Shown here piece after piece: positions 1-64,000 of a stretch of DNA of 64,000 bases. Made by a program: the position numbers and the translations under genes. The notes below the pieces were generated by a model. It was not told the origin of the DNA, searched no databases, and worked only from the letters and a program-made list of their open reading frames with translations. Every line of letters starts with the position of its first letter. Position 1 is the first letter of the stretch. The stretch is taken from contig JAFTRQ010000177.1 of NCBI GenBank assembly GCA_017462125.1, forward strand, positions 1 through 64,000, written 5' to 3'. This DNA is from Clostridia bacterium (GTDB taxonomy: Bacteria > Bacillota_A > Clostridia > Oscillospirales > CAG-272).

Positions 1-1
1 C

Positions 2-139
2 GGTGTCAGACAACGAAGCCTAATGCACATTCAGATCAAAGACCTTGACTTTGATAACAATGTTGTGTACGTGAACGTAACCAAGAATAGAAAGCCTCTC
101 ATCGTACCTCTCAATCATAAAACGATGTGTTCGACGTAA
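2..139 (+). pseudogene. Tyrosine recombinase (phage integrase family) remnant
   Basis: An open frame enters from the window edge and stops at 137-139. It reads GVRQRSLMHIQIKDLDFDNN followed by VVYV and a basic run ending IVPLNHK. Tyrosine recombinases have this pattern at the start of the catalytic domain, with the catalytic Arg inside a G-[LVM]-R motif followed by 'I..LDF' and a 'K..K.R.vPL' strand. The frame stops soon after this block, so the downstream H-x-x-R and catalytic Tyr boxes are missing. I infer a decayed integrase tail, consistent with an old mobile element at the left edge. The 5' part lies outside the window. Confidence 0.6.
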
Positions 140-205
140 TAAGATTTTACAATTCAATTACTCAACGACGCTTATATTTCAATGCTTTTATATCATGTGA
201 GTTAA

Positions 206-316
206 TATCATGAAGACTACTGCGTTGAGATGATGGGTCTCATCGGCGCAGGTAACAACCCCATGGTCGGTATGACTGTTGCTGTTGCTGTTGCTATCGA
301 AGAGGCAAGCAAGTAA
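206..316 (+). other. Short open fragment ending in a hydrophobic VAVAVAIEE tail
   Basis: The frame following the in-frame stop at 203-205 encodes about 36 residues (methionines at 230 and 233) and ends at 314-316 just before a strong terminator. Its last residues, GMTVAVAVAIEEASK, resemble the end of another short fragment at 926-988 (YDVVVAVVIEETSM). No Shine-Dalgarno site stands out. It may be the 3' end of a degraded gene or of a small peptide gene. I do not recognise the family. Confidence 0.25.
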
Positions 317-336
317 TTTAGTTTATCATTCATTTT

Positions 337-384
337 GCTGAGAGAAACTTTTTTCAAAAAGTTTCTCTCAGCACCTATTTTTTT
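337..384 (+). terminator. Intrinsic terminator
   Basis: A near-perfect inverted repeat spans 337-372 (a GCTGAGAGAAACTT arm and its complement). A T-rich run follows at 378-384. It ends the short fragment before it and insulates the gene starting at 421. Confidence 0.85.
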
Positions 385-420
385 ACTTTAAAATAGCTTA
401 CATATGATAGGGGTAACATC

Positions 421-903
421 ATGCCTTATATGCACAAAAGAACGTTTGACATCTCTAAAAGCATACCAACAGCAGTCACTCGAAACACAGACAACGGCAC
501 AGAAATTCATTACGATCCGATGCCGGATCATTTTCAAGTGGACGAGCTCATTGCTATCCCTTTGCAAATCTTAAACCGTAAAGGTTATCTTACCGCGTGC
601 AGTTGTGCGGGGCACCCATTTGATCCGGTGTTTTTCACAGAAACCAATGACGGTGCTTGGGAACCCTTTTGCGCAGACGGATTTTGCCTTTGTATCAGCT
701 ATATTACATTTTTAGGCGATTACAATTTTCCTTTCCTGCCCAAGGGCTTTGAACAAGACAAAGCACCGGCGGGAGTCCGCATTTCCCGCAAGCATGAAAA
801 AAACGGAGATGCTTGGGAAACTCTGTCAAGTGTTATGGAATCTATGAAATCCTTGTACGATTGGGCGAATGAATTACCCAATCTCGACAGTTCCGCGAAA
901 TAA
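421..903 (+). CDS. Hypothetical protein with a central CSCAGH motif
   Basis: This 160-residue soluble protein follows a GGGG-type Shine-Dalgarno site 8 nt before the ATG. It has no signal peptide or membrane segment. The central block 'ILNRKGYLTACSCAGHPFD' (about residues 50-67) is its most distinctive feature. I associate similar 'I.iLN.KGY.T...CsGH' blocks with small uncharacterised proteins of phages and integrative elements, but that is recollection, not a search. The Cys and His residues could bind metal. The upstream integrase remnant fits an accessory-element origin. Function is unknown. Confidence 0.7.
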   Translation: MPYMHKRTFDISKSIPTAVTRNTDNGTEIHYDPMPDHFQVDELIAIPLQILNRKGYLTACSCAGHPFDPVFFTETNDGAWEPFCADGFCLCISYITFLGDYNFPFLPKGFEQDKAPAGVRISRKHEKNGDAWETLSSVMESMKSLYDWANELPNLDSSAK

Positions 904-925
904 AAGGAATCTGCCGCACCGCGGT

Positions 926-988
926 ATGAGTATGCATACTCCGTATGACGTGGTTGTTGCAGTTGTTATTGAAGAAACTTCCATGTAA
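926..988 (+). other. Very short open fragment with a VVVAVVIEE tail
   Basis: Twenty codons from ATG 926 to the stop at 986-988 end in YDVVVAVVIEETSM. The DNA and the peptide resemble the end of the 206-316 fragment, including the position of the stop. There is no good ribosome-binding site. It is most likely a fossil tail of a duplicated gene, although a tiny peptide gene cannot be excluded. Confidence 0.2.
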
Positions 989-1069
989 AGGAAAACACTC
1001 GGAGTTCCGTTCCCCCGCACCGTCGGCGCGGGGGGTTATAGAATAATGTTACAGAGAGGAAATTACGTC

Positions 1070-1375
1070 ATGTATGATAATGATAAAACAACAGATCCAA
1101 TGCAAGATGACGGTATTGTAACTTTGTTATCTGCTACAGGCGAGGAAATCGATTTTGCAGAGATCGCCGGGATCGCTTACCATGGGCACTTTTATGCTAT
1201 TCTCCAGCCCATGGAGCTTTTAGAGGGAATGGACGACGACGAGGCACTCGTCTTTGAGGTCACCCGCGCCGAAAACGGAGACGATCAGTTCACTATTGTC
1301 CTGGATGACGATATCATTGACGCTGTATTTGCAGAATACGAGAAGCTGTATAACGAAGCTAACAGTCAGAACTAA
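1070..1375 (+). CDS. DUF1292-like acidic protein
   Basis: The protein has 101 residues, is very acidic and has no signal peptide. The start at 1070 is preferred over an ATG at 1046 because GAGAGGA lies 9 nt upstream of 1070. The pattern 'DGIVTLLSATGEEIDFAEIA', then a 'Y.G..YAIL.P' strand and an acidic C-terminal part, fits the DUF1292 family. That family is small, cytosolic, widespread in Firmicutes and has no established function. A GC-rich palindrome (1012-1034) sits between this gene and the short fragment upstream. The gene ends before a strong terminator and appears monocistronic. Confidence 0.6.
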   Translation: MYDNDKTTDPMQDDGIVTLLSATGEEIDFAEIAGIAYHGHFYAILQPMELLEGMDDDEALVFEVTRAENGDDQFTIVLDDDIIDAVFAEYEKLYNEANSQN

Positions 1376-1408
1376 CCTCTTAGTGTGATAATATACCCTT
1401 TATAAAAG

Positions 1409-1458
1409 TTGGACACATCATTTACGTGTTTCTGCGCGGTGATGTGTCCAATTTTTTT
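1409..1458 (+). terminator. Intrinsic terminator
   Basis: A 12-bp perfect stem (TTGGACACATCA at 1409-1420 with 1440-1451) is followed by seven T residues. It closes the DUF1292-like gene. Confidence 0.9.
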
Positions 1459-1568
1459 ACATATATAGAGGATTTTTGCTAGAAAAAGTAAGCGACTGAT
1501 ATAGATCCAGATGTTTTAAGACGGTGTGGGTGCTCAAGGAATAACTAACATTTATTTTTTGTTTTCTA

Positions 1569-1597
1569 TTGCAAAGGCAAGGCAAATGTGGTAAAAT
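1569..1597 (+). promoter_or_regulatory. Promoter of the radical SAM gene
   Basis: TTGCAA (1569-1574) and TAAAAT (1592-1597) are separated by 17 bp, with an extended -10 TG dinucleotide. This places the start of transcription about 20 nt before the coding region at 1624. Confidence 0.65.
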
Positions 1598-1623
1598 AAA
1601 GTATCAAATAAAAGGAAAATGCT

Positions 1624-2466
1624 ATGTTGGACAAAATATATCTTGAAATCACAAACGTTTGCAATTTGAATTGCACGTTTTGTCATAAGACCTCGCGCAA
1701 AAAGAAGTTTATGAGCGAAAACGAATTCGAGCTTTCAACCGACAAGCTACGGCACCAAACAAAGTATTTATACTTCCATCTGATGGGTGAGCCAACGCTT
1801 CATCCACTTTTGCCGACGTTCATAGCCATTGCAAAAGAAAAAGGGTTTATCCCTATGCTGACAACAAACGGTTCTCTTCTCTCTGATAAAGGGAGCTCCC
1901 TGCTCGCATGCCTTCCGTACAAGATCAGCATTTCACTCCACGCTCCCGAAGCTAACCCAACCTTTGCTGATCCATTATATCTTGACAATTGTATCAACTT
2001 TGCCAAAAATGCTGCCGAGAAGGGCTGTATAATTGCGCTGAGGCTTTGGAATCTCGGAACCGACACAGATAACTCATCTATCATCAAAAGGCTTCACGAC
2101 GAATTCTCGGGCGAATGGAAACCTATCCGCGGAGGAAGCAGTCTGAAATTGTCCGACAATCTGTATTTGGAATGGGGGCAACACTTTGAATGGCCCGATC
2201 CCAATCTGCTTGAAGCAGACCCCGATTCAGATTCATTCTGTTACGGTCTTCGCGATCATTGCGCGGTGCTCGTTGACGGCACGGTGATTCCCTGCTGTCT
2301 TGATGCTGATGGAAATCTTTCTCTTGGTAACCTATTCGAATCAAATCTTGAAGAGATTCTTTCTACACCTCGTGCAAAAGCAATATATGATGGATTTACA
2401 AAACGTCGCGCCGTGGAATCATTTTGTAGAAAATGTGGCTTTGCTAAGCGTTTTTCAAAAATATAG
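1624..2466 (+). CDS. Radical SAM/SPASM domain protein
   Basis: This 280-residue protein carries the radical SAM cluster motif C-X3-C-X2-C (Cys13, Cys17, Cys20, in CNLNCTFC), which binds a 4Fe-4S cluster and S-adenosylmethionine. The 'FHLMGEPTLHP' block is the usual SAM-binding GGEP-like strand. A C-terminal Cys-rich region (from about residue 205: CYGLRDHC, IPCC, FCRKCGF) looks like a SPASM or twitch domain that would hold one or two auxiliary Fe-S clusters. The Shine-Dalgarno AAAGGA lies 8 nt before the ATG. Proteins of this compact type are common in Clostridia and Bacteroidia, and their substrate is not established. Nearby peptide-like tails could suggest peptide modification, but I see no convincing precursor gene. 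Confidence 0.85.
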   Translation: MLDKIYLEITNVCNLNCTFCHKTSRKKKFMSENEFELSTDKLRHQTKYLYFHLMGEPTLHPLLPTFIAIAKEKGFIPMLTTNGSLLSDKGSSLLACLPYKISISLHAPEANPTFADPLYLDNCINFAKNAAEKGCIIALRLWNLGTDTDNSSIIKRLHDEFSGEWKPIRGGSSLKLSDNLYLEWGQHFEWPDPNLLEADPDSDSFCYGLRDHCAVLVDGTVIPCCLDADGNLSLGNLFESNLEEILSTPRAKAIYDGFTKRRAVESFCRKCGFAKRFSKI

Positions 2467-2755
2467 AGGCTCAAATCAAGGATTTGAGCCTCAGACTGTC
2501 GAAAAAGCTGTTATACCGCAAGGAGGAAAAGAAAGAGCAAGAGCATTTTTAAAATTGCAATATATAAAAATGAATCCCAAGGCACTCATCGAGATTGCCT
2601 TGGGATTTCTTGCTTTTTCCGTTCTTACACTCTGCCGTACCCTTGTACGGCGACGAATATAAGAACGAAAAATAAACCTACCTTTTTCGAAATCTCACAG
2701 CGTGTCGAGACTTCTCGACACGCTGTGGCTCAAATCAAAGATTTGAGCCATTTTT
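2466..2755 (+). repeat. Modular intergenic hairpin element, copy A
   Basis: This gene-free 290 bp consists of ordered hairpins. They are an end hairpin at 2466-2492 (12-bp stem); a conserved linker (about 2494-2522); an internal 12-bp hairpin at 2573-2607 with the loop CTCATCGAGAT; a two-part stem at 2620-2667 (CGTTCTTA paired with TAAGAACG, enclosing a CCGTAC hairpin); a hairpin at 2697-2726; and a second end hairpin at 2726-2750 followed by T5. The two end hairpins share the same stem sequence (GGCTCAAATC). An inverted second copy lies at 26989-27277. The outer hairpin plus T run probably also acts as the terminator of the radical SAM gene. Confidence 0.8.
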
Positions 2756-3167
2756 ATAGCTTTTGATTCAATCGCTTACCCGTTATCTTGACAGCAAAGT
2801 AAACAGAAAACCAAATTATTAAATATGTGACTATAAATACAAGTGAAAAAATAGCCAACACAATCATCTCAAACGGGATCCACGAATTTATAATATAGCA
2901 GCCTGTGTACGCAACATATTGTGTTATAAAATGTACGAATAACGATTTTGCAATTGGCCAATGCTCGATTTGATTGAACACACTCGATCCTGCCTGCACA
3001 AAGGCAAGTAGGTAAGTAGATACGATCGCTAGCAATATTTGAAATCCGCTAATTTCAAATGAATCAAGCGTTACCGACAGAATTGCGAACACAATTCCTA
3101 CAATGATAGGCCCAAAACCACCGAAAATAAGACCTCTGTGTAAAAATTCTTTCAAATAACGGTTCAT
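2754..3167 (-). CDS. DUF3021 family membrane protein
   Basis: The protein has 137 residues with four predicted membrane segments at about residues 12-33, 42-62, 75-98 and 104-127. It has no signal peptide. Size, topology and position directly after a LytTR regulator are typical of DUF3021 proteins. These are encoded with stand-alone LytTR regulators in Firmicutes and often hold the regulator in check at the membrane. It starts one base after the LytTR stop codon, so the two genes are translationally coupled. The role of this particular protein is inferred from that gene pairing. Confidence 0.75.
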   Translation of the reverse strand: MNRYLKEFLHRGLIFGGFGPIIVGIVFAILSVTLDSFEISGFQILLAIVSTYLLAFVQAGSSVFNQIEHWPIAKSLFVHFITQYVAYTGCYIINSWIPFEMIVLAIFSLVFIVTYLIIWFSVYFAVKITGKRLNQKL

Positions 3168-3168
3168 C

Positions 3169-3600
3169 TCAGATACCTAACCTTTCCTTAACGTATTTCA
3201 ATTGTCTTCTCGACACGTAATCTCTGTACCCATTTTTCATATTGACCATCAGTGATCCGGATATAGAAGCTTCAAAACTTTTTATCTTATCAATTCGTAC
3301 GATACAAGATTGATTGATCTTTACAAAGCTATTGTCAAGCATCTCTTCTATAACGTATAATCTGTGCTTTATCACGAGCTTTTTATTTTCTACCGTCGCG
3401 TAAACCTTTCCGTCTTCAACGCTAAATGCATATATATCAGACAACTTTAGCGGAATGATCTCATGATCTGTGTATCCTATTAATTCAATATTTTCAGACA
3501 TAACAAGCTCTTCAATTTTATCGGCAAGCTTATTTTTCTGCCTCGCATACACGATCACCTCTTCCTCTCTCTCTTTATCGATAAATAAGCTGAACTTCAT
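3169..3600 (-). CDS. LytTR-domain transcriptional regulator
   Basis: This 143-residue protein has a C-terminal LytTR DNA-binding domain at about residues 40-143. It shows the 'IYAFSVEDGKVYATV' strand, the 'FVKINQSCIVRIDKI' block and the 'Y.DYVSRRQLKYVKERLG' end typical of that fold. There is no receiver domain, so it is a single-domain regulator. The start is set at 3600 because GGAGG lies just upstream; a longer reading from 3639 would begin inside the -10 box of the promoter. It forms an operon with the DUF3021 membrane protein. Such pairs usually regulate themselves and a transporter or stress gene, but no such target is adjacent here. Confidence 0.85.
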   Translation of the reverse strand: MKFSLFIDKEREEEVIVYARQKNKLADKIEELVMSENIELIGYTDHEIIPLKLSDIYAFSVEDGKVYATVENKKLVIKHRLYVIEEMLDNSFVKINQSCIVRIDKIKSFEASISGSLMVNMKNGYRDYVSRRQLKYVKERLGI

Positions 3601-3630
3601 ATTTACCTCCATAATCGTTTCACTGATATC

Positions 3631-3658
3631 ATTATACAAAATTTCAGAAATATTTCAA
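3631..3658 (-). promoter_or_regulatory. Promoter of the LytTR/DUF3021 operon
   Basis: On the minus strand, TTGAAA (3658-3653) and TATAAT (3636-3631) are separated by 16 bp. The predicted transcript starts about 25 nt before the ATG at 3600. Confidence 0.6.
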
Positions 3659-3700
3659 TAGCTTTTTCTTATTCGGTCAATTTTTCGACGTATTCGGCAT

Positions 3701-3750
3701 AATAAAAAACCACCCACGGTCCAATTCCTACGGAATCAAACTGTGGGTGG
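3701..3750 (-). terminator. Terminator of the cohesin/dockerin gene pair
   Basis: On the minus strand a stem CCACCCAC/GTGGGTGG (3750-3743 with 3717-3710) encloses an inner GATTCC/GGAATT hairpin. A T-rich run (3709-3701) follows. It lies just after the stop of the gene ending at 3768. Confidence 0.85.
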
Positions 3751-3767
3751 AGTTATAACGAAAAATC

Positions 3768-5351
3768 TTACTTTTTCTTCTTAAGCACGAAGAAGTATAC
3801 AGCTACGAGAGCGATTACTACAACAATACTTACGATGAGTACCCAGAGCCAAGCAAGAGACTTAGCGGGGATCTCGCCGGGAGCATCGATGATCTCTGTA
3901 CAAACTGTGCACTCCTTACCAGCGGTAGAACCGGGCTCGGAATAAGTAGGATCAACAGCGGGGATGTCCTTAAGGGTGTGGCCTGTGGGCTGAACAACCT
4001 GAGGAGCAACAAGAACTACGTTACAAACGGAGCACTTTGTACCCTCTGTGGAGCCTGCAGCTGTGCATGATGCAGCAACGGCAGCGATCTTCTCTTCTGT
4101 GTGTGCTACGGGCTGAACAACCTCAGGAGCAACAAGAACTACGTTACAAACGGAGCACTTTGTACCCTCTGTGGAGCCTGCCTTTGTGCAAGTAGCAGCT
4201 ACAGCAGCGATCTTCTCTTCTGTATGAGCTACGGGCTGAACAACCTCGGGAGCCTTGAGTACAACCTCACAAACGGAGCACTTTGTACCCTCTGTGGAGC
4301 CCGCCTTTGTGCAAGTAGCAGCTACAGCAGCGATCTTTTCTTCGGTGTGAGCTGCGGGCTGAACTACTTCAGGAGCCTTCAGAACAACTTCACAAACGGA
4401 GCACTTTGTACCCTCTGTGGAGCCTGCCTTTGTGCAAGTAGCAGCTACAGCAGCGATCTTTTCTTCGGTGTGACCCTTTGCATCAACAACCTCCTGAGCT
4501 ACAAGAACAGCGTTGCAGTTCTTGCACTTGGAGCCCTCGGTAAGACCGATGGATGTGCAAGTGGGTTCGATAGCAGCAACAACCTCTGCCTCATGTGCAA
4601 GAGCATCTACAGCCTCGGGAGCTTCAAGAACTTCGTCACAAACGGAGCACTTTTTACCCTCGGTTGCACCTGCTACGCCACAAGTGGGAGCAACTGCTGC
4701 AATAACTTCTTCAGTGTGACCGAGAGCTTCTACTTCATCATACTTCTTGATAGCTGTGCAGCCTGCATCGCTACAAGGAATGTATGTGTAACCTGCTTCG
4801 GTACATGTGGGCTCAACGATTTCAGCATTTTCAGCCTTGAAGGTGTGAGCATCAGAGCCGGAGGACTCAACCTTTGTGTTAGAGGCATTCAGAGCCTTAA
4901 CGTTGTTAGCAACGATTGTTACCTTATCGCCGGTGAAGGAATCCTTAACCTTGAAGGAAAGAGTAACAAGTGTACCAACCTTTGTAACATCCTCGGTAGC
5001 CATAACGTCAGTCATAACGAGAAGCTTACCCTCAAGAGGAGTTACAGCGTAAATAGTGTAAATATCGCCATTGACAACGTCTCCGGGTACAAACTCAAGA
5101 GCATCTGTATCATATACAACGTCGAGAGTAAAGTAACATACACCGGGGTTGTTGTTAATTACTACATCAATCTCTAAGGTGTCACCTGCGGTAACGAGAA
5201 CGTTACCCTCGACATCCACAGTAGCGTCCTTAGCCGCTACTGCGATGTCGAAAGTTGCACTTGCAGTGTCAGCCGCGGAAACGGCTACAACTGCCATAGA
5301 GAGCATCATCATAGCAACCAAAAGCGATACAAGTATTCCTTTAAGTTGCAT
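3768..5351 (-). CDS. Membrane-anchored protein with an N-terminal cohesin-like domain and Cys-X2-Cys repeats
   Basis: This protein has 527 residues. An N-terminal signal peptide ends near AVSAA (about residue 26). A cohesin-like domain follows at about residues 30-170: 'GDTLEIDVVINNN', 'YDTDALEFVPGDV' and a 'GTLVTLSFKVKD' strand. Eight repeats of about 41 residues come next, each with a 'PTCT..G.T.G.KCSVC' core. The eighth repeat has lost its first Cys. A C-terminal transmembrane helix (about residues 499-523) ends in a KKKK tail. There is no LPXTG sorting motif, so it should be held in the membrane and face outward. It begins 23 bp after the stop of the dockerin-bearing protein with a GAGGTG site, so both are on one transcript. 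I infer that it anchors a dockerin partner. The function of the repeats is unknown. Confidence 0.75.
   Translation of the reverse strand: MQLKGILVSLLVAMMMLSMAVVAVSAADTASATFDIAVAAKDATVDVEGNVLVTAGDTLEIDVVINNNPGVCYFTLDVVYDTDALEFVPGDVVNGDIYTIYAVTPLEGKLLVMTDVMATEDVTKVGTLVTLSFKVKDSFTGDKVTIVANNVKALNASNTKVESSGSDAHTFKAENAEIVEPTCTEAGYTYIPCSDAGCTAIKKYDEVEALGHTEEVIAAVAPTCGVAGATEGKKCSVCDEVLEAPEAVDALAHEAEVVAAIEPTCTSIGLTEGSKCKNCNAVLVAQEVVDAKGHTEEKIAAVAATCTKAGSTEGTKCSVCEVVLKAPEVVQPAAHTEEKIAAVAATCTKAGSTEGTKCSVCEVVLKAPEVVQPVAHTEEKIAAVAATCTKAGSTEGTKCSVCNVVLVAPEVVQPVAHTEEKIAAVAASCTAAGSTEGTKCSVCNVVLVAPQVVQPTGHTLKDIPAVDPTYSEPGSTAGKECTVCTEIIDAPGEIPAKSLAWLWVLIVSIVVVIALVAVYFFVLKKKK
4021..4512 (-). repeat. Tandem 123-bp coding repeats
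   Basis: Four units with an exact 123-bp period (starting 4021, 4144, 4267 and 4390) encode the 41-residue HTEEKIAAVAATCT-type repeats of the cohesin-like protein. Near identity at DNA level points to recent duplication. Copy number may vary between strains. Confidence 0.85.
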
Positions 5352-5374
5352 AATTACACCTCACAGACTAATTA

Positions 5375-8300
5375 TTAAAGCACAGGACCAGCAATGATCA
5401 TCCATGCAAGGTATTCAGCTACTTCTTCAAAGCTTTCGAAGCCTTCAACTGCACAACCATCGAGGTAAACATAGTAGGACATATCCTTCAATTCTTCTAC
5501 AGCGAGAGTTGTAAAGAGCTTTTCATCGTTTGCGCCGATCTTGCCGTCATCGTCCATATCGGGAGCTACAGCTGCCAGGATACCTTCAACGTCAACACCT
5601 GTCATTACGAGGTAATCGTAAGCAGTGCCATTGGAAGAAACAAATGCACGGAGAGCTGCGATATCGAATACGTCAACAACACCGTCACGGTTTACGTCAG
5701 CGATTGCATCGGTAGAACCGTTAGCAACGAGATTCATAAGCTTCTGGATATCGGAAACACCGATGATACCATCACCGTTGAGTTCACCTGCAATAACAGC
5801 ATCAACAGTTACATAGTCTTCGTCATCAAGGATATCAGCCCAAACTTCGCCGTCTTCGTCGAAGTCAACAACTGCACCATATGCTCCAGAGTAAATGTCA
5901 TATTCACCCCATGCATTCTCAGAAACCTGAAGGGTAACGAGTGCAAGAGCAACGTCCTCACCGTCGAGAGTTACGAATGTGGGATCGCCGTTTACATCAT
6001 GCTCGGTGTAAATTACGAAGCCATACTCATAGTAATCAACGTGTGTAGTTGCACCAAAGTCATAAACGAGTTCAACGCTTACGATGTCAAATGCATAGCC
6101 ATATACTTCAACGTAGAGCTGGTTGAATGCAAATGCATCAGCAGTAACGTTAACAGCTACAGTGATCTTGGAGCCTGCAGCAACGAGAGCATTCTCAACA
6201 GAGATAGTTGTGTCAAGCTCAACTACATTTTCAGTAACGAACTCACCACAATCAGGGCAGCTGTACTTAGCTACACCGTCAACAACCTCAATGAGGTCAG
6301 AGTAGTCATGTCCTGTAGCGGGAATTTCAGTAACAGTACCACGAGTGATCATGCCACAATCTACACAGTAATCAAACTCAGTGTTACCTGTTGTTGTACA
6401 TGTAGGAGCCTTAGCCTTAGCGGTAACAACGTTATGCTCGTAGTCAGCCTCGAGACCAAGTTCTTCACCGCAAGAGCACTTGAAGCCCTTGTAGTCTACG
6501 TGATCTGCGGAAGTACAACCAAAGTCAACCTTAATGGAAACGCCGTTCACGGATATTGCGTGACCGGTTGCAGCAGCGCCGGGACGCTCATCAACGTATT
6601 CACAATTTACGCAGAAATACTTTTCAACACCAGCAGTGGTACATTTAGGAGCAACTACAGCGTCAGCCTTATCCTGGCCCTTCTTGTCGCCATCAGCCCA
6701 CTTGGTGTACTCGTGAGCTGTCTTAGCAGCAGCAGAGTAATCCTTGAAGTATGTAGCCTTACATACGGAACACTCAACTACCTTATAAGAATCAAGAGTG
6801 CAATTATAATCAGCAGCGGTTGTGAGGTTGTGGTTTTTAATAACTACATCGGTGTGACCGTTCTTAGCAACAGCAATCTTGTCACACTTTGCGCAGCAGT
6901 AAATGGTCTCAGTGTAGTACTTGGTAGCATCGGTTACGCCATTGAATCTGTAACCATCCTCGGTACAAGTAGGAGCCTGACCCTTCTGCCAACCCATATA
7001 CTGAGCACCGTGAGCTGCGATCTTAAGAGCTTCATCTCTTTCGTTCTTATCAGTGGTTGCAGGATCATCACAAACGATCAGATCGCCAACCTTAATGTGT
7101 GTTGTACAATCCTTACAAGTGAAGTAAGCCTTTGTACCGGGAACAGTACATGTCTCAGGAACCTCAGGAACAGCGGTGGTATTCCAATCGTGTACGAGGT
7201 CACCGTCAGCAGTTGCAGTTGCAAGAGAAGCAAGAGTTACAGCTTTTGCCTTTGTAAGAATAGTCTCATCTGCCTTCCAAAGCAAACCACAAGCTTCACA
7301 CTTCTGGTGAGCAGCAACGCCCTTAGCAGTACATGTTGCAGCTACTGCAGCAACATCCTTAAGCTTTGCGCCGTGAGCTGTTTCAACAACATCGCCTGTC
7401 TCAATCTTGTGAACGATACCACAACAAGAATAGTAGGAGGTGGTATAAGCCTTAGAAACACAGGTTGCCTCGCCATCTTCCACAAATACACCATCAACGA
7501 TATGCTTGGTAGAATCAATAGGAGCAACTACGGGAGCCGTAATAACAACTCCACAAACGGTACAAATTTCACCAGCGGTTTTGATGCCAGTTGCCTTACA
7601 AGTTGCATCCTGCTTAGCAACGCTCTTACAGTCAGCCTTACAAGAAGCGTCGATAGCTGCATTAGCATCCTTACCACATGCGGAAACGTGATATACAGTA
7701 CCCTTAGTGTGCGCGGGAGTTGCGCCAACCTCAAGGTCAACGAGAGCGCCGCAAGAGCAGAGGTATCTGTTCTGAGCCTTGTTGGTGCAAGAAGCCTTTA
7801 CTACATTTTCTTCAACAGGGGTAGCAGAGGTTGTTACAACGTGGTTGTTGGGATCCTTGCCCTTTGCAGGAGCATCGGTAGCAGGATCAATTGCCTCAAT
7901 GAATCCACAATCAGAACACTTATTCTGATATTTTGCGTCCTCTACACAAGTTGCGGGAACTGTTTCCTTAACGAACTTGTGAGCAGTCTTCGCTTCAGCG
8001 TCCTTGTACTCTGGATGACCGCATACAGTATCATTATTATTCTTATTCTTGTTTCCGCAAGTTCTTACCATAGCGTTGGTAACACTGGAAGTAAGGCAGT
8101 TATAACCCGTAACATACTTCCATTCACCGTATGCATGGCCGGTTGCAAAGGTAACGTCGCCAGTAGTAACATCGTTGCACTTATCACACGTATAGGTTGT
8201 GTATCCATTTGCGGTGCAAGTAGGATAAGTTACAACCTTTGCATCCTCCTCAGTGTATACACACGCGGAAGCTGCCTTTACAACCTTTGTTTCGGTAGCA

Positions 8301-9349
8301 TCACAGTTCTTACAAGTTCTGGTCTGCGTCTTGTCTACAGCATGATTCGCATCGGTATCCGCGGGAGTAGTCTCGCCCCATGCATTCCAATCGTGACCCT
8401 TGCCCTCGTTAACCTGAACGGTTACCTTAGCATAGGTGTTACAGATAGTACACTTGCTGAGTTCCCAGCTGGAAGCTACGCAAGTAGCAGTCTCACCCTT
8501 AGTTGCATCGTCAACCTTGAAACCGAGAGCCTGAAGCTCAGCAGTCAAGTTAGTAGCGGTGATTGTTGCAAAATCAACAGGAGCATATGCGTGGGTCTTG
8601 GGAGCCGCAACAGTATCCTTAACTGCACCACAATCGATACAGATCTTACCGGACTTGTATGTTGCATTACACTGCTCACCAACAACAATATTCTTCTTAG
8701 TGAGAATATCAGCAGCATCTGCAGATGTCATATCCTTCCAGTTGTGATCCTCAGTCTGAGCAATCGTAGCATTGTAATCACAAGCGGAACAGGTTACCTC
8801 GATAGAACCGCTAGCGCAAGCAGTAGGAGCGGTAACAACAGTATAGATGTACTTGTGTGCAGCCTTGTCGGTAGCGGAAACAACCTTGTTACCACCGTTT
8901 TCTGCAAGAACATCGTCAACCTTGTCGCAACGAGCACACTTCTTAGAAGTGAAGCCGTCTTCAGTACAAGTAGCAGCCTGCTTGTAGTCAATGTTCCAAA
9001 TGTGGCCGAGAGCAGTACCCTCAGCAACCTTACCTTCAACAGCGGAACATACAGAGCACTTCTTGTGTGCAGAGTATGCAGGAGCCTCACAAGTAGCAGC
9101 AGTAGCAGCTACCTCGGTCCAAGAGTGCTTACCGGTGGCAGATCTGATGTCATCGATAAACTCCTCGCCGCAATCATTACACTCATATCTTGTGAAACCA
9201 GCAACGGCACAAGTAGGAGCAACGACCGCGATTTCAGTGCGATCTTCATGTGCACACTCAGCAGCAGATACAGTAATTGCGCCGAATGCACCCACGATCA
9301 TTGTGAGTGCCATCATAAATGAGAGCACTTTAACAAACGTGTTTTTCAT
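5375..9349 (-). CDS. Large secreted Cys-repeat protein with cohesin-like and dockerin domains
   Basis: The protein has 1324 residues. The start at 9349 is preferred because GGAGGA lies 4-9 nt upstream; an ATG 54 nt earlier lacks a site and would spoil the signal peptide. The signal peptide runs to about residue 30 (ITVSAAE). About 20 divergent repeats with paired Cys ('PTCT..G...Y.C..C') fill residues 35-1040. A cohesin-like beta domain follows at about 1043-1187 ('ENALVAAGSKITVAVNV'). A type I dockerin with two calcium-loop repeats occupies about 1188-1237 (ELNGDGIIGVSDIQKLM and DVNRDGVVDVFDIAALR). A third EF-hand-like loop (DMDDDGKIGAND) lies near 1265. The first position of loop one is Glu instead of Asp. 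I infer a cell-surface partner of the cohesin protein encoded directly downstream. No enzyme domain is visible. Confidence 0.75.
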   Translation of the reverse strand: MKNTFVKVLSFMMALTMIVGAFGAITVSAAECAHEDRTEIAVVAPTCAVAGFTRYECNDCGEEFIDDIRSATGKHSWTEVAATAATCEAPAYSAHKKCSVCSAVEGKVAEGTALGHIWNIDYKQAATCTEDGFTSKKCARCDKVDDVLAENGGNKVVSATDKAAHKYIYTVVTAPTACASGSIEVTCSACDYNATIAQTEDHNWKDMTSADAADILTKKNIVVGEQCNATYKSGKICIDCGAVKDTVAAPKTHAYAPVDFATITATNLTAELQALGFKVDDATKGETATCVASSWELSKCTICNTYAKVTVQVNEGKGHDWNAWGETTPADTDANHAVDKTQTRTCKNCDATETKVVKAASACVYTEEDAKVVTYPTCTANGYTTYTCDKCNDVTTGDVTFATGHAYGEWKYVTGYNCLTSSVTNAMVRTCGNKNKNNNDTVCGHPEYKDAEAKTAHKFVKETVPATCVEDAKYQNKCSDCGFIEAIDPATDAPAKGKDPNNHVVTTSATPVEENVVKASCTNKAQNRYLCSCGALVDLEVGATPAHTKGTVYHVSACGKDANAAIDASCKADCKSVAKQDATCKATGIKTAGEICTVCGVVITAPVVAPIDSTKHIVDGVFVEDGEATCVSKAYTTSYYSCCGIVHKIETGDVVETAHGAKLKDVAAVAATCTAKGVAAHQKCEACGLLWKADETILTKAKAVTLASLATATADGDLVHDWNTTAVPEVPETCTVPGTKAYFTCKDCTTHIKVGDLIVCDDPATTDKNERDEALKIAAHGAQYMGWQKGQAPTCTEDGYRFNGVTDATKYYTETIYCCAKCDKIAVAKNGHTDVVIKNHNLTTAADYNCTLDSYKVVECSVCKATYFKDYSAAAKTAHEYTKWADGDKKGQDKADAVVAPKCTTAGVEKYFCVNCEYVDERPGAAATGHAISVNGVSIKVDFGCTSADHVDYKGFKCSCGEELGLEADYEHNVVTAKAKAPTCTTTGNTEFDYCVDCGMITRGTVTEIPATGHDYSDLIEVVDGVAKYSCPDCGEFVTENVVELDTTISVENALVAAGSKITVAVNVTADAFAFNQLYVEVYGYAFDIVSVELVYDFGATTHVDYYEYGFVIYTEHDVNGDPTFVTLDGEDVALALVTLQVSENAWGEYDIYSGAYGAVVDFDEDGEVWADILDDEDYVTVDAVIAGELNGDGIIGVSDIQKLMNLVANGSTDAIADVNRDGVVDVFDIAALRAFVSSNGTAYDYLVMTGVDVEGILAAVAPDMDDDGKIGANDEKLFTTLAVEELKDMSYYVYLDGCAVEGFESFEEVAEYLAWMIIAGPVL

Positions 9350-9683
9350 TTTTCCTCCATCAAAAAAATGTTTTGTGTATTTGGATTTTTTAGGCAAACC
9401 CATCAGCCCTATATTTGGAAAATCTCAACCCAGAACCCCCGAGCATTTGTGTGTGAGACAAGCGACGCGGGTTCTCCAACATCCGCTTTTGTTGCGGCTC
9501 GGCGACCCTACGTTAATCGCAGGCAATCGATATATCAATTCTCCAACTATATATAATCAGTGGTTTCGCCTTTCAGCCGGGCCCGACCGTCCGACAAAAA
9601 CCATCAGATTCAAATTTAGAAGCCTTAAAATACAGGATTTTATCTGCAAGCAGGCATAAAAAGCCCTTGTTTTAAGGATTACT
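9350..9683 (-). promoter_or_regulatory. Long structured 5' leader of the dockerin/cohesin operon (candidate riboswitch)
   Basis: The promoter at 9690-9718 implies a leader of about 334 nt. It contains no sizeable ORF but strong secondary structure. Around its middle, GCCGAG is followed by a CCGC/GCGG hairpin (9497-9483). A 7-bp stem AGAACCC/GGGTTCT (9475-9469 with 9438-9432) comes next, then GGGTTGAGAT. The motif GTTGGAGAA occurs twice. The order GCCGAG, hairpin, 'GGAGAACCC' and 'GGGTTGA' loosely recalls the ydaO (cyclic di-AMP) riboswitch, which often precedes cell-envelope genes in Firmicutes, but the conserved 3' part is not obvious. I can support a structured leader; its class is uncertain. 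Confidence 0.45.
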
Positions 9684-9689
9684 GTAGGA

Positions 9690-9718
9690 ATTATAGCACA
9701 ACAATCGCGTATTGTCAA
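9690..9718 (-). promoter_or_regulatory. Consensus promoter of the dockerin/cohesin operon
   Basis: On the minus strand, TTGACA (9718-9713) and TATAAT (9695-9690) are separated by exactly 17 bp. Both hexamers match the sigma-A consensus. Transcription should start near 9683. Confidence 0.85.
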
Positions 9719-9727
9719 CAAACTGAC

Positions 9728-9742
9728 ATTGTAATTTACAAT
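9728..9742. promoter_or_regulatory. Perfect palindrome upstream of the -35 box
   Basis: The sequence is a perfect 7-1-7 inverted repeat, ATTGTAATTTACAAT. Its centre is about 52 bp upstream of the predicted start of the dockerin operon. Size and place fit an activator or repressor operator. The protein that binds it cannot be named from this window. Confidence 0.4.
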
Positions 9743-9915
9743 ATGTTAACAATTTCCTTTGACAGAAATCCCTGCCAAAGGCATTTTTACGACAAGTTGC
9801 ATTCCGATCGGCATATATATTCTTATATATATTAAAATGATAGTTTTCGAACGCCGCGAGCTTTTTGCGGGCCTGATCACATCGTAAGAGAAGCCGATCT
9901 TTCTCTTATAGACAC

Positions 9916-9944
9916 ATTATACTACTTTTCACAGAAAATTGCAA
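9916..9944 (-). promoter_or_regulatory. Second minus-strand promoter upstream of the dockerin operon
   Basis: TTGCAA (9944-9939) and TATAAT (9921-9916) are 17 bp apart on the minus strand. A hairpin (TAAGAGAA/TTCTCTTA, 9885-9908) would form near the 5' end of the transcript. Between this promoter and 9690 there is no coding potential. It could give a longer leader or a small RNA. The rest of 9945-10126 shows no gene. Confidence 0.5.
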
Positions 9945-10126
9945 TAGGTTTTCGAGAAATTCTTCCTCTGTTTCCTCAGGTAAAATTTTGAAGCGCTGCT
10001 ATTTATTTGTTTTACCGCATTTTCATTGGCTTTTACAGTAAATTCACACATCGATAATCTAAATGCGTATTTTTTCTGTTAAAATGATTTTGAATACAAT
10101 TTTTACCGAAGGAAGAGTTTCTATAG

Positions 10127-11152
10127 ATGCTATATATAATCAAAATGAAGAAAACTTTCTGTTTTTTGCTGGCGGTTGCTGTTTTTTTCGTCTTTTCGGC
10201 GTTCTCTTTGGCATCCTGCGGCAAAAAACAGCTGTATTCGGAGGGCGACGGCAAGCTTGAGGTACTTTGTACGGTCTTTGCCCCCTTCGACTTCGCTCGC
10301 GTCATCGGCGGTGACCGCGTTACTGTCACACTTTTGCAGGACAGCGGCGCCGATCTCCACAATTACACTCCGACAGCCGCCACCCTTGAGGCATTGTCAA
10401 TCGCCAACGCTTTCATTTATATCGGCGGTGTTTCCGATGAGGCTTGGGTTGACAGCGCGATTTCGGCCGCAGGAAACAGTAAGCTTCACGCTCTTTGTCT
10501 GATGGATCTCACCGAGCCCGTTTACACAGAGCTCGAAAACGATTGGAGCGACCACGTGCACGGCGAGCATGAACATGAACACGAACACGAGCACGACCAT
10601 GAGCATGATCATGAGCATGAGGCCGACGAGCATATTTGGACCTCCTTGCGAAACGCTGTTGAATGTGTTTTCGCTATATGCGAGCTATTTTGTCAGATCG
10701 ACCCCGATGGCGCAGAGGTCTATCAGAGGAACGCCGCCGATTACGCTGCACAGTTGTCGGCGCTTGATGCAGAATATGCAAGATTCGCAGAGAGCAACGG
10801 CGGTCGAGTTTCCGTTTTTGCAGACAGATTTCCGTTTGTATATCTGATGCACGATTATAAGATCCCCTACGTTGCCGCTTTCAGCGGATGTTCGACGGAG
10901 GTCAACGCGAGCTTTGAGATGCAGATCAATCTGATCAATACGGTAAGAGAGCACGAGCTCTCTTACGTCATCGTGACCGAGGGCAACGACAAATCCCTCG
11001 CCGAAGCCGTTGCAAGAGAGACAGGATGCAGGATCGTTTCCCTGAATTCCTTGCAATCAGTCAAGCGGAGCGACATCGTGGGTGGCATCAGTTATCTTGA
11101 AATTATGCAGAGCAACCTCGAGATTCTTAAGGAGGCAAGCCTATGGAATTGA
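10127..11152 (+). CDS. znuA: Zinc/metal ABC transporter substrate-binding lipoprotein (ZnuA-like)
   Basis: The protein has 341 residues, with a lipoprotein signal ending at SLASC (Cys near residue 31). The fold markers of the cluster A-I metal-binding family are present: 'GADLHNYTPTAATLEAL' supplies the first His ligand. A His/Glu/Asp-rich loop follows (about residues 145-168, HEHEHEHEHDHEHD), typical of zinc binders, and then DEHIW. AAGGAAG stands 11 nt before ATG 10127; an internal ATG at 10145 gives a more usual signal peptide but lacks a site, so the exact start is open. It overlaps the ATPase gene by 10 bp. Zinc is the likely substrate because of the His loop; manganese is less likely. 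Confidence 0.88.
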   Translation: MLYIIKMKKTFCFLLAVAVFFVFSAFSLASCGKKQLYSEGDGKLEVLCTVFAPFDFARVIGGDRVTVTLLQDSGADLHNYTPTAATLEALSIANAFIYIGGVSDEAWVDSAISAAGNSKLHALCLMDLTEPVYTELENDWSDHVHGEHEHEHEHEHDHEHDHEHEADEHIWTSLRNAVECVFAICELFCQIDPDGAEVYQRNAADYAAQLSALDAEYARFAESNGGRVSVFADRFPFVYLMHDYKIPYVAAFSGCSTEVNASFEMQINLINTVREHELSYVIVTEGNDKSLAEAVARETGCRIVSLNSLQSVKRSDIVGGISYLEIMQSNLEILKEASLWN

Positions 11153-11841
11153 TCAAATGCGATGCCTTAGTTACAGGTTATGCAGATAAACCTGTTGTTA
11201 AGAACTTAACATTTAGTATAAATATTGGTGATTATTTGTGCATTTTAGGCGAAAACGGCTCCGGAAAGACCACTCTTTTGCGAACTCTGCTCGGATTCAA
11301 CAAGCCGCTTGGCGGCAGCATCAGCTTTCACAATCTTCGCAAAAACGAGATTGGATATCTCCCCCAACAGACGCAAACACAGAGAGATTTTCCCGCATCG
11401 GCATACGAGGTCGTATTATCCGGAGTCATTGCCAAAAGCCGCTTCACACCGTTTTACACAGCCGCGCAAAAGAATGAGGCAAAGGAATGTATGGAGCTTT
11501 TGCACGTTCGTGATCTCGCCGGCAGATGCTACCGAGAGCTTTCGGGCGGGCAACAGCAGCGCGTCCTTTTGGCGCGCGCGCTCTGCGCCTCCTCCAAGCT
11601 TTTGCTCCTCGATGAGCCTACCGCAGGACTTGATCCCGACGCAACCGAGGATATGTATTCTGCCATTTCCGAGTTGAACAAAAGTGGGGTTACAATCATT
11701 ATGGTTTCACACGACGTCGACGCGGCGGTAAAATATGCGTCTCACGTTCTGCATATTTCCCGAAAGCCGAAATTCTTTGGCAAGACGAAGGATTATCTGC
11801 AAAGCGACGCATACCGATCCATGATCCGAGGAGGAGTTTGA
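11143..11841 (+). CDS. znuC: Metal ABC transporter ATP-binding protein (ZnuC-like)
   Basis: This 232-residue ATPase shows Walker A GENGSGKTT (about residues 37-45), the signature LSGGQQQR, Walker B LLLLDEP with a D-loop AGLD, and a switch His in 'MVSHDVD'. It powers the importer formed with the neighbouring permease and binding protein on the inner face of the membrane. It overlaps the binding-protein gene by 10 bp, and its stop lies 3 nt before the permease ATG, so the three genes are tightly coupled. Confidence 0.92.
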   Translation: MELIKCDALVTGYADKPVVKNLTFSINIGDYLCILGENGSGKTTLLRTLLGFNKPLGGSISFHNLRKNEIGYLPQQTQTQRDFPASAYEVVLSGVIAKSRFTPFYTAAQKNEAKECMELLHVRDLAGRCYRELSGGQQQRVLLARALCASSKLLLLDEPTAGLDPDATEDMYSAISELNKSGVTIIMVSHDVDAAVKYASHVLHISRKPKFFGKTKDYLQSDAYRSMIRGGV

Positions 11842-11843
11842 AT

Positions 11844-12683
11844 ATGTTTGATAAGCTTCTTCTTTATTATTCCGCCTATCCGACGGTGAGATATGCCACC
11901 GTTTCCGTCTTACTTATCGCGCTCTGCACCGCGCTTTTGGGTGTTTTGCTCGTTCTTAAGCGTTACTCGATGATCGGAGACGGATTGTCGCACGTCACCT
12001 TTGGCGCGACCGCCATCGCCACCGTGCTCGGGCTCTCCACTCCAATATACGTCGCCCTGCCCTTGACCGTGATCGCCGCCGTATGCATTCTGAAAATACG
12101 GTCAAGCTCCAAGGTACAAGGAGATGCTGCAATCGCAATGATTTCAACCGCTGCTCTTGCATTCGGATATCTGATATTGAATTTGTTTGCCGACGAGCAC
12201 GGCGCATCAAGCGATGCCTGTGCAACGCTTTTCGGCTCGGGGATCCTATCTATCAAGCTCAGCGACGTGATCATTTGTCTCGTGCTTTCTCTGGCCATCC
12301 TTTTCGTCTTCATTTTCTTCCATAACAGACTGTTTGCCGTCACGTTCGACGAAGACTTCGCACGTTCAACCGGCATCAGAGCAGAAGCCTATAACACGAT
12401 GATCGCCGTCGTAACAGGAATTACGGTTGTCGTTGCGATGAATATGCTCGGCGCATTGCTGGTGTCAGCTCTCGTGATCTTTCCCGCGCTTTCCTCCATG
12501 CGGCTCTTTAAAACCTTCCGCAAGGTAACGATATGCGCCGCTGTGATCTCTGTCGCCTGTGCTCTTGTCGGCGTGGTCATCTCGCTTTTGATGGCAACCC
12601 CTATCGGTCCGACGATCGTCGTAGCAGACCTTTCTGTGTTTATAGTCTGCTTTGCTATCGGTTTTATAAAAGCAAAAATTTAA
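11844..12683 (+). CDS. znuB: Metal ABC transporter permease (ZnuB-like)
   Basis: The 279-residue hydrophobic protein of the ABC-3 family has about eight to nine membrane segments. The block 'LLVLKRYSMIGDGLSHVTFGATAIA' near the N-terminus is characteristic of zinc/manganese permeases. The ATG at 11844 is chosen over an in-frame TTG at 11838 because GAGGAG lies 7 nt before the ATG. It forms the membrane channel of the importer with the two preceding genes. Confidence 0.92.
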   Translation: MFDKLLLYYSAYPTVRYATVSVLLIALCTALLGVLLVLKRYSMIGDGLSHVTFGATAIATVLGLSTPIYVALPLTVIAAVCILKIRSSSKVQGDAAIAMISTAALAFGYLILNLFADEHGASSDACATLFGSGILSIKLSDVIICLVLSLAILFVFIFFHNRLFAVTFDEDFARSTGIRAEAYNTMIAVVTGITVVVAMNMLGALLVSALVIFPALSSMRLFKTFRKVTICAAVISVACALVGVVISLLMATPIGPTIVVADLSVFIVCFAIGFIKAKI

Positions 12684-12705
12684 TTTTCATAAAGAGAGAT
12701 ATACT

Positions 12706-13434
12706 ATGAAAAAAGCAATTGCTATTCTCCTCACTGTCACAGCGCTGCTCTGTTCCTGCTCGGGCATTGATCACAACCTCGCGCGAGAGGACAACGTGTA
12801 TGACGAAATGGTCGAGTTCATCAACCATCCCGACCAATATGTCGGCAAAACCGTCAAGCTGAGCGCTACCCATTCCGTAGTTTACAGTTTTTCTCAAAAC
12901 AAGATTCTTCGACACGTATTGGTAGAATCAAGCCCGTCGGGAGCAAAGCGCGCCATCTATGAGATCCGTACGGAAGACAACGCATATCCGCTCATTGGCA
13001 ACAAAATCACAGTGACCGGCAGTTTTTGCGAGGGCAATTACATCCTTGTAGACAGCTTTGACGTTCCCACGTTCGAAAGCACGGTAGATATCGATGCGCT
13101 CGATTTATCTCCCGGCGAGCTGAAGGAGCTGATCACCTCATTCCGTTCCGAATATCAGAACAGCGAGTATTTCGAGTCCTTCATTCGCATATTCGGTCAC
13201 TGTGTGGTTTCAAACGGCTATTATTATCTTCTGGGTCTTGACGAGACCGGTTCCATGACCTGGGATATCGAGCTTTACGATCCCGACAAGCTGATCGGCT
13301 TCGGTGACTCTCAAGACAACTCGTTAAACCCCGTCGAGGTAACGGGCACTCTGACAATCTATTTCGAAGACAACCTCGCATACGCATGCATCAAGGTCCA
13401 TAAAATCAAGAGCGTCGAGGGCTCTTTGTCATAA
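12706..13434 (+). CDS. Lipoprotein of unknown function linked to the zinc importer
   Basis: This 242-residue protein has a lipoprotein signal (ALLCSCSG; Cys near residue 18 or 20). Two beta-rich regions ('YVGKTVKLSATHSVV...NKITVTGSF' and 'NPVEVTGTLTIYFEDNLAYACIKV') have the rhythm of OB-fold-like domains. It follows znuB by 22 bp and precedes a terminator, so it is probably the last gene of the importer operon. I infer a surface role in metal homeostasis from position only. No metal-binding motif is evident. Confidence 0.7.
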   Translation: MKKAIAILLTVTALLCSCSGIDHNLAREDNVYDEMVEFINHPDQYVGKTVKLSATHSVVYSFSQNKILRHVLVESSPSGAKRAIYEIRTEDNAYPLIGNKITVTGSFCEGNYILVDSFDVPTFESTVDIDALDLSPGELKELITSFRSEYQNSEYFESFIRIFGHCVVSNGYYYLLGLDETGSMTWDIELYDPDKLIGFGDSQDNSLNPVEVTGTLTIYFEDNLAYACIKVHKIKSVEGSLS

Positions 13435-13445
13435 AACTGATCCCG

Positions 13446-13482
13446 CTCCGAAGATATCCCGATACGGTATCTTCGGAGTTTT
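13446..13482 (+). terminator. Terminator of the zinc importer operon
   Basis: An 11-bp perfect stem (CTCCGAAGATA at 13446-13456 with 13468-13478) is followed by TTTT. It lies directly after the lipoprotein stop codon. Confidence 0.85.
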
Positions 13483-13600
13483 CACAAGTTGTTATTCTAT
13501 CTTTTGTTTATTTTTCTATTTGTTGTTTCTTTTTTGCGAGCGTTTAAAGGATTCTCACTTTATCTAAATAAAATTTTCAAAAGAAATTTCCGAATAAGTA

Positions 13601-13629
13601 TTGACAAAATGCCAAAACGGTGATAAACT
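13601..13629 (+). promoter_or_regulatory. Promoter of the aromatic amino acid operon
   Basis: TTGACA (13601-13606) and TAAACT (13624-13629) are 17 bp apart. Transcription should start near 13636 and include the leader peptide and attenuator. Confidence 0.75.
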
Positions 13630-13660
13630 GTTTGTATATTTCCAAAAGGAGTTCAAGATT

Positions 13661-13723
13661 ATGACAAGCGGCAAATTCTTTGCATTCGCATATTACTACT
13701 TTTATTATTATTACGCAAAGTAA
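13661..13723 (+). CDS. Phe/Tyr-rich leader peptide of the aromatic operon
   Basis: The 20-residue ORF has an AAAAGGAG site 9 nt upstream. It contains four Phe and seven Tyr, ending in a cluster of seven Tyr and one Phe just before the last two residues. This is the classic design of a ribosome-mediated attenuator: scarcity of charged tRNA-Phe or tRNA-Tyr stalls the ribosome and changes folding of the downstream RNA. The terminator at 13784-13824 and the DAHP synthase gene after it fit exactly. It is a regulatory peptide with no other expected role. Confidence 0.88.
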   Translation: MTSGKFFAFAYYYFYYYYAK

Positions 13724-13783
13724 TATAATAAAGGTGATTTTTGCTGTGCAAAACAAAACCGCCCAAGGTATCTTGCATTTATT

Positions 13784-13824
13784 GGACGCTCGCAGTAAAT
13801 TTCGCTGCAGGGGGTCCGTTTTTT
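13784..13824 (+). terminator. Attenuator terminator of the aromatic operon
   Basis: The sequence folds into a bulged stem (GGAC...GTCC outer pairs at 13784-13787 with 13814-13817 and inner GCAG/CTGC) followed by six T. It lies between the leader peptide and aroF and should stop transcription when Phe and Tyr are plentiful. Confidence 0.8.
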
Positions 13825-13865
13825 ATTTAATATTTTTATTTAAATTTTGAAAGGAAGTCAAAACC

Positions 13866-14867
13866 ATGATTGCAGTATTAAAAAGAGGAACAAGTGATAA
13901 TCAAATAGAAAAGCTTACAAGCTGGATCGAAGCGCAGGGTCTTTCCGTTCATCTGTCCAAGGGTGAATTTCAGACAATTATCGGTCTCGTCGGTGACACA
14001 AGTAAGGTAGATGAGGACCTGCTTCGCAGCCTCGAAATCGTTGAAACAGTCAAGCGTATTTCCGAGCCCTTCAAGAGTGCCAATAGAAAATTTCATCCCG
14101 ATGACAGCATCATCAAGGTAGATAACACTAGCGTTGGCGGCGATATTTTTGCCGTTATGGCCGGTCCTTGCTCGGTTGAGAGCGAAGAACAGGTTTTGGA
14201 GATTGCCAAAGCTGTCAAGGCATCTGGTGCCACGATGCTCCGCGGTGGCGCCTTCAAGCCAAGAACCTCGCCCTACGACTTTCAGGGTCTGAAGGCGGAA
14301 GGTATCGAATTCCTTCTCAACGCAAAAAAGGAAACCGGATTGCCTATCGTCACCGAGATCATGAATGCCAACCATCTCCCCCTCTTTGAAGAAGTCGACG
14401 TAATCCAGGTCGGCGCACGCAATATGCAGAACTTTGAGCTTCTCAAGGAGCTTGGCAGAACAAACAAGCCTATCCTTCTCAAGCGCGGTCTTTCGGCAAC
14501 GATCAAGGAATGGCTGATGTCCGCAGAGTACATTATGGCAGGCGGAAATGAAAACATCATTCTCTGCGAGCGCGGAATTCGTTCCTACGACGCACAGTAC
14601 ACAAGAAACGTGCTGGATCTGTCCGCTGTTCCCGTTTTGAAGGAGCTTACTCATCTTCCCGTCATCGTCGATCCCAGCCACGCAACCGGATCCGCAAAGC
14701 TCGTAAAGCCTATGGCAATGGCTGCGGCTGCTTGCGGCGCGCACGGACTTATGATCGAGGTACACAACAATCCCAAGGCAGCGCTCTGTGACGGTGCGCA
14801 ATCTCTCACTCCCGAGCAATTCGCTGAAGTAATGGATTGCGTAGACAAGGTAAAGGGTTGCTTATAA
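13866..14867 (+). CDS. aroF: 3-Deoxy-7-phosphoheptulonate (DAHP) synthase, type I-beta
   Basis: It condenses phosphoenolpyruvate and erythrose 4-phosphate to DAHP, the first step of the shikimate pathway. The 333 residues comprise an N-terminal ferredoxin-like regulatory domain (about 1-70) and a TIM-barrel. Key blocks are 'VMAGPCSVES' with the metal-binding Cys, 'LRGGAFKPRTSPY' with PEP-binding residues, and 'VDPSHATG' with the metal-binding His. The N-terminal domain resembles the Thermotoga-type enzyme that is inhibited by Tyr and Phe. The AAAGGAAG site is 8 nt before the ATG. It is the first structural gene after the Phe/Tyr attenuator, so feedback on both transcription and enzyme is likely. 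Confidence 0.95.
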   Translation: MIAVLKRGTSDNQIEKLTSWIEAQGLSVHLSKGEFQTIIGLVGDTSKVDEDLLRSLEIVETVKRISEPFKSANRKFHPDDSIIKVDNTSVGGDIFAVMAGPCSVESEEQVLEIAKAVKASGATMLRGGAFKPRTSPYDFQGLKAEGIEFLLNAKKETGLPIVTEIMNANHLPLFEEVDVIQVGARNMQNFELLKELGRTNKPILLKRGLSATIKEWLMSAEYIMAGGNENIILCERGIRSYDAQYTRNVLDLSAVPVLKELTHLPVIVDPSHATGSAKLVKPMAMAAAACGAHGLMIEVHNNPKAALCDGAQSLTPEQFAEVMDCVDKVKGCL

Positions 14868-14895
14868 TCTGCTTTGAATTAACAGGAGTAACGTT

Positions 14896-15744
14896 ATGAA
14901 AATCGGAATTGCAGGTCTCGGGCTGATTGGCGGCTCGATGGCAAAGGCATATAAAGAATATGCAAACGAAAACGGTCTTGATTTCAAGATTTACGGATAC
15001 AACAGAAGCGAATCGATCGTCGATTTCGCAATTCTGTCAGGTGTGCTCGACGGCAAGCTTGACGAAAGCACGATCCCGGATTGCGACTTGATCTTCGTCG
15101 GCTTATATCCCATATCCACTATCGAATATATGGAAAAGATCGCCCCTTTGGTCAACAAGGATGCGATCGTGATGGACCTTTGCGGAACCAAGCAACAGGT
15201 CTGTGCTGCAGGCTTCGCTCTCGCTGAAAAATACGGTTATACCTTTGTGGGCGGCCATCCCATGGCAGGAACCCACTATTCAGGGTACAAGTATTCCAAG
15301 GCAACGATGTTCAAGGGAGCTCCTATGGTAATCGTTCCGCAAAGGTTTGACGATATCGCCTTTCTTGACAGGGTAAAAAAGATGCTCGAGCCCGCAGGAT
15401 TCGGCAAATATTCTTACACAACAGCTGAAGAACACGACCGTATGATCGCCTTCACCTCTCAGCTTGCCCACATTGTTTCCAACGCATACGTTAAAAGTCC
15501 CACCGCGCGAAACCACAAGGGATTTTCGGCAGGAAGCTACAAGGACATGACAAGAGTGGCTTGGCTCAACGAGACGATGTGGACAGAGCTGTTTTTCGAA
15601 AACAAAGAGCCTCTGCTTTATGAGATCGACAGCATCATCGGTTCACTGACCGAATATCGCGACGCGCTTGAGGCAGGCGATCGCGATAAAATGAAAGCAA
15701 TTCTTCGCGACGGCAGAATTGCCAAAGAAGAGATCGACGGCTGA
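14896..15744 (+). CDS. tyrA: Prephenate dehydrogenase
   Basis: It oxidatively decarboxylates prephenate to 4-hydroxyphenylpyruvate for tyrosine synthesis. The 282-residue protein starts with the NAD(P)-binding 'GIAGLGLIGGSMAKA'. It carries the family blocks 'GGHPMAGTHYSGY', with the active-site His, and 'TSQLAHIVSNAY'. It lacks the C-terminal ACT domain found in many Bacillus-type enzymes, so tyrosine feedback may rest on DAHP synthase and the attenuator. AGGAG lies 8 nt upstream. It is second in the aromatic operon. Confidence 0.92.
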   Translation: MKIGIAGLGLIGGSMAKAYKEYANENGLDFKIYGYNRSESIVDFAILSGVLDGKLDESTIPDCDLIFVGLYPISTIEYMEKIAPLVNKDAIVMDLCGTKQQVCAAGFALAEKYGYTFVGGHPMAGTHYSGYKYSKATMFKGAPMVIVPQRFDDIAFLDRVKKMLEPAGFGKYSYTTAEEHDRMIAFTSQLAHIVSNAYVKSPTARNHKGFSAGSYKDMTRVAWLNETMWTELFFENKEPLLYEIDSIIGSLTEYRDALEAGDRDKMKAILRDGRIAKEEIDG

Positions 15745-15774
15745 TCACCAACAGATGGAAAAGAGATAATTAAA

Positions 15775-16824
15775 ATGAAAAAAGTAACCGTCAACGCATC
15801 TCGCGTTTATGACATTATTATTGAAAAAGGAATTCTCGACCGTGCGGGAGAGGAAGCCTCAAGAATAATAAAGCCCTGCAAAGCAGCAATCCTGACTGAT
15901 TCTAACGTAGCTCCCCTTTACGCGGAGCGCTTGGAGCATTCACTCATCTCTGCAGGCTACGTTCCGCTTCGTTTTACCGTTGTGGCAGGCGAAGAGTCTA
16001 AATCCGCGGAGTCGTATTTAAGTTTCCTTAACTTTTTGGCCAAACATAAGATCACCCGCTCGGATTGCATCTTCGCTCTTGGCGGAGGGGTGGTAGGTGA
16101 CCTTGCGGGATTTGCCGCGGCGACGTACTTGCGCGGAATCAGATTTATCCAGATCCCCACAACGCTTCTTGCAATGGTCGATTCCTCCGTCGGAGGTAAA
16201 ACCGCAATTGACATCCCCTCGGGAAAAAATCTCGTTGGCGCATTCTACCAACCCTCGTTGGTGCTCTGTGACTATGAAACATTGGATACACTTTCCGACC
16301 ATATTTTTGCCGACGGTTGCGCAGAGGTCATCAAGTATGGAATCATAAACGACAAGTCCCTTTTCGAAAAGCTAAAAAAACCGATCAAGGAGCAGATCGA
16401 AGACATTATTGAAAATTGCGTCAGAGACAAGCGGGACGTAGTGGATGCTGATGAAAGAGACGTAGGCGTGCGTCAGCTTCTCAATCTGGGTCACACAGCG
16501 GCTCATTCCATTGAAATGCTCTCAAACTTTGAAATTTCTCACGGTAGCGCGGTGGCGATCGGAACCGCTTTGATCGCGCGTGCGGCACGGGCCTACGGAT
16601 ACTGCCCCGAGGAAGACGTTGCTGAGATCATCGCGATGCTGAAAGCATACAACTTACCCACGGAGTGCCCCTACAGTGCTCATGAGCTGACCGAGATCGC
16701 ACTTTCCGATAAAAAGCGAAGCGGAGGCAAGATCAATCTGATCGTTCCCTTCGGTATTGGCAACTCAAGAATCTTCGAAATCAGCATCGACGAGCTTGAA
16801 GACTTTTTCGCTAAAGGTCTCTGA
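15775..16824 (+). CDS. aroB: 3-Dehydroquinate synthase
   Basis: It converts DAHP to 3-dehydroquinate, using NAD and a divalent metal. The 349-residue protein has the usual length. It shows 'ALGGGVVGDLAGFAAATYLRG', the NAD-binding glycine-rich block, then 'QIPTTLLAMVDSSVGGKTAID' and the metal ligands in 'EVIKYG' and 'LLNLGHTAAHSIE' with a later 'SHGSAV' His. The Shine-Dalgarno is weak. It lies 30 bp after tyrA in the same operon. Confidence 0.95.
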   Translation: MKKVTVNASRVYDIIIEKGILDRAGEEASRIIKPCKAAILTDSNVAPLYAERLEHSLISAGYVPLRFTVVAGEESKSAESYLSFLNFLAKHKITRSDCIFALGGGVVGDLAGFAAATYLRGIRFIQIPTTLLAMVDSSVGGKTAIDIPSGKNLVGAFYQPSLVLCDYETLDTLSDHIFADGCAEVIKYGIINDKSLFEKLKKPIKEQIEDIIENCVRDKRDVVDADERDVGVRQLLNLGHTAAHSIEMLSNFEISHGSAVAIGTALIARAARAYGYCPEEDVAEIIAMLKAYNLPTECPYSAHELTEIALSDKKRSGGKINLIVPFGIGNSRIFEISIDELEDFFAKGL

Positions 16825-16851
16825 AACATCATAATTTAAGGAAAAATCCAT

Positions 16852-18096
16852 ATGGATAAAACATTTTACAAAAGCCACGTAAAGCGTGAGATCCGCGCTA
16901 TATCATCAAAATCCGAAGCGCATAGATATCTGATCTGTGCCGCGCTGGGAGACCGTGTGTGCGAGATCGTATGCACGGATACCAATGCGGACATTGACGC
17001 TACGGCAGAGTGCCTGAATGCATTGGGCGCAGACATCCAAAGAACAGCAGACGGATTTTTGGTCAATCCCATAAGTGAGATCCGCAAAAACCAAATTCTT
17101 GATTGTAACGAATCGGGCTCAACGCTCCGTTTTCTTCTGCCTCTCGCGTCTGCTCTGGGGGCGAACTGCCAATTTATAATGCGCGGCAGGCTGGCGAATC
17201 GCCCCCTTTCCCCGCTTTACGAATTGCTCTGCAGTAATGGCATGTCGCTTTCTCCTCAAGGAGTAAGCCCTTTAGAAGTGAAAGGTAAAATCCCCGCAGG
17301 CAACTACAGCGTTGCCGCAAACGTCTCCTCTCAATATATCAGCGGCTTGCTTTTTGCGCTTTCCGTGGCGGAGGGTGACAGCACACTCACGCTTGAGGAA
17401 AAGATTGAATCCGCGCCTTATATCGGTATGACGTTGGATGCGCTTCTTGCCTTCGGAGCCAACGTAACATTCGATGAGAGCACCGGAGCATTCAAAATCA
17501 AAGGTAAAAGAAGATTGACCTCCCCCGAGCGTCTGACCGTCGGCGGCGATTGGTCAAACGCGGCCTTCCCGTTGGTCGCGGGAGCAATCGGAGAATCCTC
17601 CGTTAATGTTTACGGATTGGATCTTAACAGCAGACAGGGTGACAGACGTATCCTGACCGTCCTTCAAAGAATGGGCGCTCTGATCACCTATAACAACGAC
17701 AGCATAACAGTTCACCCCTCCCCCTTGAGCGGAATTGAAATTGATGCGGCTGACATTCCCGATCTCGTTCCTATTCTGGCTGTCGCAGCCTCGGTTGCCA
17801 ACGGTGAAACAAGGATTTTCAATGCCGCACGGCTTCGTTTAAAGGAAAGCGATCGCATCGAGAGCGTTTGCAGCACACTCTCATCTCTCGGCGCTGAAAT
17901 CATCGCAACGAATGACGGGATGATTATTCGCGGACAGAAGATACTTTCGGGTGGAACGGTGGATTCCTACAATGATCATAGAATCGCTATGAGTGCCGCT
18001 ATCGCTTCTTTGGTATGTAGCTCCCCTGTGACGATCTCCGGTTTTGAAGCAATCAATAAGTCCTATCCAACCTTCCTCAATTGTTGGGAAGAATGA
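16852..18096 (+). CDS. aroA: 3-Phosphoshikimate 1-carboxyvinyltransferase (EPSP synthase)
   Basis: It transfers the enolpyruvyl group of PEP to shikimate 3-phosphate. The 414-residue protein shows the 'SKSEAHRYLICAAL' substrate loop near the N-terminus, 'NESGSTLRFLLPLA', 'SQYISGLLFAL', a 'GDWSNAAFPL' block, 'RLRLKESDRI' and 'SYNDHRIAMS'. The glycine-rich PEP loop reads NESGST where many enzymes have NAGT, a variation seen in class II-like enzymes; drug sensitivity cannot be judged from it. AAGGA lies upstream. It is in the aromatic operon. Confidence 0.94.
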   Translation: MDKTFYKSHVKREIRAISSKSEAHRYLICAALGDRVCEIVCTDTNADIDATAECLNALGADIQRTADGFLVNPISEIRKNQILDCNESGSTLRFLLPLASALGANCQFIMRGRLANRPLSPLYELLCSNGMSLSPQGVSPLEVKGKIPAGNYSVAANVSSQYISGLLFALSVAEGDSTLTLEEKIESAPYIGMTLDALLAFGANVTFDESTGAFKIKGKRRLTSPERLTVGGDWSNAAFPLVAGAIGESSVNVYGLDLNSRQGDRRILTVLQRMGALITYNNDSITVHPSPLSGIEIDAADIPDLVPILAVAASVANGETRIFNAARLRLKESDRIESVCSTLSSLGAEIIATNDGMIIRGQKILSGGTVDSYNDHRIAMSAAIASLVCSSPVTISGFEAINKSYPTFLNCWEE

Positions 18097-18119
18097 CTGA
18101 ACAAACACAAGGATTATTT

Positions 18120-19196
18120 ATGAAAAACGTATACGGATTCAATCTGAAATTAAATATTTTCGGCGGCTCACACGACGAAAAGATCGGCATGACACTTGAA
18201 GGGATTCCCGCAGGTGAGAAGATCGATTTTGACGCACTGAAGGCATTTATGGCACGTCGCGCACCGGGAAACGATGCTTACTCAACAAAAAGGAAGGAAC
18301 CCGACGAGCCGGTCTTCATTTCGGGCTTTGACGGAAACATTACCACAGGAGAGACGATCGAGGCTGTTATCTACAACAAGAATCAGCACTCGGGCGACTA
18401 TAGCTCGCTCTATGACGTTCCCCGTCCCTCGCACGCCGATTTTGCCGCAAGAATGAAATACGGTGATCAGGTCGACCTGCGTGGTGGCGGTCATTTTTCC
18501 GGCAGACTGACAGCCCCGATGTGCATCGCGGGCGGCATTTGTCTGCAGATATTGGCTCGAAAAAACATCTATATCGCGGCGCACATATCGTCGGTTGGCA
18601 ACGTTTGTGATGAGCTTTTTGACGCGGTCAACGTTACAAAAAGCGATTTTGATATACTTCACGCGCACAAATTTTCCACGATCAGCGACGAAAAGGGTGC
18701 CGAAATGCGTGAGATAATAGAATCGGCTCGTCTTGCAAAGGATTCGGTCGGCGGCACTGTGGAATGTGCGGCGATCGGTCTCCCTGCAGGACTTGGCGAG
18801 CATATGTTTATGGGTGTGGAAGGCAGGATCTCATCTATTGTATTCGGGATTCCCGCTGTTAAGGGCATAGAATTCGGCTTGGGATTCGGCTCTTCTGCCC
18901 TTTTGGGCTCGGAAAACAACGACCCCTTTGAGACCGACGGTGAAAAGGTCTATACAAAAACCAATCATTGCGGCGGTATCCTCGGCGGTATGACCGACGG
19001 TATGCCCCTCATTTTCCGCGCGGCAATGAAGCCAACACCATCCATCGGTAAGGAGCAGGACAGCATTTCCCTGTCTCGCAAGGAAAACGTAAAGCTGACA
19101 ATCGGCGGCAGACACGACCCCTGTGTTGTACCACGCGCAGTTCCGGTTTTTGAAGCCGCTTGCGCGCTGGCAATTATGGATATGCTTTTGGATTAA
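18120..19196 (+). CDS. aroC: Chorismate synthase
   Basis: It removes phosphate from EPSP to make chorismate, using reduced FMN. The start at 18120 is used because AAGG lies 8-11 nt upstream and the protein then begins MKNVYGFNLKLNIFGGSHDE. The 358 residues include 'RRAPGNDAYSTKRKEPD', 'RPSHADF', 'DLRGGGHFSGRLTA' and 'GRHDPCVVPRAVPV', all family hallmarks. The N-terminal 'G.SH' usually lies in 'GESHG'; here it reads GGSHDE, a divergent but retained His. It lies 23 bp after aroA. Confidence 0.93.
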   Translation: MKNVYGFNLKLNIFGGSHDEKIGMTLEGIPAGEKIDFDALKAFMARRAPGNDAYSTKRKEPDEPVFISGFDGNITTGETIEAVIYNKNQHSGDYSSLYDVPRPSHADFAARMKYGDQVDLRGGGHFSGRLTAPMCIAGGICLQILARKNIYIAAHISSVGNVCDELFDAVNVTKSDFDILHAHKFSTISDEKGAEMREIIESARLAKDSVGGTVECAAIGLPAGLGEHMFMGVEGRISSIVFGIPAVKGIEFGLGFGSSALLGSENNDPFETDGEKVYTKTNHCGGILGGMTDGMPLIFRAAMKPTPSIGKEQDSISLSRKENVKLTIGGRHDPCVVPRAVPVFEAACALAIMDMLLD

Positions 19197-19282
19197 GAAA
19201 AAAGAAGCTGTGTCAGACAATATGCTTTTTCGAATAAAAGATTGATTTTGAGTGCAGAGCGAAGCTCTGCGGAGGCAAAATA

Positions 19283-20431
19283 ATGGAACTTGATCTTACA
19301 AAACTGAGAGAAGAAATTAACGAGACCGACGAACAGATCGTCGAGCTCTTCAAAAAAAGAATGAACATCGCCGCAGGTGTTGCGGCATATAAAAAGGAGA
19401 ACGGTCTGCCCGTTCTTGACGCGGCGCGCGAAAGAGCACTGCTGGAGCGGATATCGCAATTGGCAGGTGAGGAATTTGACGGATACGCGAGAACTCTCTA
19501 CCACACTATGTTGGACGTATCCAAAGCATATCAGCAGACCAAGCTCAATCCCGAATCTGCGATATATAACGAAATCGAGACCGCTCTTGAAAAAACGGAA
19601 AAGGTTTTTCCCACAAGAGCCAAGGTTGCCTGTCAGGGAGTTGAGGGGGCGTATTCACAGATTGCCGCCGAAAAACTTTTTGAGCTACCCTCCATCGGAT
19701 ATTATCCCACATTTGACAGCGTATTCACCGCTATCGAAAAAGGCGAATGCCGATTCGGTGTACTTCCCATTGAAAACAGCACCGCAGGCTCGGTAAAGAA
19801 GGTCTATGAGTTGATGCTCGGTCACAAATTTTACATTGTGAAATCGGTCAGGCTCAAGGTGGATCACAACCTGCTTGCCAAAAGAGGCGTAAAGCTCGAG
19901 GACGTAAAGGAGATCATTTCCCACGAGCAGGCAATCAGCCAAAGCACCGCCTTTTTGAGAACGCTCCCCGGTGTGAAGGTCACCGTGGTAGCAAACACCG
20001 CAATCGCGGCCAAAACCGTTGCAGAATCGGGAAGAACCGATCTTGCAGCCCTTTCCTCCCGCTTCTGCGCAGAGCTTTATGGGCTTGATACACTCGCCAG
20101 TGCGGTTCAGGATATGGGCAATAACTATACAAGATTCATCTGTATTGCCAAAGAGCCCGCGGTCTATCCCGGCGCAGATAAGATCTCTTTGATGCTTGTC
20201 ACCTCCAACAAGCCCGGAGCGCTCTATCACACGCTTTCCTGCTTCAATGCGCTCGGTGTCAATATGACCAAGCTGGAATCCTGTCCGATCCCGGAGCGCG
20301 ATTTTGAATCTATGTTTTACTTTGATTTCACGGTCTCGGTCTACTCCGACACGCTGAAGAAGCTACTCTGTGAGCTCGAGGCAAGAAGTGAAAAATTCCG
20401 ACTTCTCGGTGCTTATTCCGAGATTGTGTAA
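19283..20431 (+). CDS. pheA: Bifunctional chorismate mutase/prephenate dehydratase (P-protein)
   Basis: It converts chorismate to prephenate and then to phenylpyruvate for phenylalanine. The 382 residues contain an AroQ-type chorismate mutase (about 1-88, 'LREEINETDEQIVELFKKRM'). A prephenate dehydratase domain follows at about 108-290 ('GVEGAYSQIAAEKL', 'VLPIENSTAGSV', 'NNYTRFICIAKE' with the TRF motif), then an ACT domain (about 300-382). The Phe-binding ESRP motif of the ACT domain reads ESCP here, so feedback sensitivity may differ. A GCAGAGC/GCTCTGC hairpin stands directly before the GGAGG site. Confidence 0.93.
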   Translation: MELDLTKLREEINETDEQIVELFKKRMNIAAGVAAYKKENGLPVLDAARERALLERISQLAGEEFDGYARTLYHTMLDVSKAYQQTKLNPESAIYNEIETALEKTEKVFPTRAKVACQGVEGAYSQIAAEKLFELPSIGYYPTFDSVFTAIEKGECRFGVLPIENSTAGSVKKVYELMLGHKFYIVKSVRLKVDHNLLAKRGVKLEDVKEIISHEQAISQSTAFLRTLPGVKVTVVANTAIAAKTVAESGRTDLAALSSRFCAELYGLDTLASAVQDMGNNYTRFICIAKEPAVYPGADKISLMLVTSNKPGALYHTLSCFNALGVNMTKLESCPIPERDFESMFYFDFTVSVYSDTLKKLLCELEARSEKFRLLGAYSEIV

Positions 20432-20485
20432 GTGTAAGGATAACGGTGCGAAAGCTACTTCTCTCCTTATAGGCAACTGAACCGT

Positions 20486-20563
20486 TTCACACGCAGATTT
20501 GCCCGTCGGCAAAATTAATCGATTACTATTTGTACCGCCGTTCGTGGCGGAATGGAGATTACT
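20486..20563 (+). repeat. Dispersed leader repeat before aroE-aroK (copy 1)
   Basis: This 78-bp stretch contains a hairpin TTTGCC/GGCAAA (20498-20513), the motif ATCGATT, a hairpin CCGCC/GGCGG (20535-20550) and the sequence AATGGAG, which is the ribosome-binding site of the next gene. A clearly similar stretch precedes the DUF4097 gene on the minus strand at 62258-62340. It seems to be a small dispersed element that delivers a hairpin and Shine-Dalgarno site. Confidence 0.65.
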
Positions 20564-21814
20564 ATGATTAACGGTAAAAAACACATACGATGCGGTCTGA
20601 TCGGTGAAAAGCTGGGCCACAGCTTTTCACCGCAAATACACAGGGAGCTTGCCGATTATTCCTACACGCTTTTCGAAATGTCGGAGGAAGAGGTAGGGGC
20701 ATTTCTGAAGAGCGACCGCTTCGATTCCACCAACGTCACGATCCCCTACAAAAAAACAGTAATGCCCTTTTTGGATGAGATCAGTGACGAAGCCTTGCGC
20801 ATCGGATCGGTCAATACGATAACGCGGACGGCAAGCGGCGGTCTGCGAGGAGATAACACTGACTATTACGGATTTTGGCACACCGTCGAGCAAAGCGGCA
20901 TCGTGATCAAGGACAAAAACGTACTGATCCTCGGCACGGGCGGTGCTTCTCTCACCGCACGTACGGTCAGCGCTGATATGGGTGCCGCAAAAATCACGTT
21001 TGTTTCCCGATCGGGTGACGTTAATTACGAAAACGTTTACGCTAAATGCTCCGACACGGAGATCATCATCAACTGCACACCTGTTGGAATGTATCCCAAC
21101 AACGGAGTATCCCCCGTAATCTTGGACAGATTCAAGCAATGTCTGGGCGTGATCGATATGATCTACAACCCCGCGCGCACAAAGCTTTTATTGGATGCTG
21201 AGCGGCTTGGCATCCCCCACAGCAACGGACTCCCGATGCTGGTTGCGCAAGCTAAAAAAGCATGTGAGCTCTTTCTTGGAGAACAGATCGACGACAGCGA
21301 GATCGATCGCATTACGGCTCTGATCGCAAACCAAACCGGCAACATCATACTTGTCGGAATGCCCGGCAGCGGAAAAACGACCGTCGGAAGGCTTCTTGCC
21401 GACATCACGGGACGCAAGGTAATCGACACCGATGAAATGATCACAGAGCAAAACGGAAGAACACCTGCAGAGATCATTCTCGCAGAGGGTGAGGACAATT
21501 TCCGAAAAGCCGAGCATATAGAAGTTTGCAATGCAGGAAAGCAGAGTGAAATGGTCATATCCACCGGTGGAGGCGTAGTGACACGAGAAGAAAACTACGA
21601 GCCCTTACACCAAAACGGAACGGTCTTTTTCATTCATCGCGCCATTGAAAAGCTGACAACCGATGACCGTCCTCTCTCACAACGTCAAAAACTCTCGGAA
21701 ATGTACAAAACAAGGCTTCCTATGTATCGCAGATTCTGCGATTTTGAGGTTTCTAACGACACTTCCCCCGAGGAATGCGCGAATCAAATTTTTAAAAAGC
21801 TCGGAAAGGTATAA
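20564..21814 (+). CDS. aroEK: Shikimate dehydrogenase-shikimate kinase fusion
   Basis: This 416-residue fusion carries out two consecutive shikimate steps. Residues about 1-265 are shikimate dehydrogenase: 'GLIGEKLGHSFSPQIH', 'NVTIPYKKTVMPF' with the catalytic Lys, 'GDNTDYYGF' and 'LILGTGGASLTA' for NADP. Residues about 270-416 are shikimate kinase: Walker A 'GMPGSGKTTVGRLLA', 'DTDEMI' for Mg and shikimate, 'ISTGGGVV' and a lid with 'DDRPLS'. The start at 20564 is chosen because GGAG lies 7-10 nt upstream, inside the dispersed leader repeat. Fusions of aroE with aroK occur in some Clostridia, but separate genes are the norm. Confidence 0.93.
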   Translation: MINGKKHIRCGLIGEKLGHSFSPQIHRELADYSYTLFEMSEEEVGAFLKSDRFDSTNVTIPYKKTVMPFLDEISDEALRIGSVNTITRTASGGLRGDNTDYYGFWHTVEQSGIVIKDKNVLILGTGGASLTARTVSADMGAAKITFVSRSGDVNYENVYAKCSDTEIIINCTPVGMYPNNGVSPVILDRFKQCLGVIDMIYNPARTKLLLDAERLGIPHSNGLPMLVAQAKKACELFLGEQIDDSEIDRITALIANQTGNIILVGMPGSGKTTVGRLLADITGRKVIDTDEMITEQNGRTPAEIILAEGEDNFRKAEHIEVCNAGKQSEMVISTGGGVVTREENYEPLHQNGTVFFIHRAIEKLTTDDRPLSQRQKLSEMYKTRLPMYRRFCDFEVSNDTSPEECANQIFKKLGKV

Positions 21815-21820
21815 ATAATA

Positions 21821-22252
21821 ATGAAGTTTTTAATTATAAACGGCCCTAATCTCAATATGTTAGGCCTTCGCGAGCCCGATATTTACGGCAAGCAGGACTA
21901 CAATGCTCTTTGCGAGTTGATCGGCAACACCTGTGATGGACTCGGTATTGAACACGAAATTTTTCAATCCAATCACGAGGGTGTAATCGTGGATAAGATT
22001 CAGGAGGCATACGGAAAGATTGACGGCATCGTCATCAACCCCGCAGCCTATACTCACACCTCGGTTGCGATTTTGGATGCACTGAAGGCGGTCTCTATCC
22101 CTACGGTTGAGGTTCATATTTCCGACATCAACACCCGCGAGGAATTCAGAAAGCATTCCTTCGTATCACTTGTTGCCATCAAAACCGTTGCGGGACTCGG
22201 ATTTGACGGCTATCGGGTGGCTATTGAATACCTGCACGGTCAATTAAAGTAA
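21821..22252 (+). CDS. aroQ: 3-Dehydroquinate dehydratase, type II
   Basis: It dehydrates 3-dehydroquinate to 3-dehydroshikimate. The 143-residue protein has the type II signature 'LIINGPNLNMLGLREPDIYG', including the catalytic Tyr, then 'QSNHEG', 'INPAAYTHTSVAI' and 'VEVHISDIN..EEFR', where the His is catalytic. It starts 6 bp after the aroE-aroK stop and is the last gene of the operon, completing the path to chorismate, prephenate and the Phe/Tyr keto acids. Only the final aminotransferase is absent from the cluster. Confidence 0.95.
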   Translation: MKFLIINGPNLNMLGLREPDIYGKQDYNALCELIGNTCDGLGIEHEIFQSNHEGVIVDKIQEAYGKIDGIVINPAAYTHTSVAILDALKAVSIPTVEVHISDINTREEFRKHSFVSLVAIKTVAGLGFDGYRVAIEYLHGQLK

Positions 22253-22267
22253 TCTTCATATGCCAAA

Positions 22268-22297
22268 GCACTCCGTCAAATGACGGAGTGCTTTTTT
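22268..22297 (+). terminator. Terminator of the aromatic operon
   Basis: A 10-bp perfect stem (GCACTCCGTC with its complement, loop AAAT) is followed by six T. It lies 15 bp after aroQ. Confidence 0.92.
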
Positions 22298-22372
22298 GGT
22301 ATAAATAAGCAAAAAAGAGCAAAATATCGGATTGTTTTTATCAATTGTGCAGAAAACACAGAAGATTTTACA

Positions 22373-22401
22373 TTGACTTTCTGAAACCGTTATGTTATAA
22401 T
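22373..22401 (+). promoter_or_regulatory. Promoter of the first giant lipoprotein gene
   Basis: TTGACT (22373-22378) and TATAAT (22396-22401) are 17 bp apart, with an extended -10 TG. The leader of about 110 nt contains an inverted repeat (CAGTAAAATA/TATTTTACTG). Confidence 0.8.
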
Positions 22402-22518
22402 CAAAACACCAAATACAGTAAAATATAAAAATCATCTCAGATTTCGTATTTTACTGAAATGTCTTCTGTGTTATAATGAACGTATAACCATCAAAACAAG
22501 CGACGAAAGGAACAGCTT

Positions 22519-25500
22519 ATGAAAAAAACAACGTTATCCCTGATTGCCCTTTTGCTGACAGCGACTATGCTGGTGGGAATCTTCGCCTCCTGCGGAGACA
22601 ACCTTAGTGTGGATGATGACACATCAGCCTCTACCGAAGCCGTTGTTGACAGCACCGACACAGGCGATTCGGAAAACAAATCCGACGAAACCGAAACACA
22701 GACGCCTGCACCCTCCATCAGTGATATAAAAAACGGGCTTCTGATTGAGAATGCAAATAAGCTTGCTAATGGCGTAAACGCATACTTCACCGATGGTAAG
22801 CGTACCGATTTTGCGCTGGTAAACCAAAATATGAGCCTTGAGTATGCATTGGCAAATCACAAGGATCAGCTGGTTACCTCTCTTGTGAGCGCTGAAGGAA
22901 ACACCTATCTGCAGAGCACGATGGACGTTTTTGTGAAAATGAAGAGCGGCCACACCTTCTACGCCTCCGATTCCACAAAGCACGCCACGGCAAACCTCTA
23001 TCGCTTCGGTTATTATATGTACGAGGCAAGATTTGAGGAGCAGGTATTCGTAGGCGATGTCGCGGTGGAGGATTCCCTTTCCTTCAATTTAAGGTCCATC
23101 ACCCGAAATCAAGCCAAGCCCTCTTATAATGACGACGGCTCCCTTCACCTTGAGGTTGGAGGCTCCGACCCCTACATCTCCTTCAAGGGTGTTGACTTTG
23201 CAGCATCCGATTATAACTTCGTGCAATTCACCATGAAGGCAAACGCTACGAAGCCCACAAACCTTGTCATCTATCTGAAGGCAGGCTCAAAGACAGGCTT
23301 TACGGAAAGTCAGGCAAAGTATTTCAACTTCTACAACGACGGCGAATACCACACCTACACGATTCCGATCTCCGAGGTCGACGACTATACGGGACAGGTC
23401 ACAGGATTGCGCTTTGACCTCAGCGGTGAAAAGGGCAGCAGCTTTGATATTTCCGATTTCAAGGTCATCAAGGGCGACGACGGCGGAACACCCGCAAACC
23501 TTAGCTTGAACCGCTCCTTCTTCGTCTATTCGGATAAGATGCACCACTATCTGCAGGTCGCAACCGGAGACGTTGCAACCACCGATATTGACAGCATCGG
23601 TCTTGAAACCAAGATCTCTGCCGACACGGTAGCAAAGCTGATCGTCAAGGACAAAAACGGAACGCACACCACGCTTGACGGAGTAGACTTTGCAAGCGTT
23701 GAATACGTTGGCTTTGACATCAAGGATGCAGGTATCTTCGGATACATTCTCCCTGCCGACAATTCGGGCGGAACGCTAACGGTAACGCTTGCAGACGGTG
23801 TCTATACCGTGATTCAATCCCGAGCACCCGAAAACGGAACAATTGAGCCTTCCGGCATTTATGATGATGAAAAAAAGCGCATCATTGCAAGTGTGCCGCT
23901 GAACGGAAACGACTTCTTTATGGGTCAGCGCATATATACCGACAGCAACCACGGTTTCGACACCTTCCTGCTTGAGGCAGAGCTTGAAAGACATCCTCTG
24001 ACAGCAGAAAACTTTATCGTAGATACGCAAAATTCTACCGATGCAAGCTTCGCCGGATACGATGCGCTTCGAGGCATCTACACCTTCAAGGTTGCAGGCG
24101 ATGGCTTCAACGGCCCCTATTACAGATATCCCAACAAGCATTACAACATCAAGTTCACCGTCAAGGGTGACAATAATGACCGTAGCCTCTATATTATGGC
24201 AGCATCGGAGACAGGTTGTCTTGAATCAGCAGCGCTGTTGGACGACAACAATATGATGATCCCGATCCCGATCGAGGTAGGTAAAAACTTCAGCGAATCC
24301 TCGGGCGAGCGCAACCGTTGGAACATTGACGACAAGAAATACGGCGAAGCAATCATTCCCATGCTGATCAAGGCCGGAAGTGAAGACAGCTATAACTTCA
24401 TCAATCTGTATCAGAATTGGGGACAGTACCCCTTGAAGCAGGTCTCCTGGATCCAATTCTACGCACCCTATTATCATCTTTCCACCGGCGTTACCGAAAC
24501 AAACTGTATCGTTCCCTATTATTCCTGTAAAAACGCTCGCGGATTGAATACGCTTCCCGACCATAGAACCATGTCGGCTCCCTTCTGGTCCGATCAGCCT
24601 CAGCATAACAGCTGCGGTTCTCATAAATGGTTGGTTTACACCGACGCCAACGGCGTTTACAGTGCAAGCGAGAATGCGCGAAACACCATCGACTCCTACG
24701 GTCCCACCTATGCCGACGTCACGATGGATTACATCTCCGATGATGGCAACATCAAGGTAACCTACACCCACACAGAATTTCCACAGACCGACGAGAACCG
24801 CGCGTATTACGAAATGAAATACGAGGTTCTCGGTGACGTCAGCTTTACCGACTTCAGCCGTGACTTCCATTTCTACAGAGTATCCTCTAACGATCCCACG
24901 GGTGTTTATCAGAATGTCGGTTATCTGAATGAAAACAATCAAAGCGTGATCGTCAACGCCGCGGTTGACAGCGAATCCAACAAATACGTTCTCGGCAACG
25001 AATGTCCTTACTTCTCTTATTTTAATATGAAGGGTTGGACCAGCACGAGCCAGCAGGGATACGCAAACCTCTCCTTCTTAGTCTACAATTCCGAATTCGT
25101 TATTGGCGGTCAAAAGGCAACTCCCAACTTTGCCATTGTTAACGATAAGAGCAGCGTTCGCATCTCCCTCGATCTCGGCGAGGTCACCTTGAAAGAAGGT
25201 GACAGCTTCGTTATCAACGCGATCGTTCTTCCTTGGGGCTCGCAGGAATCGGTTTACGACTCCAAGGAGTTTGCAGGCGACCAGAACGTTCGTGACGTTA
25301 GAGAGGATACCTTACTCAATCCCCTCACCCCCAAAGCGGTCGAAAACTGCGAGGTTCTCGACAGTGTATTCGTTCCCAAGCTGAAAACTACCAATGGCAA
25401 AAACGCGACCTTCACTCTGACAGGCGGCGAAAACAACGTAGCAGTACGTATTTACGGCTTTGATAAGGTAACCGTTCCCGTCATCGAAGAGCTTGTAGAC

Positions 25501-26973
25501 GGCAAGTGGGTAGAATACAAGGTCAGCTCGGCATATGCGCCCGACATTCAGGGTAACGCACATTATTACGACGGCTATTGCGTTCATTACGATGGCGACG
25601 GCACCTTCTCTTACTCCTTCATAGTTACAATGGACAACAAGGATGCAGACGGCAGAACCTTCCGCATCGCCGCTGAGGAGGACTTCAAGGGCTGGCCCGA
25701 GGAGCTTCCCGCAATTGATAAGGTGGAAGATGAGCTTCCCCTCAACGTTTACGTTGATGCAGAAGCGATGTACAACACGGCAATGATGTCCTCGGGACCT
25801 CAGTTCGACGGAGTCGTACTGAGCGCGGACAAGAGCTACGTCAGCTTTGGAGCTAAGGGTTTGACCGAATCCTATTTCTCCGCATATCCCGGCGGAACGG
25901 TTGCTACCGGTCAGTATCTGGCGATCAAATACAGACTCCCCGAAAGCAATCCTGACGATATTACGGTATTCGAGGTCTTTACCAGCACGACAAATAGCGG
26001 TGCAAAGGGAGAGGATTGCTTCTATATCGGCTCCGCTCTCATCAACGACGGCGAATGGCACATCATCGTAGCTGACCTTGCATCCTGGGGTAAGCCTTCC
26101 TTCAAGGCGGCAGACGACGGCACGTACAAAGCAAATTATGCCCGTCTCGATCCCTTTTACAAAACAGCTATAGGTAACAGCTTCCAATTCGCATTCTTCG
26201 GCTTGTCCGACAATCTTGAGGACATTTACGCATTGGCATCCGATCTCGATGCGATCCAATACGTCGCACACTTCGATGGCAAGACAACGGTGACCTACGT
26301 TGATCCTGCGACCGGAGAGTCGCTGGAAACACCCACAGAGGAAACCGAAGAAGTCAACACCGAAGAAACAAGCTCGGCAACCGACGAGCCTGTCAAGGAA
26401 AACGCAACGTCGTCTCACGAGCAATTCACGGTCTATGTCAACGCATCGGACATCGTCACCCACCTCAATGCTCCCGGAAACGGACACGGCGGTGAGGAAG
26501 AATTGATGGAAGGCGGCGAATACGTCCGAATTCACTACTGTACAGATCAATCCAAGAACGAAAATTACAGGCGCGAAAGTTATTTTTACATTTATGAAGC
26601 TGACGGCAGCCTTGCAACAGGTCAAATGCTTGTAATCAAATACAGAACCTACGAGCAAATCGGAAGCATACAGATTTATGCAAGCACGCAAAAGGCTTCC
26701 GCGTCCGATCCGGGCGGCAGCTGTACGCTGAAAGCTCCTGCAGAGGGTAGCAATGGCTTGTTTATCGGAGACGGCGAGTGGCACACGGTCGTCATCGATC
26801 TCTCCGAGTTGATTGCATCCTATACGGCAGACAGCAATGGCCAATATGCCGCTAAGCACGTCCGTATCGACCTGTTCAACTTTAACAGTCCTCTCGAAGA
26901 CGGAAAAACAGCATACGTTGATATCGCTTATATCGGTCTGACAGATGATGCGTCACATATCGCGAATGAATAA
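22519..26973 (+). CDS. Giant lipoprotein, paralogue 1 of 4, with two C-terminal beta-domains
   Basis: This 1484-residue protein has a lipoprotein signal with lipobox FASC and the lipidated Cys at residue 25. A Ser/Thr/Glu/Asp-rich spacer (about 26-70) precedes a large conserved core (about 75-1065). The core is shared with the next three genes and includes 'YQNWGQYPLKQ', 'YYHLSTGVTETNC' and 'LPDHRTMSAP'. Two copies of an approximately 180-residue beta-rich domain follow (about 1068-1250 and 1301-1480), split by a Thr/Glu-rich linker. Each has 'DGEWH..V.DL' and an ending that in the other paralogues reads 'YIDVAYIGMCD'. These look like carbohydrate-binding-type modules, an inference from pattern only. 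AAAGGA precedes the ATG. I do not recognise the core and assign no enzyme activity. Confidence 0.75.
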   Translation: MKKTTLSLIALLLTATMLVGIFASCGDNLSVDDDTSASTEAVVDSTDTGDSENKSDETETQTPAPSISDIKNGLLIENANKLANGVNAYFTDGKRTDFALVNQNMSLEYALANHKDQLVTSLVSAEGNTYLQSTMDVFVKMKSGHTFYASDSTKHATANLYRFGYYMYEARFEEQVFVGDVAVEDSLSFNLRSITRNQAKPSYNDDGSLHLEVGGSDPYISFKGVDFAASDYNFVQFTMKANATKPTNLVIYLKAGSKTGFTESQAKYFNFYNDGEYHTYTIPISEVDDYTGQVTGLRFDLSGEKGSSFDISDFKVIKGDDGGTPANLSLNRSFFVYSDKMHHYLQVATGDVATTDIDSIGLETKISADTVAKLIVKDKNGTHTTLDGVDFASVEYVGFDIKDAGIFGYILPADNSGGTLTVTLADGVYTVIQSRAPENGTIEPSGIYDDEKKRIIASVPLNGNDFFMGQRIYTDSNHGFDTFLLEAELERHPLTAENFIVDTQNSTDASFAGYDALRGIYTFKVAGDGFNGPYYRYPNKHYNIKFTVKGDNNDRSLYIMAASETGCLESAALLDDNNMMIPIPIEVGKNFSESSGERNRWNIDDKKYGEAIIPMLIKAGSEDSYNFINLYQNWGQYPLKQVSWIQFYAPYYHLSTGVTETNCIVPYYSCKNARGLNTLPDHRTMSAPFWSDQPQHNSCGSHKWLVYTDANGVYSASENARNTIDSYGPTYADVTMDYISDDGNIKVTYTHTEFPQTDENRAYYEMKYEVLGDVSFTDFSRDFHFYRVSSNDPTGVYQNVGYLNENNQSVIVNAAVDSESNKYVLGNECPYFSYFNMKGWTSTSQQGYANLSFLVYNSEFVIGGQKATPNFAIVNDKSSVRISLDLGEVTLKEGDSFVINAIVLPWGSQESVYDSKEFAGDQNVRDVREDTLLNPLTPKAVENCEVLDSVFVPKLKTTNGKNATFTLTGGENNVAVRIYGFDKVTVPVIEELVDGKWVEYKVSSAYAPDIQGNAHYYDGYCVHYDGDGTFSYSFIVTMDNKDADGRTFRIAAEEDFKGWPEELPAIDKVEDELPLNVYVDAEAMYNTAMMSSGPQFDGVVLSADKSYVSFGAKGLTESYFSAYPGGTVATGQYLAIKYRLPESNPDDITVFEVFTSTTNSGAKGEDCFYIGSALINDGEWHIIVADLASWGKPSFKAADDGTYKANYARLDPFYKTAIGNSFQFAFFGLSDNLEDIYALASDLDAIQYVAHFDGKTTVTYVDPATGESLETPTEETEEVNTEETSSATDEPVKENATSSHEQFTVYVNASDIVTHLNAPGNGHGGEEELMEGGEYVRIHYCTDQSKNENYRRESYFYIYEADGSLATGQMLVIKYRTYEQIGSIQIYASTQKASASDPGGSCTLKAPAEGSNGLFIGDGEWHTVVIDLSELIASYTADSNGQYAAKHVRIDLFNFNSPLEDGKTAYVDIAYIGLTDDASHIANE

Positions 26974-26988
26974 TTGAAGCTTCTACAA

Positions 26989-27277
26989 GATCCGCCCCGC
27001 CAAGCGGGGCGGATCAGCGTGTCGAGATTTTCTCGACACGCTGGCAGAGGTCGAAAAAGGTAGGTATATTTTTCGTTCTTACATTCGTAGCCGTACAGGA
27101 GTACGGCAGAGTGTAAGAACGGAAAAAGCAAGTAAGCACAAGACGTTTTCGATGAGCGTCTTGTGCTTTTCTCTTTTTACGGTTTCAATTCTGAATACTA
27201 TTTTTTCTCTTTTTCACTTGCGGTATAACAGCTTTTTCGACAGTATGATCCGCCCCGCTTAGCGGGGCGGATCATAT
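26989..27277 (-). repeat. Modular intergenic hairpin element, copy B
   Basis: The inverted copy of the element at 2466-2755. Read on the minus strand, it has an end hairpin at 27273-27247, a linker that matches copy A over about 28 bases, and an internal hairpin at 27068-27034 relative to 27100 (exactly 27168-27134) with loop CTCATCGAAAA. Next come the CGTTCTTACA/TGTAAGAACG stem (27121-27074), the CGTGTCGAGA hairpin (27042-27016) and an end hairpin at 27015-26989. Both end hairpins have the stem GATCCGCCCCGC. These stems and the internal stem share no sequence with copy A, yet pairing length and loop are kept. Confidence 0.8.
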
Positions 27278-27348
27278 GTCAGTTGAAGTGCACAAAAACG
27301 TCAACGTTTATTTGTGAAAAATGCGCTCTTAAAAAAATTGGCCGATTC

Positions 27349-27377
27349 TTGACAATAATTCTGTAAAATGGTATAAT
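27349..27377 (+). promoter_or_regulatory. Promoter of the second giant lipoprotein gene
   Basis: TTGACA (27349-27354) and TATAAT (27372-27377) are 17 bp apart, a full consensus. The leader is about 37 nt. Confidence 0.9.
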
Positions 27378-27420
27378 TTTTATATATGCACTCCTGTTTC
27401 ACAAAGAAAGGAAAGCCGAA

Positions 27421-30400
27421 ATGAAAAGAAAAAGTGTATCCATACTGTCCTTACTGTTGGCAATGCTGATGTTGATCGGCATGTTTACTGCCTGTAACAC
27501 GACCGACACTCCTTCGGACAACACCGATAGCGACAGCTCCTCTTCTCAGACCGAGTTATCTACAGAGTCAGACTCCGCTACCGAAGAAGAGACCGAAGAG
27601 GACACCACCCCCAAGCTTGAGGGTGCCAACGCACAGCTGATTGAAAATGCGGAACGTCTTGCAAACGGCGTACAAAGCTATTACGCTGATCCCGATCGTA
27701 CAAGCTACACCATCGAGAACAAGAATATGTCTCTCGATTACGTGCTGACAGGCTCGGAGAATCAGATGGTCACCGCGATCAAAAACACCAAGGGTGAGTC
27801 CTATATTGAGGACACCATGGATGTTTTCGTTAAAATGAAGGACGGAACCACTTATTACGCTTCCGAAACCGACGAGCAAACTCGCGTCAATATCTACCGT
27901 TACGGTTATTACTATTACGACGTACACCTGTTAGAGCAGGATTTCGAAAAAGGCACCACTGTAGAGAAGGAGACCGACATCCCGATCACAGATTTCACAT
28001 CCTACAAGCACACGACCAAGCCTAAATTCGAAAACGGAGAATTGAAGGTCACCATTACCAATCAGGTGGATCCCCAGGTCTATGCTGCCACAAGCTTCAA
28101 GGCAAATGAGTATAACAATCTTCAGGTCACCGTTAAAAGCGATACTGTGGTTACCTTGACCGTCTATATCGTAGCAGGCGCACAGAAGTATCACAACAAC
28201 AAGCAAAGCACCGTAGTCGAAATAATCAACGACGGCGAGTGGCATACCGTCAACATCCCGCTGAGCGAAGCCAATTTCCCTGACTATACAGGCGACGTTA
28301 CAAGCATCAGACTCGACTTGGGCGGTGTTGTTGGTACTGACTTTTATTTGAAGGACGTCAAGATACAGAAAGTGAGTCACGACGCTGTTCCCTTAACGCT
28401 TGACCGTACCTTCCACACCTTCCCCGACAAGCTTCATCAGGAGCTTCACATCGTTGCTTATGAAGACACCTCCGATATTGAGGCGATTGGTATGACCACA
28501 AGCATCAAGGCTGACACGGTCGACAAACTGATAGTCAAAGACAAAAACGGTCTGCATCAGAGTCTTGACAGTGTAGATTGGGCAAGCGCGGAGTATGTCG
28601 GATTCGATATCAAAAACGTTGGAATCTTTGGATACATTCTTCCCTATGACAACGAAAGCGGAGCCATTGAGGTAACGCTTGAAGGTGGAAACTACTTGAT
28701 CACGCAAACAGACTGTCCCGAGGGCGGTGTAATCAAAGCGCCCATCCAAAACACATTCAACGATTTCCGTATGGGACACAGACTCTACACCGACAGCTCT
28801 CATAATTTTGAAAAATTCTTAAATGAAGCCTACTGTGAAAGAAATCCTCTTGATGAAGACAACATCGTGATCGATGCTTCCAAAATGAAGAGAGGCGCAA
28901 AATTCAAGGAATATGACGCCCTGCGCGGTGTATATCATTTCACCATTAAGGGTGCCTCCGGCTTCAGCGATCCTTACTACAATAACCAGAACCTCCACTA
29001 CAACGCATCCTTCAGCATTACCGGTGACGATCATGACAGAATGATCTATATTATGACCTATACGTCCTCCGGATGTCTCGAATGTGCGGTGCTGTTGGAC
29101 GAAAACAATATGATGCTTCCCGTTCCGCTTGAGGTCAGTAAAAACTTCAGCGAGCAAGAGGAGCCTATCTACAACTGCGGTGATGCAACCTATGGCGAAA
29201 CCTTCTTCCCTATGGTCATCAAGGCAGGAGAACGAAACTACATAACCGTCCTGAACTTCTATCAGAATTGGGGTAACTTCCCGCTCAAGCAGCTTTCCTC
29301 CATTGGCTATTATATGCCTTATTATCACCTTTCCACGGGTGTTACAGAAACCAACTGTATCTCTAACTGGTATAACAGAGGAAAGAACCTTTGGACTCTC
29401 CCCGACCACAGATCTATGTCCATGCCCGCATCCAGCGATCTGAAGAATATGTATCCGGCATACGGCAATCAGCCTCAACGTCCCAATGCAGGTTATCATT
29501 ACTTCCTGCAGTATACAGATGCGGCGGGAAATTATATCGCATCCGATTATCTGGACAACATCATCAGCTCTGCGGGTCCTACATACGCTGATATTACAAT
29601 GAACTACCTCTCGGACGACGGAAAGATCAAGGTATCCTACCGCCATATAGAGATGCCTCAGGTGGATGAAAACAGAACCTACTATGAGATAAAATATGAG
29701 GTTCTTGACACCGTCGAGATCGCCAACTTTATGAAGGACTTCTCATTCTACACTATGACGGGCTTTGTAAATTACACCAAGGTAGGCTATCTTGATGAAA
29801 ACAACGAGAGCAAGATCAAAAGCGTCAATCCCAAGGATAAGCCCCTTCCCTACGTTCTTGGCGACAGCTGTCCTTACTTCTCGCTCTTCCACCTTCCCTC
29901 CACAAGTGTATATACCAACCTTGCATTCTTAATCTATGATTCCGAATTCATTATCGGTGGCAAGCAAGTCGACGAAAACTTCGTGATTATCGACCAAAAT
30001 TACGCAGTCCGTCTCTCGCTGAACATCGACGGCAAGGTCACCCTGCAGAAGGGCGACAGCTTTACCATCAATGCGATCATCCTGCCTTGGGGAGGCGGTT
30101 GGGTTCTTGATGACGGTACTCAATATCACAACACAACCGATAAAAACGTTCAGTTGGTTCGCGAAAATACGCTTCTCAATCCCTTTAAGGCAACGCCCGT
30201 TGAAAATTGCGAGGCTGTTGAAAGTGTATTCCTGCCTCGTGTCAGATCTACTGACGGTAAGAGCGCAACCTTCACGCTTTCGGGCGGCTATGATTGCGAT
30301 CCCTCCTCTGCGGATACGATCAATATGACCGTTCGCGTAGACGGATTCAATTCGCTGACCAAGCTGAAGCTTGAAGAGCTTATCGATGGAAAATGGGTAA

Positions 30401-30561
30401 GCATTGAGCTGTCCTCGGTAAATTCTCCCGACACCAAGGGAAACACCGCGGATTACGACGGTTATGCAGTACATTATGACGGCGATGGAACCTATAGCTA
30501 TTCCTTCGTCATGACAATTACCGACGGCACACCCAGAACCGTCAGAGTAAGCGCAGAATAA
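27421..30561 (+). CDS. Giant lipoprotein, paralogue 2 of 4, core only
   Basis: This 1046-residue protein has lipobox FTAC with Cys at residue 25, the same position as in the other three paralogues. An acidic Ser/Thr-rich spacer is followed by the shared core ('FYQNWGNFPLKQ', 'YYHLSTGVTETNC', 'LPDHRSMSMP', 'MNYLSDDGKIKVSYRH'). It stops where the core ends ('TPRTVRVSAE') and lacks the two C-terminal beta-domains of its neighbours. It may represent the minimal form, with the modules being accessory binding parts. AAAGGA precedes the ATG. Function is unknown. Confidence 0.75.
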   Translation: MKRKSVSILSLLLAMLMLIGMFTACNTTDTPSDNTDSDSSSSQTELSTESDSATEEETEEDTTPKLEGANAQLIENAERLANGVQSYYADPDRTSYTIENKNMSLDYVLTGSENQMVTAIKNTKGESYIEDTMDVFVKMKDGTTYYASETDEQTRVNIYRYGYYYYDVHLLEQDFEKGTTVEKETDIPITDFTSYKHTTKPKFENGELKVTITNQVDPQVYAATSFKANEYNNLQVTVKSDTVVTLTVYIVAGAQKYHNNKQSTVVEIINDGEWHTVNIPLSEANFPDYTGDVTSIRLDLGGVVGTDFYLKDVKIQKVSHDAVPLTLDRTFHTFPDKLHQELHIVAYEDTSDIEAIGMTTSIKADTVDKLIVKDKNGLHQSLDSVDWASAEYVGFDIKNVGIFGYILPYDNESGAIEVTLEGGNYLITQTDCPEGGVIKAPIQNTFNDFRMGHRLYTDSSHNFEKFLNEAYCERNPLDEDNIVIDASKMKRGAKFKEYDALRGVYHFTIKGASGFSDPYYNNQNLHYNASFSITGDDHDRMIYIMTYTSSGCLECAVLLDENNMMLPVPLEVSKNFSEQEEPIYNCGDATYGETFFPMVIKAGERNYITVLNFYQNWGNFPLKQLSSIGYYMPYYHLSTGVTETNCISNWYNRGKNLWTLPDHRSMSMPASSDLKNMYPAYGNQPQRPNAGYHYFLQYTDAAGNYIASDYLDNIISSAGPTYADITMNYLSDDGKIKVSYRHIEMPQVDENRTYYEIKYEVLDTVEIANFMKDFSFYTMTGFVNYTKVGYLDENNESKIKSVNPKDKPLPYVLGDSCPYFSLFHLPSTSVYTNLAFLIYDSEFIIGGKQVDENFVIIDQNYAVRLSLNIDGKVTLQKGDSFTINAIILPWGGGWVLDDGTQYHNTTDKNVQLVRENTLLNPFKATPVENCEAVESVFLPRVRSTDGKSATFTLSGGYDCDPSSADTINMTVRVDGFNSLTKLKLEELIDGKWVSIELSSVNSPDTKGNTADYDGYAVHYDGDGTYSYSFVMTITDGTPRTVRVSAE

Positions 30562-30566
30562 CGATC

Positions 30567-30594
30567 CAAAAGGGAGACTTCGGTCTCCCTTTTG
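30567..30594 (+). terminator. Terminator after paralogue 2
   Basis: A 12-bp perfect stem with a TTCG tetraloop (CAAAAGGGAGAC, TTCG, complement) lies 6 bp after the stop. The T run is contained within the 3' arm (TTTT), so the terminator is compact. Confidence 0.75.
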
Positions 30595-30704
30595 AGATTT
30601 AAAAGGTAAAAATGCTCTGCCCCTCAAATGAAAATCGTGCTACAAAATCTGAAAATTCTCATAGACTTATTATTGCAAATCCTGTATAATAAATTAATTC
30701 ATCA

Positions 30705-30733
30705 TTGACAAAATCTGATTTAAATGCTATACT
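30705..30733 (+). promoter_or_regulatory. Promoter of the third giant lipoprotein gene
   Basis: TTGACA (30705-30710) and TATACT (30728-30733) are 17 bp apart with an extended -10 TGC. Confidence 0.85.
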
Positions 30734-30783
30734 GAAGACAGCACCTTCAGAGATCGTCAAAATAAAGAAGAAAGGACCATAAT

Positions 30784-33700
30784 ATGAAAAACAAAAAGCT
30801 CTCTTTTCTTTCCCTCCTTCTTGCTATCGTAACGTGTGCAAGCTTGTTTGCTGCCTGCGGACCTGCAACAAGCGAGGATTCCTCCTCTTCCACAAACGAC
30901 ACCGAGCAGAAGACCGAGGGCACCGAGGCAATCGGCACAGAAGAAACCGAAAGCAATACCTCGGCTGTAGAAACCGAGGAGGACACTACGCCTAAGCTTG
31001 AAGGCGAATACGCGTTACTGATTGAAAACGCTGACCGTCTGAAAAACGACGTAACGTCCTACTTCACAAACGCTGCCCGTGAATACTACAGAATTGAAAA
31101 CAATAACATGAATCTTGATTATGTGCTGACCTCAGCGCAGGACCAGCTGGCAACGATCACCAACAAAAAGGGTGGTACGTACATCGAAGATACAATGGAC
31201 GTGTTTATCAAGATGAAGAGCGGAAAGACCTATTATGCATCCGGCTCTCAGATTTCCGCTACGGCAAACCTTTACCGCTACGGTTACTATTATTACGACG
31301 CGCAGTTCTACAACCAGAATTTCGTAAATGAAATCACGGTTACGGATAAACAGCCCGTAAAGTTGGCACTTTTCCGTGGCGCACATGATATGAGCCGTCC
31401 CGAGGTCACCAACGGTGTACTCTCCACGACCATTGAAAGCACCGCAGACCCCTACATTACAGCCGCAAATCTCAAAATCTCCACAGAAAAATATAATGCT
31501 TTGCAGATCACGATGAAGACCACCTCCTCCACCGAGGTCAATATGTTTTTCGTGGCAGGTAGCCATGGAGGCTTCTCTGAGGATCAGCGCATCGATTTTC
31601 AGCCTATCCCGGACGGTGAATTTCACACCTACACCATATACTTCTCTGCCGGTGTGAACGATTACACCGGAACGCTGTCTCAGCTTCGTTTTGACTTCAA
31701 CGGTATCGTAGGTGAAACCGTTGAGATCAGCGAGATCACCGCTCTTTCAACAAATAACAATGACGCCCCCTCCATTGTGATGGGCAGAAACCTGCACGTA
31801 TACTCCGATAAGATGCACCAAGTCATCCGTCTGATTGCCGAGAAGGACACGACCGATATTGCAGAGGTTGGTATGATCACCAAGATCGCGGCAAGCACGG
31901 TTGACAAGCTGATCGTGAAGGACAAAAACGGTCTCCACGAAAAGCTGGACGGTGTGGATTGGGCAAGTGCCGAATATATTGGCTTTGATGTAAAAAACGT
32001 GGGAATCTTCGGTTACATCCTGCCTCTGCATAAGGAAAGCGGAAGCATGACCGTTGCGCTTGAGGGTGAAAACTACGTCATCACGCAGACCACCACACCC
32101 GAAGACGGTACGATCCTCGCTCCCATTCCCGCCTCCTCTAACAAGGATCAGGTCGTTATCAATTTTAAGGGTCAGAGCAACGATCCCTATCATTCCGTAA
32201 ACGAGTTTGACTTCGGTCAGCGCATCTATACCGACGCAACCCACTCCTTCGACGCATTTTTGCACGAGGCTGAGTGCGAGCGTAACCCCTTGACAAGCGA
32301 TAACATCAAGATCAACACCGAAAAAACAGCAAAGGCAACCTTTGACGGCTACGATCCTCTCCGCGGTATTTACTGCTTCACAGTTCCCGAAAGCACCGGA
32401 TTCAATGCCGCATTCTACAACCATCCCAACAAGCATTGCCCGCTTTCCTTCTCCATTACGGGAGATGACAAGGACAGAGACATCTACGTTCTCGCATACG
32501 CGTTCACAACAAGCATTGAGTGTGCCGCTGTGCTCGACAAGAACGATATGATGCTCCCCATTCCGATCGAGGTCTCCAAAAACTTCTCCAACGAATTTGA
32601 AGAACCCGTATTCGCTTGGGGCGATATTCGCTACGGTGAAGCGCGCATTCCTATGGTGATCAAATCCGGAGAAACACAGGAGTTGACTATCCTGCATCTC
32701 TATCAAAATTGGGGTAATTACCCTCTGAAGCAGATCTCCTCCATTCAGTTCTTTGCTCCGTATTATCACCTCTCCACAGGCTGTACAGAGTCCAACTGTA
32801 TCTCTTCCTACTACGTCTACAGCAAGGACCTGCAGATGCTCCCCGACCACAGAGCTATGTCGGCTCCCATATGGGCTACCGACCCACAGCACACCAATGG
32901 CGGTAACCACAGCTACCTTCAGTACACGGATGCAGACGGTAACTATTACGCTACCGAGGATATTGTAAATGTCATCGAATCTGCAGGACCCACTTACGCC
33001 GATATTGAGCTGAACTATCTCTCCGACGATGGCAAGATCATGGCGACCTACACCCATATGGAGTTTCCTCAGGTAGACGAAAACAGAACCTTCTACGAAA
33101 TGGAATACGAGGTACTTGAGGACGTCAGCTTCAAAAATTTCGCAACAGACTTCTCCTTCTATGCCGTACGTGCGATCAATGGAAACTACGTGAAGGTCGG
33201 CTATCTCGATGAGAACAACAAGCCTGCCATCGTAAGCACAGGCAAAAACGGCGAAGAAACACTTTACAAGCTTGGAGATGAATACCCCTATTTTGATATG
33301 TTCCAGATTCCCGAGCTTGACGATTACGTAAACGTTTCCTTTATTATCAGAGATGCGAAGATCGTTATTGGCGGCAAGGAGGTCGATCCCGGTTTCGTTA
33401 TCGTGGAAAAGGGACATAAGACCCGCCTCTCCCTCGATCTCGGTGAAGTTACTCTCAAGAAGGGTGACCACATTACCATCCACGCGATCATTATGCCTTG
33501 GGGCTCGCAAGAGACAGACTACAGTGCAAAGCAGCCTGACATCAATGTTCTGAACGTTCGTCAGGACAGCATTATCGATCCTCTCAAGGTTACCGCAGGC
33601 GCGAATGCCGAGACCATTGACAGCGTATGGCTGCCCAAGATCAAGTCTACTGACGGAAAGAGTGCTGAATTTACGCTTTCCGGCGGAGAAAACAACGTAG

Positions 33701-35103
33701 CATTCCGCGTATACGGCTTCAAGATGCTGACCGCTCCCAAGCTGTACGAGAAGATCGATGGCGAATGGGTGCTCATCGACGTCAGCTCCTTGAACAACCC
33801 CGACAAAGAGGGCAACTACCACGCATATGACGGATATGCCGTTCATTATGACAGCGACGGCACCTTCTCCTACTCCTTTGTCACAACACTTACAGGCGAT
33901 CAGAAGAGAACCTTCAAGGTCGTTGCAGACGAGGAATTCAAGGGCTGGCCCGAGCAGAACATTGTAGTTGAAGATCCCACCGATATCTACTTTAATCCCA
34001 CGGAGATCGGCTACTCCGCTACTGCAAGCCAAGCAACGTATGAAATAGACAAGGACGGCCAATACATCCGTATCTTCGGCGACGGTGAATCTCCCGAAAA
34101 GTATTTCAGCTTCAACGTTTCCACAGATTCCGGCATCACAGGTCAGTATGCAATTATCAAGTACCGCCTCCCTGTTGAAAACGACACCGATCTCGGTCAT
34201 TTCCAGATCTACACTGGCACAAAGAGTCCTGCAATCGTTGGAACAGGTGACTGGCTTGTTGCGCGCGACGTAAAGAAGGACGGTCAGTGGCACGTGATGG
34301 TCATTGACATCTCTGCGTTCAACCTTCCTGAATATGTTGCAAATGCAGACGGCACGTACAGCGCAAAGTATTTCAGATTCGACCTCTTCAACGCGAAGAT
34401 GTCTGAAAGCTCCTATATTGACGTGGCATATATTGCAATGTGTGACAGCCTCGACAAGATCATGGAATTCAATCAAGATATACTTTCCGTTGAGCTTGTA
34501 GAAAGCGAATACGGTAGCAAAACGGTCTACACCGCTTCGGGAAGCTCCGAGCCTACTGCGGAGGATCTTCTGAACGTCTACATCGGTGCCTCCGCACTGA
34601 AAGCCACAAGCACGTCAGGCACAGGCAAGGTCGAGCTGCTTACCGAAGACAAGACCGAGTTTGTACGCTATTGGGGTGACGGTGCAGCGGCAGAAGCATA
34701 TTCAAACATCTATAATGGTGACGGAAAAGTATCGGGTAAATACATAGTGATCAAATACCGTATTCCTACCACAAACACAGAAAATCCCGATAACGGCTAT
34801 ATCGAATTCTTTACAAGCACCGTGAACGGTAGCCCCAAGGGCTTCGGCCCCGAATCCGATTACGTTGCAACGTTGGGACAGAAGCTGCTGATCAAGGACG
34901 GCGAATGGCATACCCTTGTACTCGATGTCACAACTTACTCCACATGTACCACCTTTGTTCCCGCCGAGGACGGAACCTACACGGCAAAATTCATCCGTTT
35001 TGATATGTTCAACGGTCAGACAATGTCCACCTCTTCCTATATGGACGTTGCATTCGTCGGTATGTGCGAGGATCCTACCCCATTCCTTCCCGAGGAAGAA
35101 TAA
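30784..35103 (+). CDS. Giant lipoprotein, paralogue 3 of 4, with two C-terminal beta-domains
   Basis: This 1439-residue protein has lipobox FAAC with Cys at residue 25, then an acidic Thr/Glu spacer and the shared core ('LYQNWGNYPLKQ', 'YYHLSTGCTESNC', 'LPDHRAMSAP', 'ELNYLSDDGKIMATYTH'). Two beta-domains follow, at about 1060-1235 and 1255-1430. Each has 'GQYAIIKYRLP', 'DGQWHVMVIDI' or 'DGEWHTLVLDV', and 'F.RFDLFN....SYIDVAYIAMCDS'. The regular 'YAIIKYR' and 'WH..V.D' strands suggest a jelly-roll fold. It probably displays these domains on the cell surface. Function is unknown. Confidence 0.75.
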   Translation: MKNKKLSFLSLLLAIVTCASLFAACGPATSEDSSSSTNDTEQKTEGTEAIGTEETESNTSAVETEEDTTPKLEGEYALLIENADRLKNDVTSYFTNAAREYYRIENNNMNLDYVLTSAQDQLATITNKKGGTYIEDTMDVFIKMKSGKTYYASGSQISATANLYRYGYYYYDAQFYNQNFVNEITVTDKQPVKLALFRGAHDMSRPEVTNGVLSTTIESTADPYITAANLKISTEKYNALQITMKTTSSTEVNMFFVAGSHGGFSEDQRIDFQPIPDGEFHTYTIYFSAGVNDYTGTLSQLRFDFNGIVGETVEISEITALSTNNNDAPSIVMGRNLHVYSDKMHQVIRLIAEKDTTDIAEVGMITKIAASTVDKLIVKDKNGLHEKLDGVDWASAEYIGFDVKNVGIFGYILPLHKESGSMTVALEGENYVITQTTTPEDGTILAPIPASSNKDQVVINFKGQSNDPYHSVNEFDFGQRIYTDATHSFDAFLHEAECERNPLTSDNIKINTEKTAKATFDGYDPLRGIYCFTVPESTGFNAAFYNHPNKHCPLSFSITGDDKDRDIYVLAYAFTTSIECAAVLDKNDMMLPIPIEVSKNFSNEFEEPVFAWGDIRYGEARIPMVIKSGETQELTILHLYQNWGNYPLKQISSIQFFAPYYHLSTGCTESNCISSYYVYSKDLQMLPDHRAMSAPIWATDPQHTNGGNHSYLQYTDADGNYYATEDIVNVIESAGPTYADIELNYLSDDGKIMATYTHMEFPQVDENRTFYEMEYEVLEDVSFKNFATDFSFYAVRAINGNYVKVGYLDENNKPAIVSTGKNGEETLYKLGDEYPYFDMFQIPELDDYVNVSFIIRDAKIVIGGKEVDPGFVIVEKGHKTRLSLDLGEVTLKKGDHITIHAIIMPWGSQETDYSAKQPDINVLNVRQDSIIDPLKVTAGANAETIDSVWLPKIKSTDGKSAEFTLSGGENNVAFRVYGFKMLTAPKLYEKIDGEWVLIDVSSLNNPDKEGNYHAYDGYAVHYDSDGTFSYSFVTTLTGDQKRTFKVVADEEFKGWPEQNIVVEDPTDIYFNPTEIGYSATASQATYEIDKDGQYIRIFGDGESPEKYFSFNVSTDSGITGQYAIIKYRLPVENDTDLGHFQIYTGTKSPAIVGTGDWLVARDVKKDGQWHVMVIDISAFNLPEYVANADGTYSAKYFRFDLFNAKMSESSYIDVAYIAMCDSLDKIMEFNQDILSVELVESEYGSKTVYTASGSSEPTAEDLLNVYIGASALKATSTSGTGKVELLTEDKTEFVRYWGDGAAAEAYSNIYNGDGKVSGKYIVIKYRIPTTNTENPDNGYIEFFTSTVNGSPKGFGPESDYVATLGQKLLIKDGEWHTLVLDVTTYSTCTTFVPAEDGTYTAKFIRFDMFNGQTMSTSSYMDVAFVGMCEDPTPFLPEEE

Positions 35104-35121
35104 AAATTCAACTAATTGATC

Positions 35122-35150
35122 GGAAGTGTGGTGAAAAAAACCACACTTCC
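35122..35150 (+). terminator. Hairpin after paralogue 3
   Basis: An 11-bp perfect stem (GGAAGTGTGGT with its complement) with an A-rich loop lies 18 bp after the stop. No T run follows, so termination strength is uncertain. Confidence 0.5.
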
Positions 35151-35193
35151 ACATCAAATCAACAGATTTTGTGCATTAAGAATCAAATTTTTG

Positions 35194-35222
35194 TTGCAAT
35201 GCATATAAAAATCGTGTATAAT
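35194..35222 (+). promoter_or_regulatory. Promoter of the fourth giant lipoprotein gene
   Basis: TTGCAA (35194-35199) and TATAAT (35217-35222) are 17 bp apart. Transcription should start near 35229, directly before the leader terminator. Confidence 0.8.
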
Positions 35223-35232
35223 GAAATCAGAA

Positions 35233-35272
35233 GCCGAGCGATGACAATTATGGCGTCGCTCGGCAATTTTTT
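35233..35272 (+). terminator. Intrinsic terminator inside the leader of paralogue 4
   Basis: A 9-bp perfect stem (GCCGAGCGA at 35233-35241 with 35256-35264) is followed by six T. It lies between the promoter and the GGAG site of the gene at 35290. Transcripts would end after about 45 nt unless the hairpin is avoided. The other three paralogues have no such site. Confidence 0.8.
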
Positions 35273-35289
35273 CAGATTGGAGATCAAAG

Positions 35290-38200
35290 ATGAAAAGCAG
35301 ATTGATTTCTACGTTGGCATGTCTCATTTGCCTCTCGATGCTTATCGGCGCATTGGCGGCATGCAGAACAGACAAGCCCGATACAGAAAGCTCCACCGAG
35401 CAAACCACCGATGTCCAAACCGAGCAGATCACGGGAGATGACGTTGAAGACATCACCGAGGAGGACACCTCCCCAAAGTTGGAAGGAAATAATGCCCTTC
35501 TCATCGAAAACGCAGAAAGACTGCAAAACGGCGTGAACGTTTACTACACCGACGCTTCGCGTACCTCTTACGTGGTAGAGAACAAAAATATGTCCTTTGA
35601 GTATTCATTGGACCCCTCCGCAGGTCAGCAGGTCACCGCAATCAAAAACGCCAAGGGAGCGTCCTATTTGGAGGACACCATGGATGTTTTTGTCAAAATG
35701 ACCGACGGCAAGACCTACTATGCTTCGAGATCCACCGACTCCGCAAGAGTCAACATCTTCCGCTTGGGATACTATTATTACGATATCAGAATTTTGGATC
35801 AGGGATTTTCGGACAGCCTTACCGTTAGCCGTGAATATGCCGTAAAGCTTCCGGATTACAACTACTATTACGATATGTCCTCTCCCAAGTTCACGAACGG
35901 CGTGCTCATCTCAAAGTGTTCAAACGCACTTGACACGCACATCGTTTACGACGTAAACTACCCTGCCGAAGATTACAATTACGTTGCTATCACTCTGAAG
36001 GCAAGCGGAACAATCACCCGCGGCGAGCTGTTTATGCTGGCTGACGGAAGAGAAACAATGTCCGGCACGCACAAGCTGATGTTTTACGTTAAAAATGACG
36101 GTGAATTTCACACCTACTATATCCCTATGAGCTCTATGCCCGACTACAGGGGAACGGTTACCCAGCTTCGTGTTGACCTGTCGGGTCAGACCGGTGATGC
36201 GTTCGAGATAAAGGATATCAAGGCAGTACAAGCCTCTACAGGTGATGCTCCCGCCATTTATCTTGACCGAACACTTCACACCTATTCAGACAAAATGAAC
36301 CAAGTGCTCCATTTCGTCGCAGAAACCGATACCAACGGCATTGCCGAGTTGGGAATGATCACAAGTATCAAGACCGACACAGTCGACAAGCTGATCGTCA
36401 AGGATAAAAACGGTCTCCACGATAAGATAGACGGCGTTGATTGGGCGAGTGCAGAATATATTGGATTTGATATTAAAAATGTTGGTGTTTTCGGTTACAT
36501 CCTGCTAAAGCACGAGACAAGCGGTAAGATCACCGTATCCCTTGAAGGCGACAGCTATGTGATCACCCAAGCAAGCACACCGAACGGAGGCATCATCAAA
36601 GCACCTGTAAACGACACCTCCAACGATTTTTACATGGGTCAGCGCATCTACACCGATGCCTCTCACGACTTTGCAAGCTTCCTTCACGAGGCTGATTGCG
36701 AGCGCAATCCCTTGACAAGCGATAACGTAACGGTGGACAAAGAAAAATCCCCCGACAGCCAATTCGTTGGTTACGACCCCTTGCGCGGAACCTATTGCTT
36801 TACCCTTCCCGGCACAGATTCCTTTAACTATTCCTATTATGAACACCCCAATCAGCATTTTAACGTAGCATTTACCGTCAAGGGAGATGACCGCGACAGA
36901 AAGATCTATATACAGACCTACGCATATTCGACCAACATCGAGTGCGGTGCTGTCCTTGACGAGAACGGTATGCTTCTACCCGTGGCAATGGAGGTCTGCA
37001 AGAACTTCGTTCACGAAAAGGAAGAACCCTTATTTGACCGCGGAGACGCAAGATACAGTGAAACTTATATTCCCGTTAAGCTTTGCGCGGGAGAATCGAT
37101 CACACTGAATATTCTGAATCTCTATCAGAATTGGGGTAAATACCCTTTAAAGCAACTCTCTTCTATTCAGACAAATATGCCCTACTACCACCTGTCTACA
37201 GGTGTATCCGAGTCCAATTGTATTGCTCCCTATTACGTTTTCAGCAGAAATTTGGAAACACTTCCCGACCACAGAGCCGCTAGCGCTCCGATGTGGAGCG
37301 AGGTTCCCAACCATCCCGACGGAAATCAACCTCAGTTTACCAACGGCGGCTACCATTACTTCCTTCAGTACACCGACGCTGACGGAAGCTATTCCGCATC
37401 CGAAACACTTTCAAGCAAAATTCTCTGTGCCGGACCGACGTATGCAGAGGTTGTTATGGATTATCTTTCCGACGATGGTAAGATCAAAGTCAGCTACACA
37501 CATCTTGAAATGCCTCAGACCGATGAAAACAGAACCTACTACACTATGAAGTACGAGGTTTTGGAGGATGTAACGATCAAGAACTTTGCAGAGGACTTCT
37601 CCTTCTACAAAATGATCGGCTTCGGAAATTATGCACAGGTCGGCTATCTTGACGCTTCCGGCACAAGCAAGGTGCGTCCCGTGAATACAAAAAGCAAGCC
37701 TTTGATCCTGACCTTGGGCAAACAGTTCCCCTATTTCGACTGTTACCAACTCACCAAGGGAGACCTTGAGGACTACGTAAATCTTTCCTGCTTGATCTAC
37801 GACTCCGATATAACCATCGGCGGGGAAAAATGCACCGCAAGCTTTGTTGTAGTCGATTATCAGCACTCCCTGTCACTCTCTCTCGACCTGGGAGAGGTCA
37901 CGCTCAAGAAAGGCGACCTTATCGAGATCAATATGATCCTGATGCCTTGGGGATCTCAGCTTTCCACCGACGATTCCAACGTTCGCAGAGTGCGGGAAAA
38001 CTCTCTGATCAATTCACTGAAGGTAGAAGCAGGCGCAAATACGACGGCAATCGACAGCACCTTCCTTCCCCGTGTGCGCTCCACAAACGGTAAGACAGCC
38101 GAATTCACATTGTCAGGCGGTGAAAATAACGTTACAGTACGTGTTTACGGCTTCGATAAGCTGACCGCTCCCAAGATCTACGAAAAAATTGACGGTGAGT

Positions 38201-39573
38201 GGGTGGAATATGAGGTCAGCTCCGCCAACTCTCCCGACCAAAACGGACACGCCAACTATTACGACGGTTACGGTGTGCATTATGACGGAGACGGCACCTT
38301 CTCTTATTCCTTCGTCACAGCTATGAATAACGGTGCACCCCGAACCTTCAAGCTGGTTGCCGAGGAAGACTTTGAGCCATGGCCCGAAGAGCTTCCCGAA
38401 AAAGAGACCGAATCCCTTTTCAATACAATCCTTGAAGGCGAGCTTCTGAAGAGTAATTCCGGTAACAGCGGAAGCAGCCTCGGTGCAGTAACGGTTATGG
38501 AGGATGGCGAATACGTCCGCTTCTTCGGAAACAATCTTGTAGAAGCCTACGCAAATCTGACCTTTACCGGTGTAACGGGACAGTATGCGGTAATCAAATA
38601 CCGTCTGCCCACCACAAATCCGGAATCGGCAGGACTCTTCAATATCTTTACAAGCACCGTCAATGCAGGAGCCACCGGTGATGGTGACTTTATGGAAACC
38701 TATGCAATTGTCAAGAACGGCGAATGGCAAGTCATGGTCATCGATCTTGCAAAATTCGGGCTCAAAAATTTCGCTCCCGATGCAAACGGCAACTACAGCG
38801 TACAATATATGCGATTTGATATGTTCAATCAAGTCACAAGCGAGAGCTCCTACATTGATATTGCCTACGTCGCTCTCTGCGACAGCTTTGAGGATGCCAT
38901 TGCCGCCAATCTCGATATGGAAACCGTCACGCTTGTTGAGGATTCCAAGGGCAGTACAACGATCTACACCGCAACGGGCACAAGCGTTCCTTCATTGGAT
39001 GACGTATTGGATTTGTACTTCTCTCCCACAGAGCTTTTGTCCTTCAAAACTCACGGCGGAAGTAGTCTCGGTGAGGTCAAGCTTGCCGATGACAGCTCCT
39101 ATATCCGCTATTACGGTGATGGCAAATACGGTGAAAACTACACCTACATCAACATCGAAGCTGATAAGCCCACCGGACAATTCGTCGTGATCCGCTACCG
39201 TCTCCCTTCCACCAATGCTGAAACAGGCGACAAATTCCAGATCTATATCGGAACAAAAAGCAAGGATCCCACCGATGCAGGTGGACAGATGACTACCACG
39301 GCACTTTATAAAGATGATAAGTGGCACACTCTTGTGATCGACCTTGCAGACTTCAATCTTTCCGAGTTTGCCGCATCGGAAGATGGCAGCTACACCGCAC
39401 AGTTTATGCGATTTGATATGTTTAATCAATTGATGTCCACCGAATCCTATATTGATATAGCTTACGTAGGTATGTGTGACAGCATAGACAAGGCTCTGAC
39501 CGCCAACAGCGATCTTGACGCCATTACTTTGGTGTCCTCTCGCGACAGCTCCGAGGAGATTCCAACAAAATAA
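35290..39573 (+). CDS. Giant lipoprotein, paralogue 4 of 4, with two C-terminal beta-domains
   Basis: This 1427-residue protein has lipobox LAAC with Cys at residue 25, an acidic spacer and the shared core ('LYQNWGKYPLKQ', 'YYHLSTGVSESNC', 'LPDHRAASAP', 'MDYLSDDGKIKVSYTH'). It has two beta-domains (about 1040-1215 and 1235-1410). The conserved 'STGVSESNC' segment and the 'LPDHR' segment are the most invariant parts of the family. They would be the first place to look for an active or binding site. GGAG lies 8 nt upstream. Its leader carries an intrinsic terminator, unlike its paralogues. Function is unknown. Confidence 0.75.
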   Translation: MKSRLISTLACLICLSMLIGALAACRTDKPDTESSTEQTTDVQTEQITGDDVEDITEEDTSPKLEGNNALLIENAERLQNGVNVYYTDASRTSYVVENKNMSFEYSLDPSAGQQVTAIKNAKGASYLEDTMDVFVKMTDGKTYYASRSTDSARVNIFRLGYYYYDIRILDQGFSDSLTVSREYAVKLPDYNYYYDMSSPKFTNGVLISKCSNALDTHIVYDVNYPAEDYNYVAITLKASGTITRGELFMLADGRETMSGTHKLMFYVKNDGEFHTYYIPMSSMPDYRGTVTQLRVDLSGQTGDAFEIKDIKAVQASTGDAPAIYLDRTLHTYSDKMNQVLHFVAETDTNGIAELGMITSIKTDTVDKLIVKDKNGLHDKIDGVDWASAEYIGFDIKNVGVFGYILLKHETSGKITVSLEGDSYVITQASTPNGGIIKAPVNDTSNDFYMGQRIYTDASHDFASFLHEADCERNPLTSDNVTVDKEKSPDSQFVGYDPLRGTYCFTLPGTDSFNYSYYEHPNQHFNVAFTVKGDDRDRKIYIQTYAYSTNIECGAVLDENGMLLPVAMEVCKNFVHEKEEPLFDRGDARYSETYIPVKLCAGESITLNILNLYQNWGKYPLKQLSSIQTNMPYYHLSTGVSESNCIAPYYVFSRNLETLPDHRAASAPMWSEVPNHPDGNQPQFTNGGYHYFLQYTDADGSYSASETLSSKILCAGPTYAEVVMDYLSDDGKIKVSYTHLEMPQTDENRTYYTMKYEVLEDVTIKNFAEDFSFYKMIGFGNYAQVGYLDASGTSKVRPVNTKSKPLILTLGKQFPYFDCYQLTKGDLEDYVNLSCLIYDSDITIGGEKCTASFVVVDYQHSLSLSLDLGEVTLKKGDLIEINMILMPWGSQLSTDDSNVRRVRENSLINSLKVEAGANTTAIDSTFLPRVRSTNGKTAEFTLSGGENNVTVRVYGFDKLTAPKIYEKIDGEWVEYEVSSANSPDQNGHANYYDGYGVHYDGDGTFSYSFVTAMNNGAPRTFKLVAEEDFEPWPEELPEKETESLFNTILEGELLKSNSGNSGSSLGAVTVMEDGEYVRFFGNNLVEAYANLTFTGVTGQYAVIKYRLPTTNPESAGLFNIFTSTVNAGATGDGDFMETYAIVKNGEWQVMVIDLAKFGLKNFAPDANGNYSVQYMRFDMFNQVTSESSYIDIAYVALCDSFEDAIAANLDMETVTLVEDSKGSTTIYTATGTSVPSLDDVLDLYFSPTELLSFKTHGGSSLGEVKLADDSSYIRYYGDGKYGENYTYINIEADKPTGQFVVIRYRLPSTNAETGDKFQIYIGTKSKDPTDAGGQMTTTALYKDDKWHTLVIDLADFNLSEFAASEDGSYTAQFMRFDMFNQLMSTESYIDIAYVGMCDSIDKALTANSDLDAITLVSSRDSSEEIPTK

Positions 39574-39579
39574 GCTCTC

Positions 39580-39604
39580 AAGCCGACCGCCTTGGCGGTC
39601 GGCT
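39580..39604 (+). terminator. Terminator after paralogue 4
   Basis: An 11-bp stem (AAGCCGACCGC with its complement, loop CTT to CTTG) lies 6 bp after the stop. TTTGCTT follows. Confidence 0.8.
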
Positions 39605-39648
39605 TTGCTTCATCAACCAACAGTTGACGAAAACTTTCATATGCCCGA

Positions 39649-39677
39649 TTGACAATCGGCAGAAAATATGCTATACT
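39649..39677 (+). promoter_or_regulatory. Promoter of the ATPase/exporter operon
   Basis: TTGACA (39649-39654) and TATACT (39672-39677) are 17 bp apart with an extended -10 TGC. Confidence 0.85.
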
Positions 39678-39722
39678 GTTAGCGTAATCAAATTACGAAT
39701 TCAGCCAAAGGAGGCGATTATT

Positions 39723-39800
39723 ATGATGAACACTTATATTTATCGGATGTCATATGTATCGCCTGCGGAATGTTCGTCGCAAGGTTTATATAGTTTTTGA
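39723..39800 (+). CDS. Leader peptide 1 of the ATPase/exporter operon
   Basis: The 25-residue ORF has a strong AAAGGAGG site and starts with two Met codons. It ends 2 bp before an intrinsic terminator. Within it, ATCGGATGT (39742-39750) is exactly complementary over 9 bases to the 5' arm of that terminator (39804-39812), so ribosome position can decide whether the terminator forms. This is the layout of translation-dependent attenuators such as bmrB before bmrCD in Bacillus subtilis. It is likely a regulatory peptide. The sensed condition, perhaps a ribosome-targeting antibiotic, is inferred. Confidence 0.7.
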   Translation: MMNTYIYRMSYVSPAECSSQGLYSF

Positions 39801-39802
39801 TG

Positions 39803-39829
39803 CACATCCGATCTCGGGTGTGTTTTTTG
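39803..39829 (+). terminator. Attenuator terminator 1
   Basis: An 8-bp stem (CACATCCG at 39803-39810 with CGGGTGTG at 39815-39822, one G-T pair) is followed by six T. Its 5' arm can pair alternatively with the leader peptide coding region. Confidence 0.8.
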
Positions 39830-39866
39830 TTTGTCTGAAACATCTTTGGCAAACGTATAGTTTTAT

Positions 39867-39890
39867 GCACCCGTAGGGGTGCTTTTTGTT
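39867..39890 (+). terminator. Attenuator terminator 2
   Basis: A 6-bp GC-rich stem (GCACCC with GGGTGC, loop GTAG) is followed by TTTTTGTTTT. It is the second terminator between the promoter and the first large gene. Confidence 0.75.
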
Positions 39891-39970
39891 TTGTCAAAAA
39901 CAGTTTCCGTGGAAAGCCCTTGAATATGAGTCAAACGGAAAATTCAGCAAAACCGAAAGGAGAATTTTTT

Positions 39971-40060
39971 ATGATGACCGCTATTACAACACTTTTGAAA
40001 AATGAAAGAGGGGATGCCCATGAAGAGATTAAAAAACAAAATATTATCTATGGAGCCTAA
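39971..40060 (+). CDS. Leader peptide 2, overlapping the ATPase gene start
   Basis: The 29-residue ORF has an AAAGGAG site and begins, like leader 1, with two Met codons and a Thr-containing stretch. The DNA before both ORFs is also similar (ATTCAGC, then AAAGGAG), which suggests duplication. Its 3' end overlaps the ATPase start by 41 bp in another frame, so translation of this ORF would affect ATPase initiation. A regulatory role is inferred. Confidence 0.5.
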   Translation: MMTAITTLLKNERGDAHEEIKKQNIIYGA

Positions 40061-41834
40061 CACGACTACATACAAGGCGATGTATGAAGGTAGTATGATC
40101 ATCGAAGATCCCGCACATCCAACAATGGAGCCTTATGTCGATTACAGCTCGATATACTACAATAATAGCATTGGATTTGATATATCCACAACTCACAAGC
40201 TGGCACAGGATAAGCCAACGGTGGTGATCAGTATTCCTTGCTCTACGCTTGGTATCGATATTCCGGATAAATCAACCGAAAGCGTAGAAGCCGACTTTTG
40301 CCTCCGCGCGTTCAAAAAATACATTGATGAGCTCAATGCAGAGTTATATAACCGAAGCCGCCCTGATAACGAAAACGGAAAGTATTATCTGTGTGCGCCG
40401 GGTGGCGAGATTATAAAAAGAAACACAGCGTATTTTGCGCTGTGTCCGCAGAAGGATTATAGAAACGGTTCAGGTTCAACCGTATATCTGTTGAGTGACG
40501 GAGTATCTCGTCCGCCGCTGATGTGCCTGTGTATCAGAATCCAAGTTCAGTTTCCTCTAAAGAAGCTTCGTAAAACATTTCAAATGATGTGCCGTGATCT
40601 TCCCGACGCGGTTGACCGTTTCGTCTTGGATTTCGATATTGAAGGGTTAAAGAAAGCAACCGAGCTTGCCAAAAAACAATCGGCTATCAGAGAATGGCTG
40701 AAAAGTAGCGACTATTGCGCTTTTGTTGCCAACGGCAGTATCCTTCCTCGCGCCAAAGGCACAGATTTGCCGATGCTTGATGCGATTCCGTTCAGATCCA
40801 CGCCGAGTGACGAGATTGAAGTTTGTGGTGTGCGCGGAATGGGAATTAAAAAAGGTGTTACCGTAATCACGGGCGGTGGTTATTCGGGTAAATCCACCCT
40901 GCTTGATGCCATTTCAGCAGGTATTTACGACCATGCACTTGGTGACGGGCGAGAGTTATGCATCACCGACGAAAGCGCCGTAACTATATCTGCTGAGGAT
41001 GGCAGAAGTGTCAAACACGTCAATATTTCGCCCTTTATCAAGTGGTTGCCGGGTGGCGATACAAGCGATTTTTCCACCGATCACGCCTCGGGCTCGACCT
41101 CGCAAGCGGCGAACATTATGGAGGCGGTTGATTGCGGTGCTAATTTATTGCTCATTGACGAGGACAGAAGTGCAACCAACTTTATGATCCGTGACCGTAT
41201 GATGAAGGAGCTGATTGAAAAAGAGCCGATCACGCCCTTTACCGACCGCGTAAACGAGCTTCACAAAACGCAGGGGGTTTCTACCATTCTCGTTATCGGT
41301 GGCAGCGGTGAGTATCTTTCGGTTGCCGATAAGATCTATATGATGGAGGATTATCTGATTCACGATGTAACCGAAAAGTCAAAGAATATTTGCAGTTCCT
41401 ATAACGTAACATCGGTATTTCCATCGTCTGCAAATTGGCAACAATGCAGAACGCTTTATTCTGACCGTTTTTCCTCTTACCCTGAAGGAAGTGGAACGGA
41501 AAAGCTTGAGGTTTCGGATATGGGATTTGTCATTATCGGTGACGAAAAGATCGACGTGCGCGGACTTCACGATATCGTTTCTCCCCGACAGCTTGATACC
41601 CTTGGCTTTATGCTACGTTATTTGGAGGTATCAAACAACGACAGAAAGATTGATATTGAAAGGAAAATAAATGATCTGTATGCTCGAATTGACGAGGAAG
41701 GAATTGACTTTTTGTATTCATCTTTCTTCACGACCTGCGAAAGATTCCTTGATCTGCCTCGCAAGCAGGAGCTGATGGCACTGATCAACCGTATGCGAAA
41801 GATCAATATGGTAAAGGGCGGTGATACGATATGA
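40020..41834 (+). CDS. ABC-class ATPase (COG3044/PF09818 type)
   Basis: This 604-residue soluble protein has no membrane segments. A nucleotide-binding core includes Walker A 'GGGYSGKSTLLDAI' (near residue 285), 'HASGSTSQAANIMEA' in place of a usual ABC signature, and Walker B 'LLLIDEDRSATNF'. These match the predicted ABC-class ATPase family, which is widespread, single-domain and of unknown function. ATG 40020 is preferred (GAGGGG 6 nt upstream) over ATGs at 40002 and 40014. The gene is separated from its promoter by two leader ORFs and two terminators, and it overlaps the XRE regulator gene by 4 bp. Its presence in an exporter operon is unusual and suggests a role in sensing or protection. 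That is inference. Confidence 0.85.
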   Translation: MKRLKNKILSMEPNTTTYKAMYEGSMIIEDPAHPTMEPYVDYSSIYYNNSIGFDISTTHKLAQDKPTVVISIPCSTLGIDIPDKSTESVEADFCLRAFKKYIDELNAELYNRSRPDNENGKYYLCAPGGEIIKRNTAYFALCPQKDYRNGSGSTVYLLSDGVSRPPLMCLCIRIQVQFPLKKLRKTFQMMCRDLPDAVDRFVLDFDIEGLKKATELAKKQSAIREWLKSSDYCAFVANGSILPRAKGTDLPMLDAIPFRSTPSDEIEVCGVRGMGIKKGVTVITGGGYSGKSTLLDAISAGIYDHALGDGRELCITDESAVTISAEDGRSVKHVNISPFIKWLPGGDTSDFSTDHASGSTSQAANIMEAVDCGANLLLIDEDRSATNFMIRDRMMKELIEKEPITPFTDRVNELHKTQGVSTILVIGGSGEYLSVADKIYMMEDYLIHDVTEKSKNICSSYNVTSVFPSSANWQQCRTLYSDRFSSYPEGSGTEKLEVSDMGFVIIGDEKIDVRGLHDIVSPRQLDTLGFMLRYLEVSNNDRKIDIERKINDLYARIDEEGIDFLYSSFFTTCERFLDLPRKQELMALINRMRKINMVKGGDTI

Positions 41835-42067
41835 TTATGCCCACCTATCACATTACGATTGCGGACAAAATCAAGGCATACCGCAATGAAAACAATCTGT
41901 CCTTAAAGGAATTCGGCAAGCTAATGGGAGTTTCTGCGCAAGCAGTATGTAAGTGGGAGCAAAACACCTGCTATCCCGACATTATCTTTCTGCCGCATCT
42001 TGCGAGGATACTAAATTGTACAACCGATGACTTTTTTGAAACACATGGAGGCAATGCGAATGAATAG
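41831..42067 (+). CDS. XRE-family helix-turn-helix regulator
   Basis: This 78-residue protein consists almost entirely of an HTH domain ('ADKIKAYRNENNLSLKEFGKLMGVSAQAVCKWEQNTCYPDI'). The recognition helix sits around SAQAVCKWEQ. It overlaps the stop of the ATPase gene (ATGA) and overlaps the start of the first exporter gene by 8 bp. It probably controls this operon, in addition to the attenuator. Confidence 0.88.
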   Translation: MIMPTYHITIADKIKAYRNENNLSLKEFGKLMGVSAQAVCKWEQNTCYPDIIFLPHLARILNCTTDDFFETHGGNANE

Positions 42068-43862
42068 ATTGAAATTGGCTTATAAATCTTTTGCTTACTC
42101 TTGGAACCTGATCTTTGAGTCAAGCAAATTCTTGATTTTTCTGTATTTCGCATTGATGTTGATTACAACGTCTTTTCCGTTGTTGTCCGCATTTTTGCTG
42201 AAATACGTTTTAGATGCATTGACCGTGGCAACACCCAAAATAGAAAAGGTGCTTGCGGTGGTTATCATATACGGTCTCTCTTTGGTAGTGAACCAAGGAA
42301 TTAACTCCGCAAGATATATGGTAGAAACCACCATCAATCAAAAGGCAAGGCATTTATATCAGTGTCGCATGGCAGAAAAGCTCTCGTCGCTCCCTATGGG
42401 TGTTCTCGATTCATCCAAGGGGAAGGATATGATTGATGATGTAAGGTATACGGAAACGACGGCAATTCTTTTAACATTCCGCGTTGTTGACTTAATTTCA
42501 CATATCTATACTTTTGCAGTGGCATTTTCCACACTTGCAGTATTCTCGCTTGGCTTCTCGCTTATGTTCTTGGCATTTACGATACCGAGCATTATTTTCA
42601 ACGAATATTATGCTCGCAAATCCGAAGAACTGCGTGAAAAAACAGCACCCGACGTTCGCAAATTCCATTACTATCGTTGGATGCTTACCGATGCTTGGCC
42701 TGCAAAAGACGTGAGAATGTACGATCTGACCGATGCTATTAAGGCACGTTATGATGAGGAAAAGAAGGACTATATCAAAGCCAACAAAGCACTTGACAAG
42801 AAGGTACTGCACAGCTCACTCGGCATAGAGCTTTTCCGCAGGAGCGGAGAGATCGTATTTATTGCCTATGTGATATACAAGGCGATAAACGGAGCGATTG
42901 GTATTGGTGACGTTGCGCTCTATATCGGGTTTGCGCACAGCGTTTCAAATTCTTTTTGGCGCATCACTTGGATGATTACCGATGCGTTTAGCCGTGTATC
43001 TGATTTAATGGGCAAGTTATTTGAGTTCTTTGCTCTAAAAACAGAAACAAATACCGGTAAGCGTTATTTTGAATCCTTTGAAAGCTTAACCTTCGACAAC
43101 GTATGTTTTAAGTATCCACATACCGATAAATATGTGTTGACCGGTGTTTCTTTTACACTCAATAAAGGGGATAAGCTGTCAATCGTCGGTATCAACGGTT
43201 CGGGAAAATCCACGATTATCAAACTGATGCTGGGTCTTTATGAGATCGAATCGGGGCAAATTCTGATCAACGGTTATCCGATGTCTGATTACGATATGCG
43301 AGATGTGCGAAAGCTCTTTTCCGCGCTATTCCAAAGCTTTGTGCAGTATCCGCTGACATTACGTGAAAACATTGCACTTTCCTCGCTTGAACGTATGGAT
43401 AACAGCGATGAAATTGAAGGCGTTCTGGTACAAAGCGGTGTATATGAGGATATTCAGCCAAAGCTTGAAAACGGACTTGATTCCTTTATGACTCGCCAAT
43501 TTGACGATAAAGGCACGGAGCTTTCCAAAGGACAATGGCAGAAAATTGCACTTTCACGAGCTTATTTCAAAAATGCTCCCATTATCATCTTTGACGAGCC
43601 TTCTGCCGCGCTTGACGCCGAAGCGGAAGATCGAATATTCAAGAACTTTGAATCCATATCCGACGGTAAGACGGGCATTATGATCTCCCACCGTATATCA
43701 AGTGCCCGTATGTCCAATAAGATCGTTGTGCTTGATGGTGGAAAGATTACAGAGCAAGGCACTCATGACGAGCTTGTTGCGCTTGACGGTCTGTATGCCA
43801 AGCTCTATAACCTTCAACGCGAAAAGTACACGGTAAAGGAGGTCTGCGCGAATGAAAAATAA
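42060..43862 (+). CDS. ABC exporter subunit A (membrane domain fused to ATPase)
   Basis: This 600-residue half-transporter has about six membrane helices in residues 1-320 and an ATPase domain in residues 345-590. That domain has Walker A 'GINGSGKST', Walker B 'IIIFDEPSAALD' and switch His 'MISHRIS'. Its ABC signature reads LSKGQ instead of LSGGQ, which hints at a heterodimer with unequal ATP sites. The start at 42060 follows GGAGG by 8 nt. It forms a pair with the exporter at 43946. The exported substrate is not evident; drugs or peptides are possible. Confidence 0.9.
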   Translation: MNRLKLAYKSFAYSWNLIFESSKFLIFLYFALMLITTSFPLLSAFLLKYVLDALTVATPKIEKVLAVVIIYGLSLVVNQGINSARYMVETTINQKARHLYQCRMAEKLSSLPMGVLDSSKGKDMIDDVRYTETTAILLTFRVVDLISHIYTFAVAFSTLAVFSLGFSLMFLAFTIPSIIFNEYYARKSEELREKTAPDVRKFHYYRWMLTDAWPAKDVRMYDLTDAIKARYDEEKKDYIKANKALDKKVLHSSLGIELFRRSGEIVFIAYVIYKAINGAIGIGDVALYIGFAHSVSNSFWRITWMITDAFSRVSDLMGKLFEFFALKTETNTGKRYFESFESLTFDNVCFKYPHTDKYVLTGVSFTLNKGDKLSIVGINGSGKSTIIKLMLGLYEIESGQILINGYPMSDYDMRDVRKLFSALFQSFVQYPLTLRENIALSSLERMDNSDEIEGVLVQSGVYEDIQPKLENGLDSFMTRQFDDKGTELSKGQWQKIALSRAYFKNAPIIIFDEPSAALDAEAEDRIFKNFESISDGKTGIMISHRISSARMSNKIVVLDGGKITEQGTHDELVALDGLYAKLYNLQREKYTVKEVCANEK

Positions 43863-43953
43863 ACTTATACCTTTTATTATGCTGATTCGCGCTACAATTT
43901 GCGATACAATCGCAAATTGCCCAAGAAAGGCGGTGAGCGATCAATATGAATAA
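43852..43953 (+). CDS. 33-residue ORF between the two exporter genes
   Basis: The ORF has a strong GGAGG site 8 nt upstream, overlaps the end of the first exporter gene by 11 bp and overlaps the start of the second by 8 bp. The peptide is hydrophobic at its start (MKNKLIPFIMLIRATICDTI), with Cys and basic residues after. A perfect 10-bp hairpin (CAATTTGCGA, 43895-43904, with 43910-43919) lies inside it. It could be a coupling ORF, a small membrane peptide or an exported peptide. I do not recognise it. Confidence 0.45.
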   Translation: MKNKLIPFIMLIRATICDTIANCPRKAVSDQYE

Positions 43954-45730
43954 AATAAAGACTTTCTTTTCCGGACTTTTCAAAAACGTATGGTTCGGCA
44001 TTAAGACCTGTTTCCTCGCCTCAAAATTCTATTTTTCCATGAAGCTTGTAATTTTGATGTTTACAACGTTGATACCGATTGTGAATCTATGGCTGTGGAA
44101 AGAGGTTCTCAACGGCATTGTGGATTTCGAAAACAAAAAACAGACCGTACTTGTATGTTTGGTCATTTATCTCGCCCTGCAATTAGCTACCTACTTGATA
44201 GACCAATTCGATAATTATGTTCAAGACCGATACAGTGACGAATTGAAGTTTTACATTGACGCCGTGATGATGGATAAGACCTCGCGGATGGATCTTTCCT
44301 TTTTCGATTCTGCCAAGATGGGTGACAAGGTAAGACACGCGAGAAGCAATTTCCTCACAATGATGAATATGTCGTGGCTTGTGTTTGACATCATTTCCGC
44401 GTTCATCAATGTAATAGCAACACTTATTATTGTCTGCACATACAAATGGTGGCTCGGACTTGTCACGCTTGTACTTTTGATTCCGTTTATGCTCTACAAT
44501 AAAAAGCGTACCGAGCGCAAGCTTCAAATGGAAAAAGAACAGCTTCGCGACAACCGAAAAAAGGATTATTATCGTGATGTATTCTTCAACAACGATATTC
44601 AATTTGAGATTAAGCTGAATAATATCGGTGCTTACTTCATCGGCAAGTACAAGGAAACGTGGCAAAAGCTTTATAAAATCAACAAGACGGAGGATATCAA
44701 GCACAATATCATCAATACGCTGATTATGATTGTGAACGTATCCAGCGAATTTTGGGTGTTGACGGTATCGGTATTTGATGTTGTCAATAAACACATCGGT
44801 ATCGGTGATCTGCAATATAATCTCAGTATGGTATCGCGCTTACGAAGCCAATCTCAACTGCTGATGAATAAGGTCAATAAATTCCTTAGCGATAATGCTC
44901 GCCTGATAGAGCTTCAAGAATTTATGGACATCAAACCCGAAGTAGAAAAGAGCGGAACACTGAAGCCGTCAAACAACCCGAAGATTGAATTCTGCAACGT
45001 AAGCTTTCGTTATCCCAATGCAGAACATTACGTGCTGAAGGATTGCTCCTTTACCATTGAACCGCACGAAAAGATTGGTCTGATAGGACTTAACGGTGCA
45101 GGAAAATCCACCATCATCAAGCTGATGTTCCGTTTTTATGATCCCGAGGAGGGGTGTATCAAGCTTGATGGAGTGGATTTGAAAGAATACGATATTTATG
45201 CGGTGCGTAAAGTATTCGGTGTCCTGTTCCAAGATTATGTTACTTACTGCTTGCCTCTCCGTGAGATTATTGCGCTATCCGATTTTGATGAGCGGTTCAA
45301 TGATGAAAAGCTGAAAAAGGCTTGCGACATCAGCGGTGCAAGCGAGGTTATCAAGGATTGGGAGAACGGCTTTGATAGCGTTCTTGGTCGCTACTATGCT
45401 GACAATGGCAAAGACCTTTCTGGCGGTCAATGGCAGCTCGTTGGACTTGCCCGCGCGTACTTCAAGGATAGTGAATATATGATCCTTGACGAGCCCTCCG
45501 CCGCGCTTGACCCAATTTCTGAGGACAGAATATTTGAACAGCTCTATCATTTGAGCGAGGGTAAGAGCTCGGTTACGATTTCACACCGTCTTTCAAACAC
45601 AACACTTGCCGATAAGATTCTCGTTATCGGTGACGGACACATCATCGAACAAGGCTCGCATTTTGAGCTTTTGAAGCAGAACGGAAAATATGCCGAGCTG
45701 TTCAATTTGCAGGCAAGTAAGTATATTTGA
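43946..45730 (+). CDS. ABC exporter subunit B (membrane domain fused to ATPase)
   Basis: This 594-residue half-transporter has about six membrane helices in residues 1-325. Its ATPase domain has Walker A 'GLNGAGKST', the intact signature LSGGQWQL, Walker B 'YMILDEPSAALD' and switch His 'TISHRLS'. With the neighbour at 42060 it likely forms a heterodimeric exporter with one degenerate ATP site. The resemblance in operon design to BmrCD (leader peptide, attenuator, heterodimer) is by layout. Sequence identity has not been tested. Confidence 0.9.
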   Translation: MNKIKTFFSGLFKNVWFGIKTCFLASKFYFSMKLVILMFTTLIPIVNLWLWKEVLNGIVDFENKKQTVLVCLVIYLALQLATYLIDQFDNYVQDRYSDELKFYIDAVMMDKTSRMDLSFFDSAKMGDKVRHARSNFLTMMNMSWLVFDIISAFINVIATLIIVCTYKWWLGLVTLVLLIPFMLYNKKRTERKLQMEKEQLRDNRKKDYYRDVFFNNDIQFEIKLNNIGAYFIGKYKETWQKLYKINKTEDIKHNIINTLIMIVNVSSEFWVLTVSVFDVVNKHIGIGDLQYNLSMVSRLRSQSQLLMNKVNKFLSDNARLIELQEFMDIKPEVEKSGTLKPSNNPKIEFCNVSFRYPNAEHYVLKDCSFTIEPHEKIGLIGLNGAGKSTIIKLMFRFYDPEEGCIKLDGVDLKEYDIYAVRKVFGVLFQDYVTYCLPLREIIALSDFDERFNDEKLKKACDISGASEVIKDWENGFDSVLGRYYADNGKDLSGGQWQLVGLARAYFKDSEYMILDEPSAALDPISEDRIFEQLYHLSEGKSSVTISHRLSNTTLADKILVIGDGHIIEQGSHFELLKQNGKYAELFNLQASKYI

Positions 45731-45750
45731 TTATGAAAGGAAATAGCAAT

Positions 45751-45918
45751 ATGGCAGATCAAGAGCTTGTTAACGCAATTATGGATAAGATTTCCGCAAT
45801 AAAAGAATATAAGGAGAAATATGGAGAGGAAGATATAGTTGCTTACTATAATACCCACGGAACGTATGTAGGTATCGAAAAATATCTTGAAGAATGTGCT
45901 ACGAAAAAACAATCATAA
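45751..45918 (+). CDS. Small acidic protein at the end of the exporter operon
   Basis: This 55-residue protein starts at 45751 (AAAGGA 8 nt upstream); an in-frame ATG at 45727 overlaps the exporter stop and lacks spacing. It is helical and charged ('MADQELVNAIMDKISAIKEY', then EEDIVAYYNTHGTYVGIEKYLEEC). There is no signal peptide or double-glycine motif. It could be a regulator or an accessory subunit of the exporter. Unknown family. Confidence 0.6.
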   Translation: MADQELVNAIMDKISAIKEYKEKYGEEDIVAYYNTHGTYVGIEKYLEECATKKQS

Positions 45919-45922
45919 ATAT

Positions 45923-45967
45923 CCCGCCGAGAGCAACCAAATGGTCGCTCTCGGCGGGGTTTCTTTT
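45923..45967 (+). terminator. Terminator of the exporter operon
   Basis: A 12-bp perfect stem (CCCGCCGAGAGC with its complement) has an ACC/GGT extension and ends in TTTCTTTT. It also separates the convergent gene at 45984. Confidence 0.9.
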
Positions 45968-45983
45968 CAAATTTTTTAGAAAT

Positions 45984-46430
45984 TTAAATATATTTCTTCG
46001 CTCTCTCCAAATTTCTTTCTTCGAACTCAATGACGTCGCGAACAAGCTTCAAGGAGCCCTCGGACACACCTGTATTCTCATACTCGCGAAGGAGCTTGAT
46101 TCCGTCGGTCACACCCATTGTGGAGCCCTCGGCAATCATCTGTGCCAGATGGCTATCGGTAGAATCCGTCATGGTATTCATTGCCATACCAATGCTTGCC
46201 CACAGCTTGGTCATCGGATTCTCTTCCTTGGCCTCCGATCCCATTTCCTTTATACGAGCCTTTGCTTTTGCCGCAAAGCTTTCATAACCGTTAAGCTGAT
46301 CGGTCAGATCGGTCTTAAATTTGCCATCGCTGACCTTGCTCATCAGCTTTACAATCGAATCCGAGCCCATCTTCACATTTTTATAAAGCTGATCCAGCAT
46401 TTCCGCTTCTTTTGTCTTTAATTCCTGCAT
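45984..46430 (-). CDS. Conserved helical protein (ferritin-like/DUF2383-like pattern)
   Basis: This 148-residue soluble, all-helical protein has no signal peptide. Long amphipathic helices ('MQELKTKEAEMLDQLYKNVKM' and 'LKLVRDVIEFEERNLERAKK') and acidic residues in the last helix recall ferritin-like or DUF2383 bundles. A complete diiron EXXH ligand set is not visible. AAAGGA lies 8 nt before the ATG. It is probably monocistronic. Function is unknown. Confidence 0.65.
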   Translation of the reverse strand: MQELKTKEAEMLDQLYKNVKMGSDSIVKLMSKVSDGKFKTDLTDQLNGYESFAAKAKARIKEMGSEAKEENPMTKLWASIGMAMNTMTDSTDSHLAQMIAEGSTMGVTDGIKLLREYENTGVSEGSLKLVRDVIEFEERNLERAKKYI

Positions 46431-46499
46431 CTTTTTTAGATCCTTTCAAAATCAATGGATTTCAACCATAGTTTGTGCAATATAATCAATATTATACAG

Positions 46500-46528
46500 A
46501 AAAAACGGAGTTGCAAACTCCGTTTTTT
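46500..46528 (-). terminator. Terminator of the rex-dnaD-helicase loader operon
   Basis: A 13-bp perfect stem (AAAAAACGGAGTT with its complement) gives a T run on either strand. It lies 8 bp after the helicase loader stop on the minus strand. Confidence 0.85.
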
Positions 46529-46536
46529 CATTTTTA

Positions 46537-47502
46537 TTATTTTTTCATTAACTTCATTTCTCTGATATCTGTGCCTGCAAAGGGTAGCACCATATATTCA
46601 CCGAAGATGCGGCTTGTAATTCTGTCCTGATACTTTTTTCGCATTTCATCTCTGTTGAAATTGGTATTGATCACCGTGGATTTTTTACGGTTCAATCTGC
46701 TGTTGATCACATTGTAGAGACAAGACGTCGTGAATTGGTTGATGACTTCCGTACCAAGGTCGTCAATGATCAGCAGATCGCAGGTATAGTACTTTTCGGT
46801 CTCACCCGTAACCTCTGCATTAGCACTGTTTCCGAAGCGATTCAACTCAAAATCCGAAAACATACCCGTGGCAGTGGTATAATACACGTCATTTCCCTTT
46901 TCAATGATCACACCGCCCATTGCACTTGACAGATGTGTCTTACCAAGTCCCGTGTTACCCATCATCAGAATATTACCGGATGTTCCCGCTTTATAGGTAT
47001 CCGCATAATCCTTTACAATACTCAAAATCGTTTTCATACGGTTCAAAGCATCACCCTTATAATAAGATAGATCGAAGCTATCAAAGGTCTGTGTCGCGAT
47101 CAGATCCTTCATACCCGAGGATTCAAGACCCGCCTCAACCAGCTTCTTGATCATACACTTGCACATCTTATAATCAACCGTACCCGTATCGCCACACGCA
47201 GGACATTCGTAACGGATCTCCGTATAATCGGAAGCAAAGCCTGCTTTCTGAAGAAGCGATGCTCTCTGCTCCAAAAGCTGGGTATTTCTTTTTTTTGCAC
47301 GCTCAATCTCTGCCATTTCACCACGCAAAGATGCGTCAAATATTGAAAACCCCGTAGAAGCCAACTGATGATCGATCTCCTTTATCTCGGGGCATACCGC
47401 GTGCACCTCGGCACGGCGAAGCTTGGCATCGTCCTCAGCACGACGGTATTTTCCATCGTATTCTTGCTTGATCCTTGCGTAATTATCTTTATTAAATCCC
47501 AT
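46537..47502 (-). CDS. DnaI/DnaC-like replicative helicase loader
   Basis: This 321-residue AAA+ ATPase loads the replicative helicase at origins and forks. An N-terminal helical part precedes a zinc-binding motif ('CPACGDTGTVDYKMCKC', about residues 95-111). The ATPase core has Walker A 'GNTGLGKTHL', Walker B 'LLIIDDLG' and an arginine-finger region 'RITSRIFGEY'. The N-terminal zinc module is typical of Firmicutes loaders. ATG 47502 is used; TTG 47511 is an alternative and neither has a clear Shine-Dalgarno site. It follows the dnaD-type gene with an 81-bp gap. Confidence 0.88.
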   Translation of the reverse strand: MGFNKDNYARIKQEYDGKYRRAEDDAKLRRAEVHAVCPEIKEIDHQLASTGFSIFDASLRGEMAEIERAKKRNTQLLEQRASLLQKAGFASDYTEIRYECPACGDTGTVDYKMCKCMIKKLVEAGLESSGMKDLIATQTFDSFDLSYYKGDALNRMKTILSIVKDYADTYKAGTSGNILMMGNTGLGKTHLSSAMGGVIIEKGNDVYYTTATGMFSDFELNRFGNSANAEVTGETEKYYTCDLLIIDDLGTEVINQFTTSCLYNVINSRLNRKKSTVINTNFNRDEMRKKYQDRITSRIFGEYMVLPFAGTDIREMKLMKK

Positions 47503-47583
47503 ATCGATCAAGTGCGCCTGACATCTTCATAAAAGACAAACCGATGTAAGCGCGCCCTTTCCTTCATTATTTCATTTGACATT

Positions 47584-48570
47584 TCAGGCATTCTCGCCAA
47601 GACTTCTCCTGACAGCGGCCTCAAAAAAGCTGTCCGTATCAAAGCTTCCTGTACCGGGAGCTTCCGCATTATCACCGTTTTTGTAGGATTCCTCAATCGC
47701 ATCCAGCGTACGCAATCCTGCCACGTTCCATCTTTCAAGAACCGCATTCGCGTACGCAAAGGAGCCCTTTCCCGTAGCATCTGCCGTGACCTCATACGCT
47801 TTTTCAATGATCTCTACAGAATAACCCATATCATTTATCCAAGCAGAAATAAACTTTTTCTCCTTGGAGGTAAATGCGCGCTCTCCCATGCCGAACAATG
47901 CCCTGATCTTACCCTCTGCCGCCGCGGCATTCTCTCTCCGCTTCAACTCCTCAGAAAGCTGCGCACCCGTGGTAATGCCCGCATCGTAAAGCGCAAATGC
48001 TGTTTTTTCCGCATAATGGAGTGTATTTTTTCCAATTGTCACGCAATACGTCAGCAACATCATCACATATTCGCAATCAAGGCCAAGGTAATCCACAAGT
48101 CCGATCAGTACGTTGATCTCTCTGACGTTGAAGATCTTACCCATGATATTCTGACATTCATTGATCAGCATTGCGGTCTCTTGTCGCTTCTCTAAAAGCG
48201 CAGACAACTCGTCCGAGGTATATTTGGGCAGCTCATCCGCACTCTTCAGCTTTTTCTTTTCTACTCTTTCAGAGGTTTCGCGCGTTTTGCTCTCGCTCTC
48301 TGCAGTATAAGCAAGTGTCACATTGCCTTGAGGCTTCTTCCCGTCAGTAACCTCGATAATTCCCGTTCCGCGCCAAAACGATAGTGATTCGCGCACCTCA
48401 TCCTCGGTACAATTGGCAAGCTGTGCCAGCTTTTTTACATCCGCGTTTCCACATGCAGAGCACAATCCCAAAAGGACTCTCAGATCTGTCGAGCTTGCTC
48501 GGTCGGCAATCTCAAGCACTTGGCAGGGGAATGCCGCAGCGCTGTTTCCGTAATTAATTAAATATTTCAC
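47584..48570 (-). CDS. DnaD-domain primosome protein
   Basis: This 328-residue protein has an N-terminal winged-helix part (about 1-90) and a C-terminal DnaD/DnaB-type DDBH2 domain (about 240-300). That domain carries the characteristic 'SFAYANAVLERWNVAGLRT' (Y-x3-N/I-x3-W) motif. Such proteins remodel DNA and recruit the helicase loader at origins and restart sites. It overlaps the rex stop by 4 bp and precedes the helicase loader, a combination common in Clostridia. Confidence 0.88.
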   Translation of the reverse strand: MKYLINYGNSAAAFPCQVLEIADRASSTDLRVLLGLCSACGNADVKKLAQLANCTEDEVRESLSFWRGTGIIEVTDGKKPQGNVTLAYTAESESKTRETSERVEKKKLKSADELPKYTSDELSALLEKRQETAMLINECQNIMGKIFNVREINVLIGLVDYLGLDCEYVMMLLTYCVTIGKNTLHYAEKTAFALYDAGITTGAQLSEELKRRENAAAAEGKIRALFGMGERAFTSKEKKFISAWINDMGYSVEIIEKAYEVTADATGKGSFAYANAVLERWNVAGLRTLDAIEESYKNGDNAEAPGTGSFDTDSFFEAAVRRSLGENA

Positions 48571-49316
48571 TTTGTCTCCGTTTCCTTATCCCCGTCCGTG
48601 ATTCTCCAAAAGGCAGGCTCGTCCGCCTCGGAGTCACTCTCCTCAACAACCCGCTCACTACCCTCATTCCGGCAAATACGGCAATTCAATATCATCAAAG
48701 AATCACCCAGGTGAACGTTTTCCACTACAATGTCCTCGTCGGTATATTCAAGCTCAACACCCATATAATTCCAAAGGCCCTTGAGCCCAAGCTTCACGCA
48801 ACGGTCAGCAATTCCCTTGACCAATGCCTTAGGGCATGCAAGCACTGCAATATCCACCTTGTTTTCGGTGCAAAACGCCTCAAGCTCATCGATGGGATAA
48901 ACAGGAACGCCTGCGCAATCCTTTCCTTCAGCATCATTACCTGTGTCAAACAGCGCACTGATATCAACACCGCGCTTTTCAAACATAGACAGATGTACAA
49001 GTGCTCTGCCAAGGTCGCCTGCACCGATAATGATAGCCTTAAAGCCCGCGCTGACGCCGAGAATCTCGCTGATCTTTGCGAACAGATAATTGACGTTATA
49101 TCCGTATCCCTGCTGACCGAAGCCGCCAAAGCAGTTCAGATCCTGACGGATCTGTGATGCGGTCACGTGCATCATATTTGCCAGCTCGCCCGAGCTGATC
49201 CTCGTCTTTCCTCTTGCAATCAGCTCACACAAATACCGATAATATCGGGGGAGTCGACGAATAACCGCAGGAGAAATGCTCTGTTTATTAACGCCTTCAT
49301 TAACACTGTTGTTCAT
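48567..49316 (-). CDS. rex: Redox-sensing transcriptional repressor Rex
   Basis: This 249-residue protein has an N-terminal winged-helix DNA-binding domain ('SPAVIRRLPRYYRYLCELI', 'ISSGELANMMHVTASQIRQDLNCFG'). A Rossmann domain follows with 'IIGAGDLGRALVHLSMF', which senses the NADH/NAD ratio. An acidic C-terminal tail of about 30 residues extends past the usual end. Rex represses fermentative and respiratory genes and releases DNA when NADH is high. It is the first gene of the primosome operon and lies downstream of the DnaA-box cluster. Confidence 0.95.
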   Translation of the reverse strand: MNNSVNEGVNKQSISPAVIRRLPRYYRYLCELIARGKTRISSGELANMMHVTASQIRQDLNCFGGFGQQGYGYNVNYLFAKISEILGVSAGFKAIIIGAGDLGRALVHLSMFEKRGVDISALFDTGNDAEGKDCAGVPVYPIDELEAFCTENKVDIAVLACPKALVKGIADRCVKLGLKGLWNYMGVELEYTDEDIVVENVHLGDSLMILNCRICRNEGSERVVEESDSEADEPAFWRITDGDKETETK

Positions 49317-49360
49317 TATTTTTCGTCCTTAAAATTATTTTGTTTCGAATAAATTTACAT

Positions 49361-49602
49361 TTATCCACCATTTAAAATCCGCTGTTTTTCAAAGCAACAT
49401 TGCCCATTTTTCGGGAAATATTGGGTTTTCCACAACAGCTCAACCGTTCGGTTTATCCACAGTTTCCACAATGTTATCCACAGAAAGCCCTTGCAAATCA
49501 AAGGATTCAAGGATTTATACAAAGCATATTTATACAATTTTGTCGAATATTGGGTGTGGAAATCGAAGGTTTTCCACAGCTGTGGAAAACCTCTGTGGAA
49601 AA
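49361..49602. promoter_or_regulatory. DnaA-box cluster (candidate origin or DnaA-control region)
   Basis: Two perfect DnaA boxes TTATCCACA (49453-49461, 49474-49482) and one-mismatch boxes at 49361 (TTATCCACC), 49426, 49570, and on the other strand at 49581 and 49594 (TTTTCCACA type), plus weaker ones at 49462 and 49555, fall within 242 bp. An AT-rich stretch (about 49500-49552) lies between the two groups. It occupies the whole gap between tsaD and rex. The density fits an origin, a titration site or DnaA control of the primosome operon. Confidence 0.7.
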
Positions 49603-49662
49603 CACCCTTTCAAGTCTCGTTAACAAGCTGTGAATTTGCAATGAATTTTACTTCAACGGTTT

Positions 49663-50670
49663 TCAGATATCATCTGCCGCAGAAGCATTTAACGAGGTAT
49701 CCGCAAGTCTGCCCTCAAGATACTCAAAGCAACCCGAGGCGGCAATCATCGCGCCGTTATCACCGCAAAGCTCTCGGGGAGGAACCACAAGCTTGACTCC
49801 GCGATCCCGACACATTTCTGCCAACGCGCCGCGCAAATGTGAATTCGCCGCAACACCGCCTGCAAGCACCAAGGTATCAAGCCCCGTTTCATCAAGGGCT
49901 GCCGAGGTCTGCTTTACGATTGCCTTAACAATAGTCTTGGTATAGGATGCGGAAAGATCCGCGCGATTGATCTCTTCGCCCTTCTGGTTTGCGGAATTTA
50001 TATAGTTCAGTGCCGCAGTTTTGATTCCACTGAAGGAAAAATCCAAGGTGTGCTGGAGAGCGGGAGACGGCAATTTGATTGCCTTGGGATCACCCTCATA
50101 CGCAAGCTTGTCAAGGGCCGCGCCTCCGGGATACGGCAAGCCGATCACTCTGCCGATCTTGTCAAATGCTTCTCCCGCTGCATCATCTCGAGTAGTTCCG
50201 ATCTCACGAAGCGTTCGGTAATCCTCACAAACGTAGATCGACGTATGTCCTCCCGACACTACAAGCGCCAAAAATTCAGGCTTTAGCTCCTTATCGGTAA
50301 GATACGCCGCTGAAATATGTCCGTGGATGTGATTGACCGATACCAGCGGGATGTTATTGGCAAAGGCCAACGATTTTGCAAAATTCACACCGACCAGAAG
50401 TGCGCCGATCAACCCGGGATGAGTCGTTACCGCGACACAATCCAATTGCGCAAGCGTGATACCGGCTGTCTGCAATGCCTCCGTTGTAATAGAGGATACC
50501 GCTTCAATATGTGCACGGCTTGCGATTTCGGGAACGACGCCGCCATACAAGCGATGTGTCTCGATCTGAGACGCAACAATATTTGATCTGATCTCAAAAA
50601 CTCCGTCACGATACTCAATCACAGCCGCCGAGGTTTCGTCACAAGAGCTTTCCATTCCTAAAATATACAT
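49663..50670 (-). CDS. tsaD: tRNA N6-threonylcarbamoyladenosine synthase subunit TsaD
   Basis: TsaD transfers the threonylcarbamoyl group to A37 of ANN-decoding tRNAs with TsaB and TsaE. The 335-residue protein has the usual size, with 'LGMESSCDETSAAV', the metal-binding 'VNHIHGHISAAYL', 'ALVVSGGHTS' and 'LAGGVAANSHLR'. It lies 9 bp after rimI on the minus strand. TsaB and TsaE are not in the window. Confidence 0.96.
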   Translation of the reverse strand: MYILGMESSCDETSAAVIEYRDGVFEIRSNIVASQIETHRLYGGVVPEIASRAHIEAVSSITTEALQTAGITLAQLDCVAVTTHPGLIGALLVGVNFAKSLAFANNIPLVSVNHIHGHISAAYLTDKELKPEFLALVVSGGHTSIYVCEDYRTLREIGTTRDDAAGEAFDKIGRVIGLPYPGGAALDKLAYEGDPKAIKLPSPALQHTLDFSFSGIKTAALNYINSANQKGEEINRADLSASYTKTIVKAIVKQTSAALDETGLDTLVLAGGVAANSHLRGALAEMCRDRGVKLVVPPRELCGDNGAMIAASGCFEYLEGRLADTSLNASAADDI

Positions 50671-50679
50671 AGATTATCC

Positions 50680-51168
50680 TTACTTAATGTGTAATATCAT
50701 CACCAAAGCAGCTTCTGTCGGCTTGGTATAGAAGTCTTTTCTCTTACCCTCCACCTTAAATCCAAGGGCAGAGTAAAGCGCGATTGCCGCGCGGTTAGAC
50801 TCTCTGACCTCAAGCGAGATCGAGTCAAGGCGGTTGTTTTTAGCGTATCTGATGAGCGCTTCAACCACCGCTCTGCCATATCCCATGCGGCGAAAATCGG
50901 GATGAGTCGCGATATTGGTGATCTGACCCTCGTCAACCGCCACGAGCATACCGCCATAAGCACAGACGATGCCATCCTTGCGACAGACCATTCCAACACC
51001 GATGCCCTCGTTAGTCAGAAGCTCAAGGCTTTTTCTGCTCCATGGTTGACTGAAGCAAAGCTTTTCAAGCTCCGCGACTCCTTCAAGTGCATCCGCTGTC
51101 ATTTTCTCGGGATGAATGCGCGGGCGAGCCTTTTTCTCCTCGGGAGCAATATTTTTGTTCTCTTCCAT
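50680..51168 (-). CDS. rimI: Ribosomal-protein alanine N-acetyltransferase RimI-like
   Basis: This 162-residue GNAT-fold acetyltransferase has the acetyl-CoA loop 'FRRMGYGRAVVEALI' and the ending 'LEVRESNRAAIALYSALGFKVEGKRKDFY', diagnostic of RimI. A polar N-terminal extension of about 25 residues is unusual. ATG 51168 with AAGGT about 9 nt upstream is preferred over the GTG at 51183. It sits with tsaD as in many Firmicutes. RimI acetylates ribosomal protein S18 in Escherichia coli; the target here is unproven. Confidence 0.88.
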   Translation of the reverse strand: MEENKNIAPEEKKARPRIHPEKMTADALEGVAELEKLCFSQPWSRKSLELLTNEGIGVGMVCRKDGIVCAYGGMLVAVDEGQITNIATHPDFRRMGYGRAVVEALIRYAKNNRLDSISLEVRESNRAAIALYSALGFKVEGKRKDFYTKPTEAALVMILHIK

Positions 51169-51183
51169 TTTTGTAACCTTCAC

Positions 51184-51678
51184 TTAATAACCGAATTTTC
51201 CGGACAGCGAATCGTCGTCCTCAATCCAATCCGAAACCGAGATCACTCTGTAATCCTCTGCGGTATCTCTGACAATAACCGTTTCAATACCCGCATTGAT
51301 GATCTGTCTCTTGCACATCATACAGCTGTTGGTTCCGGAATAAAGAGAGCCGTCTGCAGGATTCACGCAGACCATATAAAGTGTAGAGCCCAACATTCTG
51401 TCTCTGGGAGCCGCGATGATCGCATTTGCCTCAGCATGAACCGAGCGACAAAGCTCATATCGCTCACCTCTGGGAATCTTCAGCTCTTCTCTGATACAGA
51501 AACTGATATCAGTACAGTTTTTTCTTCCTCTCGGCGCTCCGTTATAGCCTGTGGAGACGATTACGTCGTCCTTCACAATGATCGCACCGAAGTGACGTCG
51601 CATACAAGTAGCTCTTTCTGCGACAGTCTGAGCAATATCAAGATAATAATTCGCCTTTGAGACCCTGTCCTTACTCAT
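51184..51678 (-). CDS. Deoxycytidylate (dCMP) deaminase, ComEB-like
   Basis: This 164-residue zinc enzyme deaminates dCMP to dUMP for thymidylate synthesis. It shows the zinc site 'VHAEANAII' (His and catalytic Glu) and 'SCMMCKRQI' (two Cys). Also present are 'GAIIVKDDVIVSTGYNGAPRG' and an extra 'CTD...C' zinc-binding insertion typical of this family. The start at 51678 follows AAAGGAG by 6 nt; a longer reading from 51717 lacks support. It heads the rimI-tsaD group. Confidence 0.92.
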   Translation of the reverse strand: MSKDRVSKANYYLDIAQTVAERATCMRRHFGAIIVKDDVIVSTGYNGAPRGRKNCTDISFCIREELKIPRGERYELCRSVHAEANAIIAAPRDRMLGSTLYMVCVNPADGSLYSGTNSCMMCKRQIINAGIETVIVRDTAEDYRVISVSDWIEDDDSLSGKFGY

Positions 51679-51907
51679 TTTTTCTCCTTTTGCGGAATCA
51701 CCTAAAAAATGGTACACTTCCGCATTTTATTATATTTATTTAATTATATCTTATTTCCGCAAAAAAATCAAGAGGTTTGACAAAATTGGCGGAAAAGATT
51801 CTTTATTCGTCAAGGCTATCCACTATGTCAGCCATCCGCCGTACTGCATATAATTGAACGAGCGGACCTGTTCGCTCGAAAACGGCAGAAGCTTTGGAGA
51901 ACCGATT

Positions 51908-52153
51908 ATGATATACAACAACTCATACCGCACAGTCACGGTATGCACTGCCGTGACCGTTTCAATGACCGTCGCCTTAAAGGCACAGCGAATCCTTGCG
52001 AAGAGTGCGATCCGCGCTGAGGTGATCAAGGTCAGCAGCTCCTCGGCCAAGCGGGGCTGCACCTACGGCATTGAATTCGACTATTCCCTTTTGGGAAACG
52101 TCAAGGATATACTTGGCAGATCCGGCATTGACGTAAAAGAATATCTTTGCTGA
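51908..52153 (+). CDS. DUF3343 putative Se/S carrier-like protein
   Basis: This 81-residue protein has GGAG 9 nt before ATG 51908, which decides the start over an upstream ATG at 51854. The motif 'SSSAKRGCTYGIEF' with a single Cys matches the DUF3343 pattern ('GCG.A'-like Cys loop). DUF3343 proteins are proposed carriers of activated sulfur or selenium and are usually paired with a cysteine desulfurase, as here 70 bp downstream. A hairpin (52157-52189) lies between the two. The carrier role is inferred from the family and pairing. Confidence 0.72.
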   Translation: MIYNNSYRTVTVCTAVTVSMTVALKAQRILAKSAIRAEVIKVSSSSAKRGCTYGIEFDYSLLGNVKDILGRSGIDVKEYLC

Positions 52154-52222
52154 ATAGTTGCCGAGCCCTCCTACAGTCGGCTCGGCAACTGTTCTGACAT
52201 CATAAAGTGAGGTAACTAACAA

Positions 52223-53383
52223 ATGAATAATACTCCGGTCTATTTTGATAACGCCGCCACCACCTTCCCCAAGCCTCCGGAAGTAATATCTGCGGTGCTC
52301 GAATGTATGGAGGAATATTGCGGAAATCCGGGACGTGGCTCCCATTATCTCGCCAAAAAATCTGCAGAGACAGTCTTTATGACGAGGGAAAGCTTGGGCG
52401 AGATGTTTGGCGCCGCGCCCGAGAACGTGATCTTCACGCTGAATACCACTTATGCTCTCAATATGGCGATCAAGGGCGTTATGGGCAACGGTGGGCACGT
52501 TATCATCAGCAATATGGAGCATAACTCGGTTCTGCGCCCCATCGTAAAGCTTGCGCAGGATAAACGAGTTACCTATAGCATCTTTGACGGGTACGGCAAA
52601 AACGGTAGCATTTCATCCAAGGAGATCATATCAGGCATCATGGCAAAGCTTCGCCGCGATACCAAAATGCTGGTCTGTATCCATTCCTCAAACATCTGCT
52701 CCCATACCCTTCCCATAAGAGATATCGGTGCGTTCTGTCACCGCCACAACATCCTTTTCTGTGTTGACGCGGCGCAATCGGCAGGTCACATTCCCATTGA
52801 TATGGAGAAGGATAACGTAGACATTCTTTGCCTGCCCGCGCACAAGGGACTTCTTGCGCCTCAGGGCTGTGGTATTCTGATTTTGCGAAACCTCTTGATG
52901 CTTGATACACTTACCGAAGGTGGAAACGGGATCAATTCACTTGACAGCGACATGGGACAGGAATCCCCCGAACGGTATGAGAGTGGTACGCTCTGTACCC
53001 CTGCCATCGCGGGGCTGTACGCCGGCTTGCGATTTCTCAAGAGCTTCGGAATCGCCAACGTCGCGCGCCACGAATCTATGCTGTGGCAAAGGGCATACAC
53101 CTACTTACAAAACACCCGAAACGTGACCGTACACGATCATACCCCGGGCAGCGTGCTGCTGTTCTCCGTCAACAACGCTTCTGCCGATGAGGTGGGAGAG
53201 CAGTTAAGCAAGCGCGGATTCTGCTTACGCACAGGATACCATTGCTCCGCTTTGGGACACAAAGCCCTTCAGACCCCGGACGGCGGAGCGGCACGCATCG
53301 GCTTTGGCATATTTAATAATGAGCAAGAAACCGACCTGCTCTGTCAGGCAATTGCGGATATCGCACGACAAACCGCACGATAG
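52223..53383 (+). CDS. Cysteine desulfurase family aminotransferase (class V)
   Basis: This 386-residue PLP enzyme has 'VYFDNAATTFPKP' at the N-terminus, 'MEHNSVLRP', 'VDAAQSAGH' and the PLP Lys in 'LPAHKGLLAPQG'. The catalytic Cys lies in 'RTGYHCSALGH', so it should take sulfur from cysteine (or selenium from selenocysteine) as a persulfide. Length and motifs fit the family found beside DUF3343, distinct from IscS or NifS. It likely delivers sulfur to the small partner upstream. No selD gene is present in the window. Confidence 0.88.
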   Translation: MNNTPVYFDNAATTFPKPPEVISAVLECMEEYCGNPGRGSHYLAKKSAETVFMTRESLGEMFGAAPENVIFTLNTTYALNMAIKGVMGNGGHVIISNMEHNSVLRPIVKLAQDKRVTYSIFDGYGKNGSISSKEIISGIMAKLRRDTKMLVCIHSSNICSHTLPIRDIGAFCHRHNILFCVDAAQSAGHIPIDMEKDNVDILCLPAHKGLLAPQGCGILILRNLLMLDTLTEGGNGINSLDSDMGQESPERYESGTLCTPAIAGLYAGLRFLKSFGIANVARHESMLWQRAYTYLQNTRNVTVHDHTPGSVLLFSVNNASADEVGEQLSKRGFCLRTGYHCSALGHKALQTPDGGAARIGFGIFNNEQETDLLCQAIADIARQTAR

Positions 53384-53528
53384 CCCCACAAAAAAACGAG
53401 ATGTTGGGCGAATCAAAAAGAATTCGGGAGCAAACACAGGATTAATCCCGAAAATGCGCAAATGACTCGTGATTTTAAAAAATAATTACAAAAATTCGCA
53501 AAATTCGGGGTCTTTTTCATAAAACCTC

Positions 53529-53557
53529 TTGCATTTAGGGTGAAATTATGGTACAAT
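53529..53557 (+). promoter_or_regulatory. Promoter of the potABCD operon
   Basis: TTGCAT (53529-53534) and TACAAT (53552-53557) are 17 bp apart, with an extended -10 TG. A leader of about 175 nt follows. The stretch 53384-53528 holds no gene; a weak TTCGGGA/TCCCGAA inverted repeat is its only feature. Confidence 0.75.
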
Positions 53558-53571
53558 ATATGCTGTTATAT

Positions 53572-53610
53572 ACTGTGCATTTTTATGTAAACCCAATTAT
53601 ACTGCACAGT
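53572..53610 (+). promoter_or_regulatory. Hairpin in the potABCD leader
   Basis: An 8-bp perfect stem ACTGTGCA/TGCACAGT (53572-53579 with 53603-53610) lies at the very 5' end of the predicted leader. The rest of the leader has no ORF of note. It may stabilise the message or regulate it. Confidence 0.4.
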
Positions 53611-53739
53611 GCTGTCGTTCAAGACGGAAACGGCAAGGATTTCCCCCCTGCGCGCCACACATTGTCGGAAAACGCATCAAAAATTTCGGCGTGAGTCTAC
53701 TTACGCTAATCTTGAATTTTAAAGGAGTTTTTATGTGTA

Positions 53740-54879
53740 ATGGAAAAGGATATTATCATCAACCTGACTGATGTGTCAAAAGCCTTTGACGGAGAAACAG
53801 TTCTCGACCACATCAACCTGCAGATCCACGATAAGGAATTCGTAACGCTTCTTGGCCCCTCGGGCTGTGGCAAAACCACAACTCTTCGTATCATTGGCGG
53901 CTTTGAGACCCCCGATACAGGAGAGGTAGAATTTGATGGCAAGAGCGTGAAGGACGTTCCCCCTCACAAGCGACCCGTCAACACCGTATTTCAGAAATAT
54001 GCTCTCTTTCCTCATCTCAACGTCTTTGAGAACGTAGCCTTCGGTCTCCGTCTCAAAAAGACTCCCGAGGATATCATTCGTACAAAGGTCAAAGAAATGC
54101 TGGCTCTTGTTAACCTCAAGGGCTTTGAGCGCAGGCGTGTCATCACACTGTCCGGAGGACAGCAGCAGCGTGTCGCAATTGCCCGCGCTCTGATCAACGA
54201 GCCTGAGGTTTTGCTTCTTGACGAGCCCTTGGGCGCGCTTGACCTGAAGCTCCGTAAGGATATGCAGAACGAATTGAAAAAGATTCAAAAGGCTACCGGT
54301 ATCACCTTTATTTACGTCACTCACGATCAGGAGGAGGCTCTCTCTATGTCCGACACCGTCGTGGTTATGGCTAACGGACAGATCCAGCAGATCGGTTCTC
54401 CTACAGATATTTATAACGAGCCCGAAAACGCATTCGTTGCAGACTTTATCGGCGAGTCCAATATTGTTGATGGCGTTATGCTCTCGGATTACAAGGTCCG
54501 TTTTTCAGGCCAGACCTTCGATTGTGTTGACAAAGGCTTTGCCAAGAACGAGCGAATTGACGTAGTTGTCCGTCCCGAGGACGTCGACGTCGTTACCCCC
54601 GATAAGGGTATGCTGCAGGGTCTTGTAACATCGGTCACCTTCAAGGGTGTACACTGGGAGATCATCGTTGATATCAACGGCTTCAAGTGGATGATACAAA
54701 CCACGGATTTCGTGGCAGAGGGCGCACACATCGGCCTTTATATCGAGCCCGACGCAATACATATTATGCACCGCTCCGAGTTCTCCGGTATGTTCGGTGA
54801 CTATTCCTCCTTCTCGGACGAGCTGGATCAGCTTTCAGACCCGACCGACCCCGATAGCGAGGAGGATAGCGAAGAATGA
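53740..54879 (+). CDS. potA: Spermidine/putrescine ABC transporter ATP-binding protein
   Basis: This 379-residue ATPase has Walker A 'GPSGCGKTT', the signature 'LSGGQQQR', Walker B '[11 protein letters not shown]' and a TOBE domain near the C-terminus. Together with its three neighbours it makes a PotABCD polyamine importer. AAAGGAG lies 12 nt before ATG 53740, a long spacing; no better in-frame start exists. An acidic C-terminal tail ([13 protein letters not shown]) is unusual. Its stop overlaps potB (ATGA). Confidence 0.93.
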
Positions 54880-55697
54880 AAGGCAGATCTTTTTTCCAAC
54901 GAATGGCGGCAGTTCCCCACATAGTGTGGACGGTTATGTTTATCGTAGCCCCGATGCTCTTCGTTCTTTACTTCGCTCTCACGGATGCAGAGGGAAATTT
55001 TTCCCTTTCCAACATCTCCACCCTTGGCAGATACGGCAACGTTTTCGTGCTGTCCATCGGTTTTGCGTTGATTGCTACGGTCATCTGCCTACTGATCGGA
55101 TATCCCTTGGCATACTTTATGGCAAAGTCCAGCCCCAGGATGCAAAAAATACTGATGGTTCTCATTATGCTCCCTATGTGGTGCAATCTGCTGATCCGTA
55201 CGTATGCTCTGATGGCATTGCTTGATAACGGCGGACTCCTCAATTCCTTTCTCGAAAGCATCGGGCTTGACAAGCTCCATATTGTAGGCTCCGATTTTGG
55301 CGTGATTCTCGGTATGGTATACGACTTCCTGCCGTATATGGTCCTTCCGATCTTCACAACGATGACCAAGCTGGACAAGCGCTACGTTGAAGCAGCACAC
55401 GATCTTGGCTGCAACCACGTTCAGACGATGACAAGAGTCATTATGCCCTTGACCGTTTCGGGCGTTATTTCGGGTATCACGATGGTATTCGTTCCCTCTA
55501 TCAGCACGTTTTATATTTCACAAAAGCTTGGTGCGGGCAAAATCGATCTGATCGGCGACACGATTGAACGACTCTTCCAAAACACCAGCACCTATAACGT
55601 AGGTGCCGTTATCTCTCTTGTGATGATGGTACTGATCCTCATTTCCGTTTGGATCATGAACAAATTTTCCAACGAGGAAGGAGGTATCATCATATGA
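54876..55697 (+). CDS. potB: Spermidine/putrescine ABC transporter permease PotB
   Basis: This 273-residue permease has six membrane helices and the EAA loop '[23 protein letters not shown]', which contacts the ATPase. The start overlaps the potA stop by 4 bp. It forms the channel with PotC. Confidence 0.93.
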
Positions 55698-56506
55698 AAT
55701 TTCTTTCGAAATTCTATATGCTCATCATCTTCTCCCTGCTGTACGCTCCCATCGTTGTTCTGATCGTATTCTCCTTCAACGAATCGGGCACCCTCAATGA
55801 GTTTTCCGGCTTCTCCTTCGTTTGGTACAAGGAGCTGTTCCGTGACGAGGAAGCACTTACCTCCTTGAAAAACTCACTGATCCTTGCCATCTGCTCCTCT
55901 ATGATCGCAACCGTAATTGCAACCTTTGCGGCACTTGGTCTGCATCATATGAGAAATAAATACGTCAAGGGCGCAGTAAAATCGATCACAAATATTCCTA
56001 TGATGAATCCCGATATCGTAACGGGTGTTTCGATGATGCTTCTTTTCGTTGCGGTTGCAACCTTCATCGGTGCAAAGCAATTTTTTGGATTTGGAACAAT
56101 GCTGATCGCGCATACCACCTTCAACCTGCCGTATGCGTTGCTTTCCATCATGCCAAGATTCAATCAGCTTGATAAATCTCTTTCCGAGGCGGCGCAGGAT
56201 CTGGGATGCACACCCGCACGCGCTTTCTTCTCGGTGGAGCTTCCCGAGATCATACCCGGCATTATTTCAGGACTTATGATGAGCTTCACAATGTCTCTTG
56301 ACGACTTTGTCATCAGCCACTTTGTCAGCTCACCAAACTTCCAGACTCTCCCCCTCTACGTTTACAATCAGACCGTACACAACGTTAAATTCAGTATGTA
56401 CGCCCTCTGTGCTCTGATCGTAGCCATCATTCTTGCAATTCTTCTGGCAGTGAACTTCACCGGATCTGTAAACAGCAAGAAAAAGAAAAAAAAGGGGGTA
56501 GCGTAA
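55694..56506 (+). CDS. potC: Spermidine/putrescine ABC transporter permease PotC
   Basis: This 270-residue permease has six membrane helices and the EAA loop 'LSEAAQDLGCTPARAFFSVELPEI'. The start at 55694 (GGAGG 8-12 nt upstream) overlaps the potB stop. It ends in a lysine-rich tail (KKKKKKG), which agrees with an inside C-terminus. Confidence 0.93.
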   Translation: MKFLSKFYMLIIFSLLYAPIVVLIVFSFNESGTLNEFSGFSFVWYKELFRDEEALTSLKNSLILAICSSMIATVIATFAALGLHHMRNKYVKGAVKSITNIPMMNPDIVTGVSMMLLFVAVATFIGAKQFFGFGTMLIAHTTFNLPYALLSIMPRFNQLDKSLSEAAQDLGCTPARAFFSVELPEIIPGIISGLMMSFTMSLDDFVISHFVSSPNFQTLPLYVYNQTVHNVKFSMYALCALIVAIILAILLAVNFTGSVNSKKKKKKGVA

Positions 56507-57754
56507 ATGAAAAAAGTTATTTCCCTTCTTCTCATCGCTTTACTTCTTTGTATTTCGATATCATCGCTTTCATCCTGTAGCGGTAATGATGACAGCGGAG
56601 TAAAAACACTTTACGTTTACAATTGGGGCGAATACATTTCCGATGGAAGCGAAGGCACTGTGGACTCTAACGAGGAATTTGAAAGATGGTATTATGACAC
56701 TTACGGCGAAAGAGTCGTAGTAAACTATTCCACCTATTCCTCCAATGAAGATATGTACGCAAAGCTTTCGGGCGGAGCTGTCAACTATGATATCATAGTT
56801 CCTTCCGATTATATGATCCAACGCTTGATCGAGGAAGACAGGCTTGCGCCCTTGGATTATTCAAATATTCCCAATATCGTCAACATACTCCCCGAATTCT
56901 ATGGCGGAGATGCGAAATACGATTACTACGACAAGGGCAACGTGTATTCGGTTCCCTATTTCTACGGAATGATCGGAATCATATACAATACTACTATGGT
57001 GGACGACGAGGATGTGGGCTCCTGGGATATTATGTGGAACGAAAAATACAAAGACAATATCCTGCAGTTCAACAACTCACGTGACGCGTTCGGAACGGCG
57101 CAATATTACCTTGGCATAGACGTAAATACAGACAGCATCGAGGAATGGCGCGCGGCACTTGAGCTTCTCAAATCACAGAAAGATATCGTGCAGGGATATG
57201 TTATGGACGAGATCTTCAACAAAATGGAAGGTGGATCAGCCGCGATCGCTGCTTACTATGCGGGTGACTTCCTGACAATGTATGAGAACAATGAGGATCT
57301 TGAATTTTTCTATCCCGAAGAGGGCACGAACCTCTACGTCGATGCGATGTGTATCCCCAAAACCTCCGAGAATAAGCTGATTGCCGAAAGATATATAAAC
57401 TTTATGCTCAGCACAGACGAAGAATACGGCGCGCCTGCTATCGCAAACGCGGAATATACGTATTACGCGTCTCCCAACAAAGCCGTTGTGGAAAACGAGG
57501 AATACCGCGAGTACATGAACGAGATCAAGGATGATGCGTTCGATAAAATGTACGCGCTCGACAGAGTGGATGCCACCTATTACGAAAACCTAACCTCCGA
57601 AAAGTTAGCTCTTATCAACGAGCTTTGGGAGGAGCTGAAATCCGACATCAAGGTCAGCCCCACAATCATCATCATTTGTGTGGCGATCGTCGGTTCTTTG
57701 GTTGTTCTCGGCCTCTTCTTCGGTATCAGAAAACGGTACAGAAACAATTATTAA
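56507..57754 (+). CDS. potD: Spermidine/putrescine-binding protein PotD with a C-terminal membrane helix
   Basis: This 415-residue protein binds polyamine outside the cell. The lipoprotein signal ends at LSSC (Cys near residue 24). The PotD fold follows: 'LYVYNWGEYIS', 'YDIIVPSDYMIQRL', 'VPYFYGMIGIIYN' and 'YYAGDFLTMY'. A hydrophobic segment (about 385-405, IIIICVAIVGSLVVLGLFF) and a basic end form an extra C-terminal membrane anchor, absent from classical PotD. It starts directly after potC with a GGGGG site and is the last gene of the operon. Confidence 0.92.
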   Translation: MKKVISLLLIALLLCISISSLSSCSGNDDSGVKTLYVYNWGEYISDGSEGTVDSNEEFERWYYDTYGERVVVNYSTYSSNEDMYAKLSGGAVNYDIIVPSDYMIQRLIEEDRLAPLDYSNIPNIVNILPEFYGGDAKYDYYDKGNVYSVPYFYGMIGIIYNTTMVDDEDVGSWDIMWNEKYKDNILQFNNSRDAFGTAQYYLGIDVNTDSIEEWRAALELLKSQKDIVQGYVMDEIFNKMEGGSAAIAAYYAGDFLTMYENNEDLEFFYPEEGTNLYVDAMCIPKTSENKLIAERYINFMLSTDEEYGAPAIANAEYTYYASPNKAVVENEEYREYMNEIKDDAFDKMYALDRVDATYYENLTSEKLALINELWEELKSDIKVSPTIIIICVAIVGSLVVLGLFFGIRKRYRNNY

Positions 57755-57764
57755 GTGAAAATTT

Positions 57765-57802
57765 TAAGGGAGTAGACCTTGTCAGCAAGGCTTACTCCCT
57801 TA
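57765..57802. terminator. Bidirectional terminator between potD and the AlaX-type gene
   Basis: A 10-bp stem (TAAGGGAGTA with its complement) encloses a CCTTG/CAAGG hairpin. It serves the two convergent genes. Confidence 0.75.
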
Positions 57803-57810
57803 ATTCTACG

Positions 57811-58962
57811 TTAATTAAAATAATCTTCGATAACCGTTCTCGTCGCACTGCAGCTTCCTTGGATCATTTCGCTTGATCCGCCGCCTCTACCCAAGATTGC
57901 CGCGTTTATCTCCTTCGCCTTTGCGCGGAGGTCAACAGACGTGCTTGAAATGATATATTTATATCCCTTCTCATCGTTACCCGAGAACACTGCGCAAATA
58001 CCGCCGCAGCACATCTTTGCTTCATTGACAAGATTTCGCAAAGCAAGCATATCGCCGTCGTCCTCAAAAAGGACGAGATTTCCGTCGGTATATTCGATCT
58101 TCTCCAGCTTATATACCATTATTTCACGCTTCATCTGCGATATTCTACCCTTCAGCGCGCTCATTTCTTCAAGCAGGTGATCAACACCGTCAGCAACCTC
58201 ATCATGCTTTGCCGAGATCGCCATCGAGATACGGCGCGCCTGCTCATATTCCGCGCGGTAACCGTCCAAGGCATCATATCCACACTTCATATAAAGTCTG
58301 ACACCACCCTTGTACTTTTCACGGTGCAGGATCTTGATCATGCCCACCTCGCCTGTATTTGTCACGTGAGGAGCACAGCAGGCGCACTTATCAACTCCCT
58401 CGATCTCCACGATGCGAACGTTTTCCTTGAGATCAAGCTTGCTTCTGTATTCCATATCGGCAAGCTCCTCAGGAGAGGGATAATATGCCTTGATCTCATG
58501 GCACTCCACCACCGCACGGTTTGCAAGATCCTCTATAAACAGTAGCTGCTGTTCGTCAAGCTCTCCGTCAAAGTCGGCTGTCATCTCATCTTTTCCAAGA
58601 TGGAATCCAACGTTGTGAAAGCCGAAATTTTGCCATATCAGCCCCGAAACAATATGCTCTCCCGTGTGATTCTGCATCTTGCGAAATCTGTCCGGAAACA
58701 AAATTTCGCCGCTCACAGGCGCATTCACAGGCAGGGGGTTGTCTGTTACATGATAGATCACTCCAAGCTTTTCTTCCACACGCAAAACCTGCGCACTGTC
58801 CAAGCTTCCCGTATCACAAGCCTGTCCTCCCTCCTCGGGGAAAAAGAGGGTTTGGTCAAGCACGACCTTGTAAAGCTCGCCCTCCCTCTCGCAGGACAGA
58901 ACGGTTGCCGAAAAGCGACTCGCTTTACTGTCAAGATCAAATAATCTTACCGTTTTATTCAT
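57811..58962 (-). CDS. AlaX-type alanyl-tRNA editing protein (large form)
   Basis: This 383-residue protein hydrolyses mischarged Ser-tRNA-Ala or Gly-tRNA-Ala in trans. It resembles the C-terminal half of alanyl-tRNA synthetase, with the editing zinc site 'NHTGEHIVSG' (HxxxH) and 'CACCAPHV' (CxxxH). A coiled-coil follows (about 240-290), then a DHHA1-type domain (about 300-383) with a 'GRGGGS' loop. The start at 58962 fits the promoter, which would begin transcription near 58993; longer readings would start upstream of the transcript. It is divergent from the MATE gene. Confidence 0.88.
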   Translation of the reverse strand: MNKTVRLFDLDSKASRFSATVLSCEREGELYKVVLDQTLFFPEEGGQACDTGSLDSAQVLRVEEKLGVIYHVTDNPLPVNAPVSGEILFPDRFRKMQNHTGEHIVSGLIWQNFGFHNVGFHLGKDEMTADFDGELDEQQLLFIEDLANRAVVECHEIKAYYPSPEELADMEYRSKLDLKENVRIVEIEGVDKCACCAPHVTNTGEVGMIKILHREKYKGGVRLYMKCGYDALDGYRAEYEQARRISMAISAKHDEVADGVDHLLEEMSALKGRISQMKREIMVYKLEKIEYTDGNLVLFEDDGDMLALRNLVNEAKMCCGGICAVFSGNDEKGYKYIISSTSVDLRAKAKEINAAILGRGGGSSEMIQGSCSATRTVIEDYFN

Positions 58963-58999
58963 ATAAATCAAAAACACCTTTCCAAATGATTCCATATTG

Positions 59000-59028
59000 A
59001 TTATAATACAGAATTGCTTTAAGTGCAA
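59000..59028 (-). promoter_or_regulatory. Promoter of the AlaX-type gene
   Basis: On the minus strand, TTGCAC (59028-59023) and TATAAT (59005-59000) are 17 bp apart. Confidence 0.75.
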
Positions 59029-59046
59029 GAGTTTTTGCGAAAAAGA

Positions 59047-59075
59047 TTGACAAAAGCCCGTCATAGTGCTAAAAT
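59047..59075 (+). promoter_or_regulatory. Promoter of the MATE exporter gene
   Basis: TTGACA (59047-59052) and TAAAAT (59070-59075) are 17 bp apart with an extended -10 TGC. It is back to back with the AlaX promoter; their -35 boxes are 18 bp apart, so the two genes may influence each other. Confidence 0.75.
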
Positions 59076-59110
59076 ATACAAGTAATCTCAATCAAAGAAA
59101 GCAGAAACAA

Positions 59111-60457
59111 ATGTTACTTACTAAAGAAAAAGGATTTTACAAAAACTTCTTCTCTCTGTGGTACGTCCTTGTGCTCAACAACGTGATTGTTCTGGGTGTC
59201 AATCTTGCCGACAACATTATGCTCGGCAATTTCAGCGAAGCCGCACTTTCGGGTGCCACCGCGTGCAATCAGCTGCAATTTATTTTTCAACAGCTGATCA
59301 CCGGAATCGGAAGCACCGTGGTTATGCTTGGCAGCCAGCATTGGGGACAAAAAAGCACAGCACCTATCAAGAAAATCGCAGGCGGTGCCGTTCTTTTCGG
59401 AACAATGATCGCAACTGTGATGTTTCTTCTCGCAGCGTTCATTCCCAAACAGCTGGTGATGATCTTCACCGATTCAGAGCCAATCATCGCCGAGGGTGTT
59501 GAATACCTACGCATCATTAAATATACATATCCTGTTTTTGCGCTCACCAATATTCTTCTTGCCACTATGCGCTCCGTAGAAAGTGTAAGGATCGGGTTTT
59601 ACGTGTCTTTGTCCACTCTCTTAGTGAACATTTCACTCAATTACGTTCTGATCTTTGGTAAGCTCGGATTCCCTGTAATGGGTACGAGAGGCGCAGCGCT
59701 TGCGACTCTCATCGCACGTGTGGTAGAGCTTTTGGTGGTCATTATCTACATTTCCGGCGTGGACAATAAGCTGACGTGGAAATTGCGCGATCTGCGTGAG
59801 TTTGACAGCTCACTCTTCAAGCTGTTTATTATCACTTGCTTACCCGTTATGATAACGGACGGTCTGTTCGGTATTTCCACCGCTCTGCAGACCGCGATTC
59901 TCGGGCACTTGGATGACGCTGCAATCTCCGCCAACTCCGTAGCCTCTACCCTGTATCAGCTGTTGAAGGTTGCATCGGTTGGCTCTGCGGGAGCGGCATC
60001 CGTCATTATCGGAAAAACTGTTGGTGAAGGAAGGGTTGAAAAAACGAAAGAGTACGCCAAGACAATGCAGCTTCTATTTATCGGCATTGGCATCCTGACA
60101 GGAATCGCACTTTTCTTCCTTCGCATCCCCATCATCTCTGCGTATAAGATCAGCGAAGAAGCCAAAAGCCTTGCTAACGGATTCTTGCTGGTGCTTTGCA
60201 TTGTTTCAGTGGGTATGGCATATCAGATGCCGACAAACACTGGCATCGTACGTGGCGGCGGCGATTCAAAGCACGTCCTGCGTATGGACATTATCAGCAT
60301 CTGGTGCATTGTGTTGCCCATATCAGCCTTGGCGGCCTTTGTTTTGCATTGGCATCCCATAGCGGTTATTGCCTGCCTCAATGCAGATCAGGTATTCAAA
60401 TGCATTCCTGCGGTAGTCAAATGCAACAGATTCAATTGGATGAAAAAGCTTACGTAA
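59111..60457 (+). CDS. MATE-family efflux transporter
   Basis: This 448-residue protein has about twelve membrane helices in two homologous halves. 'NVIVLGVNLADNIMLGNFSEAALSGATACNQLQF' is a typical MATE helix 1-2 region, echoed by 'LQTAILGHLDDAAISANSVASTL' in the second half. Such proteins expel drugs or metabolites using a sodium or proton gradient. The start at 59111 is the first ATG after the predicted transcription start. The Shine-Dalgarno is weak. Confidence 0.9.
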   Translation: MLLTKEKGFYKNFFSLWYVLVLNNVIVLGVNLADNIMLGNFSEAALSGATACNQLQFIFQQLITGIGSTVVMLGSQHWGQKSTAPIKKIAGGAVLFGTMIATVMFLLAAFIPKQLVMIFTDSEPIIAEGVEYLRIIKYTYPVFALTNILLATMRSVESVRIGFYVSLSTLLVNISLNYVLIFGKLGFPVMGTRGAALATLIARVVELLVVIIYISGVDNKLTWKLRDLREFDSSLFKLFIITCLPVMITDGLFGISTALQTAILGHLDDAAISANSVASTLYQLLKVASVGSAGAASVIIGKTVGEGRVEKTKEYAKTMQLLFIGIGILTGIALFFLRIPIISAYKISEEAKSLANGFLLVLCIVSVGMAYQMPTNTGIVRGGGDSKHVLRMDIISIWCIVLPISALAAFVLHWHPIAVIACLNADQVFKCIPAVVKCNRFNWMKKLT

Positions 60458-60460
60458 GCC

Positions 60461-60505
60461 AAACGGGAAAGAGGGAGCATATGCTCCCTCTTTCCCGTTT
60501 TTATA
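60461..60505. terminator. Bidirectional terminator between the MATE and DUF4097 genes
   Basis: A perfect 20-bp palindrome (60461-60480 with 60481-60500) gives a long hairpin followed by T on the plus strand and A/T-rich sequence on the other. It serves both convergent genes. Confidence 0.9.
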
Positions 60506-62257
60506 TTAATTCTCATCAAATGTGATCGTCACGTCACCGCTGACGCTTTCAAAGCTGTATTTTGCATGCCCGTTGCCATAGGTATACCTATCACCCGAGC
60601 CACCGTTCCAGGTCATCTTACCGCTTACACTTTCCAAATCGGCAGTGAATCCGCCCTCATCTCGAGGAATGATCAATTCAACGTCACCGCTTACCGAGTC
60701 GATCTCCAATACGAATGGCGAGGACCAATAGCATTCAAGCTTAACGTCGCCGGAAACAGTCTCAATGCTTCCCCGCTCCATGTTTGCCATATAGATATCT
60801 ATGCCACCGCTTACCGACTCTATCTCAAGCTCTTCGATGTTACAATCATCAATATCGATCTTGCCGCTGACAGCATTGATCTCTGCATAGCTGCAGGTGT
60901 TATTCGCGATCATTACGGATCCTACAGCAGCATCAACGGTTAAGCTTCGGGCATCTACCCGAGTGAGCGAAACGTCACCCGACGCAGTATTCAAATCAAT
61001 CAAACCAAAGCTGATCTTCTTTCCCTCAGTGAAACCGTATTCATCCAATTTGGTACCGTCAATCTGAATATCAGAGGATGCGGATTCGATCCTCAGCTCT
61101 CCAAAGCTCTCGCTAAGCATATATGGCAGATAAACCGTCAGTTCCTTTTCGGGATAATCTTTAAACAATCTCAAGCCACTCTCAACGTACTGAATGATGA
61201 GTCGGCCGTTCTCAACCTTGCTTCGCATCAGATTTTCATACTCTGCTCCTGCGCCTTTTTCTTTTATCATAACGCGGTTACCATCCCACACTATGATATT
61301 TACCTTACCCGCAAGCCAAGAAATGTCAAAGCTTTCAATTTTTTCACTGAACTCCACATCACCCACACGATATGAATCACCGTCAGCATAAAAATTGCTA
61401 CTGAAGACAGTAATTCCGCCAAGGTTCAGGCTCCAATCAGCCCGTTCGCCACTTACGCCAACGCCAAATGCAAATATCGGGATCAGTATCGCGGCAACCA
61501 CAGCCCAGATTACAAGCGTCGTAATCACGCCACCGCGGTTCTTCCTGTTCTCCACAAGATCAAAGATCGACTCCGTAACGCTGTCGATCGCACCCGCGAT
61601 AAGGAAAAGCGTCCATGTAATATGCCAAGCACCCGTGCTGAAGCTGACTCCAAAATAGACAATAAAGGTCAGCACCCACAATACCGTATTGATCGCGATC
61701 AAGATCGGATTCTTGCGTGCTTTTTTCTCGTCCTTTTCATCCTCATCATCCTCGCCGTCCTTTTTCATAAAATCAGGCTTTAACGCTGACTTTATGATGA
61801 TAAGACCCGTAGCAACTGCGATCATAACCAGCATGATCACAAGGCCTACAACGCCTCCCTTTTCAGACTGAACCAGTTCTCCCAAAATGATCAACGGTAT
61901 CCAACAGAGTGTATAAAGCGCGATAGCAACAGCGGTCATGATTCCCGCTCGTGTACGGTATTTTTCTGCCTGCTTGCTCTGTTCTTCGCTCAGAGGCTCT
62001 TCAGCAGTTTTCTCAAATCCCGCGTCAAACGTGGAATTGCTCCGATTCTCCTTGATCGAATCGATCAGATCACTGACGTCACCAATGCTTGAAATACTTG
62101 CATTATACGCCTCAGCTTCGGTTTTGCCCTCGCGCAATAGGTCGTCGTATTTTTCGGAGATGTTGCCAAGCATTTCCTCCTTCAATTCGCGGATGCGTCT
62201 GCAATCCGGCGCGTCAGCAAAAATTGAATCGATATATTCCTTCAATTTCTCTTTCAT
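60506..62257 (-). CDS. DUF4097-type membrane protein with an HAAS-like N-terminus
   Basis: This 583-residue protein begins with a helical HAAS-like part (about 1-75, 'LKEEMLGNISEKYDDLLREGKTEAEA'), found in proteins partnered with PadR regulators. About five membrane helices follow (about 100-280). The external C-terminus (about 290-583) is a beta-helix of 'ESVSGDV', 'NTASGDV' and 'NAVSGKIDI' repeats (DUF4097). ATG 62257 follows GGAG by 7 nt, inside a dispersed leader repeat. It likely senses or organises the envelope; the family has no fixed biochemical role. It follows the padR gene and is probably its target. Confidence 0.82.
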   Translation of the reverse strand: MKEKLKEYIDSIFADAPDCRRIRELKEEMLGNISEKYDDLLREGKTEAEAYNASISSIGDVSDLIDSIKENRSNSTFDAGFEKTAEEPLSEEQSKQAEKYRTRAGIMTAVAIALYTLCWIPLIILGELVQSEKGGVVGLVIMLVMIAVATGLIIIKSALKPDFMKKDGEDDEDEKDEKKARKNPILIAINTVLWVLTFIVYFGVSFSTGAWHITWTLFLIAGAIDSVTESIFDLVENRKNRGGVITTLVIWAVVAAILIPIFAFGVGVSGERADWSLNLGGITVFSSNFYADGDSYRVGDVEFSEKIESFDISWLAGKVNIIVWDGNRVMIKEKGAGAEYENLMRSKVENGRLIIQYVESGLRLFKDYPEKELTVYLPYMLSESFGELRIESASSDIQIDGTKLDEYGFTEGKKISFGLIDLNTASGDVSLTRVDARSLTVDAAVGSVMIANNTCSYAEINAVSGKIDIDDCNIEELEIESVSGGIDIYMANMERGSIETVSGDVKLECYWSSPFVLEIDSVSGDVELIIPRDEGGFTADLESVSGKMTWNGGSGDRYTYGNGHAKYSFESVSGDVTITFDEN

Positions 62258-62340
62258 AAAAAACTCCATTCCGCCGCCTCAGCGGCACATATAGCAATCG
62301 ATGAATTTGCCGTACGGGCAAATTTCGTGCGTGAAACAGA
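62258..62340 (-). repeat. Dispersed leader repeat before the DUF4097 gene (copy 2)
   Basis: Read on the minus strand, this stretch matches the one before the aroE-aroK gene (20486-20563): GTTTCAC, a TTTGCC/GGCAAA hairpin, ATCGATT, a CCGC/GCGG hairpin, then GGCGGAATGGAG and a start codon. The two stretches agree at most positions although the genes they precede are unrelated. Confidence 0.65.
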
Positions 62341-62383
62341 TTATTTCACAAATAGTCGGATCAGCCTTCACGCTATCCTCCGA

Positions 62384-62710
62384 TTACATACTGACCAGCT
62401 TATCAATGGTATCTCTGGTTTCCTGCCATTCCTTCAACAGCTTTTCGTAAGTGTCCTTGCCGTTGCTTGTTATGGTATAATATCTTCGTCTGGCTCCCGT
62501 TGCCTCATCTCCCCAATAGGAGCAGATGCAACCCGCTTCCTCAAGCCGCTTAAACGCGGTATAAAGCGTTGCTTCTTTCAATTCATAACCGCCCCCGGTG
62601 ATATCATAGATCATTCTGTTGATCTTATATCCATAATTATCACCCTTCATCAAGGCGGCAAGTATAATGGTATCCGTATGACCTCGGATCAGATCGGATG
62701 CAATAGACAA
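62384..62710 (-). CDS. PadR-family transcriptional regulator
   Basis: This 108-residue winged-helix repressor has 'LIRGHTDTIILAALMKGDNYGYKI' and 'ELKEATLYTAFKRLEEAGCI', the usual PadR N-terminal domain, with a short C-terminal dimerisation helix. The start is TTG 62710 with AGGGAGGTG 8 nt upstream. An ATG at 62734 lies at or before the predicted transcription start and cannot be used. It is encoded before the DUF4097/HAAS-like membrane protein, the standard partner arrangement, and likely represses its own operon. Confidence 0.92.
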   Translation of the reverse strand: MSIASDLIRGHTDTIILAALMKGDNYGYKINRMIYDITGGGYELKEATLYTAFKRLEEAGCICSYWGDEATGARRRYYTITSNGKDTYEKLLKEWQETRDTIDKLVSM

Positions 62711-62736
62711 AGCGTTCACCTCCCTTTCCGACATAC

Positions 62737-62765
62737 ATTATATCACTAGTTACCTCACCTGTCAA
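62737..62765 (-). promoter_or_regulatory. Promoter of the padR/DUF4097 operon
   Basis: On the minus strand, TTGACA (62765-62760) and TATAAT (62742-62737) are 17 bp apart, a full consensus. The spacer contains the palindrome ACTAGT, a plausible part of an autoregulatory PadR operator. Confidence 0.85.
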
Positions 62766-62829
62766 GGTATTTCGGAAATATTTTTTAAAATTTTTTATTT
62801 TTCTAAAAAACACGAAAAAACAAAAAATG

Positions 62830-62877
62830 AGGAGCCTTCTGCGCACCTGCGATAAAGCAGGTACGCAGAAGGCTCCT
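62830..62877 (-). terminator. Terminator of the PHP-domain operon
   Basis: A 14-bp stem (AGGAGCCTTCTGCG with its complement) continues into a 6-bp inner stem. On the minus strand it is followed by T-rich sequence (62829-62810). It lies 14 bp after the PHP gene stop. Confidence 0.9.
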
Positions 62878-62890
62878 TGTTTTGATTGGA

Positions 62891-63631
62891 TCAATCCTCA
62901 AATGCCATCTTAATGCCCATATTTTCGATTTTTCTGCAATAATCGGCTACGCGGTCAGGTCTGTATTCGTTACAGCGGTGACCGTCAAAGCCCACGCTGA
63001 GTCTGACACCGGAACGACGAACGATCTCCTGCTGCTCTTCATCCTCAAAAAAGCGCAACATATAGGCATGCTCGCGGTATTTATGTATACTGTCATAGCT
63101 GACGTTCATCTCCCAAAAAATGTTCTCCTCTGCCATACGGGAAAAATAGTCCAATGGCTTGATCCCCAGCTTTTCCGCGTGCGCAAACAGATCGGTGTGC
63201 GCAACTCCTGCCGGACACTTACAACGCTTGGCAAAGGCAAACAGATCTCCTTCGGTATAGGTCTCTGCCCAATCCAGATTCTCGATCAAGCAGTAATCAA
63301 AAAACGAAATATCCACGCCTTCGGGGAGCGCATAGCGTCCGTCCTTCAGAGTTGCCACTTCAATTCCGCGCAAAAGCTTAATGCGATCTGCATATTTCTC
63401 CTTGATAAGATTGATGTGATCAAAATACTGTACCAATGTCCTGCCATAACCCGAACCGAAGTCCTCTGCTTTCGATAAAAACAGGTCGTGCCTGCCAAAG
63501 CCAATACCATAATTGTGATCACAAATACCAAACAGCTCGATGCCGCCAGCAATTGCCGCCTCAACGACCTGCTCAGGCTTGTCCGCACCGCAAAATGAAT
63601 AGTAAGTATGCGAATGGATATCCTGTATCAT
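62891..63631 (-). CDS. PHP-domain metal-dependent hydrolase
   Basis: This 246-residue protein is of the histidinol-phosphatase type. The PHP metal motifs are seen in order: 'DIHSHTYYSFCG' (HxH), 'GICDHN', 'GIEV', 'VAHTDLF' and 'VGFDGHR'. They would bind two or three metal ions and cleave phosphoesters. The substrate is unknown; no histidine genes are nearby. GGAGAG, its ribosome site, lies in the end of the preceding gene, so the two are coupled. Confidence 0.85.
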   Translation of the reverse strand: MIQDIHSHTYYSFCGADKPEQVVEAAIAGGIELFGICDHNYGIGFGRHDLFLSKAEDFGSGYGRTLVQYFDHINLIKEKYADRIKLLRGIEVATLKDGRYALPEGVDISFFDYCLIENLDWAETYTEGDLFAFAKRCKCPAGVAHTDLFAHAEKLGIKPLDYFSRMAEENIFWEMNVSYDSIHKYREHAYMLRFFEDEEQQEIVRRSGVRLSVGFDGHRCNEYRPDRVADYCRKIENMGIKMAFED

Positions 63632-63637
63632 TTGAAG

Positions 63638-64000
63638 TTACTCTCCTTTTTCATATATGCTCTCAACGTTGATCATGGTTTTACCGCAACAGCGGCAGAT
63701 CAACATTCCGTTGACAATTTCAGGCTCTGCCTCTCCGTTGACAGCCTTTCCTTCTTTATAATAGGTTCTGACACCGCAAACCGTGCAGAGATGCACGCCG
63801 TCCTTCTCCGATTCCACGCATAATGGATAGGTCAGACCGCGTAGCTTGACAAGCGTTCCGCCTGCGCGGTAATATCCGTCATACCCGTCGTCAAAAAGCG
63901 GAACGGTAACCCTTCTTTTTTTCCCTTTTTCGGTTATCACGGTGAGCTTTACATACGTATGAAAATCGACCGACAGGGTGGCTCTTCTGGACAATCCTCT
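63638..64000 (-). CDS. Hypothetical protein with two Cys-X2-Cys pairs (partial, 5' end outside the window)
   Basis: The frame is open to the window edge for about 120 residues; a TTG at 63994 is possible but the gene probably begins beyond 64000. The C-terminal half has 'LCTVCGVRTYY' and 'LICRCCGKTMINVE', likely one zinc ribbon. It precedes the PHP gene by a few bases and shares its transcript. I do not recognise the family. Confidence 0.55.
   Translation of the reverse strand, partial: RGLSRRATLSVDFHTYVKLTVITEKGKKRRVTVPLFDDGYDGYYRAGGTLVKLRGLTYPLCVESEKDGVHLCTVCGVRTYYKEGKAVNGEAEPEIVNGMLICRCCGKTMINVESIYEKGE

Follow-up and report, generated by a model that had tools for sequence, protein, structure and literature searches.

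What kind of element keeps the order of its hairpins while the stems of some of them become unrelated? The question is raised by two copies of a hairpin-rich sequence in the window (the whole stretch of 64,000 nucleotides of clostridial DNA analysed here), for which a sequence-only reading had offered two explanations: a mobile element that duplicates the terminator hairpins it enters, or a structured element with covarying stems. The results support both, each for another part of the element. The reading preferred here, with a probability of about four in five, is that the copies are non-autonomous MITE-like elements of ~236 bp, probably moved by IS1182-type transposases, which duplicate the palindrome at their target and carry a folded core.

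The two copies and their parts

The element proper, which lies between the end palindromes, extends over about 2491-2726 on the plus strand (copy A, 236 bp, with boundaries placed by comparison of copies) and about 27014-27248 on the minus strand (copy B, 235 bp). The covariance model introduced below matches the first at 2493-2696 with 208 bits and the second at 27045-27246 with 204 bits, and its scan of the window gives no third full-strength copy (a weak partial match at 13445-13529 on the minus strand, with 19.9 bits, E 0.0039 and model positions 32-116, is possibly due to chance). Neither 2491-2726 nor 27014-27248 contains an ORF of at least 100 amino acids. The copies are in opposite orientation and have in common a 28-base linker after the first end hairpin, the CTTGCTTTTTCCGTTCTTAC region and the order of the hairpins, all of which had been correctly noticed from the letters; their cores are 79.9% identical. 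Two sites in the window match the probe TCGAAAAAGCTGTTATACCGC, which gives 0 matches in 100 shuffles even when up to 3 mismatches are allowed. Folding z scores, for which the end hairpins were included in the fold, are −13.6 for copy A and −16.1 for copy B, and no shuffle was equally stable.

Copy A is bounded by GGCTCAAATC-AAG-GATTTGAGCC at 2468-2490 on the left and by GGCTCAAATC-AAA-GATTTGAGCC at 2727-2749, followed by ATTTTTATAG, on the right. In the orientation of the element, copy B has TCCGCCCCGC-TAA-GCGGGGCGGA at 27249-27271 on its left and TCCGCCCCGC-TTG-GCGGGGCGGA at 26991-27013 on its right. As had been claimed, both end hairpins of a copy have the same stem; the 3-nt loops are not equal within a copy (AAG and AAA in A, TAA and TTG in B). 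The further claim, that stems are completely different between the copies, stands for the end stems, which are unrelated. It does not stand for the internal stem, since AATCCCAAGGCA of copy A and AAGCACAAGACG of copy B agree at 8 of 12 positions, with all 4 differences compensated on the opposite arm.

From left to right the element consists of the terminal repeat TCAGACTGTCGAAAAAG (2491-2507, plus strand), which contains the 5′ arm of a helix P1; a helix P2 around an A-rich spacer and a hairpin P3; the long hairpin P4; the 3′ arm of P1; and a fixed right-end hairpin, CAGCGTGTCGAGA-CT-TCTCGACACGCTG, at 2698-2725 (plus strand). The sequence of this last hairpin is present too in copy B and many relatives and absent from three loci (L005, L010, L012), and its outer arm (TCAGnnTGTCGA) resembles the left terminal repeat. 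The alternative that CAGCGTGTCGAGA is a separate repeat was rejected: in the places inspected in genome G059 it sits at the right end of the element and is therefore counted as part of it.

A gene for a radical SAM/SPASM protein (1624-2466, plus strand) precedes copy A, its stop codon adjoining the left palindrome, and a convergent gene for a DUF3021 protein (2754-3167, minus strand) follows. Elsewhere in the window a minus-strand gene at 3771-5351 has a cohesin domain (PF00963), and the long neighbouring proteins tested (22519-26973 and 27421-30561) have no Pfam match.

End hairpins and their sites

The relationship between the two end hairpins was examined in an alignment of 97 core matches, drawn from 95 sources and leaving aside a few of the retrieved loci. 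Of these matches, 91 have at least 45 bases of flank on the left and at least 90 on the right; the other 6 were dropped. The same palindrome is present on both sides in 58 of the 91, as a direct copy in 50, inverted in 5, with one tie and two unclear, and in the 56 classified pairs the palindromic part is 14-40 bp long (median 28). When left and right flanks were drawn from different copies, the same score was reached in only 8 of 1082 draws. The palindromes of copy A are a direct repeat with 1 mismatch in 23. Those of copy B, which differ from a reverse complement at 1 position and from a direct copy at 2, do not decide between the two orientations, and copy B is one of the five counted as closer to the reverse complement (the others are L022, L068, L129 and L153). 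As judged from these flanks, the end hairpins belong to the target site, a terminator-like palindrome, and not to the element. That the stems match within a copy and differ between copies is what doubling of the target palindrome explains, and so the proposal of a mobile element that duplicates terminator hairpins holds for this part.

Related genomes show what such a site looks like when the element is absent. The radical SAM gene to the left of copy A has a homologue in 40 of 146 relatives of G430, and the best 8 of these loci (L207-L214) were inspected; BLAST finds the element in 0 of the 8. At four of them (L210-L213) the convergent DUF3021 gene, 65-67% identical, adjoins, with one hairpin between the genes and the element absent. 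L207 has a hairpin, with DUF3021 about 500 bases off, and the other three (L208, L209, L214) are without DUF3021. The hairpins at L210-L213 are unlike that of the window in sequence, so these are orthologous empty sites and not same-species ones; single-hairpin sites of this kind had been suggested as something to look for.

These sites bear on whether the element might instead be a resident, immobile gene for a structured RNA, whose end hairpins would be its own variable, covarying stems. Strong covariation in P2-P4 and the stable folding of the copies are what such a gene would give. However, the end palindromes resemble the terminators of their sites and, in 58 of 91 cases, match within and not between copies, orthologous sites have one such hairpin and no element, and several copies lie at separate loci of one genome (the cores compared in G059 and G104 are 91-98% identical). 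A resident gene is accordingly disfavoured and very improbable.

Duplication does not account for every copy. The 33 of 91 without a duplicated palindrome, which count against it, include, as sorted by eye, seemingly truncated copies, others whose ends are of another type, and some with both ends present and differing palindromes on the left and right (L017, L079, L123 and L126 are examples). Recombination between copies is one possibility for the last. The 5 inverted cases among the 58 also count against duplication because simple fill-in gives none; they perhaps reflect a later inversion within the palindrome, or recombination. A separate observation is a tandem of two elements in G104 (L104, 89-552), which have a common middle palindrome, the same one that lies on either side of a further G104 copy (L103); recombination may have produced it, or an element may have inserted into a palindrome that was already duplicated.

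The palindromes resemble terminators. Copy A has two terminator-like sites (0.5 are expected in shuffles), one formed by the left palindrome on the minus strand (2492-2466), where its T-rich tail then lies, and one by the right palindrome on the plus strand (2725-2751). Given these strands, each terminator-like site is at the far end for a polymerase entering from the other side. Averaged over the 58 copies there are 4.8 A among the 8 bases before the left palindrome and 4.5 T among the 8 after the right one; the palindrome of copy B has no clear T-tract. Of the 75 copies that have neighbouring ORFs of at least 80 amino acids on either side, 43 have them convergent, 28 codirectional and 4 divergent (the remaining 22 of the 97 copies, with none on at least one side, were left out, and the 4 divergent cases have overlapping distances and may involve false ORFs). 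The element shows no bias in its orientation to genes, with 67 neighbours on its left and 65 on its right pointing at it.

Probable mobilisation by IS1182-type transposases and a proposed model of insertion

Genome G059, which has many copies of the element, also has an IS with a PF13751 transposase and the ends TCAGTCTGTCGAAAAA and TCAGACTGTCGAAAAAG. The left end of the element is identical to one of these ends in 17 of 17 bases, and its right outer end (TCAGnnTGTCGA) is a partial match. The transposase gene of this IS (L166) is split in two frames. With one piece of the transposase as query, 25 of 293 relatives matched, G059 included, and the ends of 13 IS loci were inspected. Duplicated palindromes flank the IS at five (L167, L168, L169, L170 and L173, with an inverted centre, AAGATT/AATCTT, at L170), the palindromes differ per side at three (L166, L171, L176), and five give no clear case (L172, L177, L179, L182, L194). 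The five between duplicated palindromes have intact transposase genes that belong to the IS1182 family by NF033551 (386-431 bits, the cut-off being 270). They are like the element in their ends (TCAGnCTGTCGAAAAA or TCAGnCTGTCAAAnAAG, and TCAGnCCGTCAAA for L169) and in their duplicated palindrome flanks; unlike it they carry a transposase gene, and on inspection of their ends no P1-P4 core was apparent.

Among element-bearing genomes a PF13751 transposase turned up in 2 of 8 and in 4 of 20, so that a partner with matching ends is known in one genome only, G059; draft genomes often lose ISs. At the PF13751 loci L160-L163 (in G176, G074, G324 and G098) there are no TCAGACTGTC ends. To go by the ends held in common, the element is most likely moved in trans by DDE transposases of the IS1182 family. 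G059 has in addition, at L064 (1250-2680), an IS1182-type IS seemingly inside a hairpin like the internal hairpin of an element with ends of the other type (GGGACTGTCACATTTAG); the right part of that element is missing.

Targeting of stem-loops by this transposase family is known. IS1272, an IS1182 family member, is described as picking stem-loops, often terminators, and removing them without duplication (PMC4923244, PMC5678879). The present element is like the staphylococcal IS1272, TnSha1 and TnSha2, as far as these accounts describe them, in its association with an IS1182-type transposase (here via its IS relatives) and in having a stem-loop target without sequence specificity, and unlike them in that 58 of 91 copies have the palindrome doubled over its whole length and not removed. 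Could the target hairpin nevertheless be deleted here also, with the end hairpins travelling as part of the element? The transposase family and the kind of target are the same, and copies with differing left and right palindromes fit such replacement better than they fit duplication. On the other hand, the end hairpins vary from copy to copy and so are not carried along by the element, and the majority are doubled; replacement is thus a very unlikely account of this family.

Duplication, to return to the preferred reading, fits an alternative pathway in the model of PMC5678879, in which joining at the 5′ feet leads to duplication of the whole stem-loop and which appears there as a possibility only. 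In outline the target would be a palindrome, typically a bidirectional terminator behind a gene or between convergent genes, which extrudes as a cruciform. The 3′ ends of the element would then be joined to the hairpins at their 5′ feet, and gap repair over the length of the palindrome would double the whole stem-loop. T-rich tails, where present, would remain outside, and a polymerase from either side would cross the element and terminate only at the far palindrome, which would leave each gene with a terminator and make the element part of the 3′-UTR. If this readthrough model is true, the transposon stays harmless simply, by doubling the terminator it has entered. What the family provides is dozens of natural insertions in which a structure serves as the target and the duplication matches it in length, an outcome that was only a possibility to the authors of the IS1272 work in what they set out.

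Other short repeats offer partial parallels. MITEs of ISMac2, an IS1182 member in Methanosarcina acetivorans, are likewise short gene-less derivatives (160 and 169 bp), in another organism and, in what is listed for them, with no palindrome-long duplication (PMC3852290). The bcr repeats of the Bacillus cereus group are also interspersed and often transcribed within UTRs, bcr1-3 being MITE-like and others having conserved RNA structure; they differ in sequence and host, and their description, as far as it goes, does not have them targeting terminator palindromes (PMC3446304). MITEs, palindrome targeting by IS1182 members and structured repeats are already known kinds. For the combination of a gene-less element, duplication of a whole terminator and a covarying core that Rfam 15 lacks, no description was found in the open-licence literature. 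ISfinder reportedly lists long duplications for some IS1182 members, and duplication as such may on that account not be new. Bacterial group IIC introns are similar in inserting beside terminators and are far longer than the element; they are not known to duplicate their target or to have terminal inverted repeats. Rfam scans of the window and of copy A gave no intron match.

The folded core, its strand and its distribution

The structure of the core was derived from a MAFFT alignment of 12 copies, which favours that structure when it is assessed on the same alignment: 96.7% of the pair cells are paired, and 18 of the 50 pairs are changed on both sides. Of 500 shuffles, none came up to the observed value in four of five measures, and 4 did so in the fifth, the number of pair types. 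With the partner shifted by 1-3 columns, no more than 46.8% remained paired. In copy A, with positions on the plus strand, P2 pairs GCAAG (2518-2522) with CTTGC (2609-2613), the whole spanning 2518-2613, and has two-sided changes in 4 of 7 pairs and 98.8% of cells paired. P3 (2573-2607) is the 12-bp stem AATCCCAAGGCA with an 11-nt loop already seen in the first inspection, and all its cells are paired, with two-sided changes in 6 of 10 modelled pairs. P4 (2614-2672) has them in 8 of 24 pairs and bears a near-invariant apex, CTCTGCCGTACCCTTGTACGGCGACGA, at 2630-2656 (CTCTGCCGTACC..GTACGGCGACGA in the window copies), whose profile was drawn from 83 of the 97 copies. P1, with its 3′ arm CTTTTTCGA at 2682-2690, has 94.4% of cells paired and two-sided changes in no pair. 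As modelled, the core P1-P4 is a strongly covarying structure with no Rfam 15 match above threshold, and it is to these internal hairpins that the second of the original explanations applies. Candidate pseudoknots between loops and ends gave no consistent picture in the few copies compared by eye.

The two strands of the core are not equivalent. Among the 83 of 97 copies that match the apex once, P4 outside its apex has 133 A-C mismatches and 38 G-U pairs on the strand as written. Folding favours the opposite strand for 78 of the 83 P4 hairpins and 89 of the 97 cores, a comparison that includes the conserved apex. Counted by genome the lean is 17 against 5 with 1 tie (n=23, p 0.017). By helix the A-C to G-U ratio is 36:18 in P1, a lean in the direction of that in P4, even in P3 (6:6) and opposite in P2 (6:17). 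Control hairpins, taken from every second copy, have the same lean more weakly (41:24 for left palindromes, 26:15 for right-end hairpins). This asymmetry is moderate support for a function of copy A's minus strand, most probably as RNA.

Two other views of the asymmetry have to be weighed. The structure could be a DNA feature, a cruciform or protein-binding site used in transposition, and not an RNA at all. That the element has no orientation preference to genes would suit this, as would the lack of a promoter-like site at copy A, the reversed lean of P2 and the like lean of the control hairpins. Against it are the excess in P4, with its better-folding opposite strand and the count by genome, and the conservation of sequence in the P3 loop and P4 apex while the stems change. 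For the core, though not for the element as a whole, a DNA feature is possible, on the less favoured side of even. Movement as a single strand by an HUH transposase like that of IS200/IS605 would likewise explain a strand-specific structure, and strong hairpins and the A-C excess on one P4 strand would be in keeping with it. However, the element has long target duplications, and inverted terminal repeats in common with a DDE-type IS, and HUH elements of the IS200/IS605 type are not known to have inverted terminal repeats or to duplicate their target. Such movement is very unlikely indeed.

A similar core also occurs between other ends. In G040 and G424 it lies between ends such as GGGGCTGTCGCATTTAG (L014/L091, L018, L093, L150, L156), and these elements of the other end type (ends such as GGGGCTGTCGCATTT) are without doubled palindromes; a P2/P4 core with the same apex between TCAGACTGTC ends has its palindromes doubled. 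Palindrome duplication thus follows the type of end, and the core may be a module in its own right. It is a tentative, rather doubtful extension of the modelled structure that the core might be an independent portable RNA gene in 3′-UTRs, taken up by several transposon types, whose apex (UCGUCGGCGUAC-NNNN-GUACGGUAGAG on the opposite strand) would bind a host or transposition protein. In a viral contig of IMG/VR (L206, 400-1000) the P4 apex is present together with a P2-like helix, flanked by what may be a third type of end; it may be a phage-borne element or host contamination.

Further copies exist in relatives, and their stems keep pairing; the absence of either had been named at the start as what would refute the observation. 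An 18-base linker probe hit 8 genome loci, one of them a true copy (L005, from a Clostridia bin of roe deer caecum) and the other 7 unrelated sequence. BLAST of copy A against 146 genomes around that of L005 matched 8, including its own, several over 27-30 bases only. Of 394 genomes from one clostridial order, 44 are matched at E<=0.001, and 26 at E<=1e-7, by a covariance model built from 12 copies; the training copies came partly from G059, G104 and G022, which count among the 44, and the weakest matches may be chance. There are several copies per genome, and as no more than 6 candidates were scored per genome the copy numbers are lower bounds. In a phylum-wide sample the apex pattern was present in 1 of 398 genomes, G059 itself, 14 times. 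The exact pattern misses variants, so this result only suggests that the family is restricted to one order of Clostridia. Copy A had no match in plasmids or phages, nor the left linker in viral contigs.

Rfam 15 gave no element match at or above any family's gathering score in the window and sub-threshold matches only over copy A. Among 13 related loci the one element match was a sub-threshold sroD on L018 (26.2 of 50 bits, E 0.47). Identity with the 'skipping-rope' RNA was dropped, as a literature search brought up only unrelated texts and Rfam no match above threshold. The core is therefore a strongly covarying structure absent from Rfam 15 and spread in one order of Clostridia, whose function is now testable. 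Near one copy of the element (L016, 1177-1372) lie two matches to Gut-1 RNA (RF01706) in opposite orientation, one above and one below the gathering score.
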